DNA of 32,238 bases from contig PMWW01000203.1 of assembly GCA_003165795.1 (NCBI GenBank), positions 266 to 32,503 on the forward strand. Direction: 5' to 3'. Positions within the stretch are counted from its first letter, which is position 1, and every line of letters begins with the position of its first letter. Source of the stretch: Acidobacteriaceae bacterium. Its GTDB lineage: Bacteria > Acidobacteriota > Terriglobia > Terriglobales > Acidobacteriaceae. The notes beneath the pieces are model-generated. The model searched no databases and was not told the DNA's origin. It worked only from the letters and a program-made list of their open reading frames with translations. Shown piece after piece: positions 1-32,238 of the stretch. Position numbers and translations under genes: made by a program.

Positions 1-422
1 TTGGTTGTGACGGGGAGGTTTGAATCCGGGAAGGATTTGTTGCTTTGCCAAGCGCAGGTTTCTTGGATCGGATCACGTCAACTGCCGCAATGCCGTTGGC
101 CGCCAAGGCTTGGCTACGGTTTGGAATACCCCTCGCACTCATTTCGCACCTCCGAAGGGCCCATACTTACACTTCCACATTCTACATCGTAAAACTCGTC
201 CATTTGGGCTGTCTGTTCAATATTGCACAGTCACCAGTTACCCCCGTACCGGGACAAGAGCGCACCTATGGGCGACGCTGCGGTGCCCTTTGCGCAGTGG
301 GCATCTCCCCGGCAATTACTGCTTAATCATCTCCGTGTTCTGTTTTGACCAGACTGGCGGTCAACCACCTGACACCGTAGAGATGTGCAATCTGTTCTAT
401 CTCGCGCAGTGAGGTGGGCAAT
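1..422. other. Non-coding leader region, no gene recognised
   Basis: No reading frame here has protein-like composition, a ribosome-binding site or a recognisable motif; short open frames overlap each other in several phases. It probably holds the end of an upstream intergenic region and the promoter of the response regulator that follows. I saw no convincing sigma-70 or sigma-54 promoter by eye. Confidence 0.5.
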
Positions 423-842
423 ATGTCGGAGGCGTCCAAGCCGCAGATTCTCGTCGTGGACGACGATCCCAGTATTCGGGAAAGCTTAGGGATGTTACTT
501 ACGTCGGTAGGATATGACGTGATCGTAGCAGAAAACGGCGCTAGCGCTGTATCGCACCTGGGTCGAACAGTTGCGGACTTGATGGTCACCGATCTCAACA
601 TGCCAGGGATGTCAGGTATGGATTTGATCTCCCACGTACGTAGCCGGTATCCGGCCACTTTGATCGTCGCAATGAGCGGAGACTATCAGGGGGACTCCGT
701 GCCCGCCGGCATCATCGCTGATAGGTACTACCCTAAAGGGCAGCACCCTCACAATCTGTTGACCGTAATCGCAAGCTTGATCGAGAACCAGGCCGGCAGG
801 CGTGTTTACGAAAACCGCACTCGAACGGCTCTGGATTCTTAG
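423..842 (+). CDS. Stand-alone response regulator receiver protein
   Basis: A single CheY-like receiver domain of about 139 residues with no output domain. The acidic pocket (VVDDDPS) is near the N-terminus. The phospho-acceptor Asp lies in VTDLNMPGMSG at about residue 57, the conserved Ser in VAMSGD at about 89, and the conserved Lys in YYPKG. The ATG at 423 is preferred over the in-frame GTG at 414 because GAGGTGGG sits just upstream of the ATG. Such proteins act as phosphorelay intermediates or by protein-protein contact. No histidine kinase is nearby, so its partner is unknown. It ends 18 bp before the DUF3309 gene, so the two may be co-transcribed. Confidence 0.9.
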   Translation: MSEASKPQILVVDDDPSIRESLGMLLTSVGYDVIVAENGASAVSHLGRTVADLMVTDLNMPGMSGMDLISHVRSRYPATLIVAMSGDYQGDSVPAGIIADRYYPKGQHPHNLLTVIASLIENQAGRRVYENRTRTALDS

Positions 843-860
843 AACTTTGAGGAGGAAATT

Positions 861-1016
861 ATGCTTGGAACCGTCTTGATCGTTCTCTTGGTTTTGTTTC
901 TGGTGGGCGCTCTCCCAACGTGGAATCACAGCCGTTCCTGGGGTTATTTTCCCAGCGGAGGACTGGGTTTGATACTGGTTGTCGTTGTCGTCTTGCTGCT
1001 GCTCGGCCGGATCTAG
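861..1016 (+). CDS. DUF3309-family mini membrane protein
   Basis: A 51-residue protein with two hydrophobic helices (about residues 2-18 and 35-48) joined by a short aromatic, Gly-rich loop containing PTW and GYFPSGG. This is the pattern of DUF3309 proteins, which are about 50 residues long and end in LLLLGR-type sequences. A strong GGAGGAAATT lies directly upstream of the ATG. Function is unknown; the family is common in soil and rhizosphere bacteria and often sits beside other stress-associated small membrane proteins, as here. It was recognised from its sequence pattern, and its small size makes it easy for gene callers to miss. Confidence 0.85.
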   Translation: MLGTVLIVLLVLFLVGALPTWNHSRSWGYFPSGGLGLILVVVVVLLLLGRI

Positions 1017-1156
1017 TTGCAGCAACCACTCCAAAGCCATGCTGCCAGTGCCAACGCAGTGGGCTCACCGTGAACTTCGCTCGGAGTAAAGACAAATCTG
1101 TCTTAACTGCCTAGCCGCACTCTCCAACCACGCAACCCGGCCAAAGGGAGACACTT

Positions 1157-1303
1157 ATGCTTTGGACAATCTTCGTGATTCTGCTGATTCTGTGGCTTCT
1201 GGGTTTCAGTTTCCACATAGCGGGCAGTCTCATCCACCTGTTGTTGGTCATCGCCGTAGTGGTTTTGGTCTTCAACCTGATCAGTGGCCGCCGCACCGCT
1301 TGA
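1157..1303 (+). CDS. lmo0937-family (DUF5670-type) mini membrane protein
   Basis: A 48-residue protein beginning MLWTIFVILLILWLLG, with a central SFHIAGSLIHLLL and a second hydrophobic helix ending in NLISGRRTA. This matches the two-helix lmo0937 family, usually 45-55 residues long. GGGAG lies 6 bp upstream of the ATG. It follows the DUF3309 gene by about 140 bp and precedes the SYLF gene by about 70 bp, within a run of small stress-associated genes. The family has no established biochemical role; membrane or envelope stress is an inference from context. Confidence 0.85.
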   Translation: MLWTIFVILLILWLLGFSFHIAGSLIHLLLVIAVVVLVFNLISGRRTA

Positions 1304-1370
1304 TCCTCGGGCGAATCTCGCCCTCACCAGTTGGCCCACAAAATAGCGTGGAATGAAAAGGACGTGTTTC

Positions 1371-2072
1371 ATGAAATACACAATTGCTTTGTTGACTTTA
1401 TCTTTGTCCACCTTCGCCTTTGCCGGTTCGGGGGAGCAAGACACGACTGCGCGCCTACAGGCGGCCGGCACAGTCATGAACCAGATCATGGCTGCTCCCG
1501 ATAAAGGTATCCCGGAAGAGGTGCTGAATGGCGCCAAGTGCATCGCGGTGGTACCAAGCATGGGGAAGGGCGGATTTATTGTGGGTGGCGAGCATGGACG
1601 CGGCGTGGTAACCTGCCGCACTGCCCATGGGTGGAGTGCGCCGGCATTCATTTCGATCGGTGGCGGCAATTTTGGCTTCCAGGCTGGCGCCCAGTCAGTC
1701 GATCTTGTCCTGTTGTTCATGAATGACAAAGGTGTGCAAGGACTGCTCTCCAGCAAGTTTGAACTCACTGGTGAGGCATCAGCCACCGCCGGTCCGGTTG
1801 GAAGGCATGCCTCGGCGGGCACCGACTGGAAGATGAACACCGAAGCCTTGAGCTACTCGCGTACCAAGGGCCTCTTTGTTGGAGTCGCCGTGGATGGCGC
1901 CAAGATCCAGCAGGACGATGACTCAACCATCGCCATGTACGGCAAGAATGTTTCCTTCCGCAAAACGCTGTCAGGCGACGTGCATGTCCCAGCGAGCGCT
2001 GATTCGTTTCTCGCGGCGGTAAATGGAGCCGAAAAACAGACGAGCCAGCACGAAGCTGCCGAAAGCAAGTAG
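1371..2072 (+). CDS. Secreted SYLF-domain (YSC84-like) lipid-binding protein
   Basis: A 233-residue protein with a signal peptide (residues 1-18, ending FAFA before GSGEQD) and a SYLF/YSC84 domain across most of the rest. Typical elements are visible: KGIPEEVLNGAKCIAVVPSM, a Gly-rich FIVGGEHGRGVV, WSAPAFISIGGGNFGFQAGAQ, VDLVLLFMNDKG, and AEALSYSR-like text (NTEALSYSRTKGLFVG). SYLF domains bind phosphoinositides in eukaryotes; bacterial members are secreted or periplasmic with unproven lipid binding. The ATG at 1371 is preferred over 1353 because AAGGA lies about 9 bp upstream and the shorter form begins directly with the signal peptide. Confidence 0.9.
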   Translation: MKYTIALLTLSLSTFAFAGSGEQDTTARLQAAGTVMNQIMAAPDKGIPEEVLNGAKCIAVVPSMGKGGFIVGGEHGRGVVTCRTAHGWSAPAFISIGGGNFGFQAGAQSVDLVLLFMNDKGVQGLLSSKFELTGEASATAGPVGRHASAGTDWKMNTEALSYSRTKGLFVGVAVDGAKIQQDDDSTIAMYGKNVSFRKTLSGDVHVPASADSFLAAVNGAEKQTSQHEAAESK

Positions 2073-2127
2073 TTGAGCTTAGCCGGTGTGCTGCCAAACT
2101 GCGGCACCTCGATATTCGAATGTCACG

Positions 2128-2172
2128 GCGTTGATCAGTGAGTTTCTGAAGAGAAGCCCCACTGATCAGCGC
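2128..2172. repeat. 15-bp imperfect inverted repeat
   Basis: The arms GCGTTGATCAGTGAG (2128-2142) and CCCACTGATCAGCGC (2158-2172) pair with two mismatches around a 15-nt loop. It lies 55 bp after the SYLF stop. There is no T-tract, so an intrinsic terminator is doubtful. It overlaps the distal end of a decayed transposase and may be a transposon remnant. Confidence 0.5.
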
Positions 2173-2440
2173 CGGCATTCGTCCTCCGCATTTTTGCACC
2201 GCGAGCTGGCAATTTGCCCCAAGTTTATTACCCAGGGCTTGATGTACCGTGTCTTCGCCCCCCTGCCGCCAGCCACTTCCGCAGTCTTTTTGCAACAAAC
2301 TCTGGTGCATTGTCTGACCGCATGGGTTGCGGGATGCCGTGCACCTGCTCGTTAGCACCTTGGCCGCGGTGAGTCAGCTTTGTTCGGGAAGAGGTATCGT
2401 CAGCAGTGATTTCTATGGGATGTTTGCCCGCATGTACCAA
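2170..2440 (-). pseudogene. Decayed IS3-family transposase (orfB integrase-core remnant)
   Basis: On the minus strand, GIPQPMRSDNAPEFVAK followed by RLRKWLAAGG (about 2268-2338) matches the second-Asp block of IS3-family orfB integrase cores, usually GIPQHIRSDNGPEF. The family's next block, of the type G-KTLYI-PGSPWENGY, continues in a different phase as GAKTRYIKPW (about 2236-2265), so there is a frameshift. It then degrades through KNAEDEC, equivalent to SKLRDEC, and meets a stop. The expected catalytic Glu region is not preserved. Upstream coding to about 2440 is weakly similar at best. Terminal inverted repeats were not found. The element is dead; its boundaries are approximate. Confidence 0.7.
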
Positions 2441-2498
2441 GCGAAAAGGATCCAGCGTTACTGGATCCTGCTCTTGAGTATTCGGCCTGCGGTAACAG

Positions 2499-2768
2499 TT
2501 ATCTTCGCTTAATCGTCCAGCCGACCAATATGCCAACCGCGATACCTATCGCGAATGTCGTTACAACTGTTTCAATGGGGTGTCGCTGTAGCCGCTTGGT
2601 TGTATCGTCGATAAACTCTTCCGCAGCATCGCCGCCTTGTTTGGCGACACGCCGCGCTACTCCTACGCCGTCCTCAAGTGCATCCCCAACTGCGGATGCC
2701 GCTCGCGAAGCCTTGCGCGCTGCTTCGGCAACTTGGTCACCAGTTCGTTCCAACACTGATTGCGTCAT
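2499..2768 (-). CDS. DUF883-like (YqjD/ElaB-type) membrane-anchored protein
   Basis: An 89-residue protein with an amphipathic Ala-rich helical region (residues 1-55, with repeated charged heptad-like positions) and one C-terminal transmembrane helix (about 66-86, VVTTFAIGIAVGILVGWTI) ending in KRR. This is the architecture of YqjD/ElaB/YgaM-type DUF883 proteins, which are C-tail-anchored inner-membrane proteins; E. coli YqjD associates with ribosomes in stationary phase. GAGAGAGG precedes the ATG. It lies downstream of the CsbD-like gene on the same strand, separated by about 40 bp, so the two are likely co-transcribed. Confidence 0.85.
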   Translation of the reverse strand: MTQSVLERTGDQVAEAARKASRAASAVGDALEDGVGVARRVAKQGGDAAEEFIDDTTKRLQRHPIETVVTTFAIGIAVGILVGWTIKRR

Positions 2769-2809
2769 TACGTCTTGACCTCTCTCTCGTAGAGTTGTTT
2801 ATGATTCGT

Positions 2810-2989
2810 TTATTCCCCGACGGCCTTTTCAACCTTGCCAATCCAATGTTGAACTTTGCCGGCCTTCTTTTCGGCTCGGCCATCGGCCTCCAAGTCTGGG
2901 TTCTGGGTAAGCTCGCCGACTTTTTCCTTAATTGTTCCTTTCACTTCGTGGATCTTACCTGCGGTTTTGTCGTCTGTGCTGGGTTTCAT
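2810..2989 (-). CDS. CsbD-like stress protein
   Basis: A 59-residue hydrophilic protein whose text (DKTAGKIHEVKGTIKEKVGE, then NPDLEADGRAEKKAGKVQ) matches the CsbD family, including the G-K-x(2)-E-x-KG-x(3)-KVG pattern and the late A-E-KKAGK-Q segment. B. subtilis CsbD is a SigB-dependent general stress protein, and most homologues have unknown molecular function. The ATG at 2989 is chosen because GAGGAGA lies about 9 bp upstream and the protein then has the family's usual length; an upstream in-frame start at 3031 would add 14 residues unlike the family. It probably forms an operon with the DUF883 gene. Confidence 0.9.
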   Translation of the reverse strand: MKPSTDDKTAGKIHEVKGTIKEKVGELTQNPDLEADGRAEKKAGKVQHWIGKVEKAVGE

Positions 2990-3066
2990 CCTGAATGTCT
3001 CCTCTGTTCCTGAGTAAGGTTCAATTGACACCTACAGCTGGAAAAGTGCCCAACCTGTCGTTAGCA

Positions 3067-3202
3067 GGTTGCTGAAAAAGTCGTACTCGACATGTTTTGA
3101 CGGGGCGCACCTTCAGGTGCGCCGTCCTACGCCCTTTGTTCTTGCCATTCCGAGCGGGCTTCAGCCCGCGAGGAATCTGCGTTTCCGACTTTTTCAGCAG
3201 CC
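3067..3202. repeat. MITE/REP-like palindromic element with two internal hairpins
   Basis: The 17-bp terminal inverted repeats are GGTTGCTGAAAAAGTCG (3067-3083) and CGACTTTTTCAGCAGCC (3186-3202), with one mismatch. Between them are two near-perfect hairpins: GGCGCACCT/AGGTGCGCC (3104-3123) and GCGGGCT/AGCCCGC (3154-3169), the latter nested inside ATTCC/GGAAT (3147-3176). The whole can fold into a three-way cloverleaf. There is no coding capacity. It sits between the CsbD-like gene and the 3' end of the next minus-strand gene. Confidence 0.85.
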
Positions 3203-3204
3203 GG

Positions 3205-3780
3205 TTAGGCGACTCTTTTGTCCGTTGAGGTTTGCGCCTGTACCAGTTCGTCGAACAGTGAGCGATAGTGAATCATCGCGGTTCGCAGGTCTTCGGTGCT
3301 GGCTTCGCCTCGGCCCAGCCGCAATGCGATGTCGTGTGCCGACCGGTAGTTCTCTACCACTCGGGGATGGTCGACCGAAACGTCGGCGGCCCGCTGATCA
3401 AAATCGGTGACGGGATAGCCACGCGTCTGCATCAGCGAACACACTAGCTCGTCGGCTTCGGTCACGGCGCCCTTCGGATAATCGACGAAGCGGGATTGCA
3501 CCGCCTGCCACCGGGACAAGTAGCCCTCACGTTCCGCTAGGTCAAGATCGCGGATCTTTAACATCTCAACTCGCGTTTCACGGTCCGCCAGCTTCGCTTC
3601 AGCTTTGCGTTCCGACCCGTGCTGCCGAACCACCCGATCGTACTCCGGCCCGAAACGCTGGCGTAGTTCTGCGGTAGTGTGCTTGCGCTTCCGCACGTAC
3701 AGCGCAACGGCAACCACGATTACCAGAAGCGCTGCGACGGTGTAAGCAATCAGTTTTGGATCCATCAGATTGAGGTTCAT
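3205..3780 (-). CDS. Membrane-anchored hypothetical protein
   Basis: A 191-residue protein with one N-terminal transmembrane segment (about residues 10-28, LIAYTVAALLVIVVAVALYV) followed by a KRKHTTAELRQRFGPEYDRVV segment and a largely helical, charged cytoplasmic domain. I do not recognise a named Pfam family, but the TAELRQRFGPEYDR pattern after a single TM is one I associate with conserved hypothetical proteins of soil bacteria. GGGAG lies about 8 bp upstream of the ATG. Its location beside CsbD, DUF883 and SYLF genes suggests a role in the same stress regulon, by inference only. Confidence 0.8.
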   Translation of the reverse strand: MNLNLMDPKLIAYTVAALLVIVVAVALYVRKRKHTTAELRQRFGPEYDRVVRQHGSERKAEAKLADRETRVEMLKIRDLDLAEREGYLSRWQAVQSRFVDYPKGAVTEADELVCSLMQTRGYPVTDFDQRAADVSVDHPRVVENYRSAHDIALRLGRGEASTEDLRTAMIHYRSLFDELVQAQTSTDKRVA

Positions 3781-4855
3781 CGATAACTCCCTGCGCCTTG
3801 AGCGTTGGCGAAACGGTTAAAGTCTCACTTCGGAGCTTGTCTGCGCCTAAGTTGAAGTATCCATCGAGCGCCTTTACAAAAGCTGGTCAGAATTGCTCGT
3901 TCACTGTATGCGGCGGGTTGATCGAAGCCGAAGCATGCTGCTTTCGCGTTGTCGCTCACGCCTTGAAGCTGGACCCATGCGAATGTGCGCGCCTTCTTAT
4001 GAGTACGCGAACGATTGAAGTGTGATAATGGTCTGGGTTTTCTGTCTTATGGGTTGGTTTAAATCTTGCGGCGCTCTTGTTTGGCAGCCTATACCCTGCT
4101 TGCGGCGCCTCGTTCGGGGCGAACAACGCAGAGGAACTTTCGCCTGAAACGATTCTGCAAATCATCACACTATTCTTCCGCGCGCTCTTGAGCGTGAGCG
4201 CCGGAGCTACTGCAGGTTGGCGTACTCGCTTTGGCATGAATGAGGATGGAGATCCAGGATCGCCGTCTTCCCAGGAAATGCGGACACATTGCGTGCCCAA
4301 CCACCCCCGTCTCCTCACTGGAACTTATCTGGCCTGTTCACTTCCCAGGCGGGGACGATGACACCCGCCATTCATCTCGCTTTTTCTCGCGCATTTGTTT
4401 GGCATCTATGAGACAATGGGATCTTGAGTAGTTCGCGAAAATAACTCCCTCCTTGCACCTGCCGGAAAACTGGTTTTCATTGGGGAAAAGCGTTGTGAGG
4501 TCATTGCTCTTGAGCAAGCAGAGGATTGTCTTTGGACAACGACCGACCTCGTCACCAATGTAATCATTTCACAACTTGTAGCTGACGACTTCTTGAAACG
4601 CTGCAGAGTAGCTGGAAGGCCCCATTGAGCCTGCAGTGCAATAATTGGGAATGGCAGACACGACTCAGAAAGCTAAAGCAGAAAGCTTTCTTGGCCAGTG
4701 CGACAATCGGCCCCGGAGCCACATGTCAAGCTGGCCCGCGGCACAACCGGTGTCTGGCACTCCCGTATTTCAAGCCGCGAAGACCGAGGTCTGCACCGGT
4801 CGCCGCTCATCTCGCCCTAACCCAGCGAACACCGCAACACGAGGACATCTAGAAT
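3781..4855. other. About 1.07 kb without a recognisable gene
   Basis: Short frames occur on both strands, but none has a ribosome-binding site, a motif or family-like composition. Features seen are an imperfect palindrome at 4242-4270 (11 of 14 pairs), which makes both strands encode a GDPGSPSS-like string, and moderately lower GC from about 4380 to 4640. The stretch presumably carries promoters for the divergently oriented neighbours; old gene decay is possible but not demonstrable by eye. Confidence 0.5.
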
Positions 4856-6055
4856 ATGAAGAAGCTTTTTGTTTTGTCGATCGGCATGATGGTTCTTCTT
4901 GCCGTAACCCTTCCTTTGGCAGCACAATCGCCAGCCTCGAGTCACACCGTTTACCCCCCTATTAAGGTTGCGCCAGGGCCACAAAATCCGAACAATCCCA
5001 GCGGTATTTTGCCGCGTTCGTTCAAGGCTGCCTACGGGTTCAATCAGATTAATAACCAGGGACAAGGGCAGACCATCGCCTTGGTGGACGCCTACGACGA
5101 TCCGAACATCGCGTCTGACCTGGCGTTTTACGCGAGTTATTTCCACATCGCGCCCTGCAACTTTACCAAGGTGAAATTGGGCACCGTGACCGGCCAAGGT
5201 TGGGACCTGGAAGAGTCCTTGGATGTCCAACAAGCCTGCGCCCTGGCGCCACAAGCCAACATCGTCCTGGTGGAAGCCGCCAGCAGTAACGATACCGATC
5301 TGTTTACCGCCGTCCAGGTCGCCACGGCAGCGCCGTATAACGCTACTGTGGTTTCCATGAGTTGGGGCGAAGGGGAGTTCAGCGGCGAACTGGCGGATGA
5401 CAGCTATTTCTGTAACATACTTAACGGAAACGGGCAGCCCGTGACCTTTGTGGCCGCCAGCGGCGACGGTGGACACGGCACTATCTATCCCTCGGCTTCG
5501 CCTTGTGTGGTTGCCGCCGGCGGTACGTCGCTGGTCTTGAGCACCACTCTTCCTCTGGGAAATCCCTTTCTGTTGAACTACGGACATGAGACAGCATGGG
5601 ACGGCAGCGGCGGCGGAGTCAGCCCCTACGAGTCGCAGCCCTCATTCCAGAATCCGGCGTGCGCAACCTGGTCAACCAGTGGTCGTTGCCTTCCCGACAT
5701 CGCCTCGGATGCCAATCCGGGTACCGGCGTTCCGGTGTATGACACCTTCAGCTACGGTGGCTGGGTCCAGGTCGGCGGCACCAGCGTAGCCTCCCCCGAT
5801 TGGGGTGGGTTCTTTGTCCTGGTGAACTCGGCGCGTGCGATCGCCGGTAAAGGCTCGCTCAGTCAGGCGGACTATGATCTGTACCAGATTTACTACTCCT
5901 CGAATTACGCCAATGATTTCCATGACATTACGTCGGGAACCAACGGTGGTTGCGGATCGCAGTGTGACGCCGGTCCCGGCTACGATTTGGTGACCGGAAT
6001 CGGCACCTACCAGGCCAATGTTTTGTATTCAGCATTGGTCGCTGCCACAAACTAA
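4856..6055 (+). CDS. Secreted S53 (sedolisin) family serine-carboxyl peptidase
   Basis: A 399-residue protein with a signal peptide (residues 1-23, ending LAAQ). The sedolisin triad is in place: Glu119 and Asp123 in WDLEESLDVQ, oxyanion Asp204 in ASGDGG, and Ser310 in GGTSVASP. The C-terminal calcium-site region is present (FHDITSGTNGGC and GPGYDLVTGIG). Sedolisins are acid-active endopeptidases, which suits an acidic soil habitat. The long N-terminal activation propeptide of most S53 zymogens is absent: the catalytic domain starts within about 45 residues of the signal peptide. GAGGA lies about 10 bp before the ATG, and a strong terminator follows. Confidence 0.93.
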   Translation: MKKLFVLSIGMMVLLAVTLPLAAQSPASSHTVYPPIKVAPGPQNPNNPSGILPRSFKAAYGFNQINNQGQGQTIALVDAYDDPNIASDLAFYASYFHIAPCNFTKVKLGTVTGQGWDLEESLDVQQACALAPQANIVLVEAASSNDTDLFTAVQVATAAPYNATVVSMSWGEGEFSGELADDSYFCNILNGNGQPVTFVAASGDGGHGTIYPSASPCVVAAGGTSLVLSTTLPLGNPFLLNYGHETAWDGSGGGVSPYESQPSFQNPACATWSTSGRCLPDIASDANPGTGVPVYDTFSYGGWVQVGGTSVASPDWGGFFVLVNSARAIAGKGSLSQADYDLYQIYYSSNYANDFHDITSGTNGGCGSQCDAGPGYDLVTGIGTYQANVLYSALVAATN

Positions 6056-6070
6056 GCTAACCCTCTCCTC

Positions 6071-6110
6071 ATGAGGCGCGTTCCCCAGTGGAACGCGCCT
6101 CATTGTTCTT
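6071..6110 (+). terminator. Intrinsic terminator after the S53 peptidase gene
   Basis: A perfect 14-bp stem (ATGAGGCGCGTTCC at 6071-6084 with its complement at 6090-6103), a 5-nt loop CCAGT and a short T-rich tail TGTTCTT. It starts 16 bp after the peptidase stop codon. Confidence 0.85.
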
Positions 6111-6418
6111 GCATTGTTCCGGGAATCCACACCTCCCGCACGATAACGATTCCAGAGTTCAGCGGAATTGCGTCGAGATTTTTCATTCCCTTCGGCCTCG
6201 GGGTCGCAGCACTGTTTCAGGAGTTCGGCCTGATCGCCTTTTCAAAGCTGCTCAACGTCCTGCAGTTTCTTGCATCTTCACAACTCATGGGAAGCGCCTC
6301 CGGCGCGACTCCGCGTTGCCGTGCTCGTCTAGTCTAAAGAAGCTACCTATAGCTGCGCTCGTCAAGATAGTTCAGCAGTTGGCCTCGCTTCCGCGGGGCA
6401 TCGCGTAAAATCGTGGCC
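6111..6418. other. Intergenic region upstream of the Crp/Fnr gene
   Basis: There is no plausible gene. It should hold the promoter of the regulator downstream, but no clear -35/-10 pair or FNR-type palindrome stands out. Confidence 0.4.
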
Positions 6419-7129
6419 ATGGCCTCAGAGCAGGAAGCCGCCTCGCTCGCCGTACTGAAGCGTGTGGCCCTTTTTTCCAGTTTGTCGGAGCCGGAGTTCG
6501 CGTTCCTAACCACACACCTTTTACAGCGCAAATACGCCGCTGGCGAGCTGATCTTCGGCGAAGGCGACCCTTGCGCGGGCCTTTATGTCGTGCAGTCGGG
6601 GAATGTGCGCATCTTTAAGAGCTCGGCCGGCGGACGTGAGCAAGTGCTTTCGATTGACGGCCCCGGCAGCTCAATTGCCGAACTTCCGGTCTTCGATGGC
6701 GGAAACTATCCGGCCTCAGCCCAGGCGGTCAGCGACAGCACACTGCTGTTCTTCAGCCGCCAGGATTTCCAGGCTCTGTGTCTACAGCATCCTCAGGTTG
6801 CGTTGAAAGTTCTGGGCGTAATTGGCAGTCGCCTGCGGCGATTAGTGGGCATCATCGAAGAACTTTCGTTCACCACGGTGCGGCACCGGCTCATCGCTCT
6901 TCTGGTGCGGCTGGCCAAGGCCGAGGGTGTTCGCAATGGAGATGCCATCACGCTGACGCTTCCGATGAACAACAGTGAACTGGCGGCGCAGATCGGTACC
7001 GTGCGCGAACTGGTATCGCGCAACCTCAGCCGGCTGCAGGCTGAAGGACTAATTCAAGTTGACAACCGCGCGCTGGCGATTCCATCGCTGAAGCGCCTCG
7101 AATTGGAACTCGAGGCTTCCGGCGGTTGA
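6419..7129 (+). CDS. Crp/Fnr-family transcriptional regulator
   Basis: A 236-residue protein with an N-terminal cyclic-nucleotide-binding-like fold (about 15-130), a dimerisation helix (about 130-155) and a C-terminal Crp-type winged helix-turn-helix. The recognition helix is TVRELVSRNLSRL (194-206) after NNSELAAQIG. The N-terminal FNR cysteine cluster is absent. The cassette equivalent to the cAMP-phosphate site (AELPVFDGGNYPASAQA) lacks the conserved Arg, so it is probably neither a cAMP receptor nor an Fe-S oxygen sensor. The next gene encodes a RIC di-iron repair protein, so DNR/NnrR-like sensing of nitrosative stress is a reasonable inference. The start is ATG 6419 or GTG 6413; no clear ribosome-binding site decides it. 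Confidence 0.9.
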   Translation: MASEQEAASLAVLKRVALFSSLSEPEFAFLTTHLLQRKYAAGELIFGEGDPCAGLYVVQSGNVRIFKSSAGGREQVLSIDGPGSSIAELPVFDGGNYPASAQAVSDSTLLFFSRQDFQALCLQHPQVALKVLGVIGSRLRRLVGIIEELSFTTVRHRLIALLVRLAKAEGVRNGDAITLTLPMNNSELAAQIGTVRELVSRNLSRLQAEGLIQVDNRALAIPSLKRLELELEASGG

Positions 7130-7199
7130 GGCTTCGTGCTTCCCTCTAGTACCCGAAACCCTGCCGTCCGTTGCCATGGCGGCGGAGGCGCATCGGTCA

Positions 7200-7284
7200 C
7201 CTTGCGGCTTTGCGGCGTATTCGAACCGCAAGGCTCCTCTGCCAACGGCTCGCCGTTCGCTGGGTAAGCACCGGCCCGCGGGCC
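7200..7284. promoter_or_regulatory. Palindromes between regulator and RIC gene
   Basis: There is an 8-bp inverted repeat CCTTGCGG/CCGCAAGG (7200-7207 with 7226-7233) and a perfect 12-bp palindrome GGCCCGCGGGCC (7273-7284) upstream of the RIC gene. Neither resembles a TTGAT-N4-ATCAA FNR/DNR box, and none was found. They could be terminator or operator elements; GC-rich palindromes also arise by chance. Confidence 0.3.
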
Positions 7285-7419
7285 TGCGGAGTTGTCGCGA
7301 ACTGAAACAATTTCGCCTACCCGTGACCGAAGTCATAGTTGCCGTGCGGCAGGGCCGCTAGTCTGCATTTGAAGGCGGGAACCGGCGCAATGCTCCGATA
7401 CTCGCGGGAGGAAATAGAC

Positions 7420-8142
7420 ATGACGATTGCAACGACCAAGACCGTGGGCGAGATCGCCGCCGCAATGCCCAGCGCCACGCGCGAATTCGAAAAGCTTGGA
7501 ATCGACTACTGCTGCGGCGGAAGCCGCACCCTGGGCGAAGCTTGCGCGCAAGCCAACATCTCGATTGATGAAGCCCTCACACGCCTGGAGAAGAGCCTGG
7601 CATCTACTCAGCCCGGCGAAAGCAGCGACTGGCAAAACCAGTTGCTGGCTGACCTAATTGCTCACATCACCAGTACCCATCACGTGTTTGTACGCGAAGA
7701 GGGCCCGCGCATCGAGGCGCTCGCCGCCAAAGTAGTCGGCGTACACGGGAAGAACCATCCAGAACTCCTCCAGGTTCAGCAAACCTTCTCCGCGCTTGCC
7801 GAAGAGTTGAGAGTTCATCTCATGAAGGAAGAGCAGGTCCTTTTTCCCTACGTGCTGCGCATGGAAGAGAGCGTGGTGGCCGGTGAGCCTGCTCCGCCGG
7901 CGATGTTCGGTAGCGTTGTGAATCCCGTGCGCATGATGATGCAGGAGCACGACGGTGCGGGCGATTCGCTCCGCTCCTTGCGCGCCATCACCTCCGACTA
8001 CAAACTTCCTGAAGACGCTTGCATCAGCTACGGCACCCTCTATCAGGCGATCCAAGGCTTCGAAGCCGACTTGCACCAGCACATTCATCTGGAAAACAAC
8101 ATTCTCTTTCCGCGGGCCGTCGCCATGGAAGCAAGGCGGTAG
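7420..8142 (+). CDS. ric: RIC family (ScdA/YtfE-type) iron-sulfur cluster repair di-iron protein
   Basis: A 240-residue protein. The N-terminal ScdA/DUF542 domain carries the signature LGIDYCCGG with Cys31-Cys32. The following hemerythrin-like four-helix domain (about 70-235) has the di-iron ligand pattern: His87/His88, RVHLMKEEQVLFP (His133, Glu137/138), QEHD (His177) and HQHIHLENNILFP (His219-223, Glu225). RIC proteins repair Fe-S clusters damaged by nitric oxide or oxidants and may release NO. GGGAGGAAATAGAC precedes ATG 7420, which decides this start over in-frame codons upstream. The Crp/Fnr-type regulator immediately upstream is its likely controller. Confidence 0.95.
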   Translation: MTIATTKTVGEIAAAMPSATREFEKLGIDYCCGGSRTLGEACAQANISIDEALTRLEKSLASTQPGESSDWQNQLLADLIAHITSTHHVFVREEGPRIEALAAKVVGVHGKNHPELLQVQQTFSALAEELRVHLMKEEQVLFPYVLRMEESVVAGEPAPPAMFGSVVNPVRMMMQEHDGAGDSLRSLRAITSDYKLPEDACISYGTLYQAIQGFEADLHQHIHLENNILFPRAVAMEARR

Positions 8143-8148
8143 CCGACG

Positions 8149-8172
8149 GCGTCCACTTAAGGGAGTGGACGC
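8149..8172. terminator. Hairpin between convergent genes
   Basis: A perfect 9-bp stem GCGTCCACT/AGTGGACGC with a 6-nt loop lies between the convergent stops of the RIC and anti-sigma genes. There is no T-run on either side, so its efficiency as an intrinsic terminator is uncertain. Confidence 0.55.
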
Positions 8173-8182
8173 GGCATAGCCA

Positions 8183-9007
8183 TCACAGTGGCTCCATTGG
8201 TCGGTCCGTATGAAAGTACTTCTTGTAAGCCGCAATCCAGTCGGTGGCAAGCTCGCGTTGCGCGGTTGAAAGGTCGATCTTGTCTCGGCAGACGAGTTGA
8301 TGGAGGCGATCTTCCAAGGCATCCTTCACCCGCATGTTCCAACCGTCCAGCGAGGAAGGTTCAGGCCAGAGGTTGCGGATGTCGCCGGTACCGCCTAGCT
8401 GCGGACTGATGAGATAGTCCAATTCATAGTCCTTCGATTGACTGCCGGCCATTCCGTATTCCTGGAAAACCTCCTGTCTGACCGAGGCCGGGACTACATG
8501 AGTGTCATCGCTGTATCTCATCGTGCAAACTTCGCTGGTGCTCAGCGGATGAGCAACGCCCGGCGTCAGACGCCGGTCCGGAACGGCCCCGGCGGTCCCG
8601 CGAAAACCCCGCGCCGCGGACGCGGGTGGCGATACGAAGTGATGCGCAATGGATGTTCCCAAAGCTACAACGAGGACCATCGCGCCGACATAGGCCAACC
8701 TTCCGCTAGCAAACGCTCGCTGGAATGGTTGCAGCCACGGGCTGTGGAGTACAGGCGCCGGAGGCTGCGCCAGTCGAGCTTTCAGCAACGCCCGGGGCCC
8801 GGCGCTCGGCGGCAGTTGAGCATCGAGAGTTCGATGGTGCACCTCCACGAACTCAGCAATCGTCTCCTCTAGCTGTCTCAAGCGGGTGCGGCAATCCCAA
8901 CATGCGGCAAGATGTGTGTTTACTTGCGAAACGTTCCGGGATGAAAGTTCACCATCCGCAAACCGAAGCAACTCTTCGTCTGACCGGTGAGCGTATTCGC
9001 TCCTCAT
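8183..9007 (-). CDS. zf-HC2 anti-sigma factor with C-terminal HNH-like extracytoplasmic domain
   Basis: A 274-residue protein in three parts. The N-terminal zinc-binding anti-sigma domain has His32-x3-Cys36-x2-Cys39 (HLAACWDC). One transmembrane helix spans about 104-121. The outer C-terminal domain (about 157-267) contains EVCTMRYSDDTHVVPASVRQEVF, YELDYLISPQLGG, RNLWPEP, KDALEDRLHQLVC and AQRELATDWI. That block resembles a stand-alone HNH-fold family usually reading YEVDHLI-LELGGSN--NLWP; here the catalytic-type His is Tyr198. It follows the sigma gene by 4 bp. Its GGAGGTG overlaps the sigma stop codon, which indicates translational coupling and decides the ATG at 9007. It probably sequesters that sigma factor and senses something outside the cytoplasm. 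Confidence 0.88.
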   Translation of the reverse strand: MRSEYAHRSDEELLRFADGELSSRNVSQVNTHLAACWDCRTRLRQLEETIAEFVEVHHRTLDAQLPPSAGPRALLKARLAQPPAPVLHSPWLQPFQRAFASGRLAYVGAMVLVVALGTSIAHHFVSPPASAARGFRGTAGAVPDRRLTPGVAHPLSTSEVCTMRYSDDTHVVPASVRQEVFQEYGMAGSQSKDYELDYLISPQLGGTGDIRNLWPEPSSLDGWNMRVKDALEDRLHQLVCRDKIDLSTAQRELATDWIAAYKKYFHTDRPMEPL

Positions 9008-9011
9008 AGTT

Positions 9012-9596
9012 TCACCTCCCATCGGCGCGTCCCAGACGCGCCAGTGAGCGAGCCAGCGAGGCCGCTATGCTGCCCAGCGACATGCCAAGAACGTCGGCAA
9101 TCTCCCGATACCTCAGCCCTTCCGCCCGCAGGCGGAGACAACGCTGGTCCTGCGCGGGCAGGGCTTGCAGCACCGCCAGCAGGCGTATCTGTCGCTGGCT
9201 GAAGGCCAACTGTTCTTCCGGGCTGGGAGCAGGATCGGGATGGACTTCCGCGCCCATCGCTTCCAAGTCAACCGTGTCCCGGCGTCTTCCGTTTCCTGAT
9301 AATCTTTTCAATGCCAGATTGTGAGCAACCCGAAAAAGCCAGCCGCGAAGATTGTGCCGCGACCGCCCCTGTTGCATATGTTGAAGCAGCGCCAGGAACG
9401 CCTCCTGAATAATCTCCTCGCCGTCAGCACTGGAAAGCCCAAACGAAAGGACATATCGCAGAAGGCGGTTCCGAAGCTCATCAAAGAGGCCGATGATTTC
9501 CTCTTCGAGCTCGGAGGGAGCAGCCGAACTCTGGCGGAGCTGCGCGGACGACAGCGCCAGCCGGATGGTTGAGTCAGACGGAGAAATTGGGCTCAC
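9012..9596 (-). CDS. ECF RNA polymerase sigma factor
   Basis: A 194-residue protein with sigma region 2 (about 35-105, including SSADGEEIIQEAFLALLQHM and LRGWLFRVAHNLAL) and region 4 (about 135-190, LPAQDQRCLRLRAEGLRYREIADVLGMSLGSIAASLARSLARL). There is no region 1.1 or 3. The GTG start at 9596 has GGGAGG about 11 bp upstream. It is translationally coupled to the downstream zf-HC2 anti-sigma factor. A TonB-dependent receptor is transcribed divergently about 220 bp away, which makes that gene a candidate regulon member. No ECF-type promoter was confidently seen. Confidence 0.92.
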   Translation of the reverse strand: MSPISPSDSTIRLALSSAQLRQSSAAPSELEEEIIGLFDELRNRLLRYVLSFGLSSADGEEIIQEAFLALLQHMQQGRSRHNLRGWLFRVAHNLALKRLSGNGRRRDTVDLEAMGAEVHPDPAPSPEEQLAFSQRQIRLLAVLQALPAQDQRCLRLRAEGLRYREIADVLGMSLGSIAASLARSLARLGRADGR

Positions 9597-9819
9597 CTCT
9601 TCTGGGTCCTCCCGATAGTACAGTCTTTTGGCGAACGTTTTGTTCGGCCTTTTTGTTCACTCGGTTGCAGGACTTTTCCGGGACAACTGGATGGATGATT
9701 GTCCCTCGGCGAATTAACTCTGAACAACCACGGAGCACGAGGAATATTCTAATGGAGCCGATGGTGCGGGTCGCGCTGGATAAGATTCCGGGAACTGGTG
9801 CTCCGAGGGTTAATGCTGA

Positions 9820-12198
9820 ATGAGAAGATTTCAGCGTATTTTCTTGTTTCCCGTGGTCCTCGTTCTTGGAACTTCCGCTCTTGGCCAGAGCAATAGCGGC
9901 GAGTTACGCCTCAAGGTGGTCGATCCTGCCGGCCTGGGCGTGAAGACTAACGTTCAGATCACCAGCGAGGCGAATCAGTATCGCAATACTCTTGCGACCG
10001 GCGATCAGGGCAGCCTGGACCTAAGGCGCCTGCCTTATGGCATCTACCAGCTCGAAGTTCATCAACCAGGTTTTGCAGACATGTCCCAATCTGTCGAAAT
10101 TCATTCCTCAATTCCTACCGACTACACAATCGAGCTCAAGTTGCCGTCGGTGAAAGAATCGGTGACGGTAAAGGCCGAAGCGACGCTACTCGATCCCGAT
10201 CAGGCTGGCTCGGTAAACCAAATCGGTTCTGAAACGATTCAGCATCGCTTGACCGCGTTGCCCGGCCGTTCGATGCAGGACTTGGTGAACACTCAGCCAG
10301 GCTGGCTTTACGAAGGCAATGCCGTGTTGCACCCGCGCGGCTCGGAGTATCAAACGCAATTCGTGGTTGACGGCATTCCGCTGACGGACAATCGCTCCCC
10401 CAGCTTCGGGCCTGAGATTGGCGCCAACGATGTCGATTCGATGAGCATCTACACCGCGGGGTTCCCCGCTGAATATGGCCGGAAAATGGGTGGCGTGGTC
10501 GAGGTCAATACTCTCCGTGACCCGCAGCCCGGCTTTCACGGGCAGGTGGTACTCTCCGGCGGCAGCTACGACAGTGCCGGGATTTTCGCGCAGGGGCAGT
10601 ATACGTGGGGCAAGAATGTTCTTGGTTTTACCGGGTCCGGAGCCCAAACCGATCATTATCTCAACCCCGTCGTACCCGAGAGTTTCACCAACCGCGGAAC
10701 CATCGGCGATTTTTCCGCTGACTACCAGCGCGACCTTACCCCCAATGACCGCCTGGATTTTATTGTCCGTTATGAGTTATCGCGTTACCAGCTTCCCAAC
10801 GAGCTTGTTCAACAGACCTGGTGCTATCCATCGGGCGTGACTGAAGGACCGCCTTGCCAGCAGCAAAATGCGAACAATTTCGAAACCATGGGGGTTGTCA
10901 CCTACCGGCACATCTTCTCTCCAAAGATCGTCGGAGACTTTCGCGGCATGGTGCGCAATAACGGGAACGACTTCTACTCCAACGCACTGTCTACCCCCAT
11001 CATTCTCTTTCAACACAATTGGTTCAACGAAGTCTATTTCAAGGGCATGGCGACCATCGACCATGGCCGCAATGAATGGAAGGTAGGCATCGAATCAGAC
11101 AATATTCTCTTGAATGAGAACTTTAATTACACCATTACGGACCCCTCGCAGTTCGATCTCGGCACGGCACTGACGTTTAGCTTCCCGGGAGCCTACCCTA
11201 GCCAAGGCGAGCGTCCCGACCTTGAGCAATCCGCATTTGTACAGGACCTGATTCGCCTGGGCAATTGGACCATGAACATCGGATTGCGTTGGGACCACTA
11301 CCAGCTCATCGTCAACCAGCAGGCTGTGGACCCTCGCTTAGCGATTTCGCGCTATTTTCCTAAGCTCGGATTGCTCGCGCACTTCTCTTATGACCGCGTT
11401 TTCCAAACGCCGTCGTTTGAGAACCTACTGCTTTCCAGCTCGTTTGAGGTTGAATTCATCAACCCGGACGTCTTGCGCTTGCCCGTCATCCCTTCCCAAG
11501 GTAACTATTACGAAGCGGGCGTGTCCAAGGCCTTCGGCAACAACCTTCGGGTAGACGTTAACTACTATTTGCGCAACGTTGCCAACTATGCCGACGACGA
11601 CCAGATCGACAACACCACTATCAGTTTTCCAATTGCGTTCGAAAAAGCCGTTATTTATGGTGCGGAAGGAAAGATCGAAGTGCCGAACTGGCATAAAATC
11701 TCCGGCTTTGCCAGTTATTCGTATATGGTCGGCAACGCCTGGTTCCCGGTGTCTGGCGGACTGTTTATCGGCGCGGACGCGCAGGCTGCGCTAGCACAAT
11801 TGACCGGTCACTTCCCGGATTCGCAGGACCAGCGCAATACCCTGTTCACGCGCTGGGTCTATCAGGTTAAGCCGCGCTTTTGGGTGGCTGGCGGCGTCCA
11901 ATATGGCAGCGGTCTGCCGTTTGACTTCCAGGGTACCGAGCAGCAGGCGCTGGAGGAATACGGCCAGCAAGTCATTAACCGGATCAATTTCGCGCGCGGA
12001 CGCATATATCCTTCCTTACTAGTCAGCGCATCGGCTGGGGCCGACGTCTATAAGTCGGACCGTATGAATGTTCGCCTTCAGGTCGATGGGCAAAATCTTA
12101 CCAATGTCTTGGAGGTAATCGATTTCGGCGGTCTCTTCTCCGGCAATGCCATTGGCCCGTCAAGAAGCGTCGCCATGCGGCTCACCACAAATTTCTAG
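9820..12198 (+). CDS. TonB-dependent receptor with N-terminal carboxypeptidase-regulatory-like domain
   Basis: A 792-residue outer-membrane protein. It has a signal peptide (1-22, ending SALGQ), a carboxypeptidase-D regulatory-like beta-sandwich (about 25-105), a TonB plug (about 110-225, with DLVNTQPGW, QFVVDGIPLTDNRSP and GRKMGGVVEVNT), and a beta-barrel ending in SVAMRLTTNF with the terminal Phe typical of outer-membrane proteins. There is no STN signalling domain, so it is not a FecA-type transducer. Acidobacteriota carry many such receptors, often about 1000-1200 residues long; this one is shorter. The substrate cannot be read from sequence. Convergent GT genes follow, separated by repeat hairpins. 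Confidence 0.93.
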   Translation: MRRFQRIFLFPVVLVLGTSALGQSNSGELRLKVVDPAGLGVKTNVQITSEANQYRNTLATGDQGSLDLRRLPYGIYQLEVHQPGFADMSQSVEIHSSIPTDYTIELKLPSVKESVTVKAEATLLDPDQAGSVNQIGSETIQHRLTALPGRSMQDLVNTQPGWLYEGNAVLHPRGSEYQTQFVVDGIPLTDNRSPSFGPEIGANDVDSMSIYTAGFPAEYGRKMGGVVEVNTLRDPQPGFHGQVVLSGGSYDSAGIFAQGQYTWGKNVLGFTGSGAQTDHYLNPVVPESFTNRGTIGDFSADYQRDLTPNDRLDFIVRYELSRYQLPNELVQQTWCYPSGVTEGPPCQQQNANNFETMGVVTYRHIFSPKIVGDFRGMVRNNGNDFYSNALSTPIILFQHNWFNEVYFKGMATIDHGRNEWKVGIESDNILLNENFNYTITDPSQFDLGTALTFSFPGAYPSQGERPDLEQSAFVQDLIRLGNWTMNIGLRWDHYQLIVNQQAVDPRLAISRYFPKLGLLAHFSYDRVFQTPSFENLLLSSSFEVEFINPDVLRLPVIPSQGNYYEAGVSKAFGNNLRVDVNYYLRNVANYADDDQIDNTTISFPIAFEKAVIYGAEGKIEVPNWHKISGFASYSYMVGNAWFPVSGGLFIGADAQAALAQLTGHFPDSQDQRNTLFTRWVYQVKPRFWVAGGVQYGSGLPFDFQGTEQQALEEYGQQVINRINFARGRIYPSLLVSASAGADVYKSDRMNVRLQVDGQNLTNVLEVIDFGGLFSGNAIGPSRSVAMRLTTNF

Positions 12199-12286
12199 GT
12201 GGGTGACAGGTCCTAGCTAGTGCGGTGTCCCGCAATTTCATGTCATAACTCCGAAGTTACAAGGTTGCCGGAACGTCCTCGCCTCA

Positions 12287-12339
12287 GCGGCTAAAGCCGC
12301 CCTTTACATGCACTTTTGCGGCACGGCTGAAGCTGTGCC
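12287..12339. repeat. Pair of REP-like hairpins between convergent genes
   Basis: GCGGCTAAAGCCGC (12287-12300, perfect 6-bp stem) and GGCACGGCTGAAGCTGTGCC (12320-12339, 9-bp stem with one mismatch) lie between the receptor and GT2 stop codons. Both share a GGCT-NA-AGCC-like core with a hairpin in the 3067-3202 element. They may act as a bidirectional terminator or be copies of a dispersed repeat. Confidence 0.6.
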
Positions 12340-12387
12340 CTTTCAAACACAACGGCTGAATTTTGCCACGAACTTGCGGGCACCCTG

Positions 12388-13425
12388 CTAGGGCCTTCCG
12401 AATATACGAAAATAGAAGTTCAACCCAGCCGAACGAACCTGCCGTGGGCGCGAGAGTTGCCATTCATAGACCTGCCGCTCTGAGTCGCGCAATCGCGTCA
12501 GGAACTCGGCGTCGCTGATCCGGCGCGTGGCCATCAAGTCCCGGTGTTTCGTGCGCATGCGCCGCTGTCCGCGCAGCGCGCTCATCAAGCCGCGAAGATA
12601 CGCGCCCAGCCCGCCGTTTCGCAACGCGAAAAACAGCCACATCGACTGATAGACCACAATGCGTGGCAGCAAGCGGAAGAACACGGTCCGCGGATAGTCC
12701 TTGAGTAGGACATAGATCTGGTTACGGGTGAGGTACTCGATGACGCGAGGATGAAGCTTGTCACCTAACGTCGCGCTACCGATGTGATAAGCGACCGCAT
12801 TGGGCAGATACATCCCGCTGAATCCGAGAAGCTGCGCCCGCAACGCGAGATCGAGGTCGTCGAGGTAGGCAAAGAACTCGGCATCCAGCCCGCCGCAGGC
12901 GACAAAGACTTCGCGACGATACAGCACAGCAGCGCCGCAACCAGCAATCACCGGCATCGCCAGATCGAACTGCCCAGTGTCCTGGTCGACGTTCCCCAGC
13001 CGATACGCGCCGCCGGCCATCAGCATCGCGTCTCCGGCCCCATCGAGGTGAGTTCGCTGGGTAGCGCGCAGTAGCTTGCCGGTGGCAAAGCCCAGTTTTG
13101 TGTCGGCATCGAGAGCGCGCACCAGGGTCTCGATGTAGCCAGGTTGGAGTTCGATGTCGTTGTTCAGCAGCAGAACATATCGCGAATTCGTCGCTTCCAC
13201 CGCCCGGTTGATGGAGCCGGTCGTGCCTTCGTTATCGGGCAGCTCGATGCGCCGCGTGTTTGGCGGCAAGGGATCGGGAAGCATCTTGTCGGGGCGAGCT
13301 TCGTTTTCGATGACGATGATTTCCCAGGCCTCCGCCGGGAGGGTTTGCTTCTGAATGAATTCGATGCAGCGTGAAGTGAGATCAGGACGATGCAGCGAGG
13401 GAATGGCGATGGTGACGGTCTTCAC
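12388..13425 (-). CDS. Glycosyltransferase family 2
   Basis: A protein of about 345 residues with a GT-A fold. It opens with VKTVTIAIPSLHRPD. The nucleotide-sugar region includes LPDNEGTTGSINRAVE and the DxD-like LLNNDIELQPGY. The late acidic motif is FFAYLDDLDLALRAQ, and the C-terminus is basic. This resembles rhamnosyl- or other sugar-transferring WbbL-type GT2 enzymes of polysaccharide synthesis. The start is placed at GTG 13425, where family similarity begins; an in-frame TTG at 13473 would add 16 unconvincing residues. It is the last gene of the polysaccharide cluster. Confidence 0.9.
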   Translation of the reverse strand: MKTVTIAIPSLHRPDLTSRCIEFIQKQTLPAEAWEIIVIENEARPDKMLPDPLPPNTRRIELPDNEGTTGSINRAVEATNSRYVLLLNNDIELQPGYIETLVRALDADTKLGFATGKLLRATQRTHLDGAGDAMLMAGGAYRLGNVDQDTGQFDLAMPVIAGCGAAVLYRREVFVACGGLDAEFFAYLDDLDLALRAQLLGFSGMYLPNAVAYHIGSATLGDKLHPRVIEYLTRNQIYVLLKDYPRTVFFRLLPRIVVYQSMWLFFALRNGGLGAYLRGLMSALRGQRRMRTKHRDLMATRRISDAEFLTRLRDSERQVYEWQLSRPRQVRSAGLNFYFRIFGRP

Positions 13426-13477
13426 GCGGCTCTGCTGGCGATTGTACACAGCGCTTGTCACGGTTGATAGCAAGAGC

Positions 13478-14506
13478 CTACTTCGAGGTGACCGGGCGCC
13501 GGCTTAGCAGCGCAGTCATGGCCTGGAAAGCGGAGACCAATTCTTCGTCGGTCGTGAAGAGCACATCGTGCTGACCGGCTTGCTCCGGCAAGCCACCCAC
13601 GGTGGAAACAATAGCAGGACGCCCGAGCAGGCGGGCGCGGCCAAATACAGCGGAAGACCAGATCTCCGAGTAGGGAAGAACGACGCAGTCGGAGGCGCTG
13701 ATCCAAGTATCAAAATCTTCGTTGCTGACGAACGACTCCACCAGGTGAATGTTGCTGTGCCCCGCCGCGAGGCTTCGCAACTCGTCCAGGTACCTCTGGT
13801 TTTCAGCGTCCGCGACCCGCATGGAACCGACCACAAAAAGTTCGGCGCCGTTCAGATTGGCGCGGCCGAAGGCCTGGATAGCACGGTGGAAGCCCTTGTG
13901 CCGCTGGATAAAACCGATGCACAGAAATAGTGTCCGCTCCATTGGTAACTGGAGCTGCCGGCGGGCCGAAACTTGGGTTTGTTCGACGAACTTAAGATAA
14001 ACGTCGTCGTGCTTGCGATACTCGACGCGAGAGTCGCTGAACCGCAAATGGTAATACTGCTCAAATCTTTCGCGCTCCTTCTTAGTGTGAAAAATAACTT
14101 TGGGTGCGAACATCCATTTCCACTTATATAACCAGCCTTGCTTGCCGGGGAGATAGGGGATTTCGTGCGCGACCACCTCGATCTTGCGCGACCGCAGAAA
14201 AAGCCAGAGAAAGCATAATGTCGTCTGCAGTGTTCCCCAGCGCAACTCTCTGGCGAATGGATTGTCATAGAAGAATGCCCAATGATACTGAATGACGACC
14301 CGGTCATAGTAGGGCAAAAGCTTCAAAAGTTGCAGTAGCTTCGATCTTCCGCGCAGGTCCCAGGCGAAATCTACATTACCTTGCTGGTCCGGCGACACAA
14401 TGTCGACCAGGTGTCCCCGAGCGCGAAGCTGGGTCACGCTTTGCTCGCCATAGGCACCTATGCCGCAGTGCGTGGGCGAGTAAGTTGAGACCATCAGATA
14501 CCGCAA
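13478..14506 (-). CDS. Glycosyltransferase (GT4/group 1)
   Basis: A 342-residue GT-B protein. The N-terminal Rossmann half begins MRYLMVSTYSPTHCGIGAYGE, typical of GT4 enzymes that bind acceptor through a GIG loop. The C-terminal donor-binding half includes FLCIGFIQRHKGFHRAIQAF, SDCVVLPYSEIWSSAVFGRA and GRPAIVSTVGGLPE. The E-x7-E motif is replaced by a SEIWSSAVFGRA variant. The start codon is TTG 14506, supported by GGAG 6 bp upstream; an ATG four codons on is the alternative. It lies 12 bp after the methyltransferase gene. Likely role: sugar addition in the exported glycan. Confidence 0.9.
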   Translation of the reverse strand: MRYLMVSTYSPTHCGIGAYGEQSVTQLRARGHLVDIVSPDQQGNVDFAWDLRGRSKLLQLLKLLPYYDRVVIQYHWAFFYDNPFARELRWGTLQTTLCFLWLFLRSRKIEVVAHEIPYLPGKQGWLYKWKWMFAPKVIFHTKKERERFEQYYHLRFSDSRVEYRKHDDVYLKFVEQTQVSARRQLQLPMERTLFLCIGFIQRHKGFHRAIQAFGRANLNGAELFVVGSMRVADAENQRYLDELRSLAAGHSNIHLVESFVSNEDFDTWISASDCVVLPYSEIWSSAVFGRARLLGRPAIVSTVGGLPEQAGQHDVLFTTDEELVSAFQAMTALLSRRPVTSK

Positions 14507-14518
14507 GGCAACTCCAAG

Positions 14519-15319
14519 CTACTTCTTTTCAAATGCCAGGCAAGCCCCAAACGAGCCCTTGGGATCGGTCGACAAGCGGACGAATCCCAGCGTCAAAAGA
14601 ATGCTCACGTCAGGATACTGATCGTGCCAGCCACTCTTGTACCAGACTTCATTCCAATTTTCTCCATGGAAGCTCTCTCGAAAAGAGTCATTAAAATGTC
14701 GAATGAATTCCTCCGGCGGCGAGACCATGTGCAGCTGGTCCACCAGCTCCAAATCGTGCCGGAACAGACGGTCCTGCAAAGCTGGCGGATCGTAACGCCG
14801 CTCGAAGCCCGCGTAGTAAAACGTGCTTTTATTTTCCGTGTAGCTGGAACTCGCTGGAACGGTCACGACCAATCGTCCCTTAGATGGCAAAACGCGCGCA
14901 AACTCTGCCATCGACTCAGTATCTCCATTGCCGGGAATGTGCTCGATCGTCGAAACTGCGCTGATGAAGTCGACCGAGCCATCCGCAAACCTGAGATGGG
15001 TTGCATCTTCCGTCTGCACGAAAAATGTGTCGCGTTTGGTTAGTCCGAGGGTTTTCATGTAGCTCTTCTGCCGGTCGAGGTACACCCGGTCCATCTCCGT
15101 GGCATAGGTTCGGGCGTGGTGACGCTGGTAGAGAAACGTGGGGACGACAGACGAGCCACTCCCAATGTCCAGGTATACACTTTTCGCGTTCAAGCAGAAG
15201 TCGGCGTGTTTAACGCTAAAGGCATCTTCAACATTGCGAAATATGTCGGTACGCTGGTTAAGGACCTTGGAATGGCGATACAGCATCCACCAGTACGGCA
15301 ACAGGTTTTCACGGAACAT
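14519..15319 (-). CDS. SAM-dependent methyltransferase (class I, type 11-like)
   Basis: A protein of about 266 residues. SAM motif I is YLDIGSGSSVVPTFLY (around 50-65), followed by TYATEMDRVYLDRQ, the motif-II region DATHLRFADGSVDFISAVSTIEHI, and RVLPSKGRLVVTVPAS. The substrate is unknown; in this context a glycan or glycolipid methylation is plausible. Methylation can terminate chains in ABC-exported polysaccharides, but there is no direct evidence here. ATG 15319 is chosen for its GGGA about 9 bp upstream; GTG 15328 is an alternative. It overlaps the end of the upstream fused GT gene by 11 bp. Confidence 0.85.
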   Translation of the reverse strand: MFRENLLPYWWMLYRHSKVLNQRTDIFRNVEDAFSVKHADFCLNAKSVYLDIGSGSSVVPTFLYQRHHARTYATEMDRVYLDRQKSYMKTLGLTKRDTFFVQTEDATHLRFADGSVDFISAVSTIEHIPGNGDTESMAEFARVLPSKGRLVVTVPASSSYTENKSTFYYAGFERRYDPPALQDRLFRHDLELVDQLHMVSPPEEFIRHFNDSFRESFHGENWNEVWYKSGWHDQYPDVSILLTLGFVRLSTDPKGSFGACLAFEKK

Positions 15320-17612
15320 GAGCACCACTTCCCTTCAGCAAATTGATCATCGCTGCCGTAGCCTTGGCTGCGATCAGAGACCAAGCGTATCGCTCAACCG
15401 CTAACTTTCTGGCATTCTCGCCGAGGCGACTGCAAGCGGTAAGATCGCCCATCAGCCCTTCTACCCTGGACACGAATTGTTCCGCGCAGCAGACGACGCA
15501 GTCGTCATCGCTAAGTTCCAGTCCCCGCGCTCCCGCCGGAGTTGAGACTACCGGAAGGCCGGCAGCGAAGTAATCGAGCATTTTTAGATTCGTGCCCGAT
15601 CCTGAGAACATTGGATTGAGGGCGATGTCGGCTGCCTGATAAAGCACAAGCCGCCGGGCAGCATCGACCGTGCCTAGCCAAATAATATTCGCGGGCGACT
15701 GCGGACCACGTGAGGCCTGGTACGAGTCTTTCACGCTGCCGGCAATCATGACGGCGCAGTTTGGCAGCCGGGGAGCGATTTCCCTCACCAGGAACGCCGC
15801 AGCTTCGGTGTTGGGACCATAGCCGCTGCCGATGAAAATCAATACCGGCTGGTCTGGCGGCAGGCCGAACCGTCGCCGCGCCAACTCTCGTTCTTGCCGG
15901 CTGGGCGGCCGGATACCTTCCACATCCACACCGTTGGGAACCAGCACAATCTTGTCGCGAGATGTTCCGTAAAGATCGACAAACTTATCGGCATCCTCGT
16001 TCGAGCAGGCGAAGATGAGATCAGCTTCGCGACACAACTTGCCTTCGACCGAACGGACCTCTTCCACAAGCTCCCGTCCCGCGGCCGTGTCGCCCAGTAT
16101 CTGCTTCTTTACGGCATATTCGCAGTTGTGAGAATCGTAGATCAGCTTCTGCCCAGGACGCCGCGGTACATACGGATATACCCAGGGGTGCGAGATGATG
16201 ACGGCTGCCGCGTTCCTGCCATGCTCTTCCGCCATGCGCTGAAAGCGGGGCGAATACTTTAGCAGCCGGGGAATGGTAACGTCGATTGTGGTTTTGCCGC
16301 CGGTCGCACGTTCGTAGCCGCGATTGCGCGCGAAGTGTGGCTGGGTCAGGGGAGTAACCCACTGGCGGAAATGAGGCGCGAGCATTTGTTCGCGATAGAC
16401 CGGTCCAGGCCAATCGTATGCTCCGATGTAGGAAACTTCGAAGCCGAGCGCGGCGATGTGGCGATAAAGTTCGTAGATGCGGACCCGGCCGCCGCCCACG
16501 GGCGGATCGAGCACCTGATTGTCGGCAACGAGAATTGATACGAGATTACGCTCGGAAGAGGAAATTGCCGATGCCACCTTGTCGCTTCGGGTAGGAGATC
16601 CAGCATCGATAAGCCGCTGCACAACCTCGTCCCATGATTGCGAGGGAGCGGTCTGGTGAGCAAACTCGCCCATCTCCCGCGCCAGATCGCGGTCCGCCGC
16701 AAGAACATTCATTGCCCGGGCAATCTCGACTGGGTCAGGATCCACTACAAATCCCGAACGGCCATTCTGCACCAGGCGCGCCGGCTCGCCCGAATCCCGG
16801 CAAACGATAACCGGTTTGTGGCTCAACATGGCCTCAATGGCGATGTAGCCAAAATCCTCTTCCTTGGGATGGAAGAGTACCGCGAGCGCATTCGCATAGA
16901 GCTCGATCATCTGCCGATCATTTACAAACCCCAGGAAGCGTATCCGCGGGTCGTTGCCTGCCAGCTCACGAAATTGCGCTTCATCCTCTCCGGCACCCGC
17001 TATAAGCAAAGGCACGTCACGGGACAAGTGCTGCATGGCGCGAATGGCAAGATCGACTCTTTTCCAGCGATGCAGACGGCCCGGCAAGAAAAAATAATCT
17101 TGAGCGCCGCAGCAGTGACCTTGGATGAACGCGGGTGGGTAGAGCACTTCGGAGTCGAATCCGTTATAGTGCTGCAGCCGCATCGCCGGTTCGTGTCCAA
17201 TGCAAAAAATCTCGCGAACGCGTTGGAAAAACAGAGTGTCGAGACGACGGACCACCTCGCGGTTTCGGTTTTTTTCTACTAAGGCGCTTTTCGGAAGCAT
17301 GCCGAACTCGTCATCGAAACGGTCGTAAAACACCCGCACCTGGTGAACCAGCCAGCAGACATGGTTCGGATGTTGCACTGCAAAGGTGGGACTCTTCGTG
17401 GAAACCACTAAGTCATAGGCAGAGAGATCCAGGTCAAAGCAGTCGACATAGCCTTGCAAAATGCCTTCCCATCGCTTTTCGCTGACCGGAACCTGTATCC
17501 AATCGGCGGCAGCCTTCCGCTGAAAAGCCCCGACCAGACCGGCAAACAGGCGTTCGGCGCCGAAGGGCCGTTCGGGGTTGTCAATTGCGGGAGTGACAAT
17601 AGCAACTTTCAT
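15309..17612 (-). CDS. Fused tandem GT4-GT4 glycosyltransferase
   Basis: A 767-residue protein holding two complete GT-B glycosyltransferases in one frame. Module 1 (about 1-337) has GRLHRWKRVDLAI and the E-x7-E motif EEDFGYIAIE (Glu252/Glu260). A short linker (about 338-355) leads to module 2 (about 356-767). Module 2 starts with NLVSILVADNQVLDPPVGGGRVR, has YDSHNCEY, IFIGSGYGPNTEAA and SGTNLKMLDYFAAGLPVV, and lacks a classical E-x7-E. Single-domain GT4 proteins are about 350-420 residues, so this is a fusion that would add two sugars consecutively. It is followed by the methyltransferase with an overlap. Confidence 0.9.
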   Translation of the reverse strand: MKVAIVTPAIDNPERPFGAERLFAGLVGAFQRKAAADWIQVPVSEKRWEGILQGYVDCFDLDLSAYDLVVSTKSPTFAVQHPNHVCWLVHQVRVFYDRFDDEFGMLPKSALVEKNRNREVVRRLDTLFFQRVREIFCIGHEPAMRLQHYNGFDSEVLYPPAFIQGHCCGAQDYFFLPGRLHRWKRVDLAIRAMQHLSRDVPLLIAGAGEDEAQFRELAGNDPRIRFLGFVNDRQMIELYANALAVLFHPKEEDFGYIAIEAMLSHKPVIVCRDSGEPARLVQNGRSGFVVDPDPVEIARAMNVLAADRDLAREMGEFAHQTAPSQSWDEVVQRLIDAGSPTRSDKVASAISSSERNLVSILVADNQVLDPPVGGGRVRIYELYRHIAALGFEVSYIGAYDWPGPVYREQMLAPHFRQWVTPLTQPHFARNRGYERATGGKTTIDVTIPRLLKYSPRFQRMAEEHGRNAAAVIISHPWVYPYVPRRPGQKLIYDSHNCEYAVKKQILGDTAAGRELVEEVRSVEGKLCREADLIFACSNEDADKFVDLYGTSRDKIVLVPNGVDVEGIRPPSRQERELARRRFGLPPDQPVLIFIGSGYGPNTEAAAFLVREIAPRLPNCAVMIAGSVKDSYQASRGPQSPANIIWLGTVDAARRLVLYQAADIALNPMFSGSGTNLKMLDYFAAGLPVVSTPAGARGLELSDDDCVVCCAEQFVSRVEGLMGDLTACSRLGENARKLAVERYAWSLIAAKATAAMINLLKGSGAHVP

Positions 17613-17647
17613 GCCGGTTTGCTGCCGCTTCCTTCACTTTCCAAAGC

Positions 17648-18892
17648 TCATTTGCGTTCTTGCGGTCTCATTCCCGCTGTGGCCACCCGCTCAAACTCTT
17701 CGGCATTTCGCCGCCACAGTGTATTGCCTTCGTACTCCAAAGCTTTCTTATGGCCGCCGGCTCCCATGGTCTGACGAAGGCCGGGATTACCCAGCAGGTT
17801 TTCGATTTCCAGCGCCAATTGTTGCGCATTCCCGAATGGGACGATCACTCCTCCTCCGCTCTCGGTGACCAGTTCACGCGAAACGGCAATGTCGGCTGCG
17901 ATTACAGGTTTCTGGTTGGCCCACGCTTCCAGCAGGACCAGGCCGAGAGACTCCACCCGTGACGGTTGCACGACCACTGTAGCGGAAGCAAGCAAGTCGC
18001 GCTTATCGGGGTCGGCGAAAGCAGGTAGATCCAGTAATCGAGGACAAGAGCGCCCAGAAGTAGCAAGGTAATTGTCAAAGGCCGAAAGGCTGGATCCCGC
18101 CATCAGCAGCCACGCTTGCGATCCTTTATCCCAGAGAAGCTTCATGGCCTCAACCAGCGTCTCCGACCCCTTCTCGTAGGCTTTCATACCCAGATGCAGG
18201 ACCACCGGTCCATCCACCCCGTACTTTTCGCGGAGATGCTCGGGATTGCCCCCCGTCGCTGTCTGCAAATCGATACCATGGCCGACCACGATCTTTTCGG
18301 AAGTGACGCCGCAATCCTCCAGACGCTGCATCTCCGTCTTCGTCATGCAGAATACTTTGGTGCAACGCTTCAGCAGGTCGATCTGGTAAGACCGCAGGTA
18401 GTGTCGTGCGACTTCGTCGTTATTCTCTTCGCCCAGGTGAGTACAAGGCGTAGCGATCACGGGCACGCCGTGGAGTTCCGCCGCGTGCAAACCGGCGTAC
18501 ATCAAGCTGGTGTAGGGCAACGGACCGATGTGAAACAGATCAGCGTCAACATCGCGCAGCGCCTGCGGCAGTCCGGGAATGCGGAAGGACGGCGTCCAAT
18601 ACTGTGCCTTCCATCGCCAGTAAGGCATCAGTCCTAGCAGACGCGTAGCACGCCGGCGCAGCACGTTATAGCAAATCGGAAACCGGCGCACCACCACGCC
18701 GTCGACGGAAATTGCTCCCCCGGGGAACGTCCGGCGTTGCGCCAGCCAGAAAGCTTCCAGGTCGTTGGCCACTGTGGTGAATACGGTGACCCGATGACCG
18801 CGCTGGACCAAGTACTTGGAGAGCGCGAGCACAGAATTCTCATATCCGCCGCGATACGGGAAAAAACGCGGAAGCACAAAGGCGACGTGCAT
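17648..18892 (-). CDS. Glycosyltransferase (GT4/group 1)
   Basis: A protein of about 414 residues beginning MHVAFVLPRFFPYRGGYENSV, a classic GT4 acceptor-domain start. The C-terminal half includes VVLHLGMKAYEKGSETLVEAM, the E-x7-E motif VESLGLVLLEAW and PVIAADIAVSRELV. ATG 18892 is preferred to an in-frame GTG at 18925 because family similarity begins there. It lies 16 bp after the Wzt-like ATPase stop, so it is in the same operon. By position it may act early in assembly of the exported glycan; the sugar specificity is unknown. Confidence 0.9.
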   Translation of the reverse strand: MHVAFVLPRFFPYRGGYENSVLALSKYLVQRGHRVTVFTTVANDLEAFWLAQRRTFPGGAISVDGVVVRRFPICYNVLRRRATRLLGLMPYWRWKAQYWTPSFRIPGLPQALRDVDADLFHIGPLPYTSLMYAGLHAAELHGVPVIATPCTHLGEENNDEVARHYLRSYQIDLLKRCTKVFCMTKTEMQRLEDCGVTSEKIVVGHGIDLQTATGGNPEHLREKYGVDGPVVLHLGMKAYEKGSETLVEAMKLLWDKGSQAWLLMAGSSLSAFDNYLATSGRSCPRLLDLPAFADPDKRDLLASATVVVQPSRVESLGLVLLEAWANQKPVIAADIAVSRELVTESGGGVIVPFGNAQQLALEIENLLGNPGLRQTMGAGGHKKALEYEGNTLWRRNAEEFERVATAGMRPQERK

Positions 18893-18908
18893 CGGCAAGC
18901 GGCACCGC

Positions 18909-19694
18909 TTAGTGCGCGCCGACAACCTCCGGGGCCATCAGATTGGTATACGTTGCAATGACCTCTTGCGAAAGACCATCGGCGATGATCGATCCGTGGT
19001 CGATCAAGATTGCCCGCTCGCAGTGCTTGGCGACATCCGCCATGGCGTGAGTGACTATCAGGATTGTCTTACCGGCTTCCCTAAAGTTTCGAATGCGATC
19101 GAAGCATTTTTCCCTAAAGCCCATATCGCCGACCCCCAATATCTCGTCAACCACCAGAATCTGGGGATCGACCTCGGTGGCCACCGCGAAGGCCAAGCGG
19201 GCGTACATCCCTGAAGAATACTGCTTGACCGGAGAATCGATGAAGTCGCCGATGTCGGCAAAGTCGATGATGGATTGTTCTCTCTCCCGCATGTCCCGTT
19301 TGGAATAGCCCATTAACAGGCCATTGAGCAAGATGTTTTCCCGCCCGGTCAGCTCATGATGGAATCCCGCTCCCAGCTCGATCAGTGGCGCGATGGATCC
19401 CTTCACCTCGACCCTGCCGGCGGTCGGCTGGTAAACGCCCGCAATGAGTTTCAGCAGCGTGCTTTTGCCCGATCCGTTGCGCCCAATGATCCCCACGGTC
19501 TGGCCTTGGGGAATTTCGAACGAGGCATTCTTCACCGCCTCAAAATCGTGAAAGCTGGATTGGTGCCGGAGCAACTTCGAAAACAGCTCGCGCAAGGTGT
19601 CCGGACGCTCCTGGATGACCCGGAAGCGCTGGGTCACATTCTCCACTCGAATTACGATTGAACTCGAAAACATTTGTAGCTCAGACTCAGACAT
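18909..19694 (-). CDS. wzt: Polysaccharide ABC transporter ATP-binding protein (Wzt/TagH/KpsT type)
   Basis: A 261-residue ATPase with Walker A GRNGSGKST (71-79), signature YSSGMYARLAF (159-169), Walker B ILVVDE (179-184) and H-loop His216. The Gly-rich LIELGAGFHHELTGREN and DEILGVGDMGF segments are typical of polysaccharide exporters. It ends soon after the nucleotide-binding fold and lacks the roughly 150-residue carbohydrate-binding C-terminal domain of the Wzt proteins that recognise capped chains. The start ATG 19694 overlaps the permease stop by 8 bp; ATG 19673 is an alternative. It powers export of the glycan made by the neighbouring transferases. Confidence 0.93.
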   Translation of the reverse strand: MSESELQMFSSSIVIRVENVTQRFRVIQERPDTLRELFSKLLRHQSSFHDFEAVKNASFEIPQGQTVGIIGRNGSGKSTLLKLIAGVYQPTAGRVEVKGSIAPLIELGAGFHHELTGRENILLNGLLMGYSKRDMREREQSIIDFADIGDFIDSPVKQYSSGMYARLAFAVATEVDPQILVVDEILGVGDMGFREKCFDRIRNFREAGKTILIVTHAMADVAKHCERAILIDHGSIIADGLSQEVIATYTNLMAPEVVGAH

Positions 19695-20463
19695 AGAAAA
19701 CAAAACTATTCTGATATTTCTTAAATAGCGCAAATCCGATCAATAGGCTGATGAAAGCACATACGAATGAAGCCAGGATGGATGGTGCCTTGGGTAGCTG
19801 CCCGTAGTACACCGATAACCGGAAGCCGTTAATAACATAAATTATTGGATTCAATTTAAAAATCCACTGATACTTCGCCGGAATTGCGTCAAGAGGATAA
19901 ATGATGGGAGTTACGTAGAACCAGGCTGAAAGTACAACCTGTAATATGTGGGAAACGTCCCGGTAAAACACATTGGCGGCGGCGAAGAAGAAGATCGCTC
20001 CCAAGGTAAAGATGGCCAGCGCCAGCATGGGGACCGGCAAGTACAGCCAGGTCCAATAGAATGGGTGCCGCATGATGGGAACTAGCAATGCCAGTGGAAT
20101 CAGAGAAAGCAGCAGATTGATGACGTTGGAGACCAGCGCTGCCATGGGAAATACCAGCTTGGGCACGGCGACCTTCTTGATCAAATCTCCATTACCGACA
20201 ATGGCCTCGGCCCCATAAGAAAGCGCCTGCGCGAAGAAAGTCCACGGCAGCAGTACGCTCAGCAGAAAAATGGCGTAGTGCGGAATGGCGAAACGCATGA
20301 TGGTGGAAAATACCAGCGTCAATACCAGCATCATGAAAGCTGGATTCAACAGCGCCCACATGAAACCCAGCACCGAGCGTTTGTAGCGGACCTTCAGCTC
20401 CTTGAGCGCGAGCGCCCAAATCAACTCCCGATAACGGTAACTGTCGCGAATCAATTCCGTCAT
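19687..20463 (-). CDS. wzm: Polysaccharide ABC transporter permease (Wzm type, ABC-2 family)
   Basis: A 258-residue integral membrane protein with six predicted hydrophobic segments after a short N-terminal amphipathic part (YRYRELIWALALKELKVRYKRS). The ABC-2 hallmarks of O-antigen and teichoic-acid exporters are present: GFMWALLNPAFMMLVL, LPWTFFAQALSYGAEAIVGNGDLIKKV, FYRDVSHILQVVLSAWFYVTPIIYP and a LNPIIYVINGFR segment. It is the first gene of the minus-strand glycan operon and is translationally coupled to the Wzt-like ATPase. The 118 bp upstream should contain the operon promoter; no clear box was identified. Confidence 0.93.
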   Translation of the reverse strand: MTELIRDSYRYRELIWALALKELKVRYKRSVLGFMWALLNPAFMMLVLTLVFSTIMRFAIPHYAIFLLSVLLPWTFFAQALSYGAEAIVGNGDLIKKVAVPKLVFPMAALVSNVINLLLSLIPLALLVPIMRHPFYWTWLYLPVPMLALAIFTLGAIFFFAAANVFYRDVSHILQVVLSAWFYVTPIIYPLDAIPAKYQWIFKLNPIIYVINGFRLSVYYGQLPKAPSILASFVCAFISLLIGFALFKKYQNSFVFYV

Positions 20464-20581
20464 AACAGGCTTGCGCCAAGTCCCTCATCCCCGGAACGGC
20501 AGAAAATCGGCGAATATTAGATGTTAAATGATTTTCGAGGGCGGTGTCGGAAAAAGCCCCGATTCAAGTCGCTTTCCTGGT

Positions 20582-21202
20582 CTATTTGGTAGGCGACACA
20601 TCTAGGTCCGTCATTCCGCGCAGCAAGTCTCTTTCGTCATCCGTGTAGTTATTGCGGAACTCGTCGGAGTTTAGCAGTTCATTGCGCGCCGCAGGAGGCA
20701 TGCCGCGCAACCTGCGGTAGGCTTGCGAAACCTTGCTCTTCTGGTCGTCAGGCAGGTTGTGATAGCGGTCGAACAAGTTGCGGGCAGCCTGCTGCTGCTG
20801 AGGCGTCATGTGCTCGAAGGTTTCCATCCGGTTCAGGATCTGTGCCTTCTTCTGCGGCGACTGGCTGTTGAAGCTCCGCAGCCGGTCGAGCAGATGATTC
20901 TGTCTCTCGGGAGGAAGAGTGCGAAAACTTGGATCCTGCTGCAGTTGCCGCTCCTGCTGGCTGGGCGGCAGCTTCATATATTTCCGCAACCAATCGCCGC
21001 GATGCGGGCCCGGGCCGTTGAGGTGGAACTCGGGCGACCCGGCATTGTTGGAAGGTGGGACACTGCGAGGGACACTGGCCGGCGCGCTTTGCCGCGGAGG
21101 GGACGGGGCTGACGCGTGCTGCCATCTGGGAAACCAAGCCAGGGCCGGCATTGCACTGCACAGCAGCACCGCCGTCAGCGAAATGGACTTGGCTAGAGTC
21201 AC
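20582..21202 (-). CDS. DUF3106-family secreted protein
   Basis: A 206-residue protein with a signal peptide (1-22, ending AMPALA) and a Pro/Ser-rich linker (about 28-65). A helical region then repeats LPPSQQERQL, LPPERQNHLLDRL, SPQKKAQILNRM, MTPQQQQAARNLF and LPDDQKSKVSQAYRRLRGMPP; these Pro-initiated helices are characteristic of DUF3106. Function is unknown. A GTG start 10 bp after the anti-sigma stop, with GGAG overlapping that stop, makes it the third gene of the sigma/anti-sigma operon. The helical repeats recall periplasmic CpxP-like stress sensors, which is only an analogy. Confidence 0.85.
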   Translation of the reverse strand: MTLAKSISLTAVLLCSAMPALAWFPRWQHASAPSPPRQSAPASVPRSVPPSNNAGSPEFHLNGPGPHRGDWLRKYMKLPPSQQERQLQQDPSFRTLPPERQNHLLDRLRSFNSQSPQKKAQILNRMETFEHMTPQQQQAARNLFDRYHNLPDDQKSKVSQAYRRLRGMPPAARNELLNSDEFRNNYTDDERDLLRGMTDLDVSPTK

Positions 21203-21212
21203 GCAGTCTTAC

Positions 21213-21689
21213 TCACTCCGTGGACGATTGCCCATCGAGGGCATCAAATTCGGAAAACAGATCGGCATTCTTGTCGAGGTACTGCAGATCGCTGACCGCG
21301 CTTCCCGGGGTTCCGGCACGGGTTACGCTGTCATTGGTGGCGAGAGTATTGGGGTCGCGACTCACGTGGCCCAGCTCCAATAATCCCGCGCCCACTGCGA
21401 TCAAGACCGCTGCCGCGGCCGCTAATACCGGACGCCGCAACCAGGCCAGCCAGCTTCGCGCCGGTGCGGCTGACTCTTCCCGCAGGCGCGCCCGCAATCG
21501 CGAACTGAAATATGGCGAAGGCCCGGGCGCCGGCCATTCGTCGAGCAACGTCATCGTCTGCTGGAAGGAAGCCAACTCGCCGGCACAAGCTGGGCAACTC
21601 CGCAGATGTTCCTGCAACTCGGGCGAAGCCGCTGCCGGCCCACTCAGCACCGCTTCCATGAATTCTTCGCGAAGTTTTTCGCACCTCAT
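21213..21689 (-). CDS. zf-HC2 anti-sigma factor
   Basis: A 158-residue protein whose N-terminal zinc-binding anti-sigma domain is marked by HLRSCPAC (His-x3-Cys-x2-Cys, about residues 28-35). There is a linker, one transmembrane helix (about 87-104, PVLAAAAAVLIAVGAGLL) and a short extracytoplasmic tail (about 105-158) with LATNDSVTRAGTPGSAVSDLQYLDKNADLFSEFDAL. The tail end SDLQYLDKN-DLF-EFD resembles that of other anti-sigma proteins encoded beside DUF3106 genes. It lies 27 bp after the sigma gene and should bind that sigma factor at the inner membrane. Confidence 0.88.
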   Translation of the reverse strand: MRCEKLREEFMEAVLSGPAAASPELQEHLRSCPACAGELASFQQTMTLLDEWPAPGPSPYFSSRLRARLREESAAPARSWLAWLRRPVLAAAAAVLIAVGAGLLELGHVSRDPNTLATNDSVTRAGTPGSAVSDLQYLDKNADLFSEFDALDGQSSTE

Positions 21690-21716
21690 GACCGCACCCT
21701 ACTTCCTGCTAACTGC

Positions 21717-22535
21717 CTATATAAACTGTTTTAGCGTCTCCCGCAGCGTTTCATACGCTCGAAACAACAATGACTTGGTCGCCGATTCACTCAACTTCAA
21801 CACCGTCGCGATCTGTTTGTAATCCAGGTTCTGGTATTTATGCATGAGCACGGCCGCGCGCTGACGTTCGGGCAGCGCCTCCACTTGGCGGCGAATGGCC
21901 GTCAGACGCTCCCGCCGGAGAATGATCTGCTCGGCGTTCAAACTGCCATCGGCGACGTCCATGGTCATGCCGGTATCGCTGTCCGGCTCGTCGATGTTGA
22001 CCGTGTTCTCCGGCCGCTCGTGCTTGGTATCGCGGGCGTGATTCACGGCCAGGTTGGTCGCAATGCGATACAGCCAGGTAGTGAACTTAGCGCTCGCCGC
22101 GTAACCCTGTCGCGAGCGATAGACCCGCAAGAAAACTTCCTGAGCGAGTTCCTCGGCCACCCCCTGGTTACGGGTCATGCGATACATGAAACTGACCATG
22201 GGCCGGCGATACTTTTCGACCAGATAATCGAATGCGGTGTCGTCGCCGGAGGCCACACGCAACATGACCTCGGCGTCGCTTAGCATCTCTAAAACGACCG
22301 TTTCGGCCAATTCGCCCCGCAGTGCGGTGGGCGGCGACGGTGTCCCTGGAACGGCGCCCCCAACCAGCAGGCTTCGATCTAGTGCGATGCTGCCCACATC
22401 GGCTGTAACCCTCGCCCTGCCAGAAAGTTGCGCCGCAGCTGCCCAGCTTTCTGCCGGCCTCGGACGCGCCGGCTTGGGGGCGCGATCAATAAGATCGGGA
22501 GCCTCTTTGTCGCGTTTTGGCTCGTCGCTCCCCAT
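21717..22535 (-). CDS. ECF RNA polymerase sigma factor with N-terminal extension
   Basis: A sigma-E-like factor with region 2 at about 95-170 (FDYLVEKYRRPMVSFMYRM, EELAQEVFLRVYRSR, KFTTWLYRIATNLAVNHAR) and region 4 at about 215-270 (LPERQRAAVLMHKYQNLDYKQIATVLKLSESATKSLLFRAYETL). The frame gives 272 residues, of which the first 80 or so are Ala/Pro/Arg-rich and unlike the family. Typical relatives begin near MLSDAEVMLRVASGDD (residue 84, position 22286). Neither start has a strong ribosome-binding site, so the true N-terminus is open. It heads an operon with its anti-sigma and a DUF3106 gene. Confidence 0.9.
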   Translation of the reverse strand: MGSDEPKRDKEAPDLIDRAPKPARPRPAESWAAAAQLSGRARVTADVGSIALDRSLLVGGAVPGTPSPPTALRGELAETVVLEMLSDAEVMLRVASGDDTAFDYLVEKYRRPMVSFMYRMTRNQGVAEELAQEVFLRVYRSRQGYAASAKFTTWLYRIATNLAVNHARDTKHERPENTVNIDEPDSDTGMTMDVADGSLNAEQIILRRERLTAIRRQVEALPERQRAAVLMHKYQNLDYKQIATVLKLSESATKSLLFRAYETLRETLKQFI

Positions 22536-22616
22536 AGGCCAAATTACTGTATTGCATCACGTAAAGCAGTATTATGCACGAGAGGCCGCATCGCCGGCAC
22601 TTGGTTTATAAATTTG

Positions 22617-23192
22617 ATGCCAAAACCACCTATCTGTTACAGATTGCTGCCGGTGCTGCTGTTAAGTGGACTGTGCCCTGCCTCGCTGGGTGGGGTTTCA
22701 CCCCGAAGCGGTTACCTCCTTCCCCGCGTGCAACAGCAGTCGGGCCAACCTGCGACCGCTGCGGACTCGACCGAGCCGAATCCGACCGCTGACCAGAAAC
22801 TTAGCCTGAGCGATCAGGTGGTCCAAGATGTGCTGGAGCCCCTGCGCAACGGAGTGAGTGTGCAGGACGTGAGCCAGATTATGTCCGTCTTCGACAAGCA
22901 GGCAATGCCGGGCTACTCCAGTCTGCAGCAGCAGTTAAAGGCGTTTTTCGGGCTCTACAGCGAGGTCAACTTTCACTACCAGATCCTGCAGGCGATTGCC
23001 GACAAGGAGCACGCCTCCGCTACCGCCGAGATCGAGATGGATTCCATGCCCTACGAAGTGACCCGGATACCGGAGCGGCGCAGCGTCCAGATGCGCTTTC
23101 AACTGAAGCTCACGGCCAAGGGCTGGAAGGTCGTTGGGTTTACGCCGGCGGACTTCTTCGACCCGGCATTCGACCGTGCAGAGTCTCGATGA
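22617..23192 (+). CDS. Secreted hypothetical protein
   Basis: A protein of about 191 residues. The N-terminus MPKPPICYRLLPVLLLSGLCPASLGG looks like a signal peptide (possibly a lipoprotein, LSGLC). A Gln/Pro/Thr-rich linker to about residue 60 leads to an alpha+beta domain with VQDVLEPLRNGVSVQDVSQIMSVFDK, LKAFFGLYSEVNFHYQILQ, ATAEIEMDSMPYE and a final MRFQLKLTAKGWKVVGFTPADFF. The last part looks like an NTF2/SnoaL-type cone, a family assignment I cannot confirm. ATG 22617 is chosen because it begins the signal peptide; the ribosome-binding site is weak. It overlaps the Nudix gene by ATGA. Confidence 0.75.
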   Translation: MPKPPICYRLLPVLLLSGLCPASLGGVSPRSGYLLPRVQQQSGQPATAADSTEPNPTADQKLSLSDQVVQDVLEPLRNGVSVQDVSQIMSVFDKQAMPGYSSLQQQLKAFFGLYSEVNFHYQILQAIADKEHASATAEIEMDSMPYEVTRIPERRSVQMRFQLKLTAKGWKVVGFTPADFFDPAFDRAESR

Positions 23193-23629
23193 AGCGCGAT
23201 TACCCTGAACATCCCATCATCGGAGTGGGCGCCGTGATCGTCGAAGGCGGCCGCGCTTTGCTGGTTCGGCGAGCTACCGAGCCGCTTAAGGGGGACTGGT
23301 CGGTCCCCGGCGGCATGTTGGAACTGGGCGAGAAGCTGCGCGATGGCGTGCGCCGTGAGGCGCTGGAAGAAACTGGCGTCGAGGTCAAGGTGGGTGAGCT
23401 GCTGGATGTCTTCGACAGTATTTTTACCGACCTGCAGGGCCGCCCGCAGTATCACTACGTGCTGATCGATTATCTGTGCCGGCCCATTTCCGGCGAGGCA
23501 AGGGCCGGAAGCGACGTGAGCGAGGTTCGCTGGGTCAGCGCCGAGGCGCTGCCGGCTATGGGACTGCGCGAGTCAATTGAGCAGGTCGTGCGCAAAGGAT
23601 TAAGTCGGGCTGGGAAAACTACCAGTTGA
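23189..23629 (+). CDS. Nudix hydrolase
   Basis: A 146-residue protein with a complete Nudix box: Gly42-x5-Glu48-x7-Arg56-Glu57-x2-Glu60-Glu61-x-Gly63, read from GGMLELGEKLRDG and VRREALEETGV. The N-terminal HPIIGVGAVIVEGGRALLVRR and GDWSVPGG are typical of ADP-ribose or NADH-type pyrophosphatases of the MutT group. It hydrolyses a nucleoside diphosphate linked to another moiety; the exact substrate cannot be told from sequence. It shares a 4-bp ATGA overlap with the upstream secreted-protein gene, so the two are translationally coupled. Confidence 0.93.
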   Translation: MKRDYPEHPIIGVGAVIVEGGRALLVRRATEPLKGDWSVPGGMLELGEKLRDGVRREALEETGVEVKVGELLDVFDSIFTDLQGRPQYHYVLIDYLCRPISGEARAGSDVSEVRWVSAEALPAMGLRESIEQVVRKGLSRAGKTTS

Positions 23630-23674
23630 CTCCCACCGGTTTTGCAGCGACCATTTCGTTTCCGAGGAGAACGC

Positions 23675-24211
23675 ATGCAACGAACGATGTTTCGGGCTGG
23701 TCTTTTTCTGGTTCTCATGACGGCCGCGATGACCGCAGTAGCGCAGCAGGCTTCGACCCAAGCCTCAGTTTCGCCCAAGCCGCCGGACATGGTCTGCTTC
23801 GGCTACGGCCCGAAGTGGAGCGTCCAGTTCATTAATGGCGAGGCGCGCTACCTGGGGATCAATCAGCCTGACCAGACTTTTCTTGGCGATTTCTATTGGG
23901 TCCCGGAAGACAAGGCATGGGAGTGGCACCGCGCCAACGGTCTGGCACCGATGAACGGAGGCTACGATCTGTCGGCGACCATCCAGAAGCAGGCCTGCGC
24001 CGATCCTGTCCGCAAGCAAACCTACCCGTATTCGTCGCAGGTCAATCTTCCGCAGGGAGACATGGTCAGCGGCTGCTGCCGCAAGCTGCGGCCGGGTGAA
24101 GCTCCCGTGGGCAAGCACGGCCTGCAGCAAATGACGCCTCAGTCGAGTACACCGCAGTCCGAAACGCCAGGGTTGTCGACGCCGCAGTCGGCGACATCGC
24201 AGCCCCAGTAG
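23675..24211 (+). CDS. Secreted COG3650-like protein with TPQS-rich tail
   Basis: A 178-residue protein with a signal peptide (1-24, ending TAVAQQ). The domain has WSVQFINGEARYLG, a mid LSATIQKQACADPVRKQTYPYSSQV and a terminal SGCCRKLRPGE. The paired pattern C-x-D...YPY...GCC resembles the COG3650 group of uncharacterised envelope proteins. The last 25 residues are low-complexity (repeated TPQS/ETP units). GAGGAGAACGC precedes ATG 23675, which decides the start over an earlier in-frame ATG at 23642. Function unknown. Confidence 0.8.
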   Translation: MQRTMFRAGLFLVLMTAAMTAVAQQASTQASVSPKPPDMVCFGYGPKWSVQFINGEARYLGINQPDQTFLGDFYWVPEDKAWEWHRANGLAPMNGGYDLSATIQKQACADPVRKQTYPYSSQVNLPQGDMVSGCCRKLRPGEAPVGKHGLQQMTPQSSTPQSETPGLSTPQSATSQPQ

Positions 24212-24223
24212 CAACTGCATCAG

Positions 24224-24769
24224 CTAGAGCGGTCGCGCAAACTGGATCACCTCGTGATTCTTATAAGTCATGCGCTGGAACTCCTGATAGCCGCATTTCT
24301 CCGCGACGCGAATTGACGCCAGATTTTCGGGATGAATCAGGCACGCCGTCTGTGTCTGCCCGAAGTGTTCGTCGCCCCAAGCGATGGCCGCGCGAACTGC
24401 CTCGGTCGCGTAGCCTTGGCCGTGGGCTCGCGAGGCCAGAGCCCAGCCCAACTCAGGCGTGTATTCCAGCGATGGCGTGATGTCGCGTTTGAAGTTGCCG
24501 AAGCCCAGCTCGCCGATGAATTCGTCCGAGGCTTTTTCTTCCAGAGCCCAGTAACCGAAGCCGAGCCAAGCCCAATGTCCCACATAGCGCAGCAGGCGGG
24601 TCCAGACTTCTTCTTGCGAGAATGGCTTGCCGCCAATGTGGCGCGTAACGATGGGATCGGCCCACATCGCAGTGCAAGCGGCGAAATCTTCCAGCCGATG
24701 GCGGCGCAGGCGCAGTCGCTCGGTTTCGAGGACGGGAACTTCGACGGCGGAACGAACCGGGCTTGCCAT
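24224..24769 (-). CDS. GNAT-family acetyltransferase (RimJ/RimL-like)
   Basis: A 181-residue protein that opens VLETERLRLRRHRLEDF, typical of RimJ/RimL-type enzymes. The acetyl-CoA pyrophosphate loop is in ASRAHGQGYATEAVRAAI (about 114-130), and ENLASIRVAEKCGYQEFQRM ends the fold. The family acetylates ribosomal-protein N-termini or small-molecule amines; the substrate here is unknown. GAGGTGAG lies just before the ATG. Upstream on the same strand is a candidate structured RNA ending in a terminator; readthrough of that terminator could express this gene, making the RNA a possible leader. Confidence 0.9.
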   Translation of the reverse strand: MASPVRSAVEVPVLETERLRLRRHRLEDFAACTAMWADPIVTRHIGGKPFSQEEVWTRLLRYVGHWAWLGFGYWALEEKASDEFIGELGFGNFKRDITPSLEYTPELGWALASRAHGQGYATEAVRAAIAWGDEHFGQTQTACLIHPENLASIRVAEKCGYQEFQRMTYKNHEVIQFARPL

Positions 24770-24797
24770 GACTCACCTCGCAGTGAACGGAGTGCGC

Positions 24798-24843
24798 AGA
24801 AATAGAAAAAGACCCGCAGCGTCTCGCGCCAGGCGGGTCTTTT
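24798..24843 (-). terminator. Intrinsic terminator ending the candidate RNA
   Basis: A perfect 11-bp stem AAAAGACCCGC/GCGGGTCTTTT (24833-24843 pairing with 24807-24817) with a 15-nt loop. Read on the minus strand it is followed by TCTATTT after a TTTTT run, so termination is better supported on minus than on plus. It lies about 40 bp before the GNAT start. Confidence 0.8.
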
Positions 24844-25020
24844 CCGGTTAGCTGTTGGGATTGGCCTGAGGCTGTCCACTCTACGTGGCCCCAGCGGCAG
24901 ACGCCAAGAGCAGCAGTCTTGCGAGGATTTAGAGCGGAAGCCCTAAGCCTCAGCCACCTCACTTGGGATACTACATGGACTGTCAGATATCATATTTTGG
25001 ATCACCCTCCTTTCCAGTGT
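24806..25020 (-). ncRNA. Candidate structured RNA (independent sRNA or GNAT leader)
   Basis: A minus-strand transcript of about 215 nt bounded by a good promoter (25027-25055) and an intrinsic terminator (to about 24800). Three nested stems form one long arm: GGCTGAGGCT (24955-24946) with 24873-24863 (10 bp, one bulge), TCCGCTCT (24938-24931) with AGAGTGGA at 24882-24875 (8 bp, one G-U), and CGCAAGA (24923-24917) with TCTTGGCG at 24909-24902 (7 bp, one bulge). A 19-nt unpaired stretch containing GGGGCC lies in the central loop. AUCCCAA occurs on both sides of the arm. I could not assign it to 6S, SRP, tmRNA or a known riboswitch. Confidence 0.55.
24943..24993 (-). CDS. Possible 16-residue leader peptide
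   Basis: MISDSPCSIPSEVAEA followed by TAG, preceded by AAGGAGGGTGATCC, which matches almost the full anti-Shine-Dalgarno complement with one extra G. The spacing to ATG is about 12 nt, a little long. There is no run of identical amino acids to suggest classic attenuation. Its stop lies inside the first stem of the candidate RNA, so translation would disrupt that stem. It may equally be fortuitous. Confidence 0.3.
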   Translation of the reverse strand: MISDSPCSIPSEVAEA

Positions 25021-25026
25021 AAGTGC

Positions 25027-25055
25027 AAAATAACACCGTCGAGCGCAGCCGTCAA
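25027..25055 (-). promoter_or_regulatory. Sigma-70-like promoter for the candidate RNA
   Basis: On the minus strand, -35 TTGACG (25055-25050), a 17-bp spacer and -10 TATTTT (25032-25027) predict a start near 25020. No minus-strand gene begins upstream, so it would drive the candidate RNA and possibly the GNAT gene. Confidence 0.6.
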
Positions 25056-25219
25056 ATCAAGAGTTGCTGAATGCGGTGACTGTTTTTGTTCGCCGCTTCG
25101 TATAGAGAAAGCGGAACGGTCCTTGGCTACTGCGCGCAGCGCCTCGCACCGGATATTTAGCGGGATGCCTTGATCTGCTGCTTCGACGGAGCCGGCTTTT
25201 CTGCACTAAACTCATTTCC

Positions 25220-25954
25220 ATGCCAGCGAACTTCGATCGTCTGTGCGTGGTGCTGGTGTCTCCGCGTAATCCGCTGAACATTGGAGCGGCGGCCCGCGCC
25301 ATGAGCAACTTCGGTGTTCTCCGGCTGCGCGTGGTCAACCCGTATGAGGTGGCGTTTCGCGAGGCGCGCTCGGCGATGGGCGCAGCTCCGTTGTTGGCGA
25401 AGGCGAAGGAATTCAAGAGCGTGGCCGAGGCTGTCGCCGATTGCACGCTCGTAGTCGGGACCACCGCGGTGCAGCACCGTGAGCTACAGCATCCGCTGCG
25501 GCGGCTGGAATATGGTGCGCGCCTCATCCGCAAACAGTTGAACTCGGGGCGGGTCGCGCTGCTGTTCGGGACGGAGAAGACGGGCCTTTCCAATGACGAC
25601 CTCAGCCATTGTCATTGGCTGATGCACGTTCCCACGCGGGAACAGCATGTCTCGATGAACCTGGGACAGGCGGTGGCCGTGTGTTTGTACGAGTTGGTAC
25701 GCGACCTGAGGAAAGCGACGCCGGAAAAGGTGCAGAAGCGCGCCACCGCGGGCGAAGTCGAACGCATTTCGTCAGGCTTGCTGGAGGCATTGCAGGTTAG
25801 CGGCTATGTGAAGCCGATTGCCGTCGTTCCCACAGAAGAGCGGGTGCGGCGCCTGGTACGCCGGCTGGAGCTGTCGTCTCGGGATGCCGAGCTAGTGCTG
25901 GGCATGTTGCGGCAGATTCTTTGGAAGCTACGCGGGGGAATGCAGAAGACGTAG
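25220..25954 (+). CDS. SpoU/TrmJ-type RNA 2'-O-methyltransferase
   Basis: A 244-residue SPOUT-class protein with the three SpoU motifs: NPLNIGAAARAMSNFG (17-32), ALLFGTEKTGLSN (113-125) and MHVPTREQHVSMNLGQAVAVCLYE (135-158). The trefoil-knot SAM site is formed by the last two. The length and the C-terminal helical extension (about 170-240) match TrmJ (tRNA Cm32/Um32 2'-O-methyltransferase) and its LasT-like relatives, so TrmJ is likely but not certain. The ribosome-binding site is weak. The candidate RNA promoter region lies divergently upstream. Confidence 0.9.
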   Translation: MPANFDRLCVVLVSPRNPLNIGAAARAMSNFGVLRLRVVNPYEVAFREARSAMGAAPLLAKAKEFKSVAEAVADCTLVVGTTAVQHRELQHPLRRLEYGARLIRKQLNSGRVALLFGTEKTGLSNDDLSHCHWLMHVPTREQHVSMNLGQAVAVCLYELVRDLRKATPEKVQKRATAGEVERISSGLLEALQVSGYVKPIAVVPTEERVRRLVRRLELSSRDAELVLGMLRQILWKLRGGMQKT

Positions 25955-25995
25955 CCAAACCCCTCTTGTCATCCCGATGACACGCCGGGTACACC

Positions 25996-26385
25996 CTACC
26001 GCGCTCCCACAGCTTCCGGGAGCCAAGTGTTGGCGGTTTCGGTGGCCAGCCAGCGCACAAATTCGTTGTGTGGTCCAAGCACAATCTGCTTCGACTCGAC
26101 GGGCTTGTCGGTGAGCTCGAAGCCCATGATGATGATCTCGTCGCCCTTCTTGATGAGGTGGGCGGCTGCGCCGTTCATGCACATGGCGCCGGAGCCGCGC
26201 GGGCCGGGAATAGTGTAGGTTTCAAGCCGGGCACCGCTGGTGTTGCTGACTACCAGCACCCGTTCGCCGGGAAGCAATCCAACCATCTCCATCAGTTCTT
26301 GGTCGATCGTGATACTGCCTACGTAACGCAGATCGGCTTCAGTAACTGTGGCTTTATGAATTTTTGACCGCAGCATCCATCGCAT
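25996..26385 (-). CDS. panD: Aspartate 1-decarboxylase
   Basis: A 129-residue pyruvoyl enzyme that makes beta-alanine from aspartate for pantothenate and CoA synthesis. It reads [19 protein letters not shown] and [10 protein letters not shown], with the self-cleavage pair Gly23-Ser24 (Gly24-Ser25 in E. coli) that yields the pyruvoyl group. RLETYTIPG and [23 protein letters not shown] are characteristic of the family. ATG 26385 is preferred because AGGAAG lies about 10 bp upstream; the open frame extends much further without family similarity. No other pantothenate gene is nearby. It is convergent with the TrmJ-like gene. Confidence 0.96.
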
Positions 26386-26682
26386 TGCTCTGGTACTTCC
26401 TCTCCGCGTCCCGCTCTCGCTAGGCGGATGCAGGCACTTGACCTTATGGTAGCAGTTCCTGTCAAGGGTGAGGTGAATTTTGTGCGGAATTGCCCACGTT
26501 AGTTGCAGGTGAAGCGAACCATCCGATAAACGCCTAATCCTGCTACCGAACCACGGCGCAAGTCGGTCTAATCCACGGGTAAGGACGATTTTCGTCCAGT
26601 TTCCCTTTCGGAACGGAACAAATTTTCGCATTCGGACGTACTAGATACCAGGACCCAATCCTGCGCGATTGCGGAGGGCGTA
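26386..26682. other. Divergent intergenic region
   Basis: Spans the start of panD and the start of the membrane fusion gene, so it should contain two divergent promoters. No gene or clear promoter box is evident. Confidence 0.4.
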
Positions 26683-27888
26683 GTGGCGAACGGCAAGAAC
26701 AAGAAAAGGCGCTGGATCATCATCACGATCGTCACAGTTGCGGTCGTGGCGCTGGTGTTGGTTGCGGTGGCGGCCACCCGCGGCGGCACCAAGATCGATC
26801 CCACTAAGCTGGCGAAGGTGGAAAAGGGCGATCTGACGAAGAGTGTGGTCGCGACCGGCAAGGTCACGCCGATCACCAAGGTTGAAATCAAGTCGAAGGC
26901 CAGCGGCATCGTGGAAAAGCTGTACGTGGACACCGGCGACCGGGTGAAGCAGGGGCAGGTCCTGGCCGAGTTGGACAGAATTGAGATCCAAGCGCAGGTC
27001 AATTCCGCACAGGCGCAATTGCTGTCATCGGATGCCAACCTGACGAGCGCCGAGGCGGACGAAAAGCGTGCCGAGGTGGACGCGCAGGGCGTGGACATTC
27101 CTACGTTGCAGCGGGCCTATGAGCGGGCGCAGGGGATGTCGAAGGACGGGGTGGTGTCGCAGTCGACGCTGGACGATGCGCAACGGGGTTACATCATGGC
27201 GGTCAACAAGCGCGACGTGGCGCGCGCCCAACTAACCGTGAACAAGGCGAAGATAGCGCAAGCCCAGGCGCAGGTGAAGAAGGACCAAGCTAGTTTAAAG
27301 CAGTACGAGGAGCAGCTTAGCTATACCACCATCACCGCCCCGATTGACGGCGTGGTGCTGTCGCGCGACGTGGAAATGGGTGATGCGGTGAGCTCCATCC
27401 TGGTGTTGGGCTCGGCCGCAACCCTGGTGATGACGCTGGGCGACACCAGCGAAGTGTATGTGAAGGGCAAAGTGGATGAGAGCGACATCGGCAAGGTGTA
27501 CCTGGGCCAGCCGGCGCGCATTCGCGTTGAGACCTTCAAGGACAAAACCTTCACCGGACATGTTACGAAGATCTCGCCCATGGGCGTGGAGAAAGACAAT
27601 GTAACCACGTTTGAGGTGCGGGTCTCCATCAACAATCCCGGCGGCGAACTGAAGGCGGAGATGACCGCCAACGCGGAGATTCTCCTGGATGAACACAAGA
27701 ACGTGTTGATGATTCCGGAGAGTGCTCTGCTATACGACAAAGACAAAAAGGCGTCCGTCGATGTCCCCGATCCGAAGGGCAAGGATGGAATGCGCAAGAT
27801 CGCGGTGAACATTGGAATCTCGAATGGGGTCAAGACCGAGGTGCTGTCAGGTCTTAAAGAAGGCGACCCAGTCGTTTTGCAGCAATAG
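26683..27888 (+). CDS. HlyD/MacA-like periplasmic membrane fusion protein
   Basis: A 401-residue efflux adaptor with one N-terminal transmembrane helix (about 10-31). A barrel-sandwich half is at about 45-95 (KASGIVEKLYVDTGDRVKQGQVLAELD), followed by a helical hairpin (about 95-205, rich in Ala/Gln/Lys). The second lipoyl half has YTTITAPIDGVVLSRDVEMGDAV, and then come beta-barrel and membrane-proximal domains. MacA is the closest type by layout; it would link an inner-membrane transporter to an outer-membrane channel. No transporter or TolC gene is in the window after it, so it is an orphan adaptor here. GGAGGGC precedes GTG 26683. A terminator follows. Confidence 0.92.
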   Translation: MANGKNKKRRWIIITIVTVAVVALVLVAVAATRGGTKIDPTKLAKVEKGDLTKSVVATGKVTPITKVEIKSKASGIVEKLYVDTGDRVKQGQVLAELDRIEIQAQVNSAQAQLLSSDANLTSAEADEKRAEVDAQGVDIPTLQRAYERAQGMSKDGVVSQSTLDDAQRGYIMAVNKRDVARAQLTVNKAKIAQAQAQVKKDQASLKQYEEQLSYTTITAPIDGVVLSRDVEMGDAVSSILVLGSAATLVMTLGDTSEVYVKGKVDESDIGKVYLGQPARIRVETFKDKTFTGHVTKISPMGVEKDNVTTFEVRVSINNPGGELKAEMTANAEILLDEHKNVLMIPESALLYDKDKKASVDVPDPKGKDGMRKIAVNIGISNGVKTEVLSGLKEGDPVVLQQ

Positions 27889-27907
27889 CTGGTGAACATA
27901 ATCCCTA

Positions 27908-27937
27908 GGGCTGCCAACCACGGCAGCCCGTTTTCTT
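27908..27937 (+). terminator. Intrinsic terminator after the membrane fusion gene
   Basis: A perfect 8-bp stem GGGCTGCC/GGCAGCCC (27908-27915 with 27922-27929), a 6-nt loop and GTTTTCTT after it, 19 bp past the stop. Confidence 0.85.
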
Positions 27938-27974
27938 GGGAACCCACAATCAATTCAGAAATCGGCGAGGCACT

Positions 27975-28883
27975 ATGAAGAAATATTGCACAGCCGTTCT
28001 ACTCAGTATCCTGTTGGTTCCAGTTCTGCTGTATGCGCGCTCCGAGGGGCATTTCGATCGCACGCTTTCCGTGTCGGGGGCGGTCAACCTCGATCTGACG
28101 ACGGGTTCCGGCGACGTCGTCATCAAGGCCGGCAGCACCAACCAGGTGGTGATCCATGGGACGGTACGCGAGAACAATGAATGGTTCTCCAGCTCCGATG
28201 CGGCAGTGCATCAGGTGGAATCGAATCCGCCGATCCAGCAAAACGGCAACGGCATTCGCATTGGTTACAACTTACCGGAAGACGTGAGACGGCACATTTC
28301 AATCAACTACGAAATCACGGTGCCGGCCAGCACCGAGGTGCAGGCGCAGAGTGGATCGGGCAATGTCGAGGTCAGCGGAGTGCGCTCGGAGGTGCAGGCA
28401 CAAAGCGGATCAGGCGACATTAGCGCGCGAGACATTGGCGGCCGCGTCCATCTGCAGACCGGCAGTGGCAACATCCGCGCAGAGAGTGTGGCAGCCCCGT
28501 TCTACGGCCAGACCGGGAGCGGAGACATCGAAGCGAACCTGACGGGAGCGGGCGATGTGGATGTTCACACCGGCTCGGGGACTGTCCGCGTAAAGGGCAT
28601 TAAGGGCGGGATCCAGGCGCGTACCGGCAGCGGCGACATTGAAGCCGATGGAGATGTGACTGGCCCGTGGCAGTTGCATACCGGGTCGGGCACGGTGCGC
28701 ATGGCATTGGGGTCGGGCAGTGGCTTCAGCCTGGATGTACATACCAGCTCGGGATCGATTCATACGGAGTTACCGATTACGGTTCAGGGTCCGCTGGCGA
28801 ACCGCGAGTTGAAGGGCACGGTGCGCGGCGGCGGCCCGTCGGTTGAAGTGTCCACCAGTTCGGGGGACGTGGACATACGTTAA
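27975..28883 (+). CDS. Secreted DUF4097-like beta-repeat protein
   Basis: A 302-residue protein with a signal peptide (1-21, ending LLYARS). It has about ten copies of a short repeat centred on T/S-G-S-G-D/N/T-[IV], for example TTGSGDVVI, QSGSGNVEV, QTGSGDIEA and HTGSGTVRV, with the last two as HTSSGSIHT and STSSGDVDI. This is the DUF4097 pattern, expected to form a right-handed beta-solenoid. Such proteins occur in envelopes; their function is unknown, though some act with anti-sigma systems or as adhesin-like structures. GAGG lies 6 bp before ATG 27975; the terminator upstream separates it from the fusion gene. Confidence 0.85.
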   Translation: MKKYCTAVLLSILLVPVLLYARSEGHFDRTLSVSGAVNLDLTTGSGDVVIKAGSTNQVVIHGTVRENNEWFSSSDAAVHQVESNPPIQQNGNGIRIGYNLPEDVRRHISINYEITVPASTEVQAQSGSGNVEVSGVRSEVQAQSGSGDISARDIGGRVHLQTGSGNIRAESVAAPFYGQTGSGDIEANLTGAGDVDVHTGSGTVRVKGIKGGIQARTGSGDIEADGDVTGPWQLHTGSGTVRMALGSGSGFSLDVHTSSGSIHTELPITVQGPLANRELKGTVRGGGPSVEVSTSSGDVDIR

Positions 28884-28966
28884 TTTGTGGGTCCCGAGAA
28901 TCCCGAGGCTGTCCCACTTCGACTGCGGCTTGACTCTCGCCGCGGCTGCGGCTACTTTGCCAATGC

Positions 28967-29776
28967 ATGTCTGCAAGCCGCATTGTTACCTTCACTACCG
29001 ATTTTGGCCTGAACGATCCCTTCGTTGGCATCTTGCACGGCGTGGTGCTGAACATTCATCGGGAGACAACCGTGGTCGATGTTTGCCATGCGGTGGCTTC
29101 CTATGATGTGTTCGATGGCGGGTGGACGATTGCCCAGGCCTATCGCTTTTTTCCGCCGCGAACCGTGCACGTGGTGGTGGTCGATCCCGGCGTGGGCAGC
29201 ACGCGGCGCCCCATCATCGTGGAAACCGACGACTACATCTTTGTCGCGCCGGACAATGGCGTGCTATCGCTGATCGAGGCACGGGAGTCCAAGGTCGCGG
29301 TGCGGCACATCACCGCCGAACGATATTTCCTGCAGCCGGTGAGCCATACTTTCCACGGCCGCGACATCTTCGCGCCGGTAGCGGCATGGTTGAGCAAAGG
29401 CGTCGCCCCGTCCGAGTTTGGACCCGAGATTTCTGATTACGTTCGGCTGCCACTGCCGCAGGTGGAACGCATCGCCGAGAACAGCTTGCGTGGTGTGGTG
29501 CTGAAGGTAGACAAGTTCGGAAACCTGATCACCAACATCAGCCAACAAGATGCGCCGGCATTGTTTGGCAGCGCGGTCCCGCCCGTGACCATCCTGATCT
29601 CGGGGCAGACGATTACGCGAGTATGTCAGTCCTATACGGACGGCGGAGAGGATGAATTTTTCGCTATCGTGGGAAGCTCGGGATTCCTGGAGATCGCGGC
29701 CAGGCAGTCCCCGGCAGCCGAAAAGCTGACTGCAGGAGTGGGGACGCCGATCGGAATCATTCTTGGTGAATTATGA
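28967..29776 (+). CDS. SAM-hydroxide adenosyltransferase (DUF62 family)
   Basis: A 269-residue protein of the family that includes fluorinase and chlorinase; most bacterial members instead hydrolyse SAM to adenosine and methionine. Hallmarks are the N-terminal VTFTTDFGLNDPFVG (Asp12 in TDFG), VVVDPGVGSTRRPI, ETDDYIFVAPDNGVL, SHTFHGRDIFAPVAAWL and VLKVDKFGNLITN. The Asp-Arg-His triad of the hydrolase group is suggested by DPGVGS-RR and FHGRDIF. No ribosome-binding site is evident. The start codon is 80 bp after the DUF4097 gene. Confidence 0.9.
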   Translation: MSASRIVTFTTDFGLNDPFVGILHGVVLNIHRETTVVDVCHAVASYDVFDGGWTIAQAYRFFPPRTVHVVVVDPGVGSTRRPIIVETDDYIFVAPDNGVLSLIEARESKVAVRHITAERYFLQPVSHTFHGRDIFAPVAAWLSKGVAPSEFGPEISDYVRLPLPQVERIAENSLRGVVLKVDKFGNLITNISQQDAPALFGSAVPPVTILISGQTITRVCQSYTDGGEDEFFAIVGSSGFLEIAARQSPAAEKLTAGVGTPIGIILGEL

Positions 29777-29803
29777 CCATAAGCATATTGCAGGGAGGAA
29801 ACG

Positions 29804-30037
29804 GTGAAACAGATTCCAGCTGGCGAGTTCAAGACACACTGTCTAACCGTCATGGACGAAGTGCAGGCCACAGGTCAGCCTGTGGTGGTCACCAAGCATG
29901 GCAAGCCAGTGGTCAAATTAGTGCCGGCAAAAACAAAGGACGACAGCATCTTTGGATACATGGTGGGGAAAGCCAAGATCGTTGGTGACCTCGTCTCGCC
30001 CATAACTCCAATCGAGGATTGGGACGCTCTGAGGTGA
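29804..30037 (+). CDS. Phd/YefM-family antitoxin
   Basis: A 77-residue protein with KQIPAGEFKTHCLTVMDEVQATGQPVVVTKHGKPVVKLVP, the Phd/YefM dimerisation and DNA-binding fold. The C-terminal half (GYMVGKAKIVGDLVSPITPIEDWDAL) would wrap the toxin. GGGAGGAAAC lies directly before GTG 29804. It binds its own operon promoter and neutralises the toxin, as is known for the family. The stop codon overlaps the toxin start by GTGA. Confidence 0.92.
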   Translation: MKQIPAGEFKTHCLTVMDEVQATGQPVVVTKHGKPVVKLVPAKTKDDSIFGYMVGKAKIVGDLVSPITPIEDWDALR

Positions 30038-30423
30038 TTCTCCTGGACACACATGTACTGGTCTGGATGTCGCTGGAACCTGGCCGCCTTTCTCGGGCGG
30101 CGAGCGCTGCAATTCAAAATGCGCGAAGCAAAGGGGCGATCTTCGTCTCGGATATGACCCTGTGGGAGATCGCCTTGCTCGCGTGGCGGGGAAGAATACA
30201 AGTCGTCGGCAACATCGAGACTTTCGTTCAGGAAATCGCACGACCGGTGGTCGTCAAGCCGGTCACCACTGCCATAGCCAGCAAAGCCGTGCAGTTTTCT
30301 AAAGAGTACCCCAAGGACGCTGCTGACCGGCTGATCGGAGCTACTGCGTTGATTGAAAAGCTGCCCTTGGTTACAGCCGATAAGAGCCTGCGAAGGTTTC
30401 ATGAACTAATCACGATATGGTAG
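30034..30423 (+). CDS. vapC: VapC-type PIN-domain toxin ribonuclease
   Basis: A 129-residue PIN protein with the acidic metal-binding residues in place: Asp5 (LLDTHVLVW), Glu45 (SDMTLWEIALL), Asp98 (KDAADRLIGA) and Asp116 (LVTADKSLR). VapC toxins cleave specific RNAs, often initiator tRNA or rRNA, when the antitoxin is lost. GTG 30034 overlaps the antitoxin stop in GTGA, so it is a translationally coupled pair. An in-frame TTG at 30019 is a weaker alternative start. Confidence 0.93.
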   Translation: MILLDTHVLVWMSLEPGRLSRAASAAIQNARSKGAIFVSDMTLWEIALLAWRGRIQVVGNIETFVQEIARPVVVKPVTTAIASKAVQFSKEYPKDAADRLIGATALIEKLPLVTADKSLRRFHELITIW

Positions 30424-30435
30424 ACAGCGCCTGCC

Positions 30436-30669
30436 TCACGGGTTTTTGGGCTTGGCGCGGGCGTAGCGTTCCATCTCGCCGGTCCACTTCAAAAAGCGCA
30501 GCAGCTCTTTGCGCTCGCGCCACATAAATCCGCAGAACTCGAGGAAACCAATGCTCTGCATCTTGATGCCGGTATAGGTCTCGATTCGCCAGCGCAAATA
30601 GGGGCTGCGCCAGGGAGCAAAGCGATGGCCGCGAGCCGAGTTCCAGAGGAAACGGAAGATCTTGCGCAT
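30436..30669 (-). CDS. Conserved small hypothetical protein
   Basis: A 77-residue basic protein reading MRKIFRFLWNSARGHRFAPWRSPYLRWRIETYTG, then IGFLEFCGFMWRERKELLRFLKWTGEM. The APWRSPYLRWR-ETY pattern is one I associate with small conserved hypothetical proteins of Acidobacteriota. No ribosome-binding site is obvious before ATG 30669. It converges with vapC. Function unknown. Confidence 0.65.
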   Translation of the reverse strand: MRKIFRFLWNSARGHRFAPWRSPYLRWRIETYTGIKMQSIGFLEFCGFMWRERKELLRFLKWTGEMERYARAKPKNP

Positions 30670-30747
30670 GACTGTAGTCAGTATATCGAGGAGGACGCAC
30701 TCGACTATATGGCCTGATAAACTCAGCGCAGAGTTCCAGGGAACCCC

Positions 30748-31113
30748 ATGACCGACGAAGCCTCACGCCAGACCGCCGAGGACCATTACTACGCCGCGCT
30801 CGATTGGTATGCCGAGGGCCATCACCAGGAAGCGATTAGCGAGTATGAAGCGGCCATTGCGGCCGATCCCTCCTTCGTGGACGCCATGCATGGTCTAGCG
30901 CGGGTATACCAAGATACCGAACAGCTAGACAAAGGCATCGCCGTGGCCAGTCGAATTGTCGCGTTCGATCCGGATGACGTTCTGGCGCATACCAGCTTGT
31001 CGATCCTGTATCAGCGCAAGGGCATGGTGCCCGAAGCGGAAGCCGAAGCCAACCGAGCTCGCGTCCTGGGCTGGAAGCAACAGCTCAAGCAAAGCAAGCA
31101 GTCGCCGCCGTGA
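30748..31113 (+). CDS. Tetratricopeptide repeat protein
   Basis: A 121-residue protein with about three TPR-like helical pairs: DHYYAALDWYAEGHHQEAISEYEAAIAADPSF, DAMHGLARVYQDTEQLDKGIAVASRIVAFDPDD and LAHTSLSILYQRKGMVPEAEAEANRARVLGW. It has the repeat's usual A-x-YQ/LYQ and P positions. It probably mediates protein contacts. Its stop overlaps the glycosylase start by GTGA, so the two are translationally coupled. Confidence 0.85.
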   Translation: MTDEASRQTAEDHYYAALDWYAEGHHQEAISEYEAAIAADPSFVDAMHGLARVYQDTEQLDKGIAVASRIVAFDPDDVLAHTSLSILYQRKGMVPEAEAEANRARVLGWKQQLKQSKQSPP

Positions 31114-31907
31114 AATCCCGGAAAACAAGCAAGCCGGAAGCCCTGGTGCGCGCGATGTATCGCCAGCTGGTGCGCGCCTGGGGACGGCAGCATTGGTGGC
31201 CGGCAGAAACTCCGTTTGAAGTGATCGTGGGCGCGATTCTTACCCAAAACACAGCATGGAGTAATGTTGAACACGCTCTGGCCAGCCTACGTTCCAGCGG
31301 GGCGCTTAATATCGCCGGGATTCGTGAGGTGTCGCTAGCGAAGCTGCAAGAACTCGTGCGTTCTTCGGGATGCTACCGGCAAAAGGCAGAACGACTGAAG
31401 AACTTCGTGGCGTTTCTCGATGCTAAGTATCACGGCTCTCTGGAGCAGATGTTTACCACCGCTACGTCGCAACTTCGGAGCGAACTACTTGCCGTGAAGG
31501 GCATTGGATCTGAAACTGCCGACGCAATTCTGCTGTACGCCGGCAATCATGAAATCTTTGTCGTGGATGCCTACACCCGCCGTATTCTAGTACGCCACGA
31601 AGCCATAGAGACGCAGGCGAAATATGACGAAATTCGCGATCTGGCGGAGCGTGCGCTAAGAGACGAAGAGCCGGTCGCGCCTACATTTGACGAAGCCATC
31701 GACTGGCAAAGACCACAGGTCCACCTGGAATCGGCGATGAGCCAGGCGAAGCGCGGCCCACGTACCCAAATCTATAACGAGATGCATGGGTTGATGGTGC
31801 AAGTAGGGAAAAACTACTGCCACAAGCAGGAACCTACCTGCGACGCGTGCCCACTGCGGACCCTATTACCGAAGATGCGGCAACGGCACGGGCCGCAAGC
31901 ATGGTAA
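31110..31907 (+). CDS. HhH-GPD DNA glycosylase (COG2231-like, endonuclease III family)
   Basis: A 265-residue base-excision repair enzyme. Its helix-hairpin-helix reads LLAVKGIGSETADAILLYA (127-145), and the catalytic Asp is Asp153 in VVDAYTRRIL. The Lys of bifunctional endonuclease III (Lys120) is replaced by Glu135, so a monofunctional glycosylase of the COG2231/MagIII kind is likely. The Fe-S loop has Cys237-x6-Cys244-x2-Cys247, but the expected fourth Cys is Leu253 in PLRTLL. GTG 31110 overlaps the TPR stop. Confidence 0.9.
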   Translation: MKSRKTSKPEALVRAMYRQLVRAWGRQHWWPAETPFEVIVGAILTQNTAWSNVEHALASLRSSGALNIAGIREVSLAKLQELVRSSGCYRQKAERLKNFVAFLDAKYHGSLEQMFTTATSQLRSELLAVKGIGSETADAILLYAGNHEIFVVDAYTRRILVRHEAIETQAKYDEIRDLAERALRDEEPVAPTFDEAIDWQRPQVHLESAMSQAKRGPRTQIYNEMHGLMVQVGKNYCHKQEPTCDACPLRTLLPKMRQRHGPQAW

Positions 31908-31953
31908 CTCTCCAACCTAAAGAAGGTCTGATTAAGCCGGTGGGAGTGCCTCA

Positions 31954-32143
31954 GGGGCTAAAGAGACTGTGTCGCGACCGGTGGCGCCGCTCTGCGGCTC
32001 AGACTAATTTCCCACTTGACCGGGGGCTTACGCCACCCGGCTAACTTCATCCCGCCGCTGCGCGGCTAGTGTATTCGGTTTTTCTAGCACTTTGTTCCAT
32101 CACAAACTTTCTGTTCCAGTCGCGACACAGTCTCTTCAGCCCC
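31954..32143. repeat. MITE-like element with 25-bp terminal inverted repeats
   Basis: The arms run from 31954 to 31978 and 32119 to 32143 with a single mismatch and share GTCGCGACACAGTCTCTT. The element is about 190 bp and has GC-rich hairpins inside (around 31990 and 32028). There is no coding capacity and no obvious target-site duplication. Confidence 0.8.
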
Positions 32144-32238
32144 TATTTCATAGCAGATATTTGCGGACGGCCTGAAGGCATTCCCCTTCGAAGGCCCAGA
32201 CTTAGTCGGTGCTTCCCTAACAGCCCGTGGCAGAAGTG
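32144..32238. other. Right edge of the window, nothing recognised
   Basis: The last 95 bp after the inverted-repeat element hold no gene or clear signal. With the 46 bp before the element this forms the flanking intergenic sequence of the glycosylase gene. Confidence 0.4.

Follow-up and report, generated by a model that had tools for sequence, protein, structure and literature searches.

An anti-sigma factor of the Acidobacteriota with an HNH-type domain that has probably lost catalysis

An open reading frame (9007..8183, minus strand) in a 32,238-nucleotide stretch of DNA from a soil bacterium of the Acidobacteriaceae, here called the window, encodes an anti-sigma factor whose zf-HC2 motif is followed by a single membrane helix and a C-terminal domain. 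It is probably a zinc-type, membrane-anchored anti-sigma factor in which an HNH-type domain has been exapted, with loss of catalysis. The genes for the fused anti-sigma factor, an ECF sigma factor and, in most cases, an outer-membrane receptor make up a conserved module (Table 1). We consider it probable that a nuclease domain has here been converted into an envelope sensor which no longer cuts and which controls the receptor.

Table 1. Coordinates of the module and its parts in the window.
Feature	Position	Strand	Basis
Anti-sigma factor, 274 aa	8183..9007	-	ORF translation; NCBIfam anti-sigma models, all below cut-off
Zinc-binding anti-sigma motif (zf-HC2), H32-x3-C36-x2-C39	8891..8914	-	Sequence
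Single transmembrane helix (predicted), aa 104-122	8642..8698	-	Hydropathy maximum, mean 1.84 over 19 residues
HNH-like (beta-beta-alpha) extracytoplasmic domain (predicted), aa 143-274	8186..8581	-	AlphaFold2; homology to stand-alone Asp-His proteins; weak structural neighbours
Asp197-Tyr198	8414..8419	-	Stand-alone relatives have Asp-His at the matching place
Cys161, likely disulfide partner of Cys240	8525..8527	-	Paired retention or loss in relatives
Cys240, likely disulfide partner of Cys161	8288..8290	-	Paired retention or loss in relatives
ECF sigma factor, 194 aa, directly upstream of the anti-sigma gene	9012..9596	-	Pfam
Divergent outer-membrane receptor, TonB-dependent type (CarboxypepD_reg + Plug), 792 aa	9820..12198	+	Pfam
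ECF-type promoter-like site, TGAAC-N16-GAATA	9721..9746	+	Only zero-mismatch place in the window; 73 bp before the receptor start codon

The window protein is an anti-sigma factor

A preliminary description of this DNA had named the protein an anti-sigma factor, in agreement with the zf-HC2 motif, the membrane helix and the adjoining ECF sigma gene. The HxxxCxxC motif of the zinc-type anti-sigma (ZAS) factors is present as H32-C36-C39, and the Pfam zf-HC2 model matches with an E-value of 0.0047 (17.4 bits, under the 22.2 cut-off); the same model exceeds its cut-off in four of seven fused relatives scanned. Two NCBIfam models, NF052375 (E 8.7e-9) and the ChrR family model TIGR02451 (E 6.5e-8), also match below their cut-offs, and the Pfam FecR model does not match the window protein at E<=1. 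A start five residues earlier is also possible, there being an in-frame ATG at 9022. The five stretches singled out in the preliminary description (VPASVRQEVF, LISPQLGG, RNLWPEP, KDALEDRLHQLVC and ATDWI) are all found in the translation, and the pair expected to be Asp-His is indeed Asp-Tyr at residues 197-198, within YELDYLI. The C-terminal domain was correctly recognized, and its length is about 132 residues (143-274) rather than the 110 given.

Convergent with the anti-sigma gene are a Crp/Fnr-type regulator followed by a ScdA_N-hemerythrin protein (6413-8142), and a subtilase-type peptidase (Pfam Peptidase_S8, E 4.6e-9) is encoded at 4856-6055. A second, distant ECF sigma-like stretch, 25% identical to the sigma factor studied here, is located at 21756-22223 on the minus strand.

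The C-terminal domain is predicted to have an HNH-type fold

The C-terminal domain of the window protein is covered by no Pfam, NCBIfam or PHROGs family above cut-off, the HNH-type models of Pfam included; the sole Pfam match in this part is a very weak one to Endonuclea_NS_2 over residues 187-225 (E 0.079, 15.2 bits against a cut-off of 27). When 64 members of the family were searched, weak HNH matches were seen in 31 and Endonuclea_NS_2 matches in 33, with best E-values of 0.0015 and 1.7e-4, respectively. A profile search of PDB sequences placed Cas8f-HNH at the top with a non-significant E-value of 0.67, level with a designed protein, and its alignment sets the DHL of the family opposite the HHI of Cas8f-HNH.

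Structure prediction, proposed in the preliminary description as a check, gave a beta-beta-alpha core and no unrelated fold. The AlphaFold2 model of the window domain, built with 64 sequences (pLDDT 90.4, pTM 0.85), has strands at residues 194-198 and 213-217 followed by a helix at 225-240, and D197 and Y198 sit at the end of the first strand, where the catalytic pair of HNH-type enzymes is located. An intact homologue from a phage contig is predicted to have the same strand-strand-helix order (pLDDT 95.8). Using Foldseek and VIA-align, HNH and related nucleases are the top matches to the window domain, with weak scores (best E 0.9, Z 4.0); the intact homologue also finds HNH nucleases first in the PDB (best E 0.09, Z 5.0), with EndoG/NucA-type nucleases lower, and among predicted viral proteins it matches one from an uncultured phage that is named 'HNHc domain containing protein' (E 1e-10). 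Taken together, the model and the structural and sequence matches support an HNH-type fold, as the preliminary description had suggested. A chance resemblance was rejected on the strength of the alignments and the structure model.

Fused and stand-alone relatives

The C-terminal 125 residues have matches in 9 of 61 genomes at E<=0.01 (the window's own genome, which is counted, and its relatives), and neither a second copy nor an intact enzyme of its own was found in the window's genome, so that competition with such an enzyme was discarded as an idea. The first loci examined fall into anti-sigma fusions reading E-[LV]-D-Y (L001-L005) and stand-alone proteins with D-H (L006-L010). A profile of the domain matches 119 of the 399 genomes of the window's class at E<=0.001, the window's own again counted. 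From this class-wide search 100 further places were classified, leaving out nine that are weak, broken or partial, and after two duplicates were dropped the class set comprises 100 fused and 38 stand-alone loci. We defined a locus as fused by an HxxxCxxC motif ahead of the domain, so that it is sigma adjacency, and not the motif, that constitutes independent evidence; 95 of the 100 fused loci (all except L122, L144, L146, L156 and L163) have an ECF sigma gene upstream in the same orientation, and none of the 38 stand-alone loci does. This is consistent with the proposed reuse of the domain in an ECF sigma system, and the search for other zf-HC2 fusions that the preliminary description called for thus returned many.

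The genome_contigs collection yielded 138 relatives, and we analysed the best 80 of the 138, a sample that says nothing against fusions outside the Acidobacteriota. Seventy-six of these fit the fused pattern, including L239 and L295, whose contigs stop short of the zinc motif; L251 and L281 read YEVDYLI and were counted as fused, and L279 and L300 are stand-alone with D-H. Residue 198 in the resulting 78 fused loci is Tyr in 72, His in four and Phe in two. A wider draw of 396 genomes from the phylum gave 15 with a match at E<=1e-20, and three of these belong to other classes than the window: a fusion with Tyr (L316), a fusion with Phe (L315) and a stand-alone protein with His (L314). Two fused loci carry record titles of other taxa, Nevskia soli (L263) and Bordetella parapertussis (L278), and the latter title, of a metagenome-assembled genome, looks wrong, the match lying at the same position as in a genome of the window's class. 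At L223 (1896-3389) the ECF sigma and anti-sigma parts are in one 498-aa open reading frame, which may be either a true fusion or a sequence error.

Intact relatives were also seen outside cellular genomes. The IMG/VR collection of viral contigs contains 104 relatives; the 80 of these 104 that were analysed are all D-H (79 by pattern, and L101 by its reading YEVDHLI), and by eye most of these 80 start with a signal-peptide-like stretch. The intact Asp-His protein, encoded in many viral contigs (L041-L120), is a candidate secreted phage nuclease. In one contig its gene is beside those for ribonucleotide reductase and thymidylate synthase (L058, 122-3414) and in another it adjoins an integrase gene (L042, 2920-4668). 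A single query of named phage records with the phage-contig homologue L045 gave no match, and the phage link therefore rests on the IMG/VR contigs and the predicted phage proteins. Plasmid records with a match number 46; among the 40 listed, two are annotated as HNH endonuclease and most as 'hypothetical protein', and three plasmid proteins that we read (from Methylocella, Deinococcus and Streptomyces) are all D-H.

Presumed catalytic positions are relaxed and new positions are fixed in the fusions

To compare residues we used a combined alignment of 196 rows, 55 stand-alone and 141 fused, in which identical domains were merged. The counts exclude L011 and L012 (duplicates), L145, L215, L216 and L217, as well as L214, which did not fit the motif pattern. 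All 55 stand-alone rows have His at position 198, whereas the 141 fused rows comprise 130 with Tyr, nine with His and two with Phe. Over all the sets searched, the fusions with Phe are L228 and L240, from genome_contigs, and L315, from the wider draw of the phylum. The claim that the key His is replaced thus holds for the window protein, in which Tyr198 occupies the place of the general-base His of the HNH superfamily, and for most fusions, but not for the nine rows in which His is still present. Other HNH features are present in all 196 rows, namely an acidic residue before the His position (D197) and a central Asn (N212), and W214, K228, D229 and E232 are likewise invariant throughout. The acidic residue preceding the first His is described as coordinating the metal in many HNH enzymes, and a core-stabilising role has been proposed for the HNH Asn (PMC6212794).

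Three further positions behave differently in the two groups. R170 is present in 55 of 55 stand-alone rows and is variable in the fusions, K177 is present in 53 of 55 stand-alone rows versus 12 of 141 fused rows, and the full set of R170, K177 and E203 is retained in 50 of 55 stand-alone rows versus none of the 141 fusions. Relatives with an intact His, which the preliminary description had, together with nuclease activity, regarded as grounds for refutation, do exist and are mainly the stand-alone proteins; none of the nine fused rows with His198 keeps K177 or the full R170/K177/E203 set.

One interpretation is that the domain is still a nuclease, with Tyr198 serving as the general base, and that the protein is a nuclease anchored in the membrane and facing the periplasm, its activity or its product acting as an input to signalling. 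The candidate metal-site residues D197, N212, K228, D229 and E232 are invariant in 141 of 141 fusions and a minority of fusions have His, and there is a precedent in the HNH enzyme PacI, which is described as having a Tyr positioned as the general base (PMC4081073). With D197 and N212 retained, Tyr198 could in principle still work, and because PacI is described as using a Tyr in this role the label 'dead nuclease fold' cannot rest on Tyr198 alone. A better case for lost catalysis is made by R170, K177 and E203, a set that no fusion retains in full, not even those with His, together with the presence of Phe at position 198 in three fusions; both patterns argue against activity, and we regard a working nuclease as improbable.

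The fusions also have conserved positions of their own. P202 is found in 141 of 141 fusions, where 54 of 55 stand-alone rows have Leu, and W223 is found in 141 of 141 fusions versus 13 of 55 stand-alone rows. Since the enzyme positions are relaxed while P202 and W223 are fixed, we infer that the fusions are not the product of simple decay.

C161 and C240 are both present in all 141 fused rows, and in the 55 stand-alone rows both are kept in 44, both are lost in 11, and one is never present alone. That they are kept or lost together suggests a disulfide and, in turn, an extracytoplasmic location of the domain. A redox or zinc sensor could be envisaged, with the stimulus perceived by the zf-HC2 site and the C161-C240 pair and the nuclease fold serving only as a scaffold, in line with the ZAS motif, the below-cut-off likeness to the ChrR and RsrA models and the invariance of the cysteine pair in the fusions. 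However, the pair looks like an ordinary structural disulfide because so many of the stand-alone rows also carry it, and a sensor of this type leaves both the fixation of P202 and W223 and the invariant active-site remnants unexplained; we consider it very improbable.

The fusions form a single clade

Trees of 151 and 196 rows were built by a quick method with column 198 left out and with about a quarter of the 80 phage-contig loci included. In both trees the fusions form one clade, requiring one change, with a branch support of 99, and a single origin of the fusions is likely. Within this clade the His-bearing fusions are nested in three places inside the Tyr/Phe fusions, and the 196-row tree requires at least six changes among Tyr, His and Phe at position 198. 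Forcing the Tyr/Phe fusions into one clade is marginally rejected (p-AU 0.0485). This result suggests a regain of His in the minority of fusions, but only tentatively, the rejection being marginal and the grouping having been chosen with a tree already at hand; the His may instead have been retained.

Sigma factor, receptor and a promoter-like motif

The sigma factor exceeds the Pfam cut-offs for both Sigma70_r2 (E 1.6e-12) and Sigma70_r4_2 (E 8.7e-11). The product of the divergent gene matches Plug above cut-off (E 6.4e-6) and CarboxypepD_reg below it (E 1e-5, 26.2 bits against 32.3), and no Pfam match to an STN domain was found in any of four receptors scanned (that of the window at E<=1; those of L221, L240 and L263 at E<=0.01). 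A receptor gene is common at this position: among 71 fused loci with room upstream it is divergent in 55, on the same strand in three and lacking in 13, and at most 8 of 72 fused loci have one downstream. The figure of 55 of 71 replaces one of 66 loci obtained by neighbour clustering, which had also joined antisense frames and distant receptor paralogues. Close orthologues of the window's receptor (47-69% identity) are found in 27 of the 78 fused loci from the best 80 of 138 relatives; in the other loci there are distant orthologues or none. The suggestion of a damage sensor, for which we found nothing in support, was set aside, the outer-membrane receptor being the commonest conserved neighbour besides the sigma gene.

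A motif of the form TGAAC-N15-17-GAAT is found between the divergent genes in many loci. Of 72 non-redundant intergenic regions, the window's included, 48 have it in either direction, 37 toward the receptor, 27 toward the sigma gene and 16 in both, these regions being related by descent and the counts therefore not independent events. The spacer of the sigma-ward motif is exactly 16 in all 27 cases, the reversed motif used as a control is present in none of the 72 regions, and the best dyad of five plus four bases is found in 37 of the 72 versus at most four in each of five shuffles; 24 of the 72 regions lack the motif. The window has no sigma-facing TGAAC/GAAT motif, even when two mismatches are allowed. 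Across the window's genome TGAAC-N16-GAATA is not enriched, with two places versus three for the reversed control, and the second of these (L307) has no clear target gene in the list of open reading frames. A wide regulon was therefore discarded, and the motif supports no regulon beyond the receptor.

The divergent receptor in 55 of 71 loci, the shared promoter-like motif and the fixation of P202 and W223 specifically in the fusions would also be accounted for if the domain were a protein-protein adaptor, docking on the periplasmic face of the receptor in the manner of FecR-type regulators and not itself sensing a small ligand or nucleic acid. This overlaps with the envelope sensor that we favour, and the two are not mutually exclusive. 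Nonetheless, 13 of 71 loci have no receptor upstream, close receptor orthologues are restricted to 27 of 78 loci and yet the nuclease core is invariant, and the STN domain is absent from the four receptors scanned, so that we view a pure adaptor as possible and somewhat doubtful.

Discussion

Our preferred explanation is a nuclease-derived, non-cutting envelope sensor, for which we propose the following mechanism. The cytoplasmic zf-HC2 part would hold the ECF sigma factor encoded directly upstream, with the single helix spanning the inner membrane and the HNH-type (beta-beta-alpha metal) domain placed in the periplasm. This domain would have been acquired from a family of secreted nuclease-like proteins. 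In the fusions the place of the presumed general-base His is taken by Tyr (rarely Phe or His) and three further positions that the stand-alone proteins conserve are relaxed, with the presumed metal ligands and the core invariant and the fusion-specific P202 and W223 fixed. On this pattern the domain probably still folds, may bind metal and a ligand, and probably cuts no longer. When a ligand binds, or the adjacent outer-membrane receptor makes contact, the anti-sigma factor would be altered or exposed to proteolysis, and the sigma factor thus freed would activate both the divergent receptor gene and its own operon via TGAAC-N16-GAAT promoters.

As to the ligand, it is conceivable, although we think it unlikely, that the old substrate cleft holds extracellular nucleic acid, or a nucleotide product, uncut and thereby signals the need for an outer-membrane importer of such material, a form of surface signalling that would operate without an STN domain.

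If the sensor interpretation is right, the family is a clear case of a secreted nuclease becoming a signalling domain, with intact relatives extant for comparison, and it provides a large set of natural fusions that probably go back to one origin, along with a promoter-like motif from which the output could be read. Through the fused anti-sigma factor it would also become easier to approach the stimuli of one group of outer-membrane receptors. A search of the literature, whose scope took in little of the subscription literature and which thus does not imply that such proteins are unpublished, returned no title describing an anti-sigma/HNH-like fusion of this kind.

The module appears to work like a cell-surface signalling system. 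As in the FecI-FecR-FecA system (PMC9249621), there is an ECF sigma factor, an inner-membrane anti-sigma factor with a periplasmic C-terminus and a TonB-dependent receptor that is encoded alongside and probably sigma-controlled. Unlike that system, the anti-sigma factor is of the zf-HC2 type without a FecR match and has an HNH-like periplasmic domain, and the four receptors scanned have CarboxypepD_reg and Plug domains without STN. Because neither a FecR part nor an STN domain was found, we do not class the module as a member of the FecIRA group. IutY, an ECF sigma factor with a fused anti-sigma part, resembles L223 in having both functions in one open reading frame; it responds to aerobactin, and the portion of PMC8999054 available mentions no HNH-like domain.

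With the HNH and other beta-beta-alpha-metal nucleases (Cas8-HNH, Gme HNH, EndoG/NucA) the window domain shares the order of the beta-beta-alpha elements, the Asp before the catalytic position and the central Asn, and it differs from them in its Tyr in place of the catalytic His, in the lack of a Pfam HNH-type model at cut-off and in its weak structural scores. PacI is similar in having a Tyr in place of the HNH general-base His (PMC4081073), but it is an active restriction enzyme, and it was not matched in sequence or structure searches with the window domain. The closest likeness in the cytoplasmic part is to the zinc-type anti-sigma factors (ZAS; zf-HC2, ChrR, RsrA), which have the same HxxxCxxC motif and an adjacent ECF sigma gene; unlike these, the window protein is membrane-anchored with a putative periplasmic, nuclease-derived domain. 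The sensor of ChrR is of the cupin type, and RsrA has none.
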